Of a stretch of 51,361 nucleotides of DNA, positions 1 through 51,361 are shown piece by piece; within the stretch, counting starts at the first letter, position 1; every line of letters begins with the position of its first letter. The notes beneath the pieces are model-generated. The model did no database searches and was not told where the DNA came from. It was given only the letters and a program-made list of their open reading frames with translations. The stretch covers positions 1-51,361 of IMG/VR virus record IMGVR_UViG_3300015371_000055. The stretch is one strand, 5' to 3'. Source of the stretch: a virus. The translations under genes and the position numbers were made by a program.

Positions 1-3000
1 AACTCCACCTACGACTTCATGTCGAAGTTGGCGGACAGCCGCGGGTGTGTGTTGCGGTTCGACGAGTTCGGCCAGCTGAACATTGATGTGCGGGACCCGG
101 ACCCGGGTTCGGCGCCGGTCTATTCGATCGCGCCGGGACAAACCGGAAACCTGATCAAAGCCAGCCGGAAGACCACCCGCGACGGCTACTACAACATCGT
201 TGTCGCCTACGGCTCCGATCCGGCCGCCCCGACCGGCTACCGGTTGGCGTACAACAACGACCCGAACAGCCCGCTGCGGTGGGACTCCCAGTACGGCGCC
301 GCCGCCCGCTACTACGCCTCCCCGCTGCTGCGTACCCCGCAGCAGGCCGCGGACGCCGCCGCGGCGGTGCTGTCCCACTACACCGGTTTGCCCACCACCT
401 TGGGCTTGTGGACGGTGCCGAACCCGGCGCTCCGACCGTTGGACGCGATCCAGGCGAAGATCACCGGTCTGGCTGAGACCCACATCGTCGACACCGTCAC
501 CATCCCGCTCGCGATCGCCGGCGCCGGACCGGTGGAGATCGCCACCCGCACCCTGAACGAGGTGTTGATCCCGGAGACGGTCGACGGCACCAGCAGCGGC
601 GGCTCCGACACCGGCACCGACCAGCCCACCCCGGCGCAGATCGCGCAGGAGAAAGCGTTCGAGCTCACCTCCACGGCAGAAAACAGCACTGTGCAGTGGT
701 GGAACCAGTTCTCCTACCTCGAAGACATCGGCGACGGCCGCGGCTACACCTGCGGCATCGCCGGGTTCACCTCCGCCACCGGCGACCTGCTCGAGGTCGT
801 ACAAAGCTACGCCTCCACCAAACCGGGCAACGTCCTGGCGCCGTTCATCCCCGGCCTGACCACCTGCGCCAACGCAGGCATGGGCGGCACCGCGTCCACC
901 CTGGCCAACACGAACCTGGGCACCCCGTTCAAAACCGCGTGGGCCACCGCTGCCGCGGACACCGTGTTCCAGACGGTGCAGATCAACTACCGCAACCAGG
1001 TGTACTGGACGCCGGCGTTCAACATCGCAGTCGGCGACGCACTGTCCAACCTCGGTTTGGCCATCTACTACGACACCTCGATCAACCACGGCATGGGGTC
1101 GCCGGACGAGAACGACGGCAGCTTCGACGACATCTACGCGGCCGCCGACGTGAACGCGAACCAGGCCGCCCGCCTCATCCTGATCCGCATCCGCTCGGGG
1201 CAGACCATCCTTGAGGACTGGACGTGGCCGGGCGCACCAGCGGTGGTGGGCACCTACAACGACACCCTGCAAACGGCATGGACCGGGGCCGGGTCCCCGG
1301 ACGCGGCGACCTGGCTGGAGCAGTACTGGCTGACCGCGTTCCTCGCCGCCCGCGGCGCGGTGCTCACCGCGTGGGGTGACAACCCGTCCGACGGCCGCAT
1401 CCACATGTTCACCGTGCTGATGGCCACCGGGAACATGACCCTGACCACCCCTTTTACGTGGTCGGTGTACGGCGACACCTACACCATGTCGACCGACCAG
1501 TTCCCCTACGGCTGGGTCGGCGGCAACTCGGGTGGTGGGTCGGTCACCTTCCCCAACCCCGGGGTGGCGCACAACATCGGCTCCGCCCCGGGCCAGAACT
1601 CGTTCAACCTGGGGGTGGGGTTCGACGGCGACCCGACGTTCGGCACCACCCACCACGACTTCTCCCGCGACGAGATCGCCGCCGGGCTGATTGTGCCCGG
1701 CTACTACGAGCTCAACCCGGCCGGTGAAGTTGTGATGACCGCCCACCCCGGCGGCGGCAAGACCAGCAGCAAAACCTCATATTCGCGGGTGGAGTACCGC
1801 GAACTCGAGCGGGACGGCACCACCAAGATGGCGTTCAACCCGTCCGTGGGACGCCACTACATCAAGGGCCGGTCCGAGGTCAACGCCCTGTCGGCGAAGA
1901 AGCCGCAGGTTGTGCTGGCGCAGATGCACAACAGCAGCGACGACACCGCCATGGTGTACATCAACAACCAGACGCAGGTGTTGGCGAAGGTCAACGGCAC
2001 CAGCATCGGCACGTTGGGCACGCACACGGTTGGCGGCGCCCTCCACGACTGGATGATCGAACTCGTCGATGGGACGATCAACTTTTATTGGGACGACCTG
2101 ACCACCGTCAAACTGTCCTCGACCGCGTTCAAAAACGTCACCGCAGGCCAGTACTTCAAATCCGGCAGCTACATGCAGTGGAACCTGTCCAATGGGGACG
2201 CCACGCTGTGCCCGGTCCGGCTCGTCGGCCTCGAGCACTGGCACAGCGTCACCCCCAAGTCGCCAACGCCGTGGCCGCAGCCCGCCCGCCCCGCCAGCAC
2301 CACCGGCGGCACCACCGGCGGCACCGGCGGCGGAACCGGAACCGGCAGCGGCGGCTTCGCCGCGCGCCTGTTCGTGGCCACCACCGGCAGTGACGGCAAC
2401 AGTGGCCTGTCCAAGACCCTGGCCAAGGCCACCATCGCCGGGGCGTTGGCCGCGGCGAACCCGGGTGACACCATCAGCGTCGGCGCGGGCACCTACACCG
2501 GCAACATCACCATCGGCGCCGGCGGCACCTCAGGCGGCGGCTACATCACCATCCGGTCGGAAACGCCGCGGGCGGCGATCATCTCCGGTACCGGATCCGG
2601 TAGCCAGTCCGCTGTGCAGATCAACGCCGGCTACATCCGGCTACAGGATCTGACCATCACCGGCACCTCCAGTTCCGGGGTGCGGTACGGCGTCGACGTC
2701 GAAGCCAGCAACGTCGAAGTCAAAAACTGTCACATCTACCAAATCTGCCAGTTCCGCACCGAAGGAACCTCGTTCCAAGGCGGCGCCGGGATCAACTTCG
2801 ACCAGCCGTCCTACAGCAACATCTCCATCGACGGCAACGAAATCCACGACATCGGCCCCGGTGTCGGCGTCGAACAACTCGTGCACGGCATCTACTGCGG
2901 TGTCGCCGGAACCAACTTCCGCATCACCAACAACCTCATCTACGACTGCGAAGACTTCGGCGTCCACGAATACCCCACCAGCAGCGCATCCGGCATCGAG

Positions 3001-4110
3001 GTCGTCAACAACACCATCTCCGGGTGCGGCCGCGGCATCCTCCAAGGCAAAAACGGTGTCGTCCGCAACAACATCGTCTACAACTGCCAATCCTCCAACT
3101 ACGACATCCGCGAAACCGGGAACACCGTCTCCAACAACTTCTCCGGAGGCGGCGGCAACACCACCGGCATCACCGGCGTCGCCGCCGGGGTGGACGTCAA
3201 GTTCAACAACATCACCGGACTCGACTTCCGCCTCCAACCCACCTCACCAGCGCTCAACGCAGGCACCGCCACCAGCGCCCCGCCCCGGGACATCGTCGGC
3301 ACCCTCCGCCCACAAGGCTCCGGCATCGACGCAGGCTGCTACGAAATGCCCATCGGATCCACCACCACCGGCGGCACCACCACCGGCGGCGGATCGACCG
3401 GGACCGGATCCACCGGTGGCGCCTCCAACGCCGACGATGGTGTTGAGGCCGCGAAGCTGCTCGGCTGGGGCGCTGTCATCGACGGCGACGAATTTAGCTA
3501 TTCGGGTGCGCCAAATTCGCGCTGGGAAATGTACGACGGTCCTGGACATGACGGAAACGGGATTCGCACACCGTCTGCGTACAGTGTCGCCAACGGGATT
3601 TTGACCTGCACCGGCACCGCTGGTGGCGCCACCGGCGGCATGGCGTTCGGTGGACGCTCATCAAAGTTTTGGCGTGTGGAGTGGCGGGTCCGGACCTACT
3701 CGATCAATCCCAAGGGCTCTGGGCATCGCTACCACGCCGTGCTAATTCTGTGGCCGGATTCGGATCAATGGCCGCAGGGCGGTGAGGACGATTTCTACGA
3801 GGTAGATTGCGAGGACGGCGCATTTACTGCGTACATCCACGTACCCGGAAACGACGGATCGAACCAGTATGCCTACGAAAAGATTCGGTCGCTGGACCTG
3901 GAAAACTGGCACAACATTGCGTTCGAGCGGGCTAAGACCGGTGTGACCTGCTGGATCGATGGCCAGCAGGCGTTCAAGATTACCGATTCAAAGGTCCAAG
4001 TGCCCGGCCCACTTCATATCACCACACAGCTTGACAATTTCTTCGGAAGTGGTATGGAACCGGCCAAAATGGAACATCAATGGGTGAGGATCTACAATCC
4101 GCCTGCGTAG
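1..4110 (+). CDS. Multidomain tail protein with GH46 chitosanase, PL7-like, beta-helix and GH16 modules (5' end outside window)
   Basis: The frame is open from base 1, so the true start lies upstream; the first ATG is at 19. Bases 1-600 resemble the C-terminal part of actinophage minor tail or baseplate-hub proteins. Bases ~640-1490 match GH46 chitosanases: Glu codon at 679 (STAENS) and Asp codon at 733 (DIGDGRGYT) have the same 18-residue spacing as Glu22/Asp40 of the Streptomyces N174 enzyme. Bases ~1540-2270 look like a PL7 alginate-lyase fold: RVEYRE (1786), QMH (1921) and YFKSGSYMQ (2152). After a Gly/Thr linker comes a right-handed beta-helix (~2356-3350). After a second linker comes a GH16 domain (~3435-4107) with catalytic pattern E-x-D-x-x-E (EDDFYE, 3784-3801). 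The likely role is host glycan degradation or binding at the tail tip. The GH16 part uses visibly more A/T-ending codons than the rest. Confidence 0.85.
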   Translation, partial: NSTYDFMSKLADSRGCVLRFDEFGQLNIDVRDPDPGSAPVYSIAPGQTGNLIKASRKTTRDGYYNIVVAYGSDPAAPTGYRLAYNNDPNSPLRWDSQYGAAARYYASPLLRTPQQAADAAAAVLSHYTGLPTTLGLWTVPNPALRPLDAIQAKITGLAETHIVDTVTIPLAIAGAGPVEIATRTLNEVLIPETVDGTSSGGSDTGTDQPTPAQIAQEKAFELTSTAENSTVQWWNQFSYLEDIGDGRGYTCGIAGFTSATGDLLEVVQSYASTKPGNVLAPFIPGLTTCANAGMGGTASTLANTNLGTPFKTAWATAAADTVFQTVQINYRNQVYWTPAFNIAVGDALSNLGLAIYYDTSINHGMGSPDENDGSFDDIYAAADVNANQAARLILIRIRSGQTILEDWTWPGAPAVVGTYNDTLQTAWTGAGSPDAATWLEQYWLTAFLAARGAVLTAWGDNPSDGRIHMFTVLMATGNMTLTTPFTWSVYGDTYTMSTDQFPYGWVGGNSGGGSVTFPNPGVAHNIGSAPGQNSFNLGVGFDGDPTFGTTHHDFSRDEIAAGLIVPGYYELNPAGEVVMTAHPGGGKTSSKTSYSRVEYRELERDGTTKMAFNPSVGRHYIKGRSEVNALSAKKPQVVLAQMHNSSDDTAMVYINNQTQVLAKVNGTSIGTLGTHTVGGALHDWMIELVDGTINFYWDDLTTVKLSSTAFKNVTAGQYFKSGSYMQWNLSNGDATLCPVRLVGLEHWHSVTPKSPTPWPQPARPASTTGGTTGGTGGGTGTGSGGFAARLFVATTGSDGNSGLSKTLAKATIAGALAAANPGDTISVGAGTYTGNITIGAGGTSGGGYITIRSETPRAAIISGTGSGSQSAVQINAGYIRLQDLTITGTSSSGVRYGVDVEASNVEVKNCHIYQICQFRTEGTSFQGGAGINFDQPSYSNISIDGNEIHDIGPGVGVEQLVHGIYCGVAGTNFRITNNLIYDCEDFGVHEYPTSSASGIEVVNNTISGCGRGILQGKNGVVRNNIVYNCQSSNYDIRETGNTVSNNFSGGGGNTTGITGVAAGVDVKFNNITGLDFRLQPTSPALNAGTATSAPPRDIVGTLRPQGSGIDAGCYEMPIGSTTTGGTTTGGGSTGTGSTGGASNADDGVEAAKLLGWGAVIDGDEFSYSGAPNSRWEMYDGPGHDGNGIRTPSAYSVANGILTCTGTAGGATGGMAFGGRSSKFWRVEWRVRTYSINPKGSGHRYHAVLILWPDSDQWPQGGEDDFYEVDCEDGAFTAYIHVPGNDGSNQYAYEKIRSLDLENWHNIAFERAKTGVTCWIDGQQAFKITDSKVQVPGPLHITTQLDNFFGSGMEPAKMEHQWVRIYNPPA
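2299..2355 (+). repeat. Gly/Thr linker-coding repeat, copy 1
   Basis: Simple repeats of ACC/GGC codons join the PL7-like domain to the beta-helix in the first tail gene. Near-identical DNA occurs again at 3361-3420, so the two copies flank the beta-helix and could act as recombination points. Confidence 0.7.
3361..3420 (+). repeat. Gly/Thr linker-coding repeat, copy 2
   Basis: ACC/GGC codon repeats separate the beta-helix from the GH16 domain. The copy shares the string CACCGGCGGCACCACC with the linker at 2299-2355. Confidence 0.7.
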
Positions 4111-4736
4111 TCCCGCATGATGTGGGCGTAGCGTCGATGGGCTTCCTCCTGCCAGGTCTCGCCTCGACACCGTTGGAAGCCGTCACGTCCGCGGTTGTAA
4201 CGGGTCCGTTCGCGCCCTTGTTGTCGCAGCCGCTCGTCGTGCAGAGCGTTGGCTAGCGACAATTTGCAGGCCAAGCAATTGCGCCCGGCGCTGGACGCGA
4301 CGAGGTTGGGTGCGACGAGCAGGTGGCCGAGCTCGTCGCGCTTTTTTCGGGCCTGGACGTGGTTACCGTTCTCCACGTTGTCGTCGGAGTTCTCTGAGTA
4401 CGTGCCCCAGCGTAGGTTCTCGATGTGGTTGTGGGCGGGGTCATCGTCCTCGTGCAGGCCGTTCGGCTTGTCGGGCGGCGGTTCCCCCTTGAAGGCTCTT
4501 AGGACGAGCCGGTGGACCTTGACAGCCGTGAGGTTCCCGCGCCCGTCCGCGAGTTGGACGCTCCGGTATCCGTGGGGCTTGACGACGCTGAGCTTTAGCA
4601 TCCGCCCCTTCCGCAGGGTGCGGGTGCCGAACCGGTTGCCGCAGTATGCGTCGAGGCTGCGGACGCGGCCGTGAGAGCTGACCTCGTAGCGGTCTTCGTA
4701 GCCGGGGACCGGTCGCCACTCCTCGGGGGTGGTCAC
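4092..4736 (-). CDS. NUMOD4/HNH homing-type endonuclease
   Basis: A 214-residue protein. The N-terminus (EEWRPVPGYEDRYEVSSHG) is the NUMOD4 DNA-binding motif of phage HNH endonucleases. The HNH core follows (VHRLVLRAF, then HNHIENLRWGTYSEN), with a basic C-terminal tail. The GTG start at 4736 overlaps the stop of the upstream gene as GTGA, which decides the start over a longer upstream frame. It lies opposite to the tail genes and its 3' end overlaps the first tail gene by 19 bp, so it looks like an inserted selfish gene. The precise target is unknown. Confidence 0.85.
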   Translation of the reverse strand: MTTPEEWRPVPGYEDRYEVSSHGRVRSLDAYCGNRFGTRTLRKGRMLKLSVVKPHGYRSVQLADGRGNLTAVKVHRLVLRAFKGEPPPDKPNGLHEDDDPAHNHIENLRWGTYSENSDDNVENGNHVQARKKRDELGHLLVAPNLVASSAGRNCLACKLSLANALHDERLRQQGRERTRYNRGRDGFQRCRGETWQEEAHRRYAHIMRDYAGGL

Positions 4737-5026
4737 AGCAACTCCCGATGGAGCTTGGTGAGACTGATCTCGCCGTCGACGTAGGCCCAGAAGGCGGTTG
4801 TGCAACCTTCCTCACCTGCGACGAAGCGGGAGTTGAGCAGTACGTCGATCGCCGTGTTCCAGCGCTCCTCGCTGGCGCGCCGGTCGTGCGCACTCCGGCG
4901 AACATCACACGCTCGGTCGTTTCGACACTCCCACGTGTCGTTGTCTCCGCCAGCCGGGAAGTAGCTGCGCTTGCTTGTGCCGATCCGGTGACAAATGCGG
5001 CATTCATAGAACTTCAACGGGTTCAT
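4733..5026 (-). CDS. Small zinc-ribbon-like protein
   Basis: A 97-residue protein of unknown function with an N-terminal Cys set (ECRICHRIG and ECRNDRACD) that could bind zinc. It is first in a two-gene operon with the HNH endonuclease (GTGA overlap). The ATG at 5026 is chosen because a GTG at 5035 lies inside the predicted -10 box. With the promoter at 5034-5062 the mRNA would be nearly leaderless. Confidence 0.65.
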   Translation of the reverse strand: MNPLKFYECRICHRIGTSKRSYFPAGGDNDTWECRNDRACDVRRSAHDRRASEERWNTAIDVLLNSRFVAGEEGCTTAFWAYVDGEISLTKLHRELL

Positions 5027-5033
5027 GCCTTGC

Positions 5034-5062
5034 ACTGTACCTCACTCTAGATACTTGTCCAA
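5034..5062 (-). promoter_or_regulatory. Sigma70-type promoter for the HNH operon
   Basis: On the minus strand: TTGGAC (5062-5057), a 17-bp spacer, then TACAGT (5039-5034). The ATG at 5026 is only 7 nt after the -10 box, as expected for a leaderless transcript. Confidence 0.6.
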
Positions 5063-5077
5063 GAGGAGGTGCGGCGT

Positions 5078-5329
5078 ATGTCCGCTGAGCTGTCCCGCCT
5101 GTTCCAGCCCCCCACCGTCGGTGTTGGCCTGCCGTTGCTGATGCAGGGCACCTGTACCGCCTGGGATCCGGCCACCTCCCGTTCGACGGTGGTGGTGGGT
5201 GGGGTGGCGACCTACACGAACGCCCCCATCTTGAACGGTGCTTTGGCGACGATGGGTGTCGGCGCTGTTCTGGTGATTTTTTCGACTGCCGGGCCGATCA
5301 TTTTGGGCCGTCTCACCATCCCTGTCTGA
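5078..5329 (+). CDS. Small tail-module protein, function unknown
   Basis: An 83-residue, beta-rich, hydrophobic protein. AGGAGG at 5064-5069 fixes the ATG at 5078 rather than the GTG at 5069. It sits between the HNH operon and the tail-fibre genes and ends just before the next SD. Size and position suggest a small virion or baseplate part; I do not recognise a family. Confidence 0.65.
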   Translation: MSAELSRLFQPPTVGVGLPLLMQGTCTAWDPATSRSTVVVGGVATYTNAPILNGALATMGVGAVLVIFSTAGPIILGRLTIPV

Positions 5330-5346
5330 CCTGAGGAGTTTCGAAA

Positions 5347-6066
5347 TTGGCTGACACGGGTGGGCTGTTCAGTCTGCGCTACCAAACTTTGGCGGACGCC
5401 CCGGACGGCGCCGGTTTGGGTGAGCATTTGGCGACGGACACGGCGGGTTGGTTGTCGCGGAAGTATCCGGTGGCCAACGCCGCGGCTCGGGTCGCGTTGT
5501 CTGGGCTGGGTACCGGGTTTCAGGTTATCCAGGCCGATGATGACTCGGAGTGGACGTGGAACGGGTCGGCGTGGCAGGCCGTGTCCGCCGGCACTGGGGG
5601 TGGTGGGGGCGGCGGCGGCGGGTCGGGCCTGTTCATCGAGGGCCAGTACCGGGCGGCCGGGAATCAGTCGATCCCGAACGGCACGGACACGGTGGTCGGG
5701 TTCGGCACCACCGAAACGGCGTCGGCGGCGGTCACGAGGGCCACGTCAGGAACGGGCCACAAGTTCACTTTGGCCAACACCGCCACGTACGCGATCACGG
5801 CGGTGGTCCGGTTCGCTGCCGGTACGGCGGGGTCGCGGTTCATCGAGTTGCGGGACGCGGCGCAAACCACCGGCTATGTCGCGTCTGGTGGGCAGGGTGG
5901 GCCTGCGGCGGCGACCCGCACGTTCTCGCTGACGAAGGGGTTCACGGCGGGCACCGAGCTCGTGGTGATTGCGGCCCAGTCGTCTGGGGGGGCGCTGTCC
6001 ACGGACTATCAGGGCACCTCGCCGACCGTGTACCGGGTGCGTTTGACTATCGTGCAGTTGGGCTGA
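5347..6066 (+). CDS. Minor tail protein with C1q-like C-terminal domain
   Basis: A 239-residue protein starting with TTG after GAGGAG (5334). The first ~80 residues are a phage fibre-type anchor, ending in the bridging motif WTWNGSAWQAV. A run of nine glycines follows. The rest (~95-239) is a beta-sandwich reminiscent of the C1q/TNF-like domains at the tips of phage fibres. It overlaps the next gene by 1 bp (TGATG). It likely forms a trimeric tail appendage. Confidence 0.7.
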   Translation: MADTGGLFSLRYQTLADAPDGAGLGEHLATDTAGWLSRKYPVANAAARVALSGLGTGFQVIQADDDSEWTWNGSAWQAVSAGTGGGGGGGGGSGLFIEGQYRAAGNQSIPNGTDTVVGFGTTETASAAVTRATSGTGHKFTLANTATYAITAVVRFAAGTAGSRFIELRDAAQTTGYVASGGQGGPAAATRTFSLTKGFTAGTELVVIAAQSSGGALSTDYQGTSPTVYRVRLTIVQLG

Positions 6067-6452
6067 TGTTTACGCAGGTCACGGTCACCCGCGACTACGA
6101 CTTCGCCGACGGCGCCGACCCGTCTGGCACGGTGTCGTTCACGTTGTCGGAGTGGCTGGTGAACGGGGTGACCGTGCCCGCTGCGGCGGTGACGACTGCG
6201 TTGGATGTGGATGGCCGGATCAGTGTGGTGTTGTTCGCGAACACCGACCCGGCCACCGACCCGGCCGGCAGCTACTACGTGGTGCGGGAAGACATCGCCG
6301 GTCAGCCTCGCCGCACCTACCGGATGATCGTCCCGCACGATGTGGGATCGCCCCTGGACCTGTCCGCCCTGGCCGGAGCCTACCCATCGGTTCTTACCGT
6401 TACGGGCGGCTACGGCGGCGGCGGCTACGGCACCACCGGATACGGAGACTGA
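6066..6452 (+). CDS. Tail adaptor protein, copy 1 (short)
   Basis: A 128-residue protein with an Ig-like or carbohydrate-binding-like beta-sandwich. Its first ~100 residues are clearly paralogous to the protein at 8461 (shared VTVTRDYD, LDVDG, ANTDPAT and GSYY). The C-terminus is a Gly/Tyr-rich tail (GGYGGGGYGTTGYGD). It directly precedes a beta-helix protein, so it may be the connector that attaches the fibre. It starts with TGATG overlap. Confidence 0.7.
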   Translation: MFTQVTVTRDYDFADGADPSGTVSFTLSEWLVNGVTVPAAAVTTALDVDGRISVVLFANTDPATDPAGSYYVVREDIAGQPRRTYRMIVPHDVGSPLDLSALAGAYPSVLTVTGGYGGGGYGTTGYGD

Positions 6453-6455
6453 CCC

Positions 6456-8414
6456 TTGCCTGTCACTGAGCCCTCTCTCGGCGCCACCGGCTGGAACACG
6501 TGGGGCCACGACGTCACCACCATCGTCAACACTGTGGAGACGGCGGATGCGCGGCTGGACGCGCTCGAGGCCGGCGCGGTCGGTGCGGTCACGTCGGTGA
6601 CGGCGGCGAACGCCACAGTCACCGTTGGGGGTACCGGTACTGCGCCCACGGTAGCGGTGGGCACGATCGCCGAATCGCAGGTCACTAACCTGGTCACCGA
6701 CCTGGCCGCGAAGTTGGTGAAAGCCTCCAATCTGTCCGACTTGGCCAATACGGCGACGGCGCGCACCAACCTCGGGTTGGCCCCGATCGCGGCGTCGGGG
6801 TCGGCGACGAACCTATCCACCGGGACGGTGCCGACCGCCCGGTTGGGGTCGGGGGTCGCGTCCAGCACCACGTTCCTGCGGGGTGACCAAACGTGGGCCA
6901 CCCCGCCCAGCGGCGGCGGCACCGGATGGTCGGTGTTCGTCAACGACGTGGGCGGGTTGGGTGACGGCACCACAGACGAGACGACCACCCTGCAGGGCAT
7001 CATCAACGCCAACGCCGGGAAGGTTCTGTCGTTTAACCCGACCGGGGTGTATCTGGTGCAGCAACTGCTGCTGCCCTCCAACACTCATCTCGAACTGAAC
7101 GGTTGCACGATCCGGCGGATCATCAACACCACCGGCGCCACGAACGGTGCCACGATCCGCAACACCAACCAGGGCCCGACCAGCACCGACGTCAACATCA
7201 CCGTGCGGGGCGGCACCATCGATGCCCGCAACGACTCGTCGGGGCGTCCCTGGAGCCTGAACGGGGTCACCGGGCTGCGGGTGCAGGACATGACGATCGC
7301 CCGGGGGGCGGCGATCTTCGCGGACTGGATGTTCCACTTCGAGAACTGCACCACTGTCAGGGTGGACAACTGTCGGGTGACCGGTGGCACCGAGGTCGGT
7401 GAGGACGGCTGCCACATCAAGTCGACCACCGACATGGTGGTGACCAACTGCATCTTCGAGGCCGGGGATGACGCCCTGGTGTTGGTGCACGAGTTCGACC
7501 AGGTCCGCCCGATCAAGGACATCACGATCTCGAACTGTGTGCTGGCCTCCCAGAGCGCGAACGCGCTGAAGATCGCCGTGCATGCCGACGAAACCATGGC
7601 GATCGAGAACGTGACGATCTCCAACATCGCGATCCGGCCGCCCGCCACGACTCCGGCCGGGAACTGCGTCACCATCGAGGACATCACCGACACCGGGCTG
7701 CTGCGTCGGGTCTCCGTGTCGGATGTGGTGATCGACGCGACCGGGTATCCGGGAAACGCGGTCACCATCCTGAACGTGGTCGACTCCGAGTTCTCCAACT
7801 GGCGCATCTACGGGGCGTCGGATCGGTCGATCATCGTGACCAAGGGTCAGCGGCTCAAGTTCACCGACATCGTCTGTGACACCCCGAACGGGGCCACCGG
7901 CAACCCACATTGGTACCTCACCGGCGGATGTGTCGACATCCAGCACATCGGCTGCGTCGTCAAGGCCGCCTCCATCCAGGGCTGGGTCATAGACACCACC
8001 GGCACCCGCGACATCAGCTTTGTCGGCTGCCAGGCCCTCACCAACACCCAACAGGCGTGGAACATCACCTACGCCGCACGCGTGTCACTGGTCGGCTGCA
8101 CCGTCCGCGGCGGCTCCGCCCCGATCATCTGCGACGCCACCCACCCGCCCACCGACCTCAAAGTGGTGGGCTGCAACTTCTCCGGCTACTCGGGTGGTGC
8201 GGTCATCACGAACCCGCCCACCACGTTCGAGTACGTCGGCAACACCGACGACCAGGCCCGCGGCAACCAACTGTCGAACACCAAGCTCGGGTTTTTCGGC
8301 ACCACCCCGGCGGCGAAACCCACCGTCACCGGCGCGAAGGGCGGCAACGCGGCATTGACATCGCTGTGCACCCAACTGGCGGCGCTGGGTTTGATCACCG
8401 ACACCACCAGCTGA
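6456..8414 (+). CDS. Tail fibre / beta-helix depolymerase-like protein (GH28-like fold)
   Basis: A 652-residue protein, TTG start, GGAG at ~6445. Residues 1-150 carry tail-fibre stalk motifs (SNLSDLANTATARTNLGL; TFLRGDQTWATP). Residues ~160-600 form a right-handed beta-helix with GH28-type landmarks: GEDGCHIKS, EAGDDALVLV (the Asp-Asp pair) and NALKIAV. The C-terminus (KLGFFGTTPAAKPTVTGAKG) is the common actinophage fibre terminus. The likely role is receptor binding and/or polysaccharide cleavage. The full polygalacturonase NTD and HG motifs are not evident, so activity is uncertain. Confidence 0.8.
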   Translation: MPVTEPSLGATGWNTWGHDVTTIVNTVETADARLDALEAGAVGAVTSVTAANATVTVGGTGTAPTVAVGTIAESQVTNLVTDLAAKLVKASNLSDLANTATARTNLGLAPIAASGSATNLSTGTVPTARLGSGVASSTTFLRGDQTWATPPSGGGTGWSVFVNDVGGLGDGTTDETTTLQGIINANAGKVLSFNPTGVYLVQQLLLPSNTHLELNGCTIRRIINTTGATNGATIRNTNQGPTSTDVNITVRGGTIDARNDSSGRPWSLNGVTGLRVQDMTIARGAAIFADWMFHFENCTTVRVDNCRVTGGTEVGEDGCHIKSTTDMVVTNCIFEAGDDALVLVHEFDQVRPIKDITISNCVLASQSANALKIAVHADETMAIENVTISNIAIRPPATTPAGNCVTIEDITDTGLLRRVSVSDVVIDATGYPGNAVTILNVVDSEFSNWRIYGASDRSIIVTKGQRLKFTDIVCDTPNGATGNPHWYLTGGCVDIQHIGCVVKAASIQGWVIDTTGTRDISFVGCQALTNTQQAWNITYAARVSLVGCTVRGGSAPIICDATHPPTDLKVVGCNFSGYSGGAVITNPPTTFEYVGNTDDQARGNQLSNTKLGFFGTTPAAKPTVTGAKGGNAALTSLCTQLAALGLITDTTS

Positions 8415-8460
8415 CCCCGGCCTTTTGTCCACGCTTCCGTTCCTGAACTGAGAGGGAGTC

Positions 8461-9132
8461 GTGGCCTTCACCACTGTGACCGTCACCCGCGACTACGACC
8501 TGGCCGACGGCACCGACCCCACCGGCTCCGTCACGTTCACCCCCACCACCCCGATGGTGAATGGGGCGACGGTGGTCGCGGCCCCGGTGGCTGCCCGCCT
8601 CGACGTGGACGGGCAGCTGTCGATCCAACTGGCCGCGAACACCGACCCGGCGACCATCCCCACCGGCAGCTACTACCTGGTCAAAGAGGCCATCGCCGGG
8701 GTTGCGCGGTCCTACTACGTGCAGATCCGCCACGACCTCGGGTCCACGATCGACCTGTCCACCCTGGACACGATCACCTCGGTGACCGCCCCAGACTCGG
8801 TCACGCTGGCCACCTTGTTGGCCGCGAAGCAGCCGCTGTCCACGATGCTCACCCGCATCGCCGCCGCACCGATCACGGTCACCTACGCCGCCTCCATCAC
8901 CCTCGATGCGTCGACCAGCTGCGTGTTCCGGGTGATCGCCACCGGCGACCTCACCCTGGCTGACCTCACCAACGGCGTCGATGGGCAGCAGGTGAGCTTC
9001 GAAGTGCTGGCCTCCGGCGGTACCCGCACCCTGACGATCACCGGAGGTGAGGTGGTCGCGATCAGTTCCGGCCAATGGTGGCGTGGCGCCTTTCGCTACA
9101 ACGCGGCCATCACCACCTGGCTGCTCGCCTGA
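8461..9132 (+). CDS. Tail adaptor protein, copy 2 (long)
   Basis: A 223-residue protein, GTG start after GAGAGGGAG. Residues 1-105 are paralogous to the protein at 6066. The extra ~115 C-terminal residues form a predicted beta domain (ITVTYAASITLDASTSCVFR; GGTRTLTITGG) of a kind seen in phage fibre proteins. It again sits immediately upstream of a beta-helix protein, repeating the gene order at 6066-8414. Confidence 0.7.
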   Translation: MAFTTVTVTRDYDLADGTDPTGSVTFTPTTPMVNGATVVAAPVAARLDVDGQLSIQLAANTDPATIPTGSYYLVKEAIAGVARSYYVQIRHDLGSTIDLSTLDTITSVTAPDSVTLATLLAAKQPLSTMLTRIAAAPITVTYAASITLDASTSCVFRVIATGDLTLADLTNGVDGQQVSFEVLASGGTRTLTITGGEVVAISSGQWWRGAFRYNAAITTWLLA

Positions 9133-9149
9133 CCCCCTAGGGAGCCCGC

Positions 9150-11810
9150 ATGTCCATCGTCCGCGCCTTCGGCACCTCCGGAGTAGCGCCGGAGACGTAC
9201 AACGTGGCCGCATTCGGGGCACACGCCGACGGGGTCACCGACGTCACGTCCGCTATCCACGCCGCCCGAGACGCAGCCGGCGTTTCCGGGCGCCTCTACT
9301 TCCCTCCGGGCAACTACATCGCTGCGGCAGTTACAGCCAACGTAGCCCAACAGACGTGGTCATTCGCCCCCGGCGCGACGCTGACCTGCAAGGCGGGCAC
9401 TGGGTCGTCGTCCTGGCTCCTCCGCCTCGGTGCGGCCGGAGTCACCGTTGAGGGTGGCGTGTTCGACGGCCAGAACATCGCCGCGGGGGCGATGGACAGC
9501 ATGTTCCAGATGACAGTGGCAGGGTGCACGGTGCGCCGCGCGACGGTGATCAACGCCCCGGGTTACGGCATCAGGTCCGTCAACGTCGGGAACGTGCGGA
9601 TCGCAGACTGCACGATCACAAACTCGGCCTACGAAGCCATCTGGTGCGCCAACAACACAGGCTCCCCGTCTGACCTGTACGAGTTCCACATCACCGGGAA
9701 CGTGATCGACAACAGCGCCGGGCCGACCACGACCAGCGGTATCGGAGTCCATGGCTACTCGACCGGGCGGTGGTTGCACCGAGTGGTCGTGTCGGGGAAC
9801 AACGTGCGCGTGCTCCGATCGCCGACCAACCCCAACCTCGGGATCATCGGCCTGGTCAACTGCACCGACTTCACGATGGTCAATAACGTCGGCGACGGAA
9901 GCAAGATCGCGATCAGCGTCCCGTACGCGCAGAACGGTGTCATCGCCGGGAACACGATGCGGGGATTCTCGCAGTACGGCATCGAGGTGCCGGGCGGTTC
10001 GGACTCCGTCACTGTCAGTGGCAACACCGTCGACGGCGACGGGCTGGGTACTGACGGCGTCAATGTCAACGGATCCTCCACCGACGTGTCGATCACCGGC
10101 AACGCGATCCGAGGCGTCAGCGCCAACGGGGTCGCCGTCTCGGGAACCGCTGGGCAAACCACCGTCTCCGGGAACCAGATCCAGATATCCACAGCCGCAG
10201 GCACCGGCATCCTGTTCTCGCCCGGCAGTAAGGCCACGGCCAGCGGAAACCAGATCAACCTCACGGCTGCTGCGAACGGCATCACCGCGAACAACTCCGC
10301 AAAGGCAACCGTCTCCAACAACGCGGTCTACGGCAACGCTGCGGGGCTGCGTGGGGTTTACGTCCTTGGTGGCTCCGATGCGACGATCATCGGCAACCAG
10401 GTGTATGGCACGGTCACCGGGGCGATCACGCTGGACAACACCAGCGGCGCCGGCGCGATCACCAACTTGCTGTGCACTGAGAACGCGCTGACGCCGTCGT
10501 CCGGTTCCGGGATCCTCAAGCTCGGCGCGTTCGGCACGAATGTCCGATTGCATGACAACGGTCAGTCGGGGGAACTCACCTCGGCCTCGATCCGCCAGCG
10601 CGACACCATCGTGCTCATCGGCACCAGCATCACCGCGCAGAACAACAGCGTGCCCGCCGTCACCGGAGGCGCCGGGCTGACAGCTTTCACCGGTGTCGAT
10701 ACCGCCAGCAGCCTGTACCTGTGGGATGCAGTCGGCTTCTGGCATTGGGCCAACTACATGCTCGGCCAGCGGTTCCTCCTGATCGCCGACAAGGGCACCG
10801 GCGGCGACACCACGACCGGGATGCTCGCCCGTTTCGCCGCGGACGTGGTCGCGTTGGCACCGGCCTGGGTGCTCATCGAACCAGGCCCCAACGACATCGG
10901 CGGCTCGATCACGGCAGCGACCACGATCTCCAACCTCACCGCCATGATCAACCAGGCTCATGCGTTCGGTATCCGGCCCATCGTCACCACCGTCGCCCCC
11001 AACGGCACCTGGAACACCGCCCAGAAACAGGTCATGTCCCAGGTCAACCGGTGGCTCCTGCAAGAGGCGCGGGCCTTGTTCCCCGGCCTGGTCGTGATCA
11101 ACTGGACCGCGGCCACCATCGACCCCACCAACGGTGGCCCGAACACCGGCCTGTTCCGCAACGACGGCGGCGCTTACATCCACCCGCTCAACGTCGGCGC
11201 CGCCACCATGGGCAAAGTCCTCGCGACCGCCCTCACCGCCCACCTACCTGCGGTCGACCGGCTGCCCTGGGATCCAGGCGACCCCTACAACCTGGTCACG
11301 AACGCGTTCAACGGGGGCGGCACCACCACCGCCACCGGCATCACGATCGACCAGGTCGCGGGCGGCGCGATCACCGGAACCCCGTCAAAGGTGCTGCGCA
11401 CCGACGGCATCGCAGGCTGGTGGCAGCAGGTCACCATCACCGCCAACACCGTACGGATGCGCTGGGACAACACCGACACCACGGCCTGGACCGCAGGCAC
11501 CGACAGTGTCTACGGCTTGATCGAGATACAGACCGACAACGACTGGGTCACGGTCAAAAACTTCAACGCCAGCCTCGAGTTCATCGACACGGGCGGCACG
11601 ACCCTGTCGCAAGCTCAAGCGTTATCCGCGCGGTCGGGGGATGGCGACATCGGCTACAACCCCGGCAACGGCGTGTTCTTCATCCCGCCCACCCCGATCC
11701 CGGCCACCACCACCCGGCTACGCAGCCGGGTCAACCTCAACCTCGTCTCCAACGCCGGGAACGCGACCTTCCGGGTCGGCCGCAGGCTGCTGCGCAAGGT
11801 GGGGACTTAA
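9150..11810 (+). CDS. Beta-helix tail spike with SGNH-hydrolase-like domain
   Basis: An 886-residue protein, ATG after TAGGGAG. Residues ~15-470 are a pectate-lyase-3-type beta-helix (NVAAFGAHADGVTD entry motif, then many GN-x-V/I rungs). Residues ~485-695 look like an SGNH/GDSL esterase: block I GTSIT (Ser codon 10626), block III GPND (Asn codon 10890) and block V His (codon 11181). The Asp normally three residues before that His is replaced by Ala (AYIH). Residues ~700-886 are a C-terminal beta-sandwich, perhaps carbohydrate binding. A deacetylating or glycan-binding tail spike is the likely role. Confidence 0.8.
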   Translation: MSIVRAFGTSGVAPETYNVAAFGAHADGVTDVTSAIHAARDAAGVSGRLYFPPGNYIAAAVTANVAQQTWSFAPGATLTCKAGTGSSSWLLRLGAAGVTVEGGVFDGQNIAAGAMDSMFQMTVAGCTVRRATVINAPGYGIRSVNVGNVRIADCTITNSAYEAIWCANNTGSPSDLYEFHITGNVIDNSAGPTTTSGIGVHGYSTGRWLHRVVVSGNNVRVLRSPTNPNLGIIGLVNCTDFTMVNNVGDGSKIAISVPYAQNGVIAGNTMRGFSQYGIEVPGGSDSVTVSGNTVDGDGLGTDGVNVNGSSTDVSITGNAIRGVSANGVAVSGTAGQTTVSGNQIQISTAAGTGILFSPGSKATASGNQINLTAAANGITANNSAKATVSNNAVYGNAAGLRGVYVLGGSDATIIGNQVYGTVTGAITLDNTSGAGAITNLLCTENALTPSSGSGILKLGAFGTNVRLHDNGQSGELTSASIRQRDTIVLIGTSITAQNNSVPAVTGGAGLTAFTGVDTASSLYLWDAVGFWHWANYMLGQRFLLIADKGTGGDTTTGMLARFAADVVALAPAWVLIEPGPNDIGGSITAATTISNLTAMINQAHAFGIRPIVTTVAPNGTWNTAQKQVMSQVNRWLLQEARALFPGLVVINWTAATIDPTNGGPNTGLFRNDGGAYIHPLNVGAATMGKVLATALTAHLPAVDRLPWDPGDPYNLVTNAFNGGGTTTATGITIDQVAGGAITGTPSKVLRTDGIAGWWQQVTITANTVRMRWDNTDTTAWTAGTDSVYGLIEIQTDNDWVTVKNFNASLEFIDTGGTTLSQAQALSARSGDGDIGYNPGNGVFFIPPTPIPATTTRLRSRVNLNLVSNAGNATFRVGRRLLRKVGT

Positions 11811-11855
11811 CCGCTCCCAGGCTGCACTTCACTTGAATAGAACGGACCCTCGAAG

Positions 11856-12419
11856 ATGCCGTTGACTATCCCGCCCGTTGTTGACGTGAACCAGCTCACC
11901 TCAGGCGAAGCTGTCGTCGACCGGTTGCGCGGCGCTCATGACACGATCGGCGCGGTCGGGACGGGCACCTTGCTGCTCACTTATTTCACTGCGCAGAAAA
12001 CTGAGGTCATTTCGCAGGTCCGCATGTACACCTCGAGCACCCCGGCGGCCGCGACGCCGACGTTGTGCCGGATCGGGGTGTGGTCGGCCAACGCGGCAGG
12101 TGACCTGGGTGCGCTGCTGGCGTCCACCCCGAACGACACAACTCTGTTCGCAGCAGCCAACACCGCCTACCTGAAGTCATTCTCTGCATCGTTCACCAAG
12201 GCGATCGGTACCCGCTATGCCTGTGGGGTACTGGTCGTGTCCGGGGCGGCGATGCCGCAGTACATCGGCTGGTCGACGGTCGCTGCTGCAACCAGCAAGT
12301 TGGAGGACTCACCGCGAGTGTGCGCCACCATCGGCGCCCAGTCCGATCTACCGTCTACGGCAACTGCGGCGTCGATGACGGCGACCACGCGTGTCACGCA
12401 GTTTGTTCTGCTGCCCTGA
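11856..12419 (+). CDS. Putative minor tail protein
   Basis: A 187-residue protein of beta-strand-rich, jelly-roll appearance (QVRMYTSSTPAAATPTLCRI; YACGVLVVSGAAMPQYIGW). No catalytic motif is visible. It is flanked by tail glycan-active proteins, so a fibre tip or carbohydrate-binding role is plausible. The ATG is preceded by a weak purine stretch (GAACGGA). Confidence 0.6.
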   Translation: MPLTIPPVVDVNQLTSGEAVVDRLRGAHDTIGAVGTGTLLLTYFTAQKTEVISQVRMYTSSTPAAATPTLCRIGVWSANAAGDLGALLASTPNDTTLFAAANTAYLKSFSASFTKAIGTRYACGVLVVSGAAMPQYIGWSTVAAATSKLEDSPRVCATIGAQSDLPSTATAASMTATTRVTQFVLLP

Positions 12420-12457
12420 CCGCAGTTCGGGTACGTGCAGTTAGTTTGAGGAGTGTC

Positions 12458-13513
12458 ATGTCTGAGCCCACCCTGGCCGACCTTTCTGCACGCCTGGCCG
12501 ACCTTGCTGCGCGGGTGACCCGCACCGAAACCACCCTCGGCCTGCCCCCCATCATTCCCGCCCCGGGACCGGTGGCGCAGGTCCCGGCCGCGCCGACCGG
12601 GCTGCGTGTCACCACCCTGTCTGATGGAAGGCTGCAACTGGACTGGGCCGCAGCGATCGACGCGGTGTCGTGGGATGTGTTGGACCTGCTCGACACCGTG
12701 ACGCCGGTCAAGGAGACGGTGACGGTGCCACGCTCGATCCGGTCCCCGTTGAAGGCGGGGTCGCGGCGCCGGTACGCGGTCCGGGCCCGTAACGCGGCCG
12801 GGTTGTCGCCGCTGTCGGTGGCGCTCGACGTTCCCGCCCCAGCCCCCGCCCCGACCCCTGCGCCGTCGTCGGGGTTGGACCTGTCGGTCTGGTACCTCAC
12901 CCTGCCCACCGGCACCCAAGGCAGCCCAGACACCGTCCACATGCCGCAGCTCGCCAACTACTCGAGCAAGTACTTCCAACCCGGGCCGGACGGCATCGTG
13001 TGCCGGGTATGGCACGGCGGGGTCACCACCTCGGGGTCGGCGAACCCGCGTTCCGAGCTCCGCGAATGCAACGCGGACGGCTCCCATGCGTCGTGGTCGA
13101 CTACGGCGGGCCACCACACTCTGGAAGTGGTGGGGCAGGTCAACCGGCTCACCAAAGTCCGGCCCTACACGGTGATCGGGCAGATCCATGATGCTGTCGA
13201 CGACGTCACCGTGTTCCGGGTTGAAGCCGACAAACTGTGGATCACCAACGGGGACACCCCCCACGGCTACCTCCTCGACGACCAATTCACGCTCGGCAAG
13301 CCGTACAGCATCGGGTTCGACGTCGCCGACGGCGTCATCGGCTACCGCTACAACGGCACAGTCGTGCCGTACACGCTGAAAGCGGCCACCACCGGCAACT
13401 ACTTCAAAGCCGGGAACTACCTCCAGTCCAACCCCGTCACTGCGCCGACAGAGTCGACCAGCGAGTACGCCGAGGTCGTCCTGCACTCCGTGCGCGTCAC
13501 CCACACCGCATGA
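12458..13513 (+). CDS. PL7 alginate-lyase-like tail protein with fibronectin-III-like domain
   Basis: A 351-residue protein; GAGGAG at 12449 fixes the ATG at 12458. Residues 1-30 are helical. Residues ~48-130 are a fibronectin-III-like domain (PAAPTGLRVTTLSDG; YAVRARNAAGLSPLS). An Ala/Pro linker follows. Residues ~145-351 are a polysaccharide lyase family 7 domain with all three signature motifs: RSELRE (codons from 13049), QIHD (13181) and YFKAGNYLQ (13400). The family's catalytic Arg, Gln, His and Tyr are thus all present. It should cleave uronate polysaccharides by beta-elimination; the real substrate is unknown. Confidence 0.87.
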   Translation: MSEPTLADLSARLADLAARVTRTETTLGLPPIIPAPGPVAQVPAAPTGLRVTTLSDGRLQLDWAAAIDAVSWDVLDLLDTVTPVKETVTVPRSIRSPLKAGSRRRYAVRARNAAGLSPLSVALDVPAPAPAPTPAPSSGLDLSVWYLTLPTGTQGSPDTVHMPQLANYSSKYFQPGPDGIVCRVWHGGVTTSGSANPRSELRECNADGSHASWSTTAGHHTLEVVGQVNRLTKVRPYTVIGQIHDAVDDVTVFRVEADKLWITNGDTPHGYLLDDQFTLGKPYSIGFDVADGVIGYRYNGTVVPYTLKAATTGNYFKAGNYLQSNPVTAPTESTSEYAEVVLHSVRVTHTA

Positions 13514-13845
13514 CCGAAATCGGGCGGCACCCCCAACGCCTGGACCTCACCGTCCACGCCGGCGACCCCATCGACGTCGGCATCCCCGTCTACGACACCA
13601 CCGGCACAGCGGTCACCCTGTCGGGTTGGACCGCGGCCGCGCACGCCCTGGACGTGAACGGTGTCGTGCTGTGGGACTTCGCCCCAGCGATCGTCGCGAA
13701 CGAAATCCGGGTAACCGCCACCTCCGCCCAAACCGGAGCTTGGGCCTGGTCAAACTACGCGGTCCGGTTCGTGGTGACGGCCACCCCGGCGGCGGGGGCG
13801 CCGCAGCCGGTCACCATCGGCTGGATCCGCTTCTACCCTCGCTGA
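13510..13845 (+). CDS. Small tail/baseplate beta-sandwich protein
   Basis: A 111-residue protein with ATGA overlap to the PL7 gene. The pattern LDLTVHAGDPIDVGIPVYD is that of BppU-like or Ig-like baseplate N-terminal domains, which hold receptor-binding proteins. Translational coupling to the lyase suggests the two assemble together. Confidence 0.6.
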   Translation: MTEIGRHPQRLDLTVHAGDPIDVGIPVYDTTGTAVTLSGWTAAAHALDVNGVVLWDFAPAIVANEIRVTATSAQTGAWAWSNYAVRFVVTATPAAGAPQPVTIGWIRFYPR

Positions 13846-13861
13846 GAGGAAGTGACTTAAA

Positions 13862-14311
13862 TTGGCGGAGATCATCGCCGATGAGGGCTTGGACTACATC
13901 ATCGGCTTGCTGCTGAAAAACAGCCCGGCCACACCACCCGCAACACTGTACGTCGGCCTGTTCACCGGCGGGACAGCCACCACCGTCCCCACCAACGCTG
14001 CCACATTGGCGGCGATGACGGGCACATTCGTGGAGGCCGCGTTCGCCGGGTACGCCCGCCAACCCATCGCCGCCGCGAACTGGGCCGCCCTGAGCGTGCA
14101 GTCCGGCGGCCGGGGTTCGGTCGGGCCGCAGGTCACCTTCACTGCTACTGGATCGTCGGCCACCGCGATCAACGGCTACTTCCTGTGCACCGTCGCCTCC
14201 GGCACCGCCGGGGTGACGTTGGGGTGGGCGAACTTCACCGAAGGCGCCGTCGCATCCCTGGCCGTGAACGACGCGATCAAGGTCACCCCCACTTTCGCGT
14301 TGACCGGCTGA
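13862..14311 (+). CDS. Phage tail-module protein of LTG-terminal type
   Basis: A 149-residue protein with TTG start, preceded by GAGGAAGTG. The layout (ATLYVGLFTGG..., a beta-rich middle, then GYFLCTV and a terminal FALTG) matches small proteins common in siphovirus tail modules. Function is not established. The run from 11856 to 15941 is one co-directional block. Confidence 0.65.
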   Translation: MAEIIADEGLDYIIGLLLKNSPATPPATLYVGLFTGGTATTVPTNAATLAAMTGTFVEAAFAGYARQPIAAANWAALSVQSGGRGSVGPQVTFTATGSSATAINGYFLCTVASGTAGVTLGWANFTEGAVASLAVNDAIKVTPTFALTG

Positions 14312-14321
14312 CCGGTGCCTT

Positions 14322-15941
14322 GTGGCGCTGTCCGTACGGGCCGCCTCCGGAGGGCAGAACGGCTCAACCACTGTCGCCTCGCAGGCGGTCACGTTCCCGA
14401 CCGGGACCACGACGAATGACCTGGTCTACGTCATCGTCTCGGTCAACACGGTTGTCACCGGCCCGGCGGCGTCCGGGTGGACGTGTTCGGTCGTCTCGAA
14501 CGCGACCACTACCCACTCCCTGATCGTCGCCTACCGCACCATCCTGGCGGGCGACTCCGCCCCGACGATCACCTGGACCGGCGCCGCGAAAGCAGCTTGG
14601 GTGGCGGTCACCCTTGCCCCGGCGGCCGGGCAGCAGGCCGCGCATTCCGGGTTCGGCACCGCCGCCAACACCGGCACCGCAGCAACCACGTTCACCCCGC
14701 CCACCTTCGCCGCCGGCGCCGCCTCTGGTGCGTCGTTGCTGCTCAACGTGTGGCGCACCGCATCCAACGGCTCCACCGGTGTCACAACCACGGCGCCCAC
14801 GAACTGGACCGAACCCACAGGCGGCGACCAAACCACCGCGGTCACCACCTCCGCCCGGCAGGTCGCCGCGGAAACATCGGTGCGTACCGGGCAGACCGGC
14901 ACCATCACCCCTGGCTCCGAAACCATCACCGTCTCGAGCACGGGGATCCTGCAGCACGCGTTCGCGGTCGAGCAGGCCCCGGCAGGGGTTACGTCCAACC
15001 GCGCCGGAGTAACGGTCGGGGCGGGCGCCCCGTCAGGTGCCCGGCAGGTGCTGGACTCCCGCACCGCAACAACCATCGGCGCAGGCACACCCTCCGGTTC
15101 CCGCCTCATCGCTCGAGGCCGCACCGGATCCACCCTCGCCGCGGGCGCCCCAACCGGGTCGCAGACCGTCGCTCATGTCACCGCCGTCACTGGCGCAACC
15201 GTCGGGTCCGGGGCTCCCTCGGGCTCCCGGACGGTGGTGCGGGTCAACACCCGAACCGGTGCCGCCATCGGCAGCGGATCCCCGGCCGGTTCCCGAGCGG
15301 TGGCCGCGACCCGCGCCGGCGTGTCCGTGGGCGGAGGCGCCCCATCCGGTTCCCGACTGCTCACGCGTAGCAAGTCAGGGATGTCGGTAGGCGCCGGTGT
15401 CGCCGCGGGAACCCGACAAGCCGTCCGAACCCGAACCGGCGCTGCCACCGGCGCGGCAGCCCCCACTGGTGCCCGGCTACTGGCCACAACCCGCAACGGC
15501 ACCACCACCGGCACCGGGACACCGACAGGTTCACGGCAGGTCGTCCGAACCCGCACCGGCACAGCCGTAGCCGCAGGCGTCCCGGCCGGGACACGAACCG
15601 TCGTCTCCACCACCACCTACACCCGGACAGCCGCCACAGTCGGCGCCGGAGTCATAGCCGGGTCACGCACGGCAACCCACGTCGCCACCCGGTCAGCAAC
15701 CCTCACCGGCTCCGGGTTGCTGACCGGATCGTGCACCGTCGGCCACACCGCCACCCGCACCGGCGGCACAACAGCCACCGGGGCACTGACCGGCGCGCGG
15801 ACCACGCGGGCCGCGAGCACCAGCGCCTGGCCCGCAGACCTGGCACAACGCTACGAAACCACGCCCGAAGACCACACCCAACGCCACATCGGAGGGGCTG
15901 CCGCCGACCGCGCACCCCATATTCACACCGGCCCCACCTAA
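14322..15941 (+). CDS. Tandem-repeat fibre-like protein
   Basis: A 539-residue protein, GTG start with a weak SD. Residues ~1-225 form a globular beta domain. Residues ~227-499 are 13 tandem repeats of 20-24 residues with consensus R-T-G-x-x-x-G-A-G-x-P-x-G-S-R-x-V. The last 40 residues are a short His-containing tail (HTQRHIGGAAADRAPHIHTG). The regular Gly/Pro spacing suggests an extended stalk, perhaps trimeric. Its place at the end of the tail module fits a fibre. Confidence 0.75.
   Translation: MALSVRAASGGQNGSTTVASQAVTFPTGTTTNDLVYVIVSVNTVVTGPAASGWTCSVVSNATTTHSLIVAYRTILAGDSAPTITWTGAAKAAWVAVTLAPAAGQQAAHSGFGTAANTGTAATTFTPPTFAAGAASGASLLLNVWRTASNGSTGVTTTAPTNWTEPTGGDQTTAVTTSARQVAAETSVRTGQTGTITPGSETITVSSTGILQHAFAVEQAPAGVTSNRAGVTVGAGAPSGARQVLDSRTATTIGAGTPSGSRLIARGRTGSTLAAGAPTGSQTVAHVTAVTGATVGSGAPSGSRTVVRVNTRTGAAIGSGSPAGSRAVAATRAGVSVGGGAPSGSRLLTRSKSGMSVGAGVAAGTRQAVRTRTGAATGAAAPTGARLLATTRNGTTTGTGTPTGSRQVVRTRTGTAVAAGVPAGTRTVVSTTTYTRTAATVGAGVIAGSRTATHVATRSATLTGSGLLTGSCTVGHTATRTGGTTATGALTGARTTRAASTSAWPADLAQRYETTPEDHTQRHIGGAAADRAPHIHTGPT
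15000..15818 (+). repeat. 13 tandem 60-72-bp coding repeats
   Basis: The DNA encodes the degenerate R-T-G...G-S-R repeats of the preceding gene. Units are mostly 60 bp, with some of 66 or 72 bp, always in frame. They diverge at the DNA level, so the array is not recent. Confidence 0.8.
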
Positions 15942-16003
15942 CCCCGTCTGCCCGGCCCAGAACCGGCCCGGGCAGGCCCCGCACGTGCACGAAAGGGGAC
16001 CGA

Positions 16004-16267
16004 GTGCCCCCCCTCACCGCCGAGCTCATCCTGCAAGGCGGCGCCGTCGGCCTCCTGGCCGTCGTCGCGCTGATGGTGTTCCTCGGCTGGCTGATCCCCG
16101 TCCGCACCTACCGCACCCTGGAACGGGACCGCGACTACTGGCGGGAAGCCGCCCTGAAGTCGATGGGCCACACTGACGCCCTGATGCCCGCAGCGGAGAT
16201 CGCCTCCCAGATCACCAAGTCGTTCTCCGACGCCACCGCTGCGGCGATCGAAGGGCGGAAGATGTGA
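16004..16267 (+). CDS. Single-pass membrane protein of the lysis region
   Basis: An 87-residue protein, GTG after AAAGGGGACCGA. One transmembrane helix lies at ~7-28 (LILQGGAVGLLAVVALMVFLGW), then a charged amphipathic part (RTLERDRDYWREAALKS). Small membrane proteins of this form often sit just before endolysin genes in actinophages; a holin-like or accessory lysis role is possible. It overlaps the next gene (GTGA). Confidence 0.65.
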   Translation: MPPLTAELILQGGAVGLLAVVALMVFLGWLIPVRTYRTLERDRDYWREAALKSMGHTDALMPAAEIASQITKSFSDATAAAIEGRKM

Positions 16268-16452
16268 AATGGCAGTGGCCGCCGTGGACGCGGCACGTCG
16301 ACACCACCGACGAAGCCCGCGCCACGTTGGAGCAACTCGCCCAGCTCGACGCCGAGATCCATGAGCTGTCGAAGCAGCTGAAAGCGGTCCGCCGCCGCAA
16401 CAACTTCTCGATCATGGTCAATGAGGCGCTCGCCCGCACCCGGGAGAAATAG
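16264..16452 (+). CDS. Small helical phage protein
   Basis: A 62-residue protein with Trp-rich start (KWQWPPWTRHVDTT), long charged helix, and C-terminal RRRNNFSIMVNEALA motif. Similar short coiled-coil proteins recur in actinophage lysis regions, function unknown. Its stop is directly followed by the next GTG start. Confidence 0.65.
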   Translation: MKWQWPPWTRHVDTTDEARATLEQLAQLDAEIHELSKQLKAVRRRNNFSIMVNEALARTREK

Positions 16453-16809
16453 GTGGACGACTTCCAGCAGACCCTCAACCTTGTCGGGACCGGGTTCATC
16501 TACTGGGCCGCCATCGTCGGAGTGCTATCGGTGGTCGTGCATCTGCGGGTGTTCGACCGCCACTCAGCTATGAGCGTCCATTTGCTGTGCTACATGACCG
16601 CGATCGCCGCCGTGCTCGTCCTGTCGGCCATCCGCAACCTCACCGGCGACTCCTGGTGGATCCAACTCTTGCGGCTGTTCGTGTTCATGCTCGTCCCGAT
16701 CTTCATGTCGCAACGCCTCTACCTGCAGATCAAGGCCCAGCGCCAACCCCGCAACACCCGTCCGCCGCTCCCGGCGCCCAAGCGGGAACAGGACAAGGAC
16801 CCCGCCTAA
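16453..16809 (+). CDS. Three-helix membrane protein, possible holin or lysis accessory
   Basis: A 118-residue protein with three predicted membrane spans (~14-33, 41-60, 68-90) and a basic Pro-rich C-terminus. GTG start directly after the preceding TAG. Located upstream of the GH25 endolysin, so it could be a second holin or an inner-membrane lysis partner. It could equally be a superinfection or membrane protein. Confidence 0.65.
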   Translation: MDDFQQTLNLVGTGFIYWAAIVGVLSVVVHLRVFDRHSAMSVHLLCYMTAIAAVLVLSAIRNLTGDSWWIQLLRLFVFMLVPIFMSQRLYLQIKAQRQPRNTRPPLPAPKREQDKDPA

Positions 16810-16814
16810 CCCCG

Positions 16815-16889
16815 GTGTGGATGGTGTTCACCCTGGCCGCGTTGGCGGTCGCCCTGACCGTGCTCGTGTTCGCCCTGACCTCGAGGTGA
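16815..16889 (+). CDS. Tiny membrane peptide
   Basis: A possible 24-residue peptide (VWMVFTLAALAVALTVLVFA core) that is nearly one transmembrane helix. It fits the 5-bp gap after the previous stop and ends 2 bp before the next start. There is no clear SD, so this is tentative. Confidence 0.4.
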   Translation: MWMVFTLAALAVALTVLVFALTSR

Positions 16890-16891
16890 CG

Positions 16892-17059
16892 ATGTTGGCT
16901 AACCCACGCCCGGACTGCCGCTGCGGCCACCCACACACCTGGCACGAACACTTCCGGTCAGGAGATGACTGCGGCCGCTGCACCGACTGCCCCAACTACC
17001 GGCCACCGCGCCGGTCGCTGCTCGACCGGATCCAGGCCATCTTCCGGAGCCGGCGGTGA
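16892..17059 (+). CDS. Small Cys/His-rich protein
   Basis: A 55-residue protein, GAGGTG before the ATG. It has CRCGHPHTWHEHF and DDCGRCTDC clusters, likely one zinc site, and a basic C-terminus. It overlaps the endolysin start as GTGA, so it is coupled to the lysis operon. Function unknown. Confidence 0.6.
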   Translation: MLANPRPDCRCGHPHTWHEHFRSGDDCGRCTDCPNYRPPRRSLLDRIQAIFRSRR

Positions 17060-17943
17060 CCCTCTTCGGCCCCGACCTGTCCCGCTTCCAGGCCGGGATC
17101 AACCTCGCCCAAGTCGCCGCAGAGGGCTGCCGGTTCGTCATCTGCAAGGTGTCCCAGGGCGCGACGTGGCGGGACCCGGCATGGCCCGGTTTCCGGGATG
17201 ATGCCCGAAAAGCCGGGCTGATCCTGGCGGGCTACGCGATGGTGACCGAAGAGAACCCGGTCGCGCAGGCCGCCAACTGCAAAGCCCACCTCGGCGACCC
17301 GACGATCCCGTTGGCGTTGGACTGGGAAGAGTCCGGCGGCTCCGGGAACTGGGCCAACTTCATGGCCGTCCTGCAAGCCTTCCGCGGCGCCGGGCTGAAC
17401 GTCCGCCTCGCATATGCCCCCAAGTGGTATCACGCTCAACAGGGATCCCCTGACATGAGCCAGGCTGGGATCCCACTCTGGTCATCCCGCTACGTCAACA
17501 CCACCCCGGGAACCCCCGCCGCCATGTACCCCGCCGTCACCCCCGCCCAGTGGACGGGGTACGGCGGCCTCCCCACCGTGCTGCTCCAGTTCACCGACCG
17601 CGCCCGCATCGCCGGACACACCGCCGACTGCTCCGCGTTCGAAGGCACCGAACAACAGCTGCGCACCCTCCTCAGCCCACCCAGCACCGCGGGAGCGTTC
17701 ATGGCCCTCACCGACGCCGAACAACTTGAAATCCTCACCGGCATCCGCGCCCTCAAACCCGGACTCGTCCTCCCCGCCCGCAGCCTGAACTGCCGCGCCG
17801 CCAAAGACGATAGTTTCGGCTGGTCAATGAATGCTGCCGCTGAAGCCGCCGACGCCCGAGCCCTCGCCACCCAACTGCAGGCCGACGTCGCCGCCCTCCG
17901 CCAGGCCGTCGCCCAACTCGCCGCCAAGCTCGACGCCAGGTAG
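17056..17943 (+). CDS. Endolysin, GH25 muramidase
   Basis: A 295-residue protein. Residues 1-205 are a glycoside hydrolase family 25 lysozyme: N-terminal DLSRFQ with Asp7, and the DWE motif (Asp89, Glu91) on the next strand, then WSSRY and a VLLQFTD strand near the end of the barrel. It should cut the MurNAc-GlcNAc bond in peptidoglycan. The C-terminal ~40 residues form an Ala-rich coiled coil rather than a known wall-binding domain. No signal peptide is visible, so export would depend on a holin. GTG start overlaps the preceding stop. Confidence 0.9.
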   Translation: MTLFGPDLSRFQAGINLAQVAAEGCRFVICKVSQGATWRDPAWPGFRDDARKAGLILAGYAMVTEENPVAQAANCKAHLGDPTIPLALDWEESGGSGNWANFMAVLQAFRGAGLNVRLAYAPKWYHAQQGSPDMSQAGIPLWSSRYVNTTPGTPAAMYPAVTPAQWTGYGGLPTVLLQFTDRARIAGHTADCSAFEGTEQQLRTLLSPPSTAGAFMALTDAEQLEILTGIRALKPGLVLPARSLNCRAAKDDSFGWSMNAAAEAADARALATQLQADVAALRQAVAQLAAKLDAR

Positions 17944-17944
17944 G

Positions 17945-18118
17945 TCAGGGCGCTTTCGCCACAGCCCTGCGCAGGGCCAGGACCCGCTGAAACTGCGCCG
18001 ACTTCGCCGCCCGCCGCTGACCTTTCCGCCGGTAGAGCACCGTGGCCGCATCCAACATGGCCCGCAACCCTGCACGTTCCCAGGAGCTGAAGTCATCCGG
18101 CGCCTCGCCGATCGTCAT
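17945..18118 (-). CDS. Small antisense-oriented protein in the lysis region
   Basis: A 57-residue basic protein (TIGEAPDDFSSWERAGLRAM...). ATG at 18118 has a strong SD (AGGAAGG, 18129-18123). It lies on the minus strand between endolysin and holin, ending 1 bp after the endolysin stop. Helical, no known family. Confidence 0.5.
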   Translation of the reverse strand: MTIGEAPDDFSSWERAGLRAMLDAATVLYRRKGQRRAAKSAQFQRVLALRRAVAKAP

Positions 18119-18181
18119 CCGCCCATCCTTCCTAAGAGTCCCAAACCAGACCGCTGATACCCCCAACCCCGGGAGAATCCT

Positions 18182-18508
18182 GTGACCGTCGCCAAGGCCA
18201 TCGTCGCCGTGCTCGCCGCGGTCCTGGCCGCTGTCGTCCCGTACATGGTCGCCGGCCCGCTGGACATCATCGGCTGGTTCAACATCATCGCCCTCGCCGC
18301 GGGTGCGGTCGCGGTGTTCAACACGGCCAACATCCCTGGCTGGCCGGTGGCGAAGACCATCGCGCACGCCGTCGCCGTCGTCGCCGTCCTACTCATGTCC
18401 GCCTGGCAGGGCGGGCTGTCCACCCCCGAGATCCTGCAGTTGGTGTTGGCGTTTGTCGGCACCCTCTCCGTCTACGTGGTGCCCAACGGATCCGCGGCCA
18501 CCGCATAA
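18182..18508 (+). CDS. Holin
   Basis: A 108-residue hydrophobic protein, GTG after GGGAGA. It shows predicted membrane helices at ~3-22, 28-45, 56-76 and 85-102, with short loops and little cytoplasmic tail. Size, hydrophobicity, position after the endolysin, and the following terminator fit a holin that releases the endolysin to the wall. Confidence 0.75.
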   Translation: MTVAKAIVAVLAAVLAAVVPYMVAGPLDIIGWFNIIALAAGAVAVFNTANIPGWPVAKTIAHAVAVVAVLLMSAWQGGLSTPEILQLVLAFVGTLSVYVVPNGSAATA

Positions 18509-18532
18509 CCCCGCCGATCGCTCCCCAGCGAC

Positions 18533-18577
18533 GCCCCCCGCCTACTCCCTTCACCGGGGGTTGGGCGGGGGGCTTTT
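18533..18577 (+). terminator. Intrinsic terminator after the holin
   Basis: Perfect 10-bp stem GCCCCCCGCC (18533-18542) / GGCGGGGGGC (18564-18573) followed by TTTT. It closes the tail-lysis transcription unit. Confidence 0.85.
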
Positions 18578-18599
18578 CGTCGTTCCGAAGGAGAACATC

Positions 18600-18788
18600 G
18601 TGGATGACCTGCAACGCCGCGCCGACAACGCCGAAGCAGCGTTGATCAACCTCGCCGCGCTCGCGCCGTACGCCGACCCGCTCCGGCTACCCCCCTACCC
18701 GGAACACCGCCGCCACCGGCTGCTCGCCCTCCTGTGGAAAGACTTCCGGCACCACCGCATCCCCACGCAACGCCGTTGGGATGACTAG
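18600..18788 (+). CDS. Small protein after the holin terminator
   Basis: A 62-residue protein, GTG preceded by GAAGGAG with 6-nt spacing. N-terminal helix (DLQRRADNAEAALINLAALA), basic Arg/His-rich C-terminus. No family recognised. It is the last plus-strand gene before the convergent terminase. Confidence 0.6.
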   Translation: MDDLQRRADNAEAALINLAALAPYADPLRLPPYPEHRRHRLLALLWKDFRHHRIPTQRRWDD

Positions 18789-18801
18789 CTACCCTGATAC
18801 T

Positions 18802-18874
18802 TGCCCCTGCCCGGGGCCCAGGCACAAGTCGTTTCGGTGGGACCGGCCGACCCAACCCTCCCCAGGCAGGGGCA
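18802..18874. terminator. Inverted repeat between convergent operons
   Basis: TGCCCCTGCC (18802-18811) pairs with GGCAGGGGCA (18865-18874), loop 53 bp. It sits between the plus-strand lysis end and the minus-strand terminase end. It could be a two-way terminator, but the long loop and absent T-tract make this weak. Confidence 0.3.
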
Positions 18875-18876
18875 CA

Positions 18877-20445
18877 TCAGGCCGGGATCTTCCCCGGCAG
18901 GAGCACACCAATGGCTCCGCTCAACGCATCAGGCAGGTCATCGCGGGGCCCCGGGTAGCCAGTCAACTCGTCCTGCAACTTCCTCAACGGCTTCGCATGC
19001 ACCACCAAACCCTCGTGGTACACATCCGCCGCCGCCCGAATCCGGACGTCCTTCGACGCGTGCGCCCACGGCGCCTGATCCCCACGCCGCAGCCCGAGCA
19101 GGTCACGGGTGTTCTCCTCCGAGCCCAACGCGTTGGGCTCCCCGAACACCTGCAAACCGTCGAACCGGCCACGCAACACATCCAGCCGCTGCCGGGTCTC
19201 CAGATACGACCAATGCCCCTGATCCGCCGCCGCGATCACCACCGCAGGCTTCTGCGTAGTCAACAACCCGGCCACCACGTAGGCGGTCCAGTCCGACGTG
19301 TCATGCGTCGACTTCGCCGGATCCACGTAACACACCCAGCGCCGCACGTAACTGGTCCGCTGGTACCGGAACTCCGACTCCCAGTACGCCCCCGACTCGT
19401 CCCGCACCGGATCGTTCATCCGTGACAACGCGAACGCCCTGTTCAGGGTGCCGTCCTCGTTGTAGCGCTCCGCCCGTAGCTTCTCCAACGGGAACGCCTG
19501 CGGCCAAAACGACCGCTCCGACGGCAACCCCTCATCCACGATCGCCGGGTAGTAGTGCGCCTGGAACCGGGCATCGTGCAGCCATGACCGGCTGAGCTCA
19601 CCCTTCGCCACCCGCACCGCGTCATGGATCAAACACCCCGCCTTCACCGCCGTCCCCACGATCTGCACCACCGCCCCACGGCTGCCGGCCATCGGGAGAA
19701 TGTTCTCCGTGATCGCGGCGAGGGGGTCCGCCTTCTCCTTCAGCGTCCACTTGTTCCCGCCCCGCTGGATGTCATCCCCGACCAGCAGGGTGGGCCGCAT
19801 TCCGTCCACGTTCAAACCCAGCGAGGACTCGTGGATGCCGTAGGCGCCGATTGCGCGCCGGCCACGGTCATCACCCTGCAGCACCGTGACCCCCGGCCCC
19901 CCCGCGCCGCGGACCGGGCACAACTCGGGGAAGTCGTTCAACAGCAGCTCGGACACCTTGTCCGCCCGACCGTGCACGATGTTGAGGATGTTGGCCAGAT
20001 GCTTCTTCGCCTGATCACCGGTGAAGGAGAACGCGCAAAAAAACGAGTGGTGCCCGTGCGCCAACGCCCACAAGGGCAGTACCCGGAAGTACAGGGTGGA
20101 CTTCATCCCGCCGCGGGAGGCGACGGTGACATCGTGCCGCTCACCGCGCCGCATCCACGTCTTCGCCCGCCGGTAGGCGTCCATGTGGAAGTCGCAGAAC
20201 GACATGTCGCCGCTCGACTCCGGATCCGGGTCACGCAGGTACCGGCCGAGGTAGGTGACGGCGAACAGGAACGGATCATCACGGGTGATCGCCCGCCGGT
20301 ACCGGCTGCCCCCGACCGGGCGATGGTTGACCCAGCCGCCGCGGTCCAACCAGAGCGGGGTGTTCGTCGGCCGCAGCAGTTCCCGCCGGGCCGCAACAGG
20401 CAGACTCGGCGGGAACTGAACAGACCTAGACCGGGTGGGTGTCAC
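18877..20445 (-). CDS. terL: Terminase large subunit
   Basis: A 522-residue DNA-packaging motor. ATPase part: Walker-A-like ASRGGMKST (~109-117) and Walker B TLLVGDD (~219-225). Nuclease part: YVDPA (Asp375), FGEP (Glu436) and DDLPDAL (Asp506), the RNase-H-like acidic residues that cut concatemers. Full family length. The GTG start overlaps the small-subunit stop (GTGA). Unusually, it is at the 3' end of a minus-strand operon, convergent with the lysis genes, far from the (unseen) head genes. Confidence 0.92.
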   Translation of the reverse strand: MTPTRSRSVQFPPSLPVAARRELLRPTNTPLWLDRGGWVNHRPVGGSRYRRAITRDDPFLFAVTYLGRYLRDPDPESSGDMSFCDFHMDAYRRAKTWMRRGERHDVTVASRGGMKSTLYFRVLPLWALAHGHHSFFCAFSFTGDQAKKHLANILNIVHGRADKVSELLLNDFPELCPVRGAGGPGVTVLQGDDRGRRAIGAYGIHESSLGLNVDGMRPTLLVGDDIQRGGNKWTLKEKADPLAAITENILPMAGSRGAVVQIVGTAVKAGCLIHDAVRVAKGELSRSWLHDARFQAHYYPAIVDEGLPSERSFWPQAFPLEKLRAERYNEDGTLNRAFALSRMNDPVRDESGAYWESEFRYQRTSYVRRWVCYVDPAKSTHDTSDWTAYVVAGLLTTQKPAVVIAAADQGHWSYLETRQRLDVLRGRFDGLQVFGEPNALGSEENTRDLLGLRRGDQAPWAHASKDVRIRAAADVYHEGLVVHAKPLRKLQDELTGYPGPRDDLPDALSGAIGVLLPGKIPA

Positions 20446-20870
20446 GCGCCGTCGAGATCCTTCAACGTGGCATCGACCTGCGCCTCGGTCACCGGATCCA
20501 CCCGCGGCGGTTCCCGCAGGTCAGCGACCGACACCTGCTTGGGGGCGTAGGTGCCGACCACCTTGGCCCGCTGCTCCACCACCTTCAGGATGACCGGCAC
20601 ATAGTCCACGGCCTTACCGCCGAGAGCCTCACGTTCCTCCCCCAGCCAGTCCTGCAGGGTAGCGAGGAACGCCCGCAACGCTTCCCGGTCCTGGGCGGCA
20701 TCCACCATGAACGCCCACTCGGCCTCGATCTTGCCTTCTTCGATGTACTTACGGACCGCGGTGTGCGACTTGCCGATCTTCTGGCCGATGTAGCGCAGCG
20801 AGTAGCCCTGCTCGGCGAGCTCGACGGCAAGTTTGACCTTGGCCGCCTTGTCCGGGTCGGGGGGGCTCAC
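20442..20870 (-). CDS. Terminase small subunit-like protein
   Basis: A 142-residue protein. N-terminal HTH (YSLRYIGQKIGKSHTAVRKY, ~23-42), then a helical region that could oligomerise. Being directly coupled to terL, it likely recognises the packaging site. GTG start with weak SD. Confidence 0.75.
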   Translation of the reverse strand: MSPPDPDKAAKVKLAVELAEQGYSLRYIGQKIGKSHTAVRKYIEEGKIEAEWAFMVDAAQDREALRAFLATLQDWLGEEREALGGKAVDYVPVILKVVEQRAKVVGTYAPKQVSVADLREPPRVDPVTEAQVDATLKDLDGA

Positions 20871-20961
20871 TCTCTGTTACCAAATCCTTGTTTCCAAGTG
20901 GATTACACAGGTCAGGCGTACGCGTCGCTGTGCTTGGCGCTCCATCCCCCGGCCATCACGG

Positions 20962-21192
20962 CTACAGGTAGCCGGCGTTCTCTCGTCGGCGGGCGGCGGC
21001 TTTGGCGGCCTTGTCGGCGCGGCGGGCGGCTTCCTTGGCGGCTTCCTTGGCGCGGCGCTGTTGCTCGGCCTTGCGTTCGCGGTCTTCGCGGTCTTTGCGC
21101 TGTTGGGCTAGTTTGCGGTCCACGTTTGCGGTGATTTTGGCTGCGTCTGCGCGGCTGATGCGTTTCACGTCGCCGCCGCTGAAGAATCCCAT
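20962..21192 (-). CDS. Small Ala/Lys/Arg-rich helical protein
   Basis: A 76-residue protein; AAGGAGA at -9 supports ATG 21192. It begins MGFF, then one long charged helix rich in A, K, R, E and Q, likely a coiled coil. No family known. It is one of several short minus-strand proteins that begin MGFF, MGWF or MSLF. Confidence 0.6.
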   Translation of the reverse strand: MGFFSGGDVKRISRADAAKITANVDRKLAQQRKDREDRERKAEQQRRAKEAAKEAARRADKAAKAAARRRENAGYL

Positions 21193-21209
21193 CAGTGTTC
21201 TCCTTTGTT

Positions 21210-21410
21210 TTAGTGTCGGGCGGTGCATCGTTCGCCGTGGGCGACGGTTTTGTGGCAGGTGCCGCCGTTCCGCATGTGGGCGCCGCAGACGTGGGGGCGC
21301 TTCCGTTTCTGGGCTTCTCTGCGGTCGGCTTCGGCGATGGCGCGGCAGCGGCAGGTACCGCAGCTGCAGCGGCGGCATTTGTTGGTGGTGGTGACGTTGA
21401 AAAATCCCAT
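21210..21410 (-). CDS. Small Cys-rich protein
   Basis: A 66-residue protein with SD AAGGGGA. It starts MGFFNVT and has a first cluster CRRCSCGTCRC and a second CGAHMRNGGTCHKTV...C, which could form two zinc sites. Unknown function. Confidence 0.6.
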   Translation of the reverse strand: MGFFNVTTTNKCRRCSCGTCRCRAIAEADRREAQKRKRPHVCGAHMRNGGTCHKTVAHGERCTARH

Positions 21411-21452
21411 AGTTGTCCCCTTCCAGCGATTCGGGTTTGGGTGCGGAATGTG

Positions 21453-21725
21453 TTAGTTGGGGCCTATGTAGGCGGTATCGGGTTCGTCGTTGTTTGACGT
21501 GTACGGTTTTGGTCGTGCAGCGGCGATGGTGCTGTCGTTGGTTTTTTGTTCGAACCGGCGGTGCCACAGGTAGCAGACGGCCAACACGAGCAGGGTTGCG
21601 ATGACGCCCCATCCGGCGGCGGCGAGGAACTCGGCGTGGGCGAGGCTGGCGGCGGCGCCGATGGAGGCGATCCCGGCGAGGGGGATCGCCGCCCAGCGGA
21701 GCGCGGTTTCGTCGTCTAGTTTCAC
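21453..21725 (-). CDS. Small membrane protein
   Basis: A 90-residue protein with GTG start (GTGA overlap with the upstream gene). Two hydrophobic stretches (~10-29 and 34-55) end in WHRR, followed by a polar tail. Likely in the inner membrane; role unknown. Confidence 0.6.
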   Translation of the reverse strand: MKLDDETALRWAAIPLAGIASIGAAASLAHAEFLAAAGWGVIATLLVLAVCYLWHRRFEQKTNDSTIAAARPKPYTSNNDEPDTAYIGPN

Positions 21726-21913
21726 GACTCTTCGACGGCTTCTCGCATGAGCTTGGCCAGGCGGCGGGCGAGGTGCACGGTGGCGTCGTGGATGCGTGCG
21801 GACCCGGTTTTTTCGGCGTCGGCGGCCATGCGGTCGGCGCCGTCTTCGATGAACGCGGCGCCGATGAGGGCCATGGGGCTGGTGAGCATTTCGTTGAGTG
21901 CTTTGCTGGCCAT
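21722..21913 (-). CDS. Small helical protein, unknown
   Basis: A 63-residue protein (ASKALNEMLTSPMALIG... HLARRLAKLMREAVEES). Predicted helical. Stop overlaps the next GTG. No family recognised; the start is supported by its place 3 bp after the upstream stop. Confidence 0.6.
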   Translation of the reverse strand: MASKALNEMLTSPMALIGAAFIEDGADRMAADAEKTGSARIHDATVHLARRLAKLMREAVEES

Positions 21914-21916
21914 CGG

Positions 21917-22168
21917 TTAGTCCCATACCCTTGCGTTGATGGTGCGGCGCCCGGCCTGTCGGGCGTAGTACAGGCGGTCGTTGCCGTCGAGCACCTTGTA
22001 GCCGCCGCCCCAGGTGCGTTTCACATCGATCAGTGGTCCTTCGGACTTGAGCAGTCCCCGGTTTTGCTTGCGCTTGTCGGGGGTGTGGCCGTGGCTGATA
22101 CTCGAGACCGAGATGCGTTTACGGGTGTGGCGTGCGAGCGGTACAGGGTCTTTGCTGAACCAGCCCAT
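21917..22168 (-). CDS. Small basic protein, unknown
   Basis: An 83-residue protein beginning MGWFSKDP, basic middle (RHTRKRISVSS), then a beta-rich part (RTWGGGYKVLDGNDRLYYARQ). SD AAGGAG. Overlaps the upstream stop as TGATG. Confidence 0.6.
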   Translation of the reverse strand: MGWFSKDPVPLARHTRKRISVSSISHGHTPDKRKQNRGLLKSEGPLIDVKRTWGGGYKVLDGNDRLYYARQAGRRTINARVWD

Positions 22169-22305
22169 CAGCGGCGCTCCTTGCGGTCGAGGTCGGCGAG
22201 TTTCTGTTGGGCGGCTTTGACGTCCCGGTTGGTGGAGCGGTCGTCGGCGAGGACCGCCCGGAGTTCGGCGCGTTCTTTCGCGGTGACACCGTCTTGGTTG
22301 GTCAT
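22168..22305 (-). CDS. Very small helical protein
   Basis: A 45-residue charged protein (TNQDGVTAKERAELRAVLAD...). ATGA overlap with the upstream gene and TGATG with the downstream gene argue that it is translated. Confidence 0.55.
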   Translation of the reverse strand: MTNQDGVTAKERAELRAVLADDRSTNRDVKAAQQKLADLDRKERR

Positions 22306-22466
22306 CGCCGGCCCTTCTTCGTGCGCTCCGCGGCGCGTGCCGCGATCCCGGCGTCCATCTGGTGGCGGTTGCCTGCGGCGACGTCTCCGCGGCGGTCGGC
22401 CTCGGCTGCTTTGCGCCACGAGTCGCGGACGCGGGCTTCGAGGATGTCGACGGTGTCGCGCTTCAT
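22302..22466 (-). CDS. Very small helical protein
   Basis: A 54-residue charged protein (KRDTVDILEARVRDSWRKAAEADRR start split by Ala-rich part). Coupled at both ends by ATGA overlaps. Function unknown. Confidence 0.55.
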   Translation of the reverse strand: MKRDTVDILEARVRDSWRKAAEADRRGDVAAGNRHQMDAGIAARAAERTKKGRR

Positions 22467-22615
22467 GCCCGGCCCCGTCCTCGGCAGCAACTGCACCTGG
22501 GGGACTGGCATTTGCGGTGCAGGCCGTAGCCGCACTCGGTGCACCGGAAGGGTGGGCGGGCGCGGGTTGGCCTGTCTGGGTCCTTTTTGGTCTTTTTCGA
22601 GCCGAACAGGCTCAT
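22463..22615 (-). CDS. Very small zinc-ribbon-like protein
   Basis: A 50-residue protein: MSLFGSKKTKKD start, then CTECG, CQSPRCSCC. Probably binds one zinc. Coupled by ATGA overlaps to both neighbours. Confidence 0.55.
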   Translation of the reverse strand: MSLFGSKKTKKDPDRPTRARPPFRCTECGYGLHRKCQSPRCSCCRGRGRA

Positions 22616-22887
22616 CTCATGCCTCCCCTTATCGGCGTGGCCACGGGGCGGACCATGAACACGATCTCGCTGCCTGCCCGTTCCGCTGCTGCGGCGAGTT
22701 CGTAGTGGCAGGCGAGGCAGCGGCGGTGGACACCCTCAGGGTCGATGAGGGTGAACAGGCACGGCCGCAGCTGGTGGCAGCCGGTGCAGGTGCCAGGAGC
22801 GGTGTGTGGGCCGCGGCCCCAGCACTTGTCGCAATGACCCTTGGCGCACATTCCGCAGGGGCAGCCGCAGCCGGAGGTGACGGTCAT
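22612..22887 (-). CDS. Cys-rich zinc-binding protein
   Basis: A 91-residue protein with CGCPCGMCAKGHCDKC, CTGCHQLRPC and RRCLACHYE clusters, so two or more zinc sites are likely. ATGA coupling upstream. Unknown function; such proteins are frequent among small actinophage genes. Confidence 0.6.
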   Translation of the reverse strand: MTVTSGCGCPCGMCAKGHCDKCWGRGPHTAPGTCTGCHQLRPCLFTLIDPEGVHRRCLACHYELAAAAERAGSEIVFMVRPVATPIRGGMR

Positions 22888-23144
22888 CGCCGGGCCGCCC
22901 TCTTCGCGACCAACCACTCCCCCAGCCGGGGGTTGGCTTCGTAGACGGCGTCGATCCAGTGGCAGCGCAGACACAAGCCGACCCGCAGCCACAGCGGCAG
23001 GGCGTCCCAGGTGTGCTGGGTCGAGTCCAGCGCCCGCCGACGGTTTTCGTCGGACCACTCGGCATCGCCGGCGGGGGCGTAGATGTCTTCGGCGGCCCGC
23101 TCCGCGGCATCCCATGCCCGGTAGCGGGCCAGTACCCCGGCCAT
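22884..23144 (-). CDS. Small Trp-rich protein
   Basis: An 86-residue protein (MAGVLARYRAWDAAERAAED... LPLWLRVGLCLRCHWIDAV). Helical with one CxxC. The TGATG overlap with the upstream peptide gene sets the start. Function unknown. Confidence 0.6.
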   Translation of the reverse strand: MAGVLARYRAWDAAERAAEDIYAPAGDAEWSDENRRRALDSTQHTWDALPLWLRVGLCLRCHWIDAVYEANPRLGEWLVAKRAARR

Positions 23145-23227
23145 CACAGATCCTCCTCGAGGAGGAGGAGTTCGGTTTCCCAGTCGAGGTCGAGTAGCTG
23201 CCACCAGGTGGGTGTGGTGTCGGCCAT
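23144..23227 (-). CDS. Acidic 27-residue peptide
   Basis: MADTTPTWWQ followed by a Leu/Glu/Asp-rich end (ETELLLLEEDL). SD AGAGGGGAC lies 8 nt upstream, and the stop overlaps the next ATG. It is the first gene of the eleven-gene minus-strand run that leads to terminase. Confidence 0.45.
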   Translation of the reverse strand: MADTTPTWWQLLDLDWETELLLLEEDL

Positions 23228-23299
23228 CGGGTGTCCCCTCTTTGGTGGTTGCCGCCGGCCCGCGAGGACGCTGCACCCGCGGGCGGCGGAGCTTGGGTT

Positions 23300-23345
23300 C
23301 CGTCCATCCGCGGTGCTCTGGAGGGTTGACATCGCGGATGGACGG
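23300..23345. promoter_or_regulatory. 13-bp inverted repeat in a divergent intergenic region
   Basis: CCGTCCATCCGCG (23300-23312) and CGCGGATGGACGG (23333-23345) are a perfect inverted repeat; arm starts are 33 bp apart, about three helix turns. A TTGACA (23326-23331) sits between the arms. It lies between the minus-strand small-gene operon and the plus-strand regulatory cassette, so it may be an operator. The 264-bp gap shows nothing else clear. Confidence 0.55.
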
Positions 23346-23491
23346 AAGATTCAGTGTTTCACTTTGTGTCGGTACCGTGTCACTATGGCTCACTGTAGAG
23401 CAGGGGCGCAACCCCCACCTGTTGACCGGCCCGAAAGGATGCCCGACCATGGAGCGGTTCGATCTGCATCACCATGGGTCTGGAGGGACCA

Positions 23492-23665
23492 ATGAGCCTG
23501 CGTCTGCTGGCCAGCGGCTGCGACGGCGGGGACTGCCCGTCGATTCACCTCGACGAGGACACCGGCGAGATCATCGTCCGGGGACCGGACTCGACCGATC
23601 CGAGTATCGAGCGGTACCTGCGCTACCCGGCCGACACGTGGCGGGCCCTGCTCGCGCAGCTGTGA
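23492..23665 (+). CDS. Small acidic protein of the DUF6879/DUF5753 cassette
   Basis: A 57-residue protein; GGAGGGA before ATG 23492 favours it over the ATG at 23474. CDGGDCPSIHLDEDTGEIIV resembles the short proteins that precede DUF6879 genes in actinomycetes and loosely resembles DUF397. GTGA overlap with the next gene. Probably works with the two following proteins. Confidence 0.65.
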   Translation: MSLRLLASGCDGGDCPSIHLDEDTGEIIVRGPDSTDPSIERYLRYPADTWRALLAQL

Positions 23666-24216
23666 CCGGCCTGGACGCTGCCGCGTTCGACGCTCTGTTC
23701 AACGACTTCTACTTCGACGTTGTTCGGCTGGAAACCCTGCCCGCCTACTCGGTCGGCGGGGCGGAGCAGCAGCGGATAGTGGCGTGGCGGGAGGGTTTGC
23801 CGCGGCCGGAGCGCAGCGTCCGCACCGATCCTTGGCTGGCCCGCATCGCCACATCCACCGTCCGGGGTGGGCTGTCGTGGCGGCGTGTGCGGGTGTTCGA
23901 TGACCCGCCCAGCGACTACCAGCGCTACCAGTTGGAGAGCTACCGCGAGGCGCAGGCTGCCGGTGATCAGGTGGCCATCGCCTCCCGTGCCGACGTGGGG
24001 GAAACCGGTCCGGACGTGTGGGTGTTCGACGCGGGCACTCAGTACGCCCGTGCGGTGGTCATGCACTACCGCGACGACGGCAGCCTGGACCGTCGTGAAC
24101 TCGTCGAAGACCCGACCACTGTCGCGCATCTGGCCATGGAGGTTGCCCGGGTCGCGTCCCAGGCGTTGCCGTTGAACGAGTGGCTTGTTCGGGCTGGCGT
24201 CAACGCCGGTGCCTGA
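23662..24216 (+). CDS. DUF6879 family protein
   Basis: A 184-residue protein. FNDFYFDVVRLETLPAYSV, a central W-x-RRVRVFDDPPSDYQRYQL and DVWVFDAGTQYARAVVMHY match the actinobacterial DUF6879 family as I recall it. Biochemical role unknown, but the family is often next to DUF5753 regulators, as here. GTG start overlaps the previous stop; its 3' end overlaps the following gene by 8 bp. Confidence 0.75.
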   Translation: MTGLDAAAFDALFNDFYFDVVRLETLPAYSVGGAEQQRIVAWREGLPRPERSVRTDPWLARIATSTVRGGLSWRRVRVFDDPPSDYQRYQLESYREAQAAGDQVAIASRADVGETGPDVWVFDAGTQYARAVVMHYRDDGSLDRRELVEDPTTVAHLAMEVARVASQALPLNEWLVRAGVNAGA

Positions 24217-25021
24217 CAGCCGCCGCGACCAGTTGCGGGCTGAGCTGATGCGCCTGCGTATGCAGGCCGGGCTCGGTGGCCGACCCCTGGCCGAAAAGAT
24301 CGACTCGACGCAGGCCACGGTGTCGAGGATCGAACGCGGCCAAACCCTGCCGAGCCTGCCGATTGTGCGGGCTTGGCTGAAAGCCTGTGGCGCCGACCCG
24401 GAAACCACGACCAGGGTGGTGTCGTTGGCGGAGGCGGTGCACACCTACACCCGCGGCTGGGCGGCGCTCCTCGACGAGCATGGGCACGCGCAACGCGAGT
24501 TCCGGGCCCGAGAGGTGGCGTCACGCAGGGTGCGGAACTTCCAGCCGAGCGTCGTCCCTGGTCTGCTGCAAACCCCGGAGTACGCGCGTGCCGCGTTCTC
24601 GATGGGCCGCACCCGGGACGTCGATGCGGCGGTGGCGGAACGGATCGCCCGGCAAACAATCCTGTACGAGGAGGGGCGGCGGTTCGAGTTCATCCTGGCC
24701 GAGCAGGTGCTGCACATCCCCTACGGCGGGCCGGAGGTGTTGGCGGCGCAGCGCGACCGGCTGGTGTCGTTGGCGCGGCTGCCCACGGTTGAGCTCGTGG
24801 TCCTGCCGACGTCGCCGGTGGTGATGGCGTTGTGGTCGAACTTCATCATCTGGGACCCGAAGGAAGACCCGCCGTATGGGGCTTCGGAGACGTGGCTGGG
24901 GGAGACGAAGGTGGAGGATCCCGGCGAGGTGGCGTGGCTCGAGGAGGTGTGGTCCCGCCTGTGGGATGCGTCCGTGCAGGGGGATGCGGCGTTGGATTTG
25001 ATCCGGAGGCGATGGGAGTGA
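24209..25021 (+). CDS. XRE-type regulator with DUF5753 (Scr1-like)
   Basis: A 270-residue protein. HTH at ~11-56 (LRMQAGLGGRPLAEKI; TQATVSRIERGQ). The rest is DUF5753: FQPSVVPGLLQTPEYARA, then FILAEQVL, VVLPTSPVVMALWSNFII and WLEEVWSRLWDASV. The family is described as antitoxin-like regulators in Streptomyces. I choose GTG 24209, but a TTG at 24185 in the same frame is possible. A phage copy could control lysogeny or host TA-like circuits. Confidence 0.85.
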   Translation: MPDSRRDQLRAELMRLRMQAGLGGRPLAEKIDSTQATVSRIERGQTLPSLPIVRAWLKACGADPETTTRVVSLAEAVHTYTRGWAALLDEHGHAQREFRAREVASRRVRNFQPSVVPGLLQTPEYARAAFSMGRTRDVDAAVAERIARQTILYEEGRRFEFILAEQVLHIPYGGPEVLAAQRDRLVSLARLPTVELVVLPTSPVVMALWSNFIIWDPKEDPPYGASETWLGETKVEDPGEVAWLEEVWSRLWDASVQGDAALDLIRRRWE

Positions 25022-25321
25022 CGGCTACCGGTTCGATCGGGTAGACACAGGGTGTGGCCGTATTGGCGTCCGGCCATGGTGGTGGTGGCCGCTCGCCCGG
25101 TAAGGGAGCATGCGGGGGTGCCGAAAGTGACGGTTAGGCGCTAAATCTCGGGGATGTCGTTTGCTCCGCCACCGCCACCCCAACAGCGGGTTCTACCTGA
25201 GTCGGCTGAAGTACACCCAAGTCGATGAAGTCGCGCCTGATACGGTGCCGGGTGTCTCGCCCACGTCCCGTCAGCGGATGAGGTGCCAACCCCCGTTGCC
25301 CGACGTGGGCGAGACAGCGCA
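25022..25321. other. 300-bp gap with a 15-bp inverted repeat
   Basis: No convincing gene. TGTCTCGCCCACGTC (25253-25267) and GACGTGGGCGAGACA (25302-25316) form a perfect 15-bp inverted repeat spanning 64 bp. It lies just past the 3' end of the minus-strand gene at 25322, so it may be its terminator (no T-tract), or a site for the nearby integrase. Bases 25022-25252 show nothing I can identify. Confidence 0.5.
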
Positions 25322-25639
25322 TCAGGCCCAGATGATCGGCTTGCCTGCGCTCACCGCGTGCGCGAGTTCGTCGACCGTGCCCGACCCGAGCGTTCCGTCC
25401 GGCCTGCGCACCACGATCACCTCGTCGGCTTGGTCGACTGCCCAACTCCAGTGCCCCTTTTCCTCATTGACCGGCGCGTTCGGGCGTGGTCGTCCAGCCC
25501 ATGCAGGGTTGAGTTGGCGGAGGTCGATGTCGTCGTCGGTGGGGACGATGCAGACGTCGCCGTCCTGGACGTAGGCGGCGCGGGCGAGGGTGAACAACTC
25601 GGGGTAACGCATCGAGCCGATTAGCACGATCTTCTTCAC
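25322..25639 (-). CDS. Rossmann-like nucleoside deoxyribosyltransferase/DUF4406-type protein
   Basis: A 105-residue protein with GTG start. Strand-loop IVLIGSMRYPELF, then DEVIVVRRPDGTLGSGTVDELAHAV and GKPIIWA give the fold of nucleoside 2-deoxyribosyltransferase-like phage proteins (conserved S-x-R near the N-terminus, and D/E in the GSGTVDEL helix). Substrate unknown. It stands alone on the minus strand between the DUF5753 gene and the integrase. Confidence 0.65.
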   Translation of the reverse strand: MKKIVLIGSMRYPELFTLARAAYVQDGDVCIVPTDDDIDLRQLNPAWAGRPRPNAPVNEEKGHWSWAVDQADEVIVVRRPDGTLGSGTVDELAHAVSAGKPIIWA

Positions 25640-25704
25640 TGCCGTGTTCCGTTCAGTGGGGGGTCGTTTTCGGCCGTTGGTGGCCTGTTGGGGCGGCTGC
25701 CGGT

Positions 25705-25760
25705 CTACCGCGCCATGGCGGGGTGTAGGTTTGCGCATGCCTCACTGGTTGGCGCGGTAG
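25705..25760. other. Candidate attP: 56-bp inverted-repeat site
   Basis: CTACCGCGCC (25705-25714) and GGCGCGGTAG (25751-25760) are perfect inverted arms; the match extends by one more base inward. The centre falls at 25732-25733 (TG). Length and arm layout resemble large-serine-integrase attP sites, and it ends 9 bp before the integrase start. It could instead be an integrase operator. Confidence 0.5.
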
Positions 25761-25769
25761 GGTGCGGCG

Positions 25770-27197
25770 GTGTCACGCCGGGCCGGGCTGTACCTCCGCA
25801 TATCCAAGGATCTCCATGAAGGCGCCGGGGTAGAAAGGCAACGCGCCGATGGGGAGCGGTTGATCGAACAACGCGGCTGGCACCTGACCGAGGTGTATGT
25901 AGACAACGACATCTCCGCGGCAGGCCGGAAGCGGCGCCCTGACTATCTCCGCATGCTCACCGACCTCGAGCATGGGGTCGTTGACGCGGTGGTGTCCCGC
26001 TCGTTTGAGCGGCTGTGCAAGACGCGGCGGGAACAGTTGACGTTCGTCGAGTTGGGGCAGGAGAAGCGGTTCCCAGTGGCGTTCACCCACGCCCCGGATC
26101 TGGATTTGACCACCGCGGTGGGGCGGGGGATGGCGGACATGATGGCGGCTTGGGCGAGGGTGGAGATGGAACAGAAGTCCGAGCGGCACGTGGATCAGAT
26201 CGCGCAGGCGGCCCGCCGCGGCCGCATGGTGGGCGGGCGGCGCGCGTTCGGCTACACCGCGGACGGGCTGCATCTGGATCCGGTGGAGGCGCCGGTGGTG
26301 GCCGACATGTACGACCAGTGGCTGACCGGCACGGACTTGTCGGGGATCGCCCGGCATTTGAACGAGCTCGGGTGGCGCCCCCCGCGCGGGAACAGGTGGG
26401 TGCGGGGCTCGGTACGAGAAGTCCTGGCGAACCCGCGGAATGCAGGCCTGCGGGGGATGCGGGACGTGGCCAACCCGAAAACGAGGACGCGGGCGCGGTG
26501 GCATCGCATCGTCGGGCCTGCGGTGTGGCCGGGCATTGTGGAGGAGGCGGCGTGGCGTGCGGCGATGGCCCGCATCCGCGATCCGTCCCGGCCGGGCGCG
26601 CACCGCGGCGTGTACGCGTCGAGGCATCTGTTGTCCGGGATCGCCGTGTGTGGCTGGGAGGGTTGCGGACGGATCTTGGTGGCGGGGCGGCGGGATGGGC
26701 AGCGGTTGTTGCGGTGTCCGTCGATGGGGCATGTCACCCGGTCCGCACAGTTGATCGAGGATTTTGTGGAGGAGGCGGTGGTCGGGTTTTTCCGTTCTGC
26801 GGAGGGTCGCGCCACCGGCCCCGACCGCGACGACGGTGATGAAGCGGGGACGGCGGAGTTGGTGTCCCGGTCCGCCGTGTTGCGCGGCAGGCTGCGGGAG
26901 GCGGCGCAGATGTTCGCGGACGGGGAGCTGTCAAGAGAAGACCACCGGCACGCCGCCGATCGGATCCGCGGTGAGCTCGCGGAGTTGGATGGGCGGATCG
27001 CCGCGCAGGGTCGGGTGGATGTGACCGTGGGCATGCGCGCCGCAGCCGACGTAGAGGCGGAGTGGGATGGCTACCCGTTGGAACGGAAACGGGAGATCAT
27101 CCGCCGGGTCATGGCAGTGACGGTGTTACCTGGCCGTTCGGGTAGGCCCGGCGGACAACGATTCCACCCGGACACGGTCCGCATCGACTGGCTGTAG
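25770..27197 (+). CDS. int: Large serine recombinase (integrase)
   Basis: A 475-residue protein. Catalytic domain 1-140: LYLRISKD with nucleophile Ser12, VERQRADGERLIEQ, and SRSFERLCK (place of the D-R-L-x-R motif), then the long helix through EMEQKSERH. Recombinase domain ~165-290. Zinc ribbon ~300-335 with CGWEGC, LLRC and a His in place of the usual last Cys. Coiled-coil segment ~365-420. It should integrate the phage between attP and attB. GTG start, weak SD; the gene converges on 27206-27490. Confidence 0.92.
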   Translation: MSRRAGLYLRISKDLHEGAGVERQRADGERLIEQRGWHLTEVYVDNDISAAGRKRRPDYLRMLTDLEHGVVDAVVSRSFERLCKTRREQLTFVELGQEKRFPVAFTHAPDLDLTTAVGRGMADMMAAWARVEMEQKSERHVDQIAQAARRGRMVGGRRAFGYTADGLHLDPVEAPVVADMYDQWLTGTDLSGIARHLNELGWRPPRGNRWVRGSVREVLANPRNAGLRGMRDVANPKTRTRARWHRIVGPAVWPGIVEEAAWRAAMARIRDPSRPGAHRGVYASRHLLSGIAVCGWEGCGRILVAGRRDGQRLLRCPSMGHVTRSAQLIEDFVEEAVVGFFRSAEGRATGPDRDDGDEAGTAELVSRSAVLRGRLREAAQMFADGELSREDHRHAADRIRGELAELDGRIAAQGRVDVTVGMRAAADVEAEWDGYPLERKREIIRRVMAVTVLPGRSGRPGGQRFHPDTVRIDWL

Positions 27198-27205
27198 CCG
27201 TCGGG

Positions 27206-27490
27206 TTAGGCGGTGCCGCGGCTGTGGATGAGGCGTAGTGGCCAGCGGGGGTCGTGTGGGGTGGGGACGCCGTGGGTGTCGCAGAGCGCGGTGAGGGCGT
27301 CGATGAGGGCGTCGGCTGCGGTGTCGCAGGTGGCGGTTCCGTCGACGTAGATGGTGCAGGTGTCGGGGTCGACGAGCCAGGTGGAGCCTGCGCAGTGGGG
27401 GACGAAGTTGATGGTGAGGTCGGGGAGGTAGACGGCGACGGTGTCGACGCTGCGTTTGATCCCGGCCACTGACGGTGATCTTCTGCGCAT
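27206..27490 (-). CDS. Hypothetical protein near the integrase
   Basis: A 94-residue protein (KRSVDTVAVYLPDLTINFVPH... CTIYVDGTATCDTAADALIDAL). Alpha/beta appearance, five Cys. The stop is 9 bp from the integrase stop. It lies downstream of the repressor on the same strand with a 109-bp gap. No family recognised. Confidence 0.6.
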   Translation of the reverse strand: MRRRSPSVAGIKRSVDTVAVYLPDLTINFVPHCAGSTWLVDPDTCTIYVDGTATCDTAADALIDALTALCDTHGVPTPHDPRWPLRLIHSRGTA

Positions 27491-27599
27491 GGGTCCGCCT
27501 CGTCGTCGGGGTTGCCCGGCGGGTAAAGCGGCGCCAGGGGTGTCCCTATCTAACCGTCAACGACGGACGTTGCGTTAACAACTGTGGGCAGTCTGTCAC

Positions 27600-28007
27600 T
27601 CAATCGTCCGAACCGGAACGTTGCTCGTGTGTCGCCGGACCGCGCAGTATGCCCGGTTTGTCGGCCATGCCGGCGGGTAGGTGACCGACCTGGCCCCGCC
27701 CGGCGCGGAGGTCGTCGGCGATCAACAGCCGGCGGGTCACTTCGGCAGCGAGCTCGGCGGTGGAAACCTCGCGGAGCACCTCGGCCGGAGTGGGTGGCGA
27801 CCCGGCGACCGGCAGACCGAGGACACGGCGGAGCGCGGCGACGGTGCGGCCTTCGGGGCTGCCTTGTCCGGCTTCGACGCGGCGGACGGTGCGTTGCCCG
27901 AGTCCGGAGCGGCGGCCGAGTTCTGCTTGGGAGAGGCCGAGCGATTCGCGTGCTCGGCGGATCTGGTGTCCTGGATGGTCCGTGGTTTGGGGACCGTCGT
28001 GCTCCAT
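27600..28007 (-). CDS. HTH immunity-repressor candidate
   Basis: A 135-residue protein. XRE-type HTH at ~14-60 (IRRARESLGLSQAELGRRSGLGQRTVRRVEAGQ read in two parts), then a helical C-terminal region. ATG 28007 is preferred over longer frames because the operator motif 28023-28036 lies just upstream. It is divergent from a second small HTH gene (28199), the classic repressor/Cro arrangement. Confidence 0.75.
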   Translation of the reverse strand: MEHDGPQTTDHPGHQIRRARESLGLSQAELGRRSGLGQRTVRRVEAGQGSPEGRTVAALRRVLGLPVAGSPPTPAEVLREVSTAELAAEVTRRLLIADDLRAGRGQVGHLPAGMADKPGILRGPATHEQRSGSDD

Positions 28008-28022
28008 GACCGCGCAGCCTAG

Positions 28023-28036
28023 GGCCATGTGTGGCC
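28023..28036. promoter_or_regulatory. Operator-like motif, copy 1
   Basis: GGCCATGTGTGGCC, with GGCCA/TGGCC dyad symmetry, 16 bp upstream of the repressor start. The same 14-mer with one variable base recurs at 28174-28187 and 29990-30003. Confidence 0.6.
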
Positions 28037-28162
28037 TATCGCTGCTCTGACCTGTATCGATTTGAGATTTCACGCGGTCGTCCCCGTCCTGTGACCTTGC
28101 GTCGGCCCCCGCCCCATCTGCCACAGTAGAACCGTGTATGGCCGCTGGTAGCCGCTGAACGG

Positions 28163-28192
28163 TTGACACCTGCGGCCATGTGCGGCCATGAT
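28163..28192 (+). promoter_or_regulatory. Leaderless promoter overlapping operator motif copy 2
   Basis: TTGACA (28163-28168), 18-bp spacer, CATGAT (28187-28192), and the GTG start at 28199. GGCCATGTGCGGCC (28174-28187) fills the spacer; TGCGGCCATG is also tandemly duplicated (28171-28190). A bound repressor would block RNA polymerase. Confidence 0.65.
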
Positions 28193-28198
28193 GGGCCT

Positions 28199-28444
28199 GT
28201 GGCCGCGCCGATGAGAGACCTTGTCCTCCGCGCCGGGGCCCTCCGAGATCGACGGCTCGCCCTCGAGATGACGCAACGCGAACTGTCAGCGCGCACCAAG
28301 CTGGCGCCGTCGTTCATCAAGTACCTCGAAAACGGGGTGTGTCAGCCGTCGGATGTCAGCCTGCGCAAACTCTGCCGGGCCCTGGAGTGCACCCCCGAGG
28401 ACATCACCAGCCCCAAACCAGACGTGTCCGGGTCGGCGGCATGA
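28199..28444 (+). CDS. XRE-type HTH protein (Cro-like)
   Basis: An 81-residue protein, essentially one HTH domain (LRDRRLALEMTQRELSA; LAPSFIKYLENG). GTG 28199 lies 6 nt after the -10 box, so translation is probably leaderless. It is divergent to the repressor, starts the rightward early operon, and overlaps the next gene (ATGA). A lytic-switch regulator is likely; an excisionase-type role is an alternative. Confidence 0.75.
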   Translation: MAAPMRDLVLRAGALRDRRLALEMTQRELSARTKLAPSFIKYLENGVCQPSDVSLRKLCRALECTPEDITSPKPDVSGSAA

Positions 28445-28608
28445 CCGCCCACGGCGACGCACGACGCGCCCGACTGGGGGTTGCCGCGGTCGCCGCGGCC
28501 GAAGCGCTGGTGACTACCAAGCCGGCGATGACCCCCGAGCAGCGCGCCGCGTTACGCGTCCTCCGGAGGCCGCCGCACCGGCCGGGAGCGCTGCCCCGAA
28601 CTGCTTAG
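28441..28608 (+). CDS. Small basic protein, unknown
   Basis: A 55-residue Ala/Arg-rich protein coupled by ATGA to the HTH gene. No family recognised. Confidence 0.5.
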   Translation: MTAHGDARRARLGVAAVAAAEALVTTKPAMTPEQRAALRVLRRPPHRPGALPRTA

Positions 28609-28628
28609 TCGAAACCCGTTACGTACGT

Positions 28629-28663
28629 CTGCGGGGCCACCCCCGAAAGGGATGGCCCCGCAG
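28629..28663 (+). terminator. Strong GC hairpin after the cro-like operon
   Basis: CTGCGGGGCCA (28629-28639) / TGGCCCCGCAG (28653-28663), 11-bp perfect stem, loop 13, no clear T-tract. It lies between 28608 and the next SD, so it may attenuate or end early transcription. Confidence 0.6.
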
Positions 28664-28682
28664 TCAGTCACCAGGAAGGTGC

Positions 28683-28859
28683 ATGCCTGCTATGACCCAG
28701 CGACCAGTCCAGGATATCGGTAGAGGTTCGGGGCGGCACCGGCCGCGGAAGAACCGGATCCGGTTTTTCCGGGCCCTTCCTGGTCCGTCGCTGCGTCGCC
28801 ACGCCATGCCGGAGCCGCTCGCCGTGCCGGGTGTGTTGAGTTGGCGGTGGTGGTTGTGA
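28683..28859 (+). CDS. Small basic protein, unknown
   Basis: A 58-residue Arg-rich protein; GGAAGGTGC precedes the ATG. GTGA overlap with the next gene supports it. Function unknown. Confidence 0.5.
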   Translation: MPAMTQRPVQDIGRGSGRHRPRKNRIRFFRALPGPSLRRHAMPEPLAVPGVLSWRWWL

Positions 28860-29179
28860 TCGCGAAGGCTGCCCCGAAGTTTGACCGCGCCCGGTGTGCT
28901 TCAGAGTTGCGGGACGCGTTGAATGGTGATCAGGACCGCTGGTTTTCGATGGTGGGCGCGGAGTTGATCGCGGCCGGCCGAAACGATGGCTCGGCGACGG
29001 TGTTGGCCGCCGAGCGGGGCTGGGCCCCTGCGGAGGTGCCGGAGGAGTCCGACGGGGCGGGTGAGTGTCGCTGGCAGGTACTGCAACTGGTCGGGGATGT
29101 CCTGACCGTTGACACGTATTCGTCGGCTGTGGAGGCGGTGTCGGCGGCGAACGCGTTGTCGGACCCGGTGGTGGCGTGA
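28856..29179 (+). CDS. Hypothetical early protein
   Basis: A 107-residue alpha/beta protein (LRDALNGDQDRWFSMVGAEL... LQLVGDVLTVDTYSS). GTG 28856 is chosen for its GTGA overlap; a TTG at 28841 in frame is possible. Unknown family. Confidence 0.6.
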   Translation: MIAKAAPKFDRARCASELRDALNGDQDRWFSMVGAELIAAGRNDGSATVLAAERGWAPAEVPEESDGAGECRWQVLQLVGDVLTVDTYSSAVEAVSAANALSDPVVA

Positions 29180-29379
29180 CCATCACGGGCAAGACGGCGG
29201 TCGTGACGGTGTTGTGCACGGCGTGCGGGGTCGGTTCGACCCGGAACTACCTGGTCACCGACGCCTGCGACGAGGCCGCACGCATGTCGTATGCGTACGC
29301 CTATCTGCGGACGCAGGGCTGGGTTTGTGATCGGCGGGGCGCGTTCTGCCCCCGGCACACCCCGGGACGGCTGTTGTGA
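29176..29379 (+). CDS. Small Cys-containing protein
   Basis: A 67-residue protein with CTACG, then C...C-x-RH (DRRGAFCPRHTPG), a probable single zinc site. GTG start overlaps the previous stop. Confidence 0.55.
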   Translation: MTITGKTAVVTVLCTACGVGSTRNYLVTDACDEAARMSYAYAYLRTQGWVCDRRGAFCPRHTPGRLL

Positions 29380-29419
29380 CCGTGTTGGGGTGGGTGGGGT
29401 TCGGGCTGGCGGCGTGGAG

Positions 29420-29509
29420 GTGTTGGCGGTGGTCGTGGCGTTGGTGATGGGCCCGATCCTGAAACGCCGCAGCAAGGACTACCCGGCTCCCGAGGACGGG
29501 CCGTCATGA
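29420..29509 (+). CDS. Tiny membrane peptide
   Basis: A possible 29-residue peptide (VLAVVVALVMGPILKRRSKD) with one membrane span and a basic flank. ATGA overlap with the next gene supports the frame; GTG start is uncertain. Confidence 0.4.
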   Translation: MLAVVVALVMGPILKRRSKDYPAPEDGPS

Positions 29510-29805
29510 CCGATACCCAGCCGGAGACGGTGTTCATCTATGACCGGCGGCCGTCCCGGGATGCCGAGGAGTTGGCGGGTGTCGTGGCGGGGCTGCGTGA
29601 CGAACTGGCCGAGTTGCAGCAGCTGCTGAACGAGGTGCAGTTGCGGGTGGAGCGGGTGTTGCTGGTGTGTGGCCGGCCGCAGGCGGACATGGCGGCGCGG
29701 CATCTGGTCGCGGAGATCGAGGGCATCCTCGTGAACGGCCTGGACGGCGGAGCGGAGCCGGAGGAGTTTGTGTGGCCGTATCTGCGGCCCTACGTGCAGT
29801 GGTAA
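29506..29805 (+). CDS. Coiled-coil early protein
   Basis: A 99-residue acidic protein with heptads at ~20-52 (LAGVVAGLRDELAELQQLLN). Ends the operon before two hairpins. No family recognised. Confidence 0.6.
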   Translation: MTDTQPETVFIYDRRPSRDAEELAGVVAGLRDELAELQQLLNEVQLRVERVLLVCGRPQADMAARHLVAEIEGILVNGLDGGAEPEEFVWPYLRPYVQW

Positions 29806-29822
29806 GACCGGGTAGGAGACGT

Positions 29823-29856
29823 CCGGGGGCCTGATCTACCCCTCCCTGGCCCCCGG
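29823..29856 (+). terminator. Hairpin 1 upstream of the early promoter
   Basis: CCGGGGGCC (29823-29831) / GGCCCCCGG (29848-29856), 9-bp perfect stem, 16-nt loop. With the next hairpin it separates the immunity operon from the early operon. Confidence 0.55.
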
Positions 29857-29862
29857 CATGCA

Positions 29863-29905
29863 GAACCCCTCGTCGCCTACACCCCCAACAGGCGGCGGGG
29901 GGTTC
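29863..29905 (+). terminator. Hairpin 2 (terminator)
   Basis: GAACCCCTCGTCGCC (29863-29877) pairs with GGCGGCGGGGGGTTC (29891-29905), 15 bp including two G-U pairs, followed by TTG. Likely an intrinsic terminator. Confidence 0.65.
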
Positions 29906-29979
29906 TTGCGTCTCCAGGCAACCTGCCGGGTTGTTATGCGTCTGTGTCTTTGGGGGGTCATGTGAGGCCGCGTTTGGCC

Positions 29980-30008
29980 TTGACCGGAGGGCCATGTGGG
30001 GCCATGAT
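29980..30008 (+). promoter_or_regulatory. Leaderless early promoter overlapping operator motif copy 3
   Basis: TTGACC (29980-29985), 17-bp spacer, CATGAT (30003-30008), ATG at 30015. GGCCATGTGGGGCC (29990-30003) fills the spacer. From the motif to the start codon it matches the 28163 promoter with two differences in 28 bp. This should drive the long early operon. Confidence 0.7.
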
Positions 30009-30014
30009 GGGCCT

Positions 30015-30254
30015 ATGCCTGCTGAGACTTCCAGACTAGAAATCCCTCCTCTGACATGCCGAGACTTCACCTCGTGGCACCTCGGCGGTGGCCGCTGGGT
30101 GATGGCCCATCGGTCCCAACCCGGCAACCGGTGGGAGGTGCTGCGCATCCAGTTCGGCCGTGAGACCCGGGTCAGCGTGCACCTGGAACGAGACCGAGCG
30201 GAGATGGAAGCGCAAGCCCTGGCTGTGCTGCTTACCGCAGCGGTGACGGCATGA
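30015..30254 (+). CDS. First gene of the early operon, unknown
   Basis: A 79-residue protein (CRDFTSWHLGGGRWVMAHRS... RVSVHLERDRAEMEAQAL). Probably translated from a leaderless mRNA. ATGA coupling to the next gene. No family known. Confidence 0.65.
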   Translation: MPAETSRLEIPPLTCRDFTSWHLGGGRWVMAHRSQPGNRWEVLRIQFGRETRVSVHLERDRAEMEAQALAVLLTAAVTA

Positions 30255-30400
30255 TCGACGTCGATGAGGCGCTGCACGCCGTTGACGAGGGCTGGGCCGG
30301 ATACACCGAGGCTGAGATCCTCGCCCGTGAGGTAGCGGATTACCGGGCGCTGGTGACTCGGCTCCGTGCCCGCGTCGCCGAACTTGAGGCCTCCACCTAA
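30251..30400 (+). CDS. Very small helical protein
   Basis: A 49-residue protein (MIDVDEALHAVDEGWAGYTE... RARVAELEAST), predicted helical and perhaps a short coiled coil. Overlaps the previous stop as ATGA. Confidence 0.55.
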   Translation: MIDVDEALHAVDEGWAGYTEAEILAREVADYRALVTRLRARVAELEAST

Positions 30401-30411
30401 GCCAGCGCGTC

Positions 30412-30837
30412 ATGAGTCGCCGCGGAGGTACCTGGCGGGTGCGCTGCACCTGGCCCGACGGTTGCAAAGAGGTCGCCCACTTCGAGTACGACTCCCAGCA
30501 CGAACTGCGGGCGATGCAGAGCAGGGACTACTACCGGCAGTGGAAGTGCGTGTGGCACACGCAGCCGGACCGGAACCTCGTCCCGGAGCATCAGGCCAAC
30601 TCTGTCGTCCTCGTCTGCGCCGCGCTCATCAACGACGACGGCAAGGAGTACGGCCGGTCGTGGCGGGAAGAGGGCGCGTCGAGCGGGTCTGGGTTCAGCC
30701 ACTCGCCTGCGCATAAGGCGACCGCGGCGGACTGGCCGGTCGGGACACGGCTGGTCGTCACCGCCTACATCGAGACCCCCGACCAGGCCGAGATCGCCCG
30801 GACCTGTGATGACTTCACGCCGGAGGGCGCGTCATGA
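30412..30837 (+). CDS. Hypothetical early protein
   Basis: A 141-residue protein (WRVRCTWPDGCKEVAHFEYDS; VVLVCAALINDDGKEYG). Several Cys and Trp at the N-terminus suggest a small zinc or beta domain. ATGA overlap to the next gene. Confidence 0.6.
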   Translation: MSRRGGTWRVRCTWPDGCKEVAHFEYDSQHELRAMQSRDYYRQWKCVWHTQPDRNLVPEHQANSVVLVCAALINDDGKEYGRSWREEGASSGSGFSHSPAHKATAADWPVGTRLVVTAYIETPDQAEIARTCDDFTPEGAS

Positions 30838-31040
30838 ACGCCATGCAGCACTACCAGTTGGCCGAGAAGCTGCTCAAGTTCGCGCGAGAGAACGCCGACG
30901 CAGACGGTGACTACCTGGTGGCGTCCGCTCAGGCGCATGCCACGTTGGCGCTGACCGCGGTGCAGGCCATGGGCGCCCGTTGGTACGACACGTCCCCGCA
31001 GTGGCGGGCCACGTTCGACCCTCCCGGCGGTGCGTCATGA
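30834..31040 (+). CDS. Small helical protein
   Basis: A 68-residue protein (YQLAEKLLKFARENADADGDYLVA), TPR-like helical pattern. Similar short proteins are common in actinophage early operons; function unknown. Coupled by ATGA on both sides. Confidence 0.6.
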   Translation: MNAMQHYQLAEKLLKFARENADADGDYLVASAQAHATLALTAVQAMGARWYDTSPQWRATFDPPGGAS

Positions 31041-31246
31041 CCGTCGACGACATGCTCCAGCGGCAGCGCGACCGCGCCCGCAAAGAGCGGGACGAGTTCC
31101 TGGCCGACCTGAACGAGGCCCACCAACTGCTCCAACGGATCGACGGCATGGCGGCGCAGCTGTTCCTGGTCGATGCGACGTCTCTGATCGCGTCCGACAT
31201 CCGTGAGGCGATCGACAACTATTTCAACTTGGGGACAACGGCGTGA
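31037..31246 (+). CDS. Small coiled-coil protein
   Basis: A 69-residue protein with a charged helix (MLQRQRDRARKERDEFLADL). ATGA start; GTGA overlap to the next gene. Confidence 0.6.
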   Translation: MTVDDMLQRQRDRARKERDEFLADLNEAHQLLQRIDGMAAQLFLVDATSLIASDIREAIDNYFNLGTTA

Positions 31247-31698
31247 ACCTGGACTCGCTCACCTTGGGCCTGATGCTTGCGGTGACCCTCGCGGTCGTCT
31301 TCACCGCCGCAGGCTGGGCTGCCCGAGGCTGGCATGACCGGCGCAAGGCTAAGGCCAGCATTGCGTCGACTATTGCGACGGCCCAGGCGCTGGTGGCCGA
31401 ACAGCAACGGCTCGCCTTCCCCGCCCCTGCCGCACCGGCGCCTCGTCCGGCGGGTCCTCCTGCGGCTCCGATGGTGCTCGGCGCCGTCGTCGAACCAACC
31501 ACCCGCATCCGGCCGGTCGCGCAGCGGACCCCGGAGATGGCGGCCCGGGCTTCCCCGGACCGGCTACGCCCGGCCACCGTCCCCCCGGCACCGAAGCCGC
31601 GGATTCAGCCCAAGCCGCAGCAGCGTGGCCGGCACTGGCCCGCCGACATCAACCACACCGGCGCCATCCCCATCGTTCAGAAAGAGACCGCATCATGA
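31243..31698 (+). CDS. Membrane-anchored Pro/Ala-rich protein
   Basis: A 151-residue protein with one N-terminal membrane helix (~7-28), then a basic Ala helix and a long Pro/Ala/Arg-rich tail. It sits immediately before whiB. The tail would face the cytoplasm if the N-terminus is outside. Function unknown. Confidence 0.6.
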   Translation: MNLDSLTLGLMLAVTLAVVFTAAGWAARGWHDRRKAKASIASTIATAQALVAEQQRLAFPAPAAPAPRPAGPPAAPMVLGAVVEPTTRIRPVAQRTPEMAARASPDRLRPATVPPAPKPRIQPKPQQRGRHWPADINHTGAIPIVQKETAS

Positions 31699-32156
31699 CC
31701 ACCACCCCGCCTGCGGAGGTGAAGACCTGCGCCGACTGCCGGGTGGAGTTCACCCGCGCCCCCGACCAGTCGGATCACTCGTGGCGGCGCACCCTGTACT
31801 GCCACACGTGCGGCCTCAAGCATTCCCGCGGGTCGACCCGTGGACCCGTTAACCGGCCGGCCCCACACGCACCGGCATCGTTCGTGGCGCCGGTCGGGCT
31901 GGCCAAGGATTGGCGTCACCGCGCTATCTGCCGCGATGAGGAGCCCGAGCTGTTCTTTCCTGTGGGGACCAGCGGGCCCGCGCTGCTGCAGATCGCCGAG
32001 GCCAAGACGGTCTGCAGGCGCTGCCCCGTGGTCAGCGAGTGCCTCACGTGGGCACTGGAGTCAGGCCAGGACGCGGGCGTGTGGGGGGCGATGAGCGAGG
32101 ACGAGCGCCGCGCGTTGAAGCGCCGCCAGTACCGGACCCGGGCAAGGTCGGCATGA
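31695..32156 (+). CDS. whiB: WhiB-family regulator with N-terminal zinc-ribbon-like extension
   Basis: A 153-residue protein. The WhiB domain has the four Fe-S cysteines (Cys79, Cys107, Cys110, Cys116; CRRCPVVSEC) and the following turn G-V-W-G (GVWGAMSEDERRALKRR). Upstream (1-45) lies an extra CADC...CHTC set, unusual for WhiB proteins. WhiB proteins bind a 4Fe-4S cluster and the main sigma factor and control septation and sporulation genes; the mycobacteriophage TM4 homologue blocks host septation. Translationally coupled (ATGA) to an SsgA-like gene. Confidence 0.92.
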   Translation: MTTTPPAEVKTCADCRVEFTRAPDQSDHSWRRTLYCHTCGLKHSRGSTRGPVNRPAPHAPASFVAPVGLAKDWRHRAICRDEEPELFFPVGTSGPALLQIAEAKTVCRRCPVVSECLTWALESGQDAGVWGAMSEDERRALKRRQYRTRARSA

Positions 32157-32539
32157 GCACCGTCACCCGGCACCTCCAAGCCGTCGTCCCGCCCGACAAC
32201 CGGCTGTTGGTGGTGTTGTCGTGGGATCAACACGATCCGTTCGCGGTGACCATGGACGTGTATGTGCGGCTGGGGTTGGCGCCGGAGCGTTGGGTGTTCG
32301 CCCTGGACCTGCTCGAGGCCGGTTTGCACGGTCTTGCGGGGGAGCTCGACATTTTCGTTCTGCCGGCGTCGGAGTCGCAGACCCGGATTGTGTTGCGGCC
32401 CCCGGGTCGAGTGTTGGCGACGCTGCTGCTGCCCTCGACCGGGGTCGCCGCGTTTTTGGCGGACACGTTCATCGTCGATGCCCCACCCATCCCGGACTAC
32501 CTGCACGACATCAATTGGGGAGAGGTGGTCGAGGGATGA
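32153..32539 (+). CDS. SsgA-like sporulation/cell-division protein
   Basis: A 128-residue protein matching the SsgA-like (SALP) family over its whole length: WDQHDPFAVTMDVYV, then the core ERWVFALDLLEAGLHGLAG-ELDIFVLP, a strand RIVLRPPGRVLATLLLP and the helix GVAAFLADTFIV. Host SALPs guide septum site selection and peptidoglycan remodelling in sporulating actinomycetes. It overlaps whiB by 4 bp, so both are made together early. It may redirect host division or sporulation (inference). Confidence 0.85.
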   Translation: MSTVTRHLQAVVPPDNRLLVVLSWDQHDPFAVTMDVYVRLGLAPERWVFALDLLEAGLHGLAGELDIFVLPASESQTRIVLRPPGRVLATLLLPSTGVAAFLADTFIVDAPPIPDYLHDINWGEVVEG

Positions 32540-32721
32540 ACCCCAACGACCTGTTCGCTGCGGAGATCGCGCAGTACCGCCGCGACTTCATCAACGACGC
32601 CGCCCGCGCCGCGGTTGACGCCGACCGTCACCCGGACGAGGTGGCCCGCATCGTGTATTTGGCCGGGCTGCGTTGGGACGACACCCACCCCACTTTGGCG
32701 CGGCGGGCGGAGGCAGCGTGA
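32536..32721 (+). CDS. Small early protein, unknown
   Basis: A 61-residue helical protein (DLFAAEIAQYRRDFINDAARAA). ATGA coupling to the SsgA-like gene; 1-bp overlap with the next. Confidence 0.6.
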   Translation: MNPNDLFAAEIAQYRRDFINDAARAAVDADRHPDEVARIVYLAGLRWDDTHPTLARRAEAA

Positions 32722-33077
32722 TGAGCAAGCAGCCGACCACGTACGAACTGGCCGCGGCCGAGCAGCGGATCTTGGACCTGGAGGCGGAGCTGGCGCACGC
32801 GCGCCCGGTCGCGGACGCGGCCCACGCCATGCATGCGGCCGAGAAGGCGCTCGACGAGGGAGATGGGTTCTACCGTGACGTCAAGCGTGCGCGTGCCGCT
32901 TTCGTCGCCGCTTGCGAGGCCACGACCCCGTCCGCGACCCCGCCCACGCACGTGATCGTGGCCGTGGACGAACTGGAGCGGCTGCGGGCGGTCGATGGTC
33001 ATAGGGCCGTCCTGGCCGAGCGGTGCGCCCGAAAAGACCTGGAGCTCGACGAGCTGCGCGAGCGAGGCGGTGTGTGA
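32721..33077 (+). CDS. Coiled-coil early protein
   Basis: A 118-residue protein with N-terminal heptads (YELAAAEQRILDLEAELAHA) and a second helix at the C-terminus (DELERLRAVDGHRAVLAERC). TGATG overlaps on both sides. Unknown function. Confidence 0.6.
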   Translation: MSKQPTTYELAAAEQRILDLEAELAHARPVADAAHAMHAAEKALDEGDGFYRDVKRARAAFVAACEATTPSATPPTHVIVAVDELERLRAVDGHRAVLAERCARKDLELDELRERGGV

Positions 33078-33193
33078 TGCGCCGAATCCTGCTGGTTGTC
33101 GCCGCGGTGTGGGCTGTTGTTGTCGTCTGGCACATCTTGGAGACCACCCAGCCGCGTTGGCAACGCCGCGCGATCAACGGGGACCTGGCATGA
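33077..33193 (+). CDS. Tiny membrane protein
   Basis: A 38-residue protein: one N-terminal membrane helix (RILLVVAAVWAVVVVWHIL) and a basic tail. Overlaps both neighbours (TGATG and ATGA). Confidence 0.55.
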   Translation: MRRILLVVAAVWAVVVVWHILETTQPRWQRRAINGDLA

Positions 33194-33399
33194 GCGCCGA
33201 CAGGGATCACACGGCCTGCGCGCAGTACATCCGCGACTTTTTCGCAGGCGAAGGTATCGACGCCACCGTCTCCACCGCCCCACCGATCGTGGCCACTCCG
33301 TACACGGAGCCGGGCATGAGGTGCCCGCACGGCACCACGTTCTGGTTTGAACCCACATCGGAGCAGATCGCGCAGTGGGCGAAGGACGGTGTCCGGTGA
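33190..33399 (+). CDS. Small early protein, unknown
   Basis: A 69-residue protein (CAQYIRDFFAGEGIDATVST... CPHGTTFWFEPTSEQIAQW). No known family. ATGA and GTGA overlaps. Confidence 0.6.
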   Translation: MSADRDHTACAQYIRDFFAGEGIDATVSTAPPIVATPYTEPGMRCPHGTTFWFEPTSEQIAQWAKDGVR

Positions 33400-33644
33400 C
33401 CGGGCGGCGGTGTGTGGACGGCCTGGAGCCGCACTACACCGAAAACGGCCGCGAATGGTGGGCGTGTGCGGGCTGCCCGGGCTGCGCCCATCTGGAGCCG
33501 GTTGATGTGCACGAATCTGGCTGCCTGATCTGGGTGTCGGCGGACCCGGCCGACACCTGCACCTGCCGCGCCTTCCCGCTACTCGCCCCGGAACCAGGGT
33601 CGGCGGCGGCGGCGTTGGACCGCATCGACAGGCGCGCGTCATGA
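33396..33644 (+). CDS. Small Cys-rich protein
   Basis: An 82-residue protein with CAGCPGC, then CLIW, CTC; likely zinc binding. Coupled by ATGA to the methyltransferase. Confidence 0.6.
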   Translation: MTGRRCVDGLEPHYTENGREWWACAGCPGCAHLEPVDVHESGCLIWVSADPADTCTCRAFPLLAPEPGSAAAALDRIDRRAS

Positions 33645-35173
33645 GGCTCACTCAGGCCGGTCTCTGCGAGGGTTACGGCGGCTTGTCGCTGGCCGTGACG
33701 GAGGTGTTGGGGGCTGAGCTCGTCTGGTACTCCGAGATCGACCCGGCCGCCCGCGCGCTGCTCGCCCGGCACCACCCGACGCTGCCCAACGTCGGTGACC
33801 TCACCGTCGCCGACTGGTCGGACGTACAGCCTGTTGATGTTCTTACCGGCGGGTGGCCATGCCAGCCCTGGAGCCTGGCCGGGCAACGTAAGGGAGCCGC
33901 CGATGAGCGCGCGATCTGGCCGCACATCGCCCGAGCCGTTCGCGCTCTACGACCCCGACTCGTGTTCTTGGAAAACGTCGCGAGTATCGCTCCCGCTGGA
34001 GAACTTGCCCGAGCTGCCGGTGACTTGGCCGCACTCGGGTACGTGGGATCTTGGCGGCGCGTACGAGCTTCCGACGTCGGCGCCCCCCACCAAAGGGCGC
34101 GGATCTTCATCCTGGCGTGGGCCCGAGACGTGGGAATGGACGCCGAAGCCGGAGCCGTTGACGCCCGACTCCGCATGGTTGGCGGGTCTGTTCGAGGGCG
34201 AGGGCTACATCACTCTTCGGCTCGACTGCCGCAAGCCGAGGGTGCTACTTGGGGTGTCGATGACCGACGAGGACGTGATTCGGCGGTTCTGGAACACGAC
34301 TGGTCTTGGTCGGCTGAACGGGCCATACGCGCAGCGCGGGTTCGGGACGAAGCCAGTGTGGCGATGGATCACGTCGTCGGCGGACGAGGTCGAGACGATG
34401 CTGAACCGGATGTGGCTTGGCCTTGGGGAACGTCGCCATGCCCGTGCTGTGGAGGCGATGACGACGCTTCGGCTACCGGCAGGGGAGACACAGTCTCTGG
34501 TGCCTACAGCGCTGCTACCGACACCGAGGACGTCGGACACCAACGGGGCCGGGCAACACGGAGACGGCGGGCTGGACTTGCGCACGGCGGTGACTCTGCT
34601 ACCCACACCGCGCGCGTCAGACGGGGAGAAGGGTGGCCCGAATCAACGCGGCTCGTCGGGGGATCTGATGCTGCCCAGCGCCGTGATGCTGCTTCCGACG
34701 CCGATGGCGAGCGATTCGGAAGGCGGACCTCGGAAGGTTCCTGCGGATCGCAGCGACCCGCGCAGTCACGGACCCCGGCTGCGGGATGTCGCGCCGCTGC
34801 TCCCGACACCGACGGCGATGGACTCGCGTTCGTCGGGCAAGGGTCAGAGTGGGACGCACGGGACGACGTTGACGGATGCGGCCAGGACGATCGCGTCGAC
34901 TGGGCCGGATACGCCCCCGCCATCCAACGGTGGGAACACGTCACCGGACGACGAGCTCCCGATCCCACTGTTCTAGGCGCCCGCGGCGGTCGGCAGTTGT
35001 CGGCGCAGTTCGCGGAGTGGCTGATGGGACTGCCGGACGGGCACGTCACCGACGTCCCGGGGATCTCCCGCAACGCCCAGTTGAAGCTGTGCGGGAACGG
35101 GGTCGTGCCCCAGCAGGCCGCGCACGCGCTGCGGCTGATGCTGGCTGCCGATTCGGGGCGGGTGGCGGCATGA
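33641..35173 (+). CDS. C5 cytosine-specific DNA methyltransferase
   Basis: A 510-residue protein. Motif I LCEGYGGLSLA, motif IV GGWPCQPWSLAG with nucleophile Cys74, motif VI FLENV (Glu111), motif VIII APHQRARIFILAW, and C-terminal motif X (QLKLCGNGVVPQQAAHALRL). It methylates cytosine in a sequence context, probably to resist host restriction. Residues ~165-440 carry no C5-methyltransferase motif and are Asp/Gly/Arg-rich; the same DNA encodes a different protein in another frame (33903-34976). ATGA overlaps at both ends. Confidence 0.85.
   Translation: MRLTQAGLCEGYGGLSLAVTEVLGAELVWYSEIDPAARALLARHHPTLPNVGDLTVADWSDVQPVDVLTGGWPCQPWSLAGQRKGAADERAIWPHIARAVRALRPRLVFLENVASIAPAGELARAAGDLAALGYVGSWRRVRASDVGAPHQRARIFILAWARDVGMDAEAGAVDARLRMVGGSVRGRGLHHSSARLPQAEGATWGVDDRRGRDSAVLEHDWSWSAERAIRAARVRDEASVAMDHVVGGRGRDDAEPDVAWPWGTSPCPCCGGDDDASATGRGDTVSGAYSAATDTEDVGHQRGRATRRRRAGLAHGGDSATHTARVRRGEGWPESTRLVGGSDAAQRRDAASDADGERFGRRTSEGSCGSQRPAQSRTPAAGCRAAAPDTDGDGLAFVGQGSEWDARDDVDGCGQDDRVDWAGYAPAIQRWEHVTGRRAPDPTVLGARGGRQLSAQFAEWLMGLPDGHVTDVPGISRNAQLKLCGNGVVPQQAAHALRLMLAADSGRVAA
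33903..34976 (+). CDS. Nested out-of-frame gene with LAGLIDADG domain inside the methyltransferase
   Basis: A 357-residue frame inside the methyltransferase gene. ATG 33903 has a good SD (AAGGGAG, 7-nt spacing). Residues ~1-75 (SGRTSPEPFALYDPDSCSW; LPVTWPHSGTWDLGGAYELP) and the later repeats LLPTPRTSD, LLPTPRASD, LLPTPMASD and LLPTPTAMD match a phage protein type I recall beside methyltransferases. Between them, ~34158-34490 encodes a LAGLIDADG homing-endonuclease domain: LAGLFEGEGYITL (34179), VSMTDEDVIRRFWNTTG, WRWITSSADEVETML. Codon third positions favour G/C in this frame. One LAGLIDADG copy, so it would act as a dimer or be a remnant. Confidence 0.7.
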   Translation: MSARSGRTSPEPFALYDPDSCSWKTSRVSLPLENLPELPVTWPHSGTWDLGGAYELPTSAPPTKGRGSSSWRGPETWEWTPKPEPLTPDSAWLAGLFEGEGYITLRLDCRKPRVLLGVSMTDEDVIRRFWNTTGLGRLNGPYAQRGFGTKPVWRWITSSADEVETMLNRMWLGLGERRHARAVEAMTTLRLPAGETQSLVPTALLPTPRTSDTNGAGQHGDGGLDLRTAVTLLPTPRASDGEKGGPNQRGSSGDLMLPSAVMLLPTPMASDSEGGPRKVPADRSDPRSHGPRLRDVAPLLPTPTAMDSRSSGKGQSGTHGTTLTDAARTIASTGPDTPPPSNGGNTSPDDELPIPLF

Positions 35174-35892
35174 GCGACGTCGAGGCCCGCCGTTGCGCCT
35201 ACCAGCCGTGTAGCCGCCCCCTCACACTGCGGCCGGGGGAGAAGCCGTGGCAGCTGCGGCGCCGTACCTGTTGTGACGCGTCGTGCGCGAACCGGAAAGC
35301 CCGTAACTCCACCACGCCCGTCGACCTGCCGGTGTCGAAGATCTGCGAAGAGTGCGGGGCCACAACCCACCAGCATGAGGGTGAGTCACCGTCCCGGTGG
35401 GAGGCCCGCCGGTTTTGTTCGCAGCCGTGCGCGTCCCGGAACACGCTCCGCCCACACACGAAACGAGCAGCAGCCCCGGCGTCGAAGCCGTGCGCCCAAT
35501 GCGGCCAGACGATGTGGCGCAGGCCGGGGGAGCGGACCAACCGGTGGGACGACCGGGAGTGTTGCAGCCTGTCGTGCGCGTCGCGGTTGAAGGCGCGCCG
35601 CGCCAAGCGGGGGGCGGCGGGGACGTTCGCGCCGCGGAAACCGGCGGCGAAGCGGCCGCCCAAGCCGAAGCCCGCGCCCAAGCCTGAACCAGCACCTGCG
35701 CCTCCAACCGCTCGTGTCAAAGCCCGACCACAGCCAGCGCGGGTGCTGGATCCGGATGTCGCCGACATGGACCGCCGGCGCCGCGCCGCTTTACGGATGC
35801 TCGACCAGGGCGCGGTTCCCGAGCGGGTCGCCACCGCGGTTGGGGTGTCGCTCGGGCAGGTCCGGCGCTGGGACGACGGGATGGCGTCATGA
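35170..35892 (+). CDS. Protein with three zinc-finger repeats and a C-terminal HTH
   Basis: A 240-residue protein. Three repeats of ~50 residues: CAYQPC...CCDASCANR, CEECG...FCSQPCASR, CAQCG...CCSLSCASR, each with the Cys pattern of a treble-clef or ribbon. A Lys/Pro/Ala linker (~155-185) follows, then an HTH-like end (ALRMLDQGAVPERVATAVGV-SLGQVRRWDDG). Probably DNA binding. Coupled to the methyltransferase and the next gene. Confidence 0.7.
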   Translation: MSDVEARRCAYQPCSRPLTLRPGEKPWQLRRRTCCDASCANRKARNSTTPVDLPVSKICEECGATTHQHEGESPSRWEARRFCSQPCASRNTLRPHTKRAAAPASKPCAQCGQTMWRRPGERTNRWDDRECCSLSCASRLKARRAKRGAAGTFAPRKPAAKRPPKPKPAPKPEPAPAPPTARVKARPQPARVLDPDVADMDRRRRAALRMLDQGAVPERVATAVGVSLGQVRRWDDGMAS

Positions 35893-36059
35893 CCGACCGC
35901 ACCAACCTCGCCGCCTCCCCCACCATGCAACGCGCCCTCCGGGAGGCGTTCGAGGACCCCCGCATCGAAGACGTGGAGCACCGCCTGTTTTACGGGGAAC
36001 CAGACGACTGGCGCGACGGGCAGGCCCGGTACGACGACAACGTGTGGGGGACAGCATGA
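35889..36059 (+). CDS. Small acidic protein, unknown
   Basis: A 56-residue protein (MQRALREAFEDPRIEDVEHR... DDWRDGQARYDDNVWG). ATGA overlaps with both neighbours; it precedes the recombination exonuclease. Confidence 0.6.
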   Translation: MTDRTNLAASPTMQRALREAFEDPRIEDVEHRLFYGEPDDWRDGQARYDDNVWGTA

Positions 36060-36943
36060 CGATCGTCCCGACCGGGGTCCTGGTCCCCAGGATCGAGCCC
36101 GGCAACCCGGAATGGCTTGAGGTCATGTCGGCGTCGAAGATCGCCGCCGTGCTCGGGTTGAGCCCCTGGGAATCGCGGTTCAGTCTTTACCACCGCATGA
36201 CCGGCATGGTCGGGGACGACGGGAACGACCAGACCCGCCGCGGGCACTACCTCGAGCCTGCGATTGCGGCGTGGTTCGCCGACCAACACCCAGACTGGCG
36301 GTTGGAGGAAACCGGCACGTGGTTGCACCCCGAACGCCGGTGGCAGGCCGCGACCCCGGACCGGATTGTGCATTTACCGGATGGCACGGTCGAGTTGGTG
36401 GAGTGCAAGTCGTCGGGCATGTTCGAAGGCTGGGGCGACCCCGGAACCGACACCATTCCGGTGTATTACCGAGGTCAGGTTATTTGGCAGTTGGACACGC
36501 TTGGGCTGCAACGCTGCCATGTTGCGGTGATCCTGCCGTTCTTGGAGTTCCGAGCCTATGTTGTCGAGTACGACGCTGGGGAAGCACAGTTCATGCGGGA
36601 CGCTGCCACCGACTTTTTGGCCGACATCCGGAACGGTGTCCGGCCGCCGATCGACGGGTCCGACGCCACCTACCAAGTCGTCCGCCAACTGTGTCCAGAC
36701 ATTGACGGGGAAGACCGAGAGATCCCCGGATATTTGGCCTCCGCCTACCGCCGCGCCTGCGACAACTACGTAGCCTCACGCACCGACAAACAAGGTTTGA
36801 CCAGCGAAATCATCGACCTCATGGGCACCGCACGCTACGCCACCTGGCAAAGCGAACGGATCGCCATGCGGGTCCCCGGACGGGGGGACAACCCGCCATT
36901 CCTACGGCCTGTCAAGGCCGCCACCAAGGAGAGTGCAGCATGA
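36056..36943 (+). CDS. YqaJ-type exonuclease
   Basis: A 295-residue protein. SASKIAAVLGLSPWESRFSLY is the N-terminal YqaJ motif; GHYLEP (Glu67), ATPDRIV (Asp102) and VECKSS (Glu116, Lys118) are the PD-(D/E)XK residues. It digests double-stranded DNA ends to give 3' single strands for RecT. It is separated from recT only by an HNH gene, with overlaps throughout. Confidence 0.9.
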   Translation: MTIVPTGVLVPRIEPGNPEWLEVMSASKIAAVLGLSPWESRFSLYHRMTGMVGDDGNDQTRRGHYLEPAIAAWFADQHPDWRLEETGTWLHPERRWQAATPDRIVHLPDGTVELVECKSSGMFEGWGDPGTDTIPVYYRGQVIWQLDTLGLQRCHVAVILPFLEFRAYVVEYDAGEAQFMRDAATDFLADIRNGVRPPIDGSDATYQVVRQLCPDIDGEDREIPGYLASAYRRACDNYVASRTDKQGLTSEIIDLMGTARYATWQSERIAMRVPGRGDNPPFLRPVKAATKESAA

Positions 36944-37479
36944 CTCCGTGTGGCTCAGAATGCCGAGCTGGCCGCCGGCGGCGAGGAATGTGCGACACGC
37001 ACTACAACAGGTTGCAGGCGGCGGGACTGCTGCCGCGACGTCCAACCCCGATCGAACGGTTTGAGCGGTTCGTTATCCGTCATGATGCGGATGGCTGCTG
37101 GGAGTTCACCAGCTCCATCTGCGACGGATACGGATATTTCTGGTTTAACGGCCGGTCCATCCGCGCGCATATCTGGTCTTACGAACACCATGTAGGACCG
37201 GTGCCGGATGGTTTAGAACTGGACCATCTCTGCCGAAACCGGGCGTGCGTCCGCCCCGATCATCTCGAACCGGTGACCGATCAAGAAAACTCACTTCGCG
37301 GCGACACCATCGCCGCCTTCTACGCCGCGCGCACCCATTGCGCGAACGGCCACGAGTACAGCCCACAGAACGTACGGCCGCGCGGCACGGGCGGGAGAGA
37401 TTGCCGTCGCTGCCTAACCATCCGCACACAGCGCTATCGCGCGAACAAGCGGCTCCGGGCCGCTCAGGAGGCATCGTGA
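36940..37479 (+). CDS. HNH endonuclease inserted between exonuclease and recT
   Basis: A 179-residue protein. N-terminal CGSECRAGRRRRGMCDTHYNR (Cys site), then the HNH_3 core: GYFWFNGRSIRAHIWSYEHH, ELDHLCRNRACVRPDHLEPVT. A C-terminal zinc site follows (HCANGHEYS; CRRCLT). Typical free-standing homing endonuclease. It is perfectly fitted, with 4-bp overlaps on both sides. Confidence 0.88.
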   Translation: MTPCGSECRAGRRRRGMCDTHYNRLQAAGLLPRRPTPIERFERFVIRHDADGCWEFTSSICDGYGYFWFNGRSIRAHIWSYEHHVGPVPDGLELDHLCRNRACVRPDHLEPVTDQENSLRGDTIAAFYAARTHCANGHEYSPQNVRPRGTGGRDCRRCLTIRTQRYRANKRLRAAQEAS

Positions 37480-38300
37480 CCGACACCATTCAAAACGCTA
37501 TCGCCAAACGGGAGACGGGACCCGGAGCGATGATCAAGCAGTACAGCTCCGACTTCACCACCGTCCTGCCATCCCACATCAACGGCGCCACCTGGATTCG
37601 GCTGGCCCAAGGGGTGCTGCGCCGCGACAAGCAACTCGCCCAGATCGCGCAGCGCAACCCCGGCAGCCTCATGCAAGCCCTGCTCGAGTGCGCCCGCCTG
37701 GGCCACGAGCCGGGGAGTTCCAGCTTCTACCTCGTCCCGATGGGCAACGAGATCGAAGGCTGGGAGGGTTACCGCGGGGTCGTGGAGCGCATGTACCGCG
37801 CGGGCGCTGTCACCTCAGTCAAGGCAGAAATCGTCCGAGCCAACGACCGGTTCAACTACCAGCCCGGCATGGACCGCCCCCAGCACGAGGTGGACTGGTT
37901 CGGCGACCGCGGCGACATCCTCGGCGCCTACGCCTACGCGGAACTCCGGGACGGGCAGACATCCAAAGTTGTCGTCGTCGACCAGGCCTATCTGACCAAG
38001 GTCCGCGCCATGTCCAAGGGTTCGGACAAGCCGTCCTCGCCGTGGCAGAAGTGGCCGGAAAGCATGGTTTTGAAGACGGTGATCCACCGTCTGGAACCGT
38101 TCGTGCCGACGTCAGCGGAGTACCTGCGGGAACAGCTGCGCGCCGCGCGGGACGTGGCCACCGAGCATCCCCAGAACGCGGCGCGGGGCGTGGTGGATGT
38201 CAACCACTGGCAGGAGGTTCCGGAGCCGGTGGTGGATGCGGAGTTGGTGGATCCGGCTGAGGAGCAGGCCGCCTACGAAGCCCAGCAGGCTACCCGATGA
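37476..38300 (+). CDS. recT: RecT single-strand annealing protein
   Basis: A 274-residue protein with GTG start. FTTVLPSHINGATWIRLAQGVLRR, LLECARLGHEPGSSSFYLVP, GYRGVVERMYRAG and WPESMVLKTVIHRL are RecT family hallmarks. It pairs exonuclease-made single strands with homologous DNA. The C-terminal ~45 residues are acidic. Confidence 0.92.
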   Translation: MTDTIQNAIAKRETGPGAMIKQYSSDFTTVLPSHINGATWIRLAQGVLRRDKQLAQIAQRNPGSLMQALLECARLGHEPGSSSFYLVPMGNEIEGWEGYRGVVERMYRAGAVTSVKAEIVRANDRFNYQPGMDRPQHEVDWFGDRGDILGAYAYAELRDGQTSKVVVVDQAYLTKVRAMSKGSDKPSSPWQKWPESMVLKTVIHRLEPFVPTSAEYLREQLRAARDVATEHPQNAARGVVDVNHWQEVPEPVVDAELVDPAEEQAAYEAQQATR

Positions 38301-38461
38301 GCGACCACGCTGACGGCAACGACGACATCGACAAAGCAACCTACGACGAGCTGTTACGGATCCGACGCCTCCTGAAGTGGCGACCGGACATCTGGGAACT
38401 CGACGCGGTGATCGAGATCGAACTTGCCCACAGGGACCGCATCGTGAAGGCGGAGCAGTGA
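38297..38461 (+). CDS. Small acidic protein, unknown
   Basis: A 54-residue protein (DDIDKATYDELLRIRRLLKW). Overlaps recT (ATGA) and the next gene (GTGA). Confidence 0.6.
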   Translation: MSDHADGNDDIDKATYDELLRIRRLLKWRPDIWELDAVIEIELAHRDRIVKAEQ

Positions 38462-38703
38462 GCGAGCACGCCGCCACCGCCATCGACCAACTCCGGCTGG
38501 CCGACTCCTGCGGCAACGACCACCAACTGAACCGGGCGGATGAACACCTCGGCTACCTGGCCAAAGCGGTCGTGCACGCCATCCTCGACGTCGCCGCAGC
38601 GGTACGGGAGGCGGCCGGGCCGGTGGCGCTCGTTGATCCGCGGTCAGAGCAGGAGATGGCGGATCTGGCAGCGGAGTGGACGAAGAGGTTCGGCACCCGA
38701 TAG
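38458..38703 (+). CDS. Small helical protein, end of early operon
   Basis: An 81-residue protein (LNRADEHLGYLAKAVVHAILDVAAAVREA). Last gene before a strong hairpin. No family recognised. Confidence 0.6.
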   Translation: MSEHAATAIDQLRLADSCGNDHQLNRADEHLGYLAKAVVHAILDVAAAVREAAGPVALVDPRSEQEMADLAAEWTKRFGTR

Positions 38704-38708
38704 ACGCC

Positions 38709-38745
38709 CGTTGGGGCCCGCATGACAAGGCTGCGGGCCCCAACG
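38709..38745. terminator. Terminator between convergent operons
   Basis: CGTTGGGGCCCGCA (38709-38722) / TGCGGGCCCCAACG (38732-38745), a perfect 14-bp stem with 9-nt loop. It lies between the early plus-strand operon and the convergent minus-strand genes, and may stop both. Confidence 0.75.
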
Positions 38746-38801
38746 GAACCAACCCAACCCCACGACCGCTCCGCCGTGGGGCCTCAAACCAGGAAAGGGG
38801 G

Positions 38802-39242
38802 CTAGCAGGGATGTACCCCAGGTGTGTACGGCGAAACCCTCCACTCAGAGCGGAAATCGGGGTGGTCAGCGAAAGGCTGGACGAGCAGCCGAACCAGCCA
38901 GTCGAGATCGACAAGTTCGGCGTGGTCGTCGTAGTAGCCCTCGGCGCTCAGCTTCGCGCGGTGTTCGTGCTCGGCAAGGATGGCTCGTTTGGCTTGGACG
39001 TCTGCCAGGACATGAGCAGGGTCGTTCGCGGCGATGTGGGCTGCGAGCTCGAAGTCCTGGTAGCGGGACTCGTTGAACAGCACGGGGTTGTTGTCGGCGT
39101 CGTAGACGAGTTCCATCTCGTATGGGTCGCCGTCTTCGTCGAGGTAGGCGGTCCGCCACGGCGACGGGTTGTTCACCGCCTGGGCGATCGCTTGGCGCTC
39201 GTCGAGGCGGGCGTTGAGGAATGCCACGAGGTCTGCGGTCAC
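38802..39242 (-). CDS. DUF6221 family protein
   Basis: A 146-residue protein. DLVAFLNARLDERQAIAQ at the start, HIAANDPAHVLADVQAKRAIL in the middle and VRLLVQPFADHPDFRSEW at the end match the actinobacterial DUF6221 family from memory. Biochemical function unknown. GTG start 3 bp after the upstream stop. Confidence 0.75.
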   Translation of the reverse strand: MTADLVAFLNARLDERQAIAQAVNNPSPWRTAYLDEDGDPYEMELVYDADNNPVLFNESRYQDFELAAHIAANDPAHVLADVQAKRAILAEHEHRAKLSAEGYYDDHAELVDLDWLVRLLVQPFADHPDFRSEWRVSPYTPGVHPC

Positions 39243-39245
39243 CGG

Positions 39246-39650
39246 TCAGCCCTCCCCGAGGATGTACCGAGCTGCCCATCGACCCTGTGCCGGGCCATCC
39301 TCGGTCGCCTCAACTTCCACCGCCCGCTTTTCGATGCCGCCCAGCCGCTCAACCTTCTCGGTCAGGCCTGCGATCAGGAGCCGTGCCTGACCGAGCGCGA
39401 CGACTTGCAACGGGTCCACGGGTGGGGTCATCAGGGCGCGCAGCCGCTCAACCTCGCGCATCAGCGCGATCAAGCGGGCGCCCGGATCTGCGCTGTCGCC
39501 GGTGAACACGTCCGGCGGGTAGTGCGCGTCGAGGATGGACATGAGTCCGTCCCAGGTGTGCAGCCGCTCAACCTCGAGTTGCAGCGCGACGAGCGCGTCC
39601 TGCGCGGTCTGTTCGCTGGTCTCAACGGTCATGGCTTCGTCGACGTTCAT
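39246..39650 (-). CDS. Coiled-coil protein, unknown
   Basis: A 134-residue protein with repeated VERL heptads (LEVERLHTW, MREVERLRAL, EKVERLGGI). These give three direct DNA repeats of CAGCCGCTCAACCT (39342, 39441 and 39561). Same operon as the DUF6221 gene. Confidence 0.6.
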   Translation of the reverse strand: MNVDEAMTVETSEQTAQDALVALQLEVERLHTWDGLMSILDAHYPPDVFTGDSADPGARLIALMREVERLRALMTPPVDPLQVVALGQARLLIAGLTEKVERLGGIEKRAVEVEATEDGPAQGRWAARYILGEG

Positions 39651-39659
39651 GTCGGTTCC

Positions 39660-40124
39660 TCAGCCTGTGGTGTGGGTGTCGGGGTGGGGGCCGCAGCCGC
39701 GTTCAGCCTTGACCGCGTCCAACGGCACGATCGCCGCCCAGGGTTCGCCTTGCCGGGTGACGATGGTGATCTCACCGGCGTAGTGGGCGGCGTCGATGAA
39801 CTGACCGGCGTTGTCGCGGGCGATGCGCAGCGGAACGTGCACCTCACCCGGCTTCGGGGCGGGCTTGGATGTCTTGTTGCCGGGGCGGATGTTGTGTACG
39901 GGGTTCTCGGTGGCGATGGCGTGGGCTTCCACTTCCAGCGCGTCTGCGGTGGTCGGGAACCAGTCGATGTCGTAGTGGTGTACGTCAGGCCACCAGTCCC
40001 TGGCGGTGGCGTGGTCGCGGAACCGACCCGCCGGGTCGCTCCCGACTCCGACGTACAACAGGCGGCGGTCCTCGGCGTAGAGCCGGTAGACGGCTGTCTG
40101 CCCGAGGTGGTCGAGGTTGCTCAT
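39660..40124 (-). CDS. GIY-YIG nuclease fused to a Phd/YefM-like antitoxin domain
   Basis: A 154-residue protein. Residues ~8-80 form a GIY-YIG nuclease: AVYRLYAE (GIY strand), LLYVGVGSD (YIG strand), Arg in PAGRFRDH, Glu in VEAHAI, Asn in NPVHNI. Residues ~94-140 (VPLRIARDNAGQFID; EITIVTRQGEPWAAIVPLD) read like a Phd/YefM antitoxin fold. The start is chosen at ATG 40124 because it overlaps the RHH gene as ATGA. It may be a self-regulated nuclease. Confidence 0.75.
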   Translation of the reverse strand: MSNLDHLGQTAVYRLYAEDRRLLYVGVGSDPAGRFRDHATARDWWPDVHHYDIDWFPTTADALEVEAHAIATENPVHNIRPGNKTSKPAPKPGEVHVPLRIARDNAGQFIDAAHYAGEITIVTRQGEPWAAIVPLDAVKAERGCGPHPDTHTTG

Positions 40125-40351
40125 CGTTCGGGAAGATCCGGACGTTGCGGAAGTTGGGCACCTGGCTCCGAGAGATACCAACGCACGAGTTGGCGGATGA
40201 CGCCAGATCGGTCGTGGCCGTTCGACAGCGCAGCCGGACCGAGCTTGGCCCAGAGGCTGGGTTCAAGCCGGATCGTCTTCGGTACCCGCGTCTCTTTGCT
40301 GTCGTCTTCCGCCACGAGCTCGGACTCTACGGCCTGTAGGGCGCTGAGCAT
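40121..40351 (-). CDS. Ribbon-helix-helix protein
   Basis: A 76-residue protein with the RHH pattern VPKTIRLEPSLWAKLGPAAL then SGVIRQLVRWYLSE. Strong SD AGGAGGTGTC fixes ATG 40351. Operon leader of the GIY-YIG/Phd gene, so it probably represses this operon, as antitoxin-type RHH proteins do. Confidence 0.75.
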   Translation of the reverse strand: MLSALQAVESELVAEDDSKETRVPKTIRLEPSLWAKLGPAALSNGHDRSGVIRQLVRWYLSEPGAQLPQRPDLPER

Positions 40352-40376
40352 GACACCTCCTAGCCAGGTCAGTTGC

Positions 40377-40406
40377 AGTATACCCCGGATCGCAATACGA
40401 TAGCAA
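40377..40406 (-). promoter_or_regulatory. Promoter of the RHH/GIY-YIG operon
   Basis: On the minus strand: TTGCTA (40406-40401), 18-bp spacer, TATACT (40382-40377). Direct repeats GATCGCA at 40388-40394 and 40421-40427, 33 bp apart, are candidate RHH operator sites. Confidence 0.55.
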
Positions 40407-40462
40407 TCGCTGCGCATGCTGATCGCATATGTAGTTGGCACGACACGAACTGGAGGTGACGG

Positions 40463-40513
40463 GTGGACGCTCCCCGCGCACGACGCCTGGTCACGAGATC
40501 GGCAGGCGCCTGA
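40463..40513 (+). CDS. 16-residue leader peptide upstream of the replication gene
   Basis: GTG with strong SD (GGAGGTGA, 40452-40459) starts an Arg-rich 16-codon frame (DAPRARRLVTRSAGA) whose TGA overlaps the next ATG as TGATG. It probably couples translation of the replication gene. Confidence 0.45.
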   Translation: MDAPRARRLVTRSAGA

Positions 40514-41448
40514 TGCGTATCCGCACGATCAAGCCGGAGTTTTGGCGCAGCGACGACATCACCTCGCTGTCGAGGGAGGACCGGCTGCTGTTCATCGGCA
40601 TCTGGTCGTACGTGGACGACAACGGGGTGGGCATCGACGACTACCGCCGGATCGCGGCTGACCTGTTCGCGTTCGAGGACGATCAGAAGGAGATCCGCGA
40701 GTTCGTTCGCGAGGGTCTCGCGACACTCTCGCGAAGGTTTCTGATCGCTCGGTACGAGTTGGAGGGGCGTTGCTACATCCACGTCACGAGCTGGCGCCGT
40801 CACCAGAAGGTGGACAAGCCCAACAAACCCCGCTACCCGGAACCGCCGGCGGACTACAAGCCTCCTACCAGCGGAAACGACGACGGTTCGCGAGAGTCTC
40901 GCGACACCTTCGCGACACCCTCCCCGTCTGTAGTTAGGAACAGAGGAACAGAGGAACAGAGGAACAACACCTCTTCGCGCTCCGCATCCGCGAAGCGCAC
41001 CCCCGACGACCGCTTCGCGGAGTTCTACGCCGCCTACCCGCGCAAGAGAGACCCCCGCAAAGCCGAACAGGCCTACCGCGCCGCACTCAAACGCGGCGCC
41101 ACCCCCGACCAACTGATCACCGCCGCAACGGCCTACGCCCGCAACGGCGGCGAAACCCAGTTCATGAAGTACCCCGCGTCGTGGCTCAACGCCGAGGCCT
41201 ACCGCAACGAGCCCGAGCAAACCCGGCTGTCGCTCGTCTCTGCCGCCCCGGCCTCGTTCGAGGCCCTCCGTGACCTAGCCGACGGCCAAACCGCGTCACG
41301 GCTTCTCGGCGTCCCCTACGTGCCCACACCGCAGCAGCCCTCCGACACCACCCCCACCCGGGTCTACGACCGCGACCAGGCGCTGCGGTTCATCGACACC
41401 CACGCCGACGCCCTACGCGCCGCACTCGCCGAACGGAGACCCGCATGA
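40513..41448 (+). CDS. Replication initiator-like winged-helix protein
   Basis: A 311-residue protein. RIRTIKPEFWRSDDITSLSR is the usual start of phage replication-initiation/DnaD-type proteins, followed by a winged helix (LFIGIWSYVDDNGVGIDDYR; YIHVTSWRRHQKVDKPNKPRYP). A polar linker (~125-165) precedes the C-terminal domain (FAEFYAAYPRKRDPRKAEQAYRAALK; YPASWLNAEAY). It should bind the origin and load the helicase encoded two genes downstream. ATG 40513 preferred over GTG 40456 because of the conserved N-terminus. Confidence 0.8.
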   Translation: MRIRTIKPEFWRSDDITSLSREDRLLFIGIWSYVDDNGVGIDDYRRIAADLFAFEDDQKEIREFVREGLATLSRRFLIARYELEGRCYIHVTSWRRHQKVDKPNKPRYPEPPADYKPPTSGNDDGSRESRDTFATPSPSVVRNRGTEEQRNNTSSRSASAKRTPDDRFAEFYAAYPRKRDPRKAEQAYRAALKRGATPDQLITAATAYARNGGETQFMKYPASWLNAEAYRNEPEQTRLSLVSAAPASFEALRDLADGQTASRLLGVPYVPTPQQPSDTTPTRVYDRDQALRFIDTHADALRAALAERRPA

Positions 41449-41984
41449 GCCCCGAACGCGTCACCGAACGCGTCATGCTGGATCGGCTCCGCGCCCGCTA
41501 CGGCACCGTCCACGGCAACGGACACCGCTGGGTCTTCGCCACCCACGTCCGCTCCGACGCCGGATTCGACGCCGCCCGCACCGCCGACGCGATCGCCATG
41601 GACCTCTGGCCCTCCAAAGGCCTCGAACTCCACGGCTTCGAAGTGAAGATCTCCCGCGCGGACTGGCTGCGGGAACTGGCCAAGCCCGACAAGTCCGTGC
41701 CCGTCGGCCGCTACTGCGACCGCTGGTGGCTGGTCGTCCCCGACCGGGCCATCGTGCGCCCCGGGGAACTGCCCGCCGACTGGGGGCTGATCGAGTGCCG
41801 CGAGCCGGCGCCAATCGCGGATGGTGCGCCACGCTACTTCGCCGGCCACAACGCCAAGGCTGCGACGCGGGCGATCCGTAACGCGCCCCGCCGTCCAGCC
41901 GAACCCGTGTCGCGGTCGTTCATGGCGGCACTGCTGCGGGCCACCATGAAAACCGCGCTCGCCGACGCGGAGCGGGTGGTGTGA
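41445..41984 (+). CDS. PD-(D/E)XK nuclease, MmcB-like
   Basis: A 179-residue protein. MDLWPSKG, then GFEVKISRADWLRELAKPDKS gives the D...E-x-K catalytic set (Asp53, Glu66, Lys68), with CDRWWLVVP after it as in MmcB/DUF1052-type repair nucleases. Acts on DNA; role in replication or repair inferred from neighbours. ATGA and GTGA/TGATG overlaps. Confidence 0.75.
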   Translation: MSPERVTERVMLDRLRARYGTVHGNGHRWVFATHVRSDAGFDAARTADAIAMDLWPSKGLELHGFEVKISRADWLRELAKPDKSVPVGRYCDRWWLVVPDRAIVRPGELPADWGLIECREPAPIADGAPRYFAGHNAKAATRAIRNAPRRPAEPVSRSFMAALLRATMKTALADAERVV

Positions 41985-43300
41985 TGGACACCGCCGACGA
42001 GCTCGACCAACTGCACACCGACCCCGCCGAACTAGCGTTGATCGGGGCGGTCGCCAGCCACCCCGACGCCCTCGCCGCCGTCCTCGCCGACCTCCCCGGG
42101 AACCGGTTCTACCGCGTCGCCCGCGGCGTCGTCTGGGACGCCTGCCGCGCCCTCTCCGCAGCCTCCGAGCCGATCGACCCCGTCACCGTCGGACGGTGGC
42201 TCCTCGCCCACGACCAGTGGGACATGCGCACCCTCCACGGCGACGTCCGCCACGTCGTCCAGGTCGAAATGGTTCGCGGCACCTCGAGCCTGTCCGCGTC
42301 GCACGCCGTCCGGTACGCCGAGCAGATCAGCGAAGCCCACCGCCGCCGCGAACTCGTCGCGTTGGGCACCGGGATCCGGCAGTTGGCCATCCAACGCCCG
42401 GGGGAGGCGTCGGAGATCCTCGCCGAAATCCGGGCCCGGGTCGACGCCATCGACCAACCCGCCCGCCAAGATCACGGCCCCCTCGACTGGGACGCCATGA
42501 TCGACGAGTTCGAACAAGCCCACCACCCGGCCGCAGACCGGGTCGGGATCCCGTCGCCGTGGTGGGAACTCGACCAACTGCTGGGCGGGCTGTTCGGCGG
42601 ACGCGTGTACGTGTGGGGCGGCCGCCCCGGCACCGGGAAATCCACGGCGGCGCTGATCGTGGCCATGCACGCCGCCGCCGAATGCGGCCGGCAAGCCCTG
42701 GTCATCTCCAAGGAGATGCCCACCGTCGACGTGACCGGCCGGATCCTGGCCCGCGCCGCCGAAGTCCCCCTCACCGAGATCAACTCCCGGAGCCTGTCCG
42801 ACCTGTCCAGAGCCCGGATCCGCCACTACCTCAAAACCGCCGGGCGGCCCCCGATCCACACCGACGACAAGCCCCGCACCTTGGGCGCGATCAAAACCCT
42901 GGCCCGCGCCCACAAGCACCGCCACGGCCTGGACGTGCTCGTCGTCGACTACGTGCAACTAGTCCGCACCGACACCCCCGCCCGGACCCGGGAGCAGGAA
43001 GTCGCCGAAGTGTCCATCCAGCTCAAAGCACTCGCCCTCGAACTGGACTGCGTCGTCTGCCTACCCGCCCAGCTCAACCGCGAATCCGGGAAACGCGCCG
43101 ACCCCCGCCCCACCATGTCCGACCTACGCGACAGCGGCCAGCTCGAACAAGACGCCGACGCGATCATCCTGCTCCACCGCCCCACCAACCCCGACGGCAC
43201 ACCAACCGGCCGGATCCAGTTCATCGTCGACAAAAACCGGCACGGACCCACCGCCGAGATCAGCCTGCGTTGGCACGGCGGATACGGGGCCATCGCATGA
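41981..43300 (+). CDS. dnaB: DnaB-like replicative helicase
   Basis: A 439-residue protein. N-terminal domain ~10-160 (AELALIGAVASHPDALAAV). RecA-like domain: Walker A GGRPGTGKST (213-222), ISKEMP, Walker B VLVVDYVQLV (319-328), and the arginine/sensor region RPTMSDLRDSGQLEQDADAI, IQFIVDKNRHG. It unwinds DNA at the phage fork. GTG 41981 or ATG 41984 are equivalent starts. About family length. Confidence 0.92.
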   Translation: MMDTADELDQLHTDPAELALIGAVASHPDALAAVLADLPGNRFYRVARGVVWDACRALSAASEPIDPVTVGRWLLAHDQWDMRTLHGDVRHVVQVEMVRGTSSLSASHAVRYAEQISEAHRRRELVALGTGIRQLAIQRPGEASEILAEIRARVDAIDQPARQDHGPLDWDAMIDEFEQAHHPAADRVGIPSPWWELDQLLGGLFGGRVYVWGGRPGTGKSTAALIVAMHAAAECGRQALVISKEMPTVDVTGRILARAAEVPLTEINSRSLSDLSRARIRHYLKTAGRPPIHTDDKPRTLGAIKTLARAHKHRHGLDVLVVDYVQLVRTDTPARTREQEVAEVSIQLKALALELDCVVCLPAQLNRESGKRADPRPTMSDLRDSGQLEQDADAIILLHRPTNPDGTPTGRIQFIVDKNRHGPTAEISLRWHGGYGAIA

Positions 43301-43500
43301 CCGACCACCATCTCCGCCTGCGGTTCGCCGAGGCCGACCCCTCGTCGGTCCGGTTCATCTGCACCTGCGGCGGGTGGGAACTACCCGTCCGGCCGCAGTC
43401 AGGGTCGCACTGCGAGGTCACCCCGCAGGCATCCAAAGACGCCCACCTCCTCTGGGCGACCCAGCACGTCGCACCCCCCGAAACCTGGGGGCCGGCATGA
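43297..43500 (+). CDS. Small early protein, unknown
   Basis: A 67-residue protein (RFICTCGGWELPVRPQSGSH). CTC plus His/Cys could hold a metal. ATGA overlap with the helicase gene. Confidence 0.6.
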   Translation: MTDHHLRLRFAEADPSSVRFICTCGGWELPVRPQSGSHCEVTPQASKDAHLLWATQHVAPPETWGPA

Positions 43501-43769
43501 ATCCCCTCACCGTCGCCGCCGCCGCGTTGCGCACCACCGACGTTCGCTACCCATGGATCGGGCCCACCGCGGACGAGGCCGAGGTTGCCGACCTGCTCGC
43601 CGAGCTTGCCGCCCTCCACGTCCAGGTCGGGCACCGCTGCAGCGGCTGCGCCGAAACCTGGCCCTGCAAAGGCGTGGCCTACGGCGAAGACCTCGCCGTG
43701 CAATGGCTCGGCCGCGCATCCGCCCGCGTCCTGGCACGGGCCGCCAAAGCCACCGGGAGAGCCGCATGA
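43497..43769 (+). CDS. Small helical protein with CxxC pair
   Basis: A 90-residue protein (ADEAEVADLLAELAALHVQV; HRCSGCAETWPCKG). Possible single zinc site. ATGA overlaps both sides. Confidence 0.6.
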   Translation: MNPLTVAAAALRTTDVRYPWIGPTADEAEVADLLAELAALHVQVGHRCSGCAETWPCKGVAYGEDLAVQWLGRASARVLARAAKATGRAA

Positions 43770-44014
43770 CCGACCCAACCTGCGCCAGCTGCGGGCAACG
43801 CCTGCTCCTGGCAACGCCGGGCCGCACCCTCTGTGCCGCGTGCAAAGACCCGTTCGAACACGCCGGATGGGTCGGCGACGCCTACCGCCTCGACGCCCGC
43901 GACCCGGACCGCCTGGCTGATGTGCTGCCTGGGGTGGTGGAGGTGCTGGCCGAAACCTGCGCCACCCGCCGCGTCAACCACTGCCACACCAACGAGGGGA
44001 CCGATCATGGCTGA
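43766..44014 (+). CDS. Small zinc-ribbon-like protein
   Basis: An 82-residue protein with CASCG...LCAACK. The 3' end overlaps the MazG-like start by 8 bp. Confidence 0.6.
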   Translation: MTDPTCASCGQRLLLATPGRTLCAACKDPFEHAGWVGDAYRLDARDPDRLADVLPGVVEVLAETCATRRVNHCHTNEGTDHG

Positions 44015-44393
44015 ACAGGACACGGCCGCAATGCTGGCCGAATTCCACGCCGCCCTCGGCCAGCCCTACGGCCACGGCGACATCACCGATGAAGACCTCA
44101 CGGAACTTCGCAAGTCCCTGCACCGCGAGGAAAACCGCGAGCTCGTCAAAGCACTCGAAACCGGTGATCTGATCGGGGTGGCCCACGAGCTGGCCGATGT
44201 CGTGTACGTGGCCTACGGCACCGCCCACGTGCTCGGGATCCCCCTCGCCGGGGTCCTGGCCGAGGTGCACCGAGCCAATATGCAGAAGTTCGGCGAGGAC
44301 GGGCGGCCAACGCTGCGGGCGGACGGGAAGGTGCAGAAGCCGCCGGGGTGGCGGCCCGCGAACGTCGCCGCCGTTTTGGGCGGCGAGTCATGA
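44007..44393 (+). CDS. MazG-like nucleotide pyrophosphohydrolase
   Basis: A 128-residue all-helical protein. LHREENRELVKAL and AHELADVVYVAYGTA supply the E-x-x-E ... E-x-x-D metal-binding pattern of MazG/HisE-type NTP-PPases, followed by LAEVHRANMQKF. It hydrolyses (d)NTPs and may clean the nucleotide pool or lower alarmone signals. Confidence 0.8.
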   Translation: MAEQDTAAMLAEFHAALGQPYGHGDITDEDLTELRKSLHREENRELVKALETGDLIGVAHELADVVYVAYGTAHVLGIPLAGVLAEVHRANMQKFGEDGRPTLRADGKVQKPPGWRPANVAAVLGGES

Positions 44394-44632
44394 CCGCCCC
44401 CACGTGGTGGACGGATTCGGGCTGGTCCACCGCCCACCTGTTGCGGGCGGACGGGGTGGGGGCGTTGACGGTGTGCGGGCGGGTCATGCGCCAACCCGTC
44501 GCCGCGGGGTTGGGGTTGCGGCGCTGCCACTACTGCGCCACATCGCCGGTGCCGGGCGCGAACGGCGATGCCGATTCCTCGCCTGTGGGCGGCCCGCCAA
44601 GCGACGAACGCCCGGATTCCGACCCACAGTGA
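44390..44632 (+). CDS. Small protein, unknown
   Basis: An 80-residue protein (TWWTDSGWSTAHLL... LRRCHYCATS). Short Cys pair; similar small proteins are common in actinophages. ATGA start. Confidence 0.6.
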   Translation: MTAPTWWTDSGWSTAHLLRADGVGALTVCGRVMRQPVAAGLGLRRCHYCATSPVPGANGDADSSPVGGPPSDERPDSDPQ

Positions 44633-44696
44633 GGGTGAAGATCAAAACCGCGTCATATTACGAAAACCCGTTGAACCCTCAACCACCCGAGGACAC

Positions 44697-44978
44697 ATGA
44701 CCCCCACCAGCCGCCGCGAGTATGTCCCCCCACCGCCCAACACCCACGGCACCTGCGGAGCCACCTGGACCGGAACCCGCGCCGCCCACTGCTCCGGCTG
44801 CTGCAAGACGTTCTCCGGCGCCAGCCTGTTCGACCAACACCGGCGGGGCTACAGCGAACGCGGCCAATGCCTCGACCCGGCCGCCCTGGGCGCCGAGTTC
44901 CGCGACGGCATGTGGCGGGCCCCCGAGATGACCGAAGCCGAGAAACTCGCCCGCTTCGGCGATCGGGGCGCGACTTGA
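44697..44978 (+). CDS. FDXHR-type putative zinc-binding protein
   Basis: A 93-residue protein. HCSGCCKTFSGASLFDQHRRG...GQCLDP matches the actinophage FDXHR putative zinc-binding family. SD GAGGAC. Overlaps the next gene as TTGA. Confidence 0.75.
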   Translation: MTPTSRREYVPPPPNTHGTCGATWTGTRAAHCSGCCKTFSGASLFDQHRRGYSERGQCLDPAALGAEFRDGMWRAPEMTEAEKLARFGDRGAT

Positions 44979-45769
44979 GCGACACGACGAAGATCGAATG
45001 GACAGACCACACATTCAACCCCTGGTGGGGATGCTCACGCGTAAGCCCGGCGTGCCGGTTTTGCTACGCCGACACCACCGCCACCCGGTGGGGCCACGAA
45101 CTGTGGCGCCGTAAGGGCCCCCGGAAGATGATGTCCGACGCCTACTGGCGCACCCCGGCCAAGTGGAACCGTGCCGCCAAGGAGGCGGGGGTTCCGGCAA
45201 AGGTGTTCTGCGCCTCCATGGCCGACGTGTTCGAGCAACACCCCGTCCCAGAGGTCAACGCCCAACTCGACGCGGCACGCGCGCGGCTGTGGTCACTGAT
45301 CGAGCAGACGCCCTGGCTGATCTGGCAGTTGCTCACGAAGCGGCCGGAGAACGTCGCCGCACTGGCTCCGTGGGGGCAGGCGTGGGGGCAGGCGTGGCCC
45401 GACAACGTGTGGCTTGGGACGTCGGTGGAGAACCAGCGGTGGGCCAACGAGCGGCTACCGATCTTGGCGGAGATCCCCGCCGCGGTCCGCTTCCTGTCGT
45501 GTGAACCCTTGCTAGGGCCCACCTACCTTGCGCTCACAGCGTGGGGTGAGCGGATCAACTGGTGCATCGTGGGCGGCGAGTCGGGGCACGGCGCTCGCAG
45601 GATGGAACTCGACTGGGCACGCCTGATCGTCGAGGAGTGCCAGCGGGCCGGAACCGCTGCGTTCGTCAAGCAGTTGGGGTCGGCGCACGGCCCGCACAAG
45701 GGCGGCGACATCTCCACCTGGCCCCCGGAGCTGCAGGTCCGCGAATACCCGCAGGTGGTGGCGGCGTGA
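44975..45769 (+). CDS. DUF5131 (phage Gp37/Gp68) family protein
   Basis: A 264-residue protein, TTG start. IEWTDHTFNPWWGCSRVSPA-CRFCYAD carries the family's Cys set (C-x6-C-x2-C, radical-SAM-like). FCASMADVFE, LIWQLLTKRPEN, WLGTSVENQRWANERLP and RFLSCEPLLG follow in the family order, and the end has IVGGESGHGARRM. Reaction unknown; the fold suggests a radical-SAM-related enzyme. Confidence 0.88.
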   Translation: MSDTTKIEWTDHTFNPWWGCSRVSPACRFCYADTTATRWGHELWRRKGPRKMMSDAYWRTPAKWNRAAKEAGVPAKVFCASMADVFEQHPVPEVNAQLDAARARLWSLIEQTPWLIWQLLTKRPENVAALAPWGQAWGQAWPDNVWLGTSVENQRWANERLPILAEIPAAVRFLSCEPLLGPTYLALTAWGERINWCIVGGESGHGARRMELDWARLIVEECQRAGTAAFVKQLGSAHGPHKGGDISTWPPELQVREYPQVVAA

Positions 45770-46059
45770 CCGCGTTGCTGTGGCTGGCCGTGGCTGTCCT
45801 GCTCGTCATCGCCGGGATCTTGCTGCTCCACCTCGCCGACCGCCACCCCAAACCGCCGACCGCACCACCCCCGCCGGCCGCGCCGGTGAACCGCAGCTAC
45901 TGGACCTCACCCGACACCTGGTGCGACCCAGACTGCATCGAATGCGGCGGCGACGGCGCCCCCTGCTGCGAACCCCCGGACACACCCCACCCGGACCTGT
46001 TCACACCCGTGGTGCCGCCCGACCCGAAACCGACCACCCGCTGGGAGGACCAGCCATGA
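45766..46059 (+). CDS. Membrane-anchored Pro/Cys-rich protein
   Basis: A 97-residue protein: N-terminal membrane helix (LLWLAVAVLLVIAGILLLHLA), Pro-rich linker, then a CDPDCIECGG...CC cluster. GTGA start. Unknown function. Confidence 0.6.
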   Translation: MTALLWLAVAVLLVIAGILLLHLADRHPKPPTAPPPPAAPVNRSYWTSPDTWCDPDCIECGGDGAPCCEPPDTPHPDLFTPVVPPDPKPTTRWEDQP

Positions 46060-46319
46060 CCCGGAACGGGATGCAAGGCGCCTGGACCCGGCCACCCCGC
46101 ACCAGCCCCATCCCCGCTGCGATCCTCGCCGCCCTCCCCAAAGACGGCTCCACCATAACCCGCCGGGAACTGATCGCCGCCGTCCAAAAAACCTGCACCG
46201 CCGCCGCTATCACAATCGGGACACGCATCCACGAAATGGCGAACTCCCGGAGCTACGGAATCACCCGCGCCGGATACGGCCTCTACCAAGCCGCGGCTCC
46301 AGGGGAGGACCAGCCGTGA
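46056..46319 (+). CDS. Small winged-helix-like protein
   Basis: An 87-residue protein (SPIPAAILAALPKDGSTITR, RELIAAVQKTCTAAAI, SYGITRAGYGLYQ). The strand-helix pattern suggests a winged helix that may bind DNA. ATGA overlap. Confidence 0.55.
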   Translation: MTRNGMQGAWTRPPRTSPIPAAILAALPKDGSTITRRELIAAVQKTCTAAAITIGTRIHEMANSRSYGITRAGYGLYQAAAPGEDQP

Positions 46320-46585
46320 GCAGCCCCTCCGAGAAAGCCGCCGACCGCCAACGCCGCGCGAAAATCCGCCAACAACGCCGCAACCAACGCACCCTCATCG
46401 ACGGCCGGCTCGTCCCCCCACTCCCCACCGAATTCCACGGCAAAACCGGCACCTACAACAACCACGCCTGCCGGTGTCAGCCCTGCACCGACGCCAACCG
46501 GCAACGCCAACGCGACGCCCGGGAACGCGAAAAACGGGTGTGGCAGTTGAAACGGGAACGGCTCCGACAACTCCGAAACGGATAA
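46316..46585 (+). CDS. Small basic Cys-containing protein
   Basis: An 89-residue Arg/Gln-rich protein with GTYNNHACRCQPCTDANR, a motif seen in small phage nucleic-acid-binding proteins. GTGA start; ends 2 bp before the SLOG-like gene. Confidence 0.6.
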   Translation: MSSPSEKAADRQRRAKIRQQRRNQRTLIDGRLVPPLPTEFHGKTGTYNNHACRCQPCTDANRQRQRDAREREKRVWQLKRERLRQLRNG

Positions 46586-46587
46586 CC

Positions 46588-46998
46588 ATGACCACCATCG
46601 GGTTCACCGGCTCCCGACACGGCATCACACCCGTGCAAGACGCTGCGCTCTGGGACCAACTCACCAAACACCACACCGCCGGCGCCGCATTCCACCACGG
46701 AGACTGCGTCGGAGCCGACATCGCCGCCGCGAAAATAGCCCGACAAATCGGCTACCACGTCATCGCCCACCCCCCAACCAATCGAGCCATGCGCGCCCAC
46801 CACCGCTCCGACGAAATCCGCCCCGAACTCCCATACCTGGATCGCAACCGGGCCATCATCGACGCATCCACCATCGTGGTCGCCTGCCCCGACGGGCCGG
46901 AAACACTGAGGTCAGGAACATGGTCGACGGTGCGGTACGCCCGCAGCACCGACCACCGCGTATTCGTGGTCATGCCCGACGGGAGCGTGACGGGATGA
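46588..46998 (+). CDS. SLOG-like Rossmann protein
   Basis: A 136-residue protein. IGFTGSRHGITPVQ, HHGDCVGADIAAAKIARQIGY and VVACPDGPE...SGTWSTVRYAR match the SLOG (DprA/LOG/YspA-like) nucleotide-binding superfamily. It may bind or cleave a nucleotide or signalling molecule. Role in the phage unknown. Confidence 0.7.
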   Translation: MTTIGFTGSRHGITPVQDAALWDQLTKHHTAGAAFHHGDCVGADIAAAKIARQIGYHVIAHPPTNRAMRAHHRSDEIRPELPYLDRNRAIIDASTIVVACPDGPETLRSGTWSTVRYARSTDHRVFVVMPDGSVTG

Positions 46999-47423
46999 CC
47001 GCTCCCGTCGGTGTCTCAGTACGCCTCACACTTCCCTACGACCGGCCCCCGAAAGCGCTCGTCGGGAACACCCGCGTGCACTGGCGGCAACGCTCCGCCG
47101 ACACCAAACAAGTCCGGGCCGACGTGATGCGACTGGCCCAAGCCGCGAAACTGCACCAACTCAAAGCCAGGATCGAACACATCACCGTCGCCCTCACCTG
47201 GGCTCCAGGCGACCACCGCCGCCGCGACGCCGACAACCTTTGGCCGCTGCTCAAGGCATGCTGCGACGCCTTGGCCAAAGGCCGACGGGACTGGGTAGGG
47301 CTGGAACTCGTCCCTGACGACACGCCGCATTGGATGGACAAACGCGCCCCGGTGATCGCCCCGCCCCCAGATAAGGGCATGTGGCTGGACCTGTCCATCA
47401 GATTCGCCGAGGAGACCCCGTGA
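46995..47423 (+). CDS. rusA: RusA-like Holliday junction resolvase
   Basis: A 142-residue protein. RRRDADNLWPLLKACCDAL places Asp78, Asp80 and Asp91 as in RusA, and GLELVPDDT follows. It resolves branched DNA before packaging. ATGA and GTGA overlaps. Confidence 0.85.
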   Translation: MTAPVGVSVRLTLPYDRPPKALVGNTRVHWRQRSADTKQVRADVMRLAQAAKLHQLKARIEHITVALTWAPGDHRRRDADNLWPLLKACCDALAKGRRDWVGLELVPDDTPHWMDKRAPVIAPPPDKGMWLDLSIRFAEETP

Positions 47424-47614
47424 TTCCCATGTTCCGTCGCTCCTCCCACTGCAAAGCCGGGACCTGTGTCGAAGTCGCCGCCACCCCCACCGTCGTCCTC
47501 GTCCGGGACCGGCACGGCACCACCCTCGGATTCACCCCACGCGAATGGACAGAATTTTTGGAAGGAGCCAAGAACGGGGAGTTCGATTTCGACGGGGTCG
47601 ATGAACCCCCGTGA
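47420..47614 (+). CDS. DUF397 family protein
   Basis: A 64-residue protein. RRSSHCKAGTCVEVA, VVLVRDRHG and LGFTPREWTEFLEGAKNGEFD match the complete DUF397 motif. In actinomycetes DUF397 genes usually flank DUF5753 regulators as a TA-like pair; here the DUF5753 gene is ~22 kb away (24209). Confidence 0.85.
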   Translation: MIPMFRRSSHCKAGTCVEVAATPTVVLVRDRHGTTLGFTPREWTEFLEGAKNGEFDFDGVDEPP

Positions 47615-47763
47615 TCCGGGTCGTCCTCGTCGCCATCCTGGTCATACCCCCCACCACGTTTATGGCATGGGCGATAACACCCGAATACGCCGCCCCCTGG
47701 GCAATCTTGTTCGGGCTGTACGTCGGCTACCTCGTTTACCTCATCCCCCGGAGAACCCCATGA
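47611..47763 (+). CDS. Small two-helix membrane protein
   Basis: A 50-residue protein with helices ~3-22 and 29-46 (IRVVLVAILVIPPTTFMAWA; WAILFGLYVGYLVYLI). GTGA and ATGA overlaps with both neighbours. Confidence 0.6.
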   Translation: MIRVVLVAILVIPPTTFMAWAITPEYAAPWAILFGLYVGYLVYLIPRRTP

Positions 47764-47954
47764 CCAACCCCGACCACCACGAACAACTCCGCCAAGCCAT
47801 AGACGCCATCGGCCCCGCACTCGAAGCGTTCGCGGTCGCCCTCGACACCTTCGAAGGCCTCGTCAACCAGGCCAAACAGCGAGGCTGGGACGACCACCAA
47901 GCCCGTGACCTGGTCCTCAAAATGCTCGGGCAGGCGGGAGGGCAGCAGCCGTGA
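47760..47954 (+). CDS. Small helical protein
   Basis: A 64-residue protein (IGPALEAFAVALDTFEGLVNQ; WDDHQARDLVLKMLG). Unknown function. Coupled to the nuclease downstream (GTGA). Confidence 0.6.
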   Translation: MTNPDHHEQLRQAIDAIGPALEAFAVALDTFEGLVNQAKQRGWDDHQARDLVLKMLGQAGGQQP

Positions 47955-48496
47955 CCCGCTATGCCTACGACTGCGAGTTCCTCGAGGACGGAAAAACCAT
48001 CGAACTGATCTCCATCGGGATCGTCGCCGACGACGGACGAGACTACTACGCCGTCAACCGTGACGCCCCCTGGAAACGCATCAAAAAGCACGAGTGGCTA
48101 GTCGCCAACGTTGTCCCGTCTCTGCCGAAGCTGTACGGGGATGCTCGTCTGCATTACGCCCGCCGCGGACCACTAGGCCTCATCGACTGGTGGCACCCAC
48201 ACATGAAACGGCGCGATCGGATCGCCGGCGAAGTCCTTCGCTTCCTCCTCGCCGGAGAAACCACCCCCGAGCTGTGGGCCTACTACGGCGCCTACGACCA
48301 CGTCGTCCTCTGCCAACTCTGGGGCGCCATGCCCGACCTACCCGACGGCCTGCCCATGTGGACCAACGATCTGCAGCAGGAGATCCCCCGCCTCGGTGGC
48401 GAGCCGCCCGCGCAACAGTCCGGTCATCACAACGCCCTGGACGACGCCCGCTGGGTAGACGCCTCACTCCGCTGGCTCGCGGGGGAGACGTCGTGA
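47951..48496 (+). CDS. RNase AS-like DEDDh exoribonuclease
   Basis: A 181-residue protein. YAYDCEFLEDGKTIELISIG (Asp7, Glu9), a central AYYGAYDHVVLCQLWG and HHNALDDARW give the DEDDh active site. Overall it resembles the actinobacterial polyadenylate-specific 3'-exoribonuclease AS (Rv2179c family). It would degrade RNA tails; in phage it could aid host mRNA turnover. Confidence 0.8.
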   Translation: MTRYAYDCEFLEDGKTIELISIGIVADDGRDYYAVNRDAPWKRIKKHEWLVANVVPSLPKLYGDARLHYARRGPLGLIDWWHPHMKRRDRIAGEVLRFLLAGETTPELWAYYGAYDHVVLCQLWGAMPDLPDGLPMWTNDLQQEIPRLGGEPPAQQSGHHNALDDARWVDASLRWLAGETS

Positions 48497-48723
48497 CCCC
48501 ACCCAAGGTGATAACCGCCGACGTTCCGCCCGAACGCATGAACCTCCCCGAACGGTCCCGTGCCAAAGCCGCCGCAGGCCGCGCCCGACGCCTCTACCCA
48601 GGCCCGCCCGGCGAAGTGTTGGCCCGGGAAATCGAAGCCTGGGAAGACACCGGCTGGCGGCTAGGGCACGGGCTGGTTGCGCAACTCATCAACCACATTT
48701 TCGAACAACCCGAAGCCGCCTAG
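48493..48723 (+). CDS. Small protein at operon end, unknown
   Basis: A 76-residue basic protein (ERMNLPERSRAKAAAGRARR; LAREIEAWEDTGWRLGHG). Followed by a strong hairpin. No family recognised. Confidence 0.6.
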   Translation: MTPPKVITADVPPERMNLPERSRAKAAAGRARRLYPGPPGEVLAREIEAWEDTGWRLGHGLVAQLINHIFEQPEAA

Positions 48724-48725
48724 CC

Positions 48726-48773
48726 GGGGTGTCCTGCCCCCAGCGTGTCGAGCGACAAAGGGCAGGACACCCC
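48726..48773 (+). terminator. Terminator of the replication operon
   Basis: GGGGTGTCCTGCCC (48726-48739) / GGGCAGGACACCCC (48760-48773), a perfect 14-bp stem; the loop contains a further GTCG/CGAC pair. No T-tract. Confidence 0.75.
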
Positions 48774-48803
48774 ACCGCGGCAACCACCACAACCAGCGGG
48801 GGA

Positions 48804-48835
48804 GCGCAACCCAAGATCCTACGAGAGGGTTGCGC
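48804..48835 (+). promoter_or_regulatory. Stem-loop overlapping a Shine-Dalgarno sequence
   Basis: GCGCAACCC (48804-48812) / GGGTTGCGC (48827-48835). The right arm overlaps the SD GAGAGGG (48823-48829) of the TTG start at 48839, so folding would hide the ribosome site; it could also be a protein operator. Confidence 0.5.
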
Positions 48836-48838
48836 ACC

Positions 48839-49537
48839 TTGAACGACAACCACCCAGACGACACCGGCTGCGGCGTGTGCGGAGCCGTCACCGGGGACGG
48901 GCTGTGGCTGTGCATCATCCACACCGACGCGCTCGAGCGTGACCTTCGCAGCGTGGAGGATCTGGTCCGGGAGCTCGACATCACCCTGACCCGGCAGGAC
49001 CGGATGAACGCCGCGAACAGTGTCGGCCGGTCGGCGGAGAAGCCGCTGGTGTGGAATGAGAACGCCGCGGCGAAACGGTTCGAGTTGTGGGCGACGCTGA
49101 ACGCGTGGGCGTTGGAGGCGTCGAAGTTGGGGGAGGATGACCGCGACCGGCTTGCCGCCGTCCCGGCTGAGGACACGCCGGGGGTGGCGGCGTGGTTGAT
49201 ACGGAACCTGCCCACCCTCCGCCGCCACCCCGAAGCGGGGACGGCGGTTGACGAGATCGGCGACGCCATCCACGGCGCCCGCCGCGCCATCGACCGCCCC
49301 GCAGCAGCCACCCGGTTTCGCGCCGGGCCGTGCCCAGAGTTGGTCACCACCGACCCCGCGGCGGACGACTACCGGCATTGTGATGGGGATGTGTGGGCGT
49401 TCATCCCCGTCGACCCCGACGAGTTGGCCTACCTCCGCTGCCAAGCCTGCGACAGCCGCTGGGACACCACCCAGTGGATGCGGATCGGGCAGCGCATGCT
49501 CGCCCGCATCGCCGAGCTCCGGCAGCGGGCCGCGTGA
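48839..49537 (+). CDS. Zinc-ribbon protein, possibly regulatory
   Basis: A 232-residue protein, TTG start. N-terminal CGVCGAVTGDGLWLC zinc site; helical middle (LWATLNAWALEASKL; VAAWLIRNLPTL); C-terminal ribbon (PCPE...HCDGDVWAFIP...LRCQACDSRW). Similar proteins in actinophages precede small HTH genes, as here. Probably DNA binding; function unproven. Confidence 0.65.
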   Translation: MNDNHPDDTGCGVCGAVTGDGLWLCIIHTDALERDLRSVEDLVRELDITLTRQDRMNAANSVGRSAEKPLVWNENAAAKRFELWATLNAWALEASKLGEDDRDRLAAVPAEDTPGVAAWLIRNLPTLRRHPEAGTAVDEIGDAIHGARRAIDRPAAATRFRAGPCPELVTTDPAADDYRHCDGDVWAFIPVDPDELAYLRCQACDSRWDTTQWMRIGQRMLARIAELRQRAA

Positions 49538-49734
49538 GGAACGGGGTGCTGGGGCTGCTTGTCACCCCGGCCGAAGCCTCGCAGCTGTTCAAGGTTCCGG
49601 TGGGGACGCTGCATCGGTGGGCGCATGAGGATCGTTGGCGGAAGTACGGGGGGCGCCGCACCCGCCACTGGTCCATGACGGAGGTTCAGGCCGGGTACGA
49701 GCGGAGGCGGGGACACACCATACAGGCAAGTTGA
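49534..49734 (+). CDS. MerR/excisionase-type HTH protein
   Basis: A 66-residue protein (VTPAEASQLFKVPVGTLHRWAHEDRW), an HTH_17-like winged helix as in excisionases and small MerR-type regulators. GTGA overlap with the zinc-ribbon gene. It could be a recombination directionality factor, but it is far from the integrase. Confidence 0.7.
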   Translation: MRNGVLGLLVTPAEASQLFKVPVGTLHRWAHEDRWRKYGGRRTRHWSMTEVQAGYERRRGHTIQAS

Positions 49735-49820
49735 CATTGACCAGGGGCGAAGGTATTTTCCGCCACGATCCACTTCCCTCACGATCAAAGCCCGGCGTCT
49801 CACAGAGACTGCCGGGCTTC
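49731..49820 (+). ncRNA. Candidate small RNA with its own promoter and terminator
   Basis: TTGACA (49731-49736), 17-bp spacer, TATTTT (49754-49759) is an excellent promoter. A start near 49766 would reach a hairpin at 49788-49819 (AAGCCCGGC / GCCGGGCTT with inner GTCTC-ACA-GAGAC) within ~55 nt. No frame fits. The single-stranded part has CCACTTCCCTCAC, complementary to SD-type sequence. It may instead be an attenuator for the gene at 49949. Confidence 0.55.
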
Positions 49821-49948
49821 GTCGTCTCCAGCCTCGGGGGCAGCGCAACTTTCCCCGAGGGATGTCGGCGGGGCGCGACCCCCACAGGCGGCACCCCCGT
49901 CGCCGCTGTGCGTGCGCGTCCGCCCCGCCGACCCCCAAGGAGAAACCC

Positions 49949-50101
49949 GTGCTGATCCTCGGTGTCTTGCTCATCGTCATCGGGTGGCTGCTCGGCATTG
50001 GCATCCTCGAGACGATCGGGATCATCCTCGCCGTGGTGGGCGCAGTCCTACTTGTGCTCGGCGCGGCAGGCCACGGTGTCGGCGGGCGTACCTGGTATTG
50101 A
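49949..50101 (+). CDS. DUF6131 small membrane protein
   Basis: A 50-residue protein, GTG after AAGGAGAAACC. Two membrane helices (LILGVLLIVIGWLLGIGIL; IGIILAVVGAVLLVLGAA) and the end GGRTWY match the DUF6131 family. Function unknown. Confidence 0.75.
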   Translation: MLILGVLLIVIGWLLGIGILETIGIILAVVGAVLLVLGAAGHGVGGRTWY

Positions 50102-50234
50102 CGGTGCGGTCTATCCGCGAGAAGCGCGCGGCTGTGAGGATCGTGCCCGGCAAGCCAGGCGCCCCGGAGAGCCTGCCCGGCACGACACGCGGATGATCCG
50201 GCCCGCCACCGCACCACCCCCCTTGGAGAGCCGT

Positions 50235-50441
50235 GTGCGGCCCAACGAAGCCCGCCGCTACACCATCGCCGGGGCTGTAGGCACCTACACGGTGCCCACC
50301 GTCGCGGCCATCGACAAACGCCTGGTCACGCTGCGGGGCCTGCTCTGTACCCACCCCAGCCCCGCCCGGGTGTGGGCAGATATTGACGCTCTCCTCGACT
50401 GGAGGAATGAGCTGATGGCCGAACGCGGCTCAACCACGTGA
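50235..50441 (+). CDS. Small protein, unknown
   Basis: A 68-residue protein (YTIAGAVGTYTVPTVAAIDKR; ARVWADIDALLDWRNELMAER). GTG 50235 has GGAGAG upstream; ATG 50193 in the same frame is an alternative. No family recognised. Confidence 0.5.
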   Translation: MRPNEARRYTIAGAVGTYTVPTVAAIDKRLVTLRGLLCTHPSPARVWADIDALLDWRNELMAERGSTT

Positions 50442-50474
50442 CATCGAATCCGGCGGCCGCTCGTGACACTACGG

Positions 50475-50669
50475 CTAGTCGTAGGGGCTCACGCGGTTAT
50501 GCTTCCAGTCTTTGCCCGGCCAAAACGTCAGCTCATGCGTGCTAGACGTCGGCTCGCGGCCCCACGTGATCACGTTGTCCGCCACCGTCAGCGCGTGGGC
50601 GTCGTCGTCGGCCTCGACGGTGACCTTCATGTACCGCGTCGTGTAGTACTCAACCGTGTACGTGCTCAT
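50475..50669 (-). CDS. Small protein, unknown
   Basis: A 64-residue beta-rich acidic protein (YTVEYYTTRYMKVTVEADDD). Strong SD AGGAGGACACC fixes ATG 50669. Unknown family. Confidence 0.65.
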   Translation of the reverse strand: MSTYTVEYYTTRYMKVTVEADDDAHALTVADNVITWGREPTSSTHELTFWPGKDWKHNRVSPYD

Positions 50670-50709
50670 GGTGTCCTCCTAGGTCTGGTCGGGCAACGCA
50701 CCCCGCGCG

Positions 50710-50937
50710 TCATGAGTCCGCGTTCGGCCCGCGGCCCTGTCGAGCGACCGCCCGGACGAGCGCTCGTCCGGAGATCGGGCGCGTGCGGGAGATCAGGAGC
50801 ACCCCGATGGGTGGTAGCACAACCTCAGTCCCTGGCCACTGCGTCGCGCGGCCTAGACGGGCGATGGTGGCACGTGTGGGGGCGTAGCGGCCGCGGGTTA
50901 GACGGCGCCAGGACAGGCGCCAGACTCCGATCTTCAC
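50710..50937 (-). CDS. Small basic protein, uncertain
   Basis: A 75-residue Arg-rich frame (VWRLSWRRLTRGRYAPTRAT) with GTG start and AAGGCG upstream, 10 bp after the preceding stop. Composition is unremarkable, so it may not be translated. Confidence 0.4.
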   Translation of the reverse strand: MKIGVWRLSWRRLTRGRYAPTRATIARLGRATQWPGTEVVLPPIGVLLISRTRPISGRALVRAVARQGRGPNADS

Positions 50938-50947
50938 TAGATTCGCC

Positions 50948-51187
50948 TTACTGTTGGGCAGAACGGAACTCGGCGGGTGACTGGCCCAGTAGCCACGCGG
51001 CCCTGCATCCGCTGTCGGTGTAGTGCGAACAGACGTACAGGTCGGTGCCGCGCCAACCTTGGTCGACGCGTGCGTACGTGCGTTGGGTGGGTGACTTGGC
51101 TCCGCACCATGAGCAGGGTTCGTAGTGGGTGCGGAAGACGCTGACCGGATTGCCGAGGCTCCGCGGGGTGTTGGGCGCTGTCGTCAT
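50948..51187 (-). CDS. Small zinc-ribbon-like protein
   Basis: A 79-residue protein with CSWCGAKSPTQRTYARVDQG, then VCSHYTDSGCR. ATG 51187 is chosen because a promoter ends 6 nt upstream; the longer frame would include promoter DNA. Divergent from the gene at 51240. Confidence 0.65.
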   Translation of the reverse strand: MTTAPNTPRSLGNPVSVFRTHYEPCSWCGAKSPTQRTYARVDQGWRGTDLYVCSHYTDSGCRAAWLLGQSPAEFRSAQQ

Positions 51188-51193
51188 GCCGCA

Positions 51194-51222
51194 AGTGTAG
51201 CACCAGCACGACAGTGATGCAA
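51194..51222 (-). promoter_or_regulatory. Leaderless promoter for 51187
   Basis: On the minus strand: TTGCAT (51222-51217), 17-bp spacer, TACACT (51199-51194), with the ATG at 51187 only 6 nt downstream. Confidence 0.65.
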
Positions 51223-51239
51223 CACCAGGGAGGGATGAG

Positions 51240-51361
51240 ATGACCCCCGGGAAATGGTTGGACGCGTTCCTCGCCACCCCCGCCCGCATCGCCACCCTCA
51301 CCACCATCGTCAAAGACATCGCGCAACGAACCGAAAGGATCGAAATGGTAGGCGACCAAAC
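51240..51361 (+). CDS. Partial gene at the right edge
   Basis: ATG 51240 with SD AGGGAGGG. The visible ~40 residues (GKWLDAFLATPARIATLTTI; VKDIAQRTERIEM) are helical, likely a coiled coil. The frame runs off the window. Confidence 0.55.
   Translation, partial: MTPGKWLDAFLATPARIATLTTIVKDIAQRTERIEMVGDQ

Follow-up and report, generated by a model that had tools for sequence, protein, structure and literature searches.

The early operon of a virus genome carries, side by side, two genes that are best known from actinobacteria: wbl, encoding a WhiB-like protein of class I (WhiB1/WblE-type), and salp, encoding a divergent SsgA/SsgB-like protein (SALP). Members of both gene families have been found in phages before. 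New variants, however, are the class I Wbl carrying a cysteine knuckle at its N terminus and the SALP without its arginine latch. We lean towards an explanation in which both genes are host-derived and used early in infection, with the Wbl working on sigma factor and RNA polymerase, and the SALP on the SsgA/SsgB/FtsZ system.

The window, a 51,361-base IMG/VR virus record, contains tail genes, a terminase, a serine integrase and a rightward early block with genes for YqaJ recombinase, RecT, DnaB helicase and an HNH endonuclease. The terminase is ~30% related to terminases of Streptomyces and Microbacterium phages, and the best match of the integrase is 33%. These two proteins point to an actinobacterium as host, perhaps a Streptomyces-like one.

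In line with the first-pass annotation, the WhiB and SsgA-like genes lie back to back in the early operon, with the YqaJ, RecT and DnaB genes downstream, and they share an ATGA, i.e., a 4-bp overlap. The two genes had also been described as fused, but they are separate, overlapping ORFs (Table 1). Third-position GC is high in both genes (0.87, 0.84), and their codon scores are positive. Between 30015 and 33641, 11 of the 13 junctions of successive genes are 4-bp overlaps; the last junction leads into a methyltransferase ORF. Since this overlap is common to nearly all operon junctions, it is nothing special for wbl and salp.

Table 1. Features of the wbl-salp locus and of the promoter-like sites upstream (positions in the window).
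Feature	Position	Strand	Basis
Second promoter-like element, same arrangement and repeat, before small Cro/C1-type regulator gene (28199-28444)	28163..28201	+	
Early-operon promoter-like element (TTGACC-17-CATGAT; 6 nt from the -10 to the start codon)	29980..30017	+	
Block of the early operon with small, overlapping genes, wbl and salp among them	30015..33644	+	junction overlaps
wbl, class I (WhiB1/WblE-type) WhiB-like protein, 153 aa, core residues 72-152	31695..32156	+	PF02467
N-terminal extension of Wbl, C12-x2-C15 ... C36-x2-C39, putative zinc knuckle	31695..31904	+	sequence
salp, divergent SsgA/SsgB-like protein, 128 aa	32153..32539	+	PF04686, SALP structures

The two promoter-like sites span 28163-28192 and 29980-30008, in each case with a start codon 6 nt further on, and they have a 24-nt element in common, GGCCATGTGnGGCCATGATGGGCC, at 28174-28197 and 29990-30013 (two copies, expected 0.00). 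This shared element suggests that wbl and salp belong to an early operon governed by a switch of the phage itself, and common control of the C1-type regulator and the early operon is likely. Leaderless transcripts, with the ATG shortly after the -10 box, occur in actinobacteria. The early-operon transcript of this phage is probably leaderless too.

Membership of the Wbl family was judged by four Fe-S cysteines, a G[VI]WGG turn, a basic C terminus and a Pfam match. The Pfam search was positive (PF02467, Whib; E = 2e-25, 89.6 bits, cut-off 23.6), and all four Fe-S cysteines claimed earlier are indeed present (C79, C107, C110 and C116), as is a basic C terminus (RRALKRR). Unlike WhiB1, the protein has GVWGA in its turn, where the last G of GVWGG is replaced by A. 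Its best solved relative by far is WhiB1 of Mycobacterium tuberculosis (E = 1.9e-42, 148 bits), compared to 57 bits for Streptomyces venezuelae WhiB. The core is 76.5% identical to M. tuberculosis WhiB1 and shares all sigma-contact and cluster residues with WhiB1/WblE. W73, F87, F88 and W130 correspond to the sigma-contact residues W3, F17, F18 and W60 of WhiB1, and the C-terminal arginines R143/R144 correspond to R73/R74.

The phylogeny agrees with these comparisons. In a tree that included 15 Wbls from a Streptomyces caniscabiei genome (G001), the window Wbl was separated from M. tuberculosis WhiB1 by a path of 0.22 and from a WblE-like protein of Streptomyces by 0.27; support for the class I group was modest (93/81). 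Orthologues were present in 386 of the 395 genomes of the class sampled (E <= 1e-20), at identities of up to 83%. Wbl-domain matches in 50,697 phage records all remained below 60% identity, and the metagenomic viral contig L009 carries a Wbl core that is 92% identical to the core in the window. The Wbl is a class I protein.

This class assignment bears on the function that was first proposed. The first-pass annotation had argued from the WhiB of phage TM4, which blocks septation through competition with WhiB2 (PMC6282962). Like the window Wbl, TM4 WhiB is encoded by a phage, in an operon whose genes overlap by 4 bp. However, TM4 gp49 is only ~77 aa long, lacks the extension, is 40% identical to the window Wbl, and falls in the septation-controlling class II group with developmental WhiB, whereas the window Wbl groups with WhiB1/WblE and not with WhiB/WhiB2, the grouping by which class II was recognized. 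Hence, the analogy with TM4 does not transfer, and a TM4-like septation block by this Wbl is not supported and was rejected on the grounds of its class, as apparent from the WhiB1/WblE score, the tree and the identity. Class I Wbls are not among the known septation regulators; WhiB1 is essential in M. tuberculosis, while the importance of WblE in Streptomyces is unclear (PMC6282962).

Most likely, the window Wbl would serve as a cofactor that docks on sigma and makes one further contact. Binding of region 4 of the principal sigma factor, with a [4Fe-4S] cluster, is a mark of class I Wbls. In WhiB3, alanine at F31, F32 or W76 (equivalent to WhiB1 F17, F18 and W60) abolishes binding of sigma-A region 4; WhiB1 W3 was reported as crucial, and no DNA binding was shown for holo-WhiB1 bound to sigma region 4 (PMC10245118). 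The N-terminal extension, which the earlier annotation had not mentioned, comprises 70 residues with four further cysteines (Table 1), and its GC by codon position (0.64, 0.64 and 0.87) is like that of the Wbl core. Zinc binding by the extension is putative, because none of the zinc families scored above threshold (weak sub-threshold matches: FYVE, E = 0.006; endonuclease VII, E = 0.034). A contact with DNA or protein, which is missing in WhiB1, could be provided by this cysteine-knuckle N terminus.

On contig L010 (IMGVR_UViG_2615840680_000002), a prophage Wbl whose core is related has an N-terminal cysteine module of its own, with other spacing. Two Wbl genes follow each other in tandem at 3581-4617 of this contig and overlap by 4 bp; both proteins have cysteine pairs near the N terminus, and the core of the second is WhiB1-like.

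In an alternative explanation, the phage uses the Wbl as an early transcription factor of its own, docking on sigma at phage promoters and unrelated to host development, with the SALP as an independent accessory gene. The class I core with its intact sigma-contact residues and new cysteine module would fit such a role, and the occurrence of the 24-nt element in both promoter-like sites, beyond chance, is in agreement with it, as is the N-terminal cysteine extension of the related L010 prophage Wbl despite its different spacing. DNA binding by the Wbl is putative, however, and the C1-type regulator at 28199 may instead use the repeated element as its operator. We regard this alternative as a serious contender, though somewhat improbable as it stands.

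The SsgA-family assignment of the second gene was borne out as well. The SALP matches PF04686 (SsgA) with E = 8.8e-14 and 51.6 bits (cut-off 25), over residues 20-106 and profile positions 3-90 of 98, so that the refuting result named in the first-pass annotation, a failure of the SsgA profile to match, did not occur. Solved SALP structures were also matched by sequence (6slc, E = 5e-6; 3cm1, E = 4e-4); 6slc was deposited as SsgA, together with 6suj (entry title: SsgB). The top two Foldseek hits of the SALP model were SALP structures, where the match to the SsgB fold was weak (E = 0.012) and the model, made from a single sequence, was poor (pLDDT 60.6). With NCBIfam, the best match was SsgD at 36.6 bits versus a cut-off of 185, i.e., well below the level for a named subfamily, and in the tree the protein forms a long branch apart from SsgB rather than a placement with it. 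The best identity in host genomes was 46%, over part of the length only, and no close relatives of the SALP were found in phages, plasmids, viral contigs or genome contigs.

The terminal branch of the SALP is 2.3 long. In the tree, its partner is a SALP of host genome G384 (support 99/82), apart from the other phage SALPs, which points to separate uptake of the genes. That the phage SALPs have one common origin was not rejected (p-AU 0.195); similarly, one clade of the SALPs of the window and of viral contig L128 was not favoured but also not rejected (p-AU 0.209). As to a donor on a mobile element, gene calling in the 20-kb neighbourhoods of the closest host SALPs (G384 and G111) gave mostly long genes.

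The SALP belongs to the same Pfam family as SsgB of S. coelicolor and T. fusca (6suj, 6slc and 3cm1), with ~30% identity to SsgB. It keeps D28, P29, A31, V32, W47, F49, L53, L54, G57, G63, D66 and P71. In SsgB numbering, which we assigned from the residues named in PMC8061694, the equivalents of W51, F53, L57, L58, G61, G67 and D70 are retained, and so are the host-invariant D33, W51, G61 and P75. In contrast, R55 is replaced by Leu51 and G69 by Leu65, although every one of the 55 host SALPs has both residues and the phage SALPs in the same comparison keep R or K at 55 and G at 69. Furthermore, Y35 is changed to F and the C-terminal loop is rewritten.

In SsgB, a salt bridge between R55 and E120 sets helix alpha3, and changes of E120, G118 or V115 rotate the septa (PMC8061694). 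The E120G variant keeps FtsZ binding, while V115G, G118V and E120G largely lose the interaction with SsgA (PMC8061694). E120 is likewise host-invariant; its equivalent in the window SALP is ambiguous, being P114 according to the alignment tool and D115, a mild change, when aligned by hand on the PP pair. Loss of the arginine latch suggests an altered or dominant-negative SALP, and an action on septum placement, which SALPs control (PMC4255298), is plausible. A SALP that keeps the SsgA/SsgB core but lacks the arginine holding its last helix would most likely join or compete with host SsgB/SsgA complexes and thereby disturb FtsZ recruitment, as a decoy or an altered adaptor for septum placement.

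According to an earlier description (PMC3814722), SALPs occur only in actinomycetes of complex morphology. Yet, the window and our phage survey indicate that they recur in phages, mostly unannotated. An ssgA gene in phage Dagobah and whiB genes in Alderaan and Coruscant were reported by Hardy et al. 2020 (PMC7650747), as restated in PMC10117723. Besides Dagobah, we found 38 Streptomyces phage records, including some duplicate accessions, with an SsgA relative that is labelled hypothetical or not annotated (e.g., NC_070783 106519-106896, NC_042105 112845-113219 and MZ820094 104662-105039). Five of these 38 were confirmed as PF04686, and the four with a full taxonomy line belong to the Stanwilliamsviridae, Loccivirinae. 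PHROGs contained no family for the phage SsgA relatives. With the Loccivirinae alignment as query, eight IMG/VR contigs carried SALP relatives; the L005/SsgB alignment and the Dagobah sequence returned nothing from the viral contigs, and L128 returned only itself. The L005 scaffold (MT838510, labelled human faecal phage) has a bacterial-type SALP at 4502-4936 (93 bits); it is an unverified 'Bacteriophage sp.' record that is possibly host DNA.

These phage SALPs resemble the window SALP in several respects. The Loccivirinae proteins (Faust, BillNye, Jada and Sham; 'hypothetical protein') are PF04686 members of ~125 aa with 44-60 bits, and the SsgA homologue of Dagobah (HUN42_00031) likewise lies in a block of small overlapping genes. 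However, the Loccivirinae SALPs retain R/K55 and G69 and have an Lsr2-like gene as nearest named neighbour, while the Dagobah SALP keeps the R55 and G69 positions and sits on a separate branch.

The first-pass annotation had proposed a survey of phage genomes for the same adjacency. At none of 77 other SALP loci did we find a Wbl beside the SALP, in a set that had short flanks for many host loci and counted a few phage genes twice, and phages contained no DNA-level relatives of the wbl-salp pair. Hence, direct adjacency looks new, and among the sampled loci it is so far unique. The whole Dagobah genome lacks a Wbl, and in the three Loccivirinae genomes searched a Wbl is present elsewhere, 11-29 kb from the SALP. 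On L128 (IMGVR_UViG_3300030512_000004), a viral contig of 46 kb, 1.3 kb separate the SALP from a Wbl, which is divergent. Here, the SALP, an endonuclease VII gene and the Wbl lie inside 2.1 kb (4953-7055). Adjacency as proof of joint function was rejected, because it is not conserved elsewhere and nearly all operon junctions overlap.

From their position, wbl and salp could form a dedicated paired device, and this is possible. In its original form, the idea is that of one device reprogramming septation or sporulation, in which the Wbl, similar to TM4 WhiB, shuts down the developmental WhiB of the host while the SALP blocks septa. The adjacency of the two genes in one early operon and the role of SALPs in septum placement speak for it, and so do L128 and the three Loccivirinae genomes that hold both genes. 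This is offset by the Wbl being class I rather than class II, by the absence of a neighbouring Wbl at the other SALP loci and of any Wbl in Dagobah, by a chance of ~2% that two given genes are neighbours among the ~90 genes of the window, and by the tight overlaps throughout the operon. We consider such a device unlikely. A variant adapted to the class of the Wbl would be a takeover cassette for mycelial hosts, in which the class I Wbl, with a knuckle that binds DNA or protein, redirects the principal sigma factor, and the latch-less SALP, co-produced with the Wbl and dominant-negative in SsgB/FtsZ complexes, stops or misplaces septa, so that hyphae stay undivided during phage replication. This variant, too, is speculative and rather improbable.

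That the SALP is decaying or neutral host-derived cargo without function is very doubtful: its very long branch and two lost invariant residues would be expected of such cargo, but its ORF is intact with coding-type composition in a tight operon, its Pfam score is twice the cut-off with most core residues kept, and SALPs persist in many other phages. We return to the explanation that a temperate actinophage took wbl and salp from hosts, probably separately, and that the two genes, now neighbours, would be made together, the Wbl acting on sigma/RNA polymerase through the sigma binding that its contact residues predict.

The variants described here might be useful beyond this phage. The window SALP is a natural variant in which the R55 latch is missing; in SsgB, E120, the partner of R55, controls how septa are oriented. 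The variant thus offers a ready tool for testing how SALPs steer FtsZ. Likewise, a class I Wbl with an N-terminal module would test what WhiB1/WblE needs for acting on DNA. Sporulation helps to contain phage infection in S. venezuelae (PMC10117723), and the wbl-salp locus would bear on how phages handle sporulation.

The window contains two other gene arrangements of note. Beside the integrase, a DUF6879 gene is followed by an HTH-DUF5753 regulator gene, Sco1979-like (23662-25021); such pairs are typical for mycelial actinomycetes. The C5-methyltransferase ORF (33641-35173) shares its DNA with an ORF of 393 aa in a different frame (33795-34976), for which PHROGs of methyltransferases and endonucleases were matched, as would result from a frame shift, an insertion or an overlapping gene.
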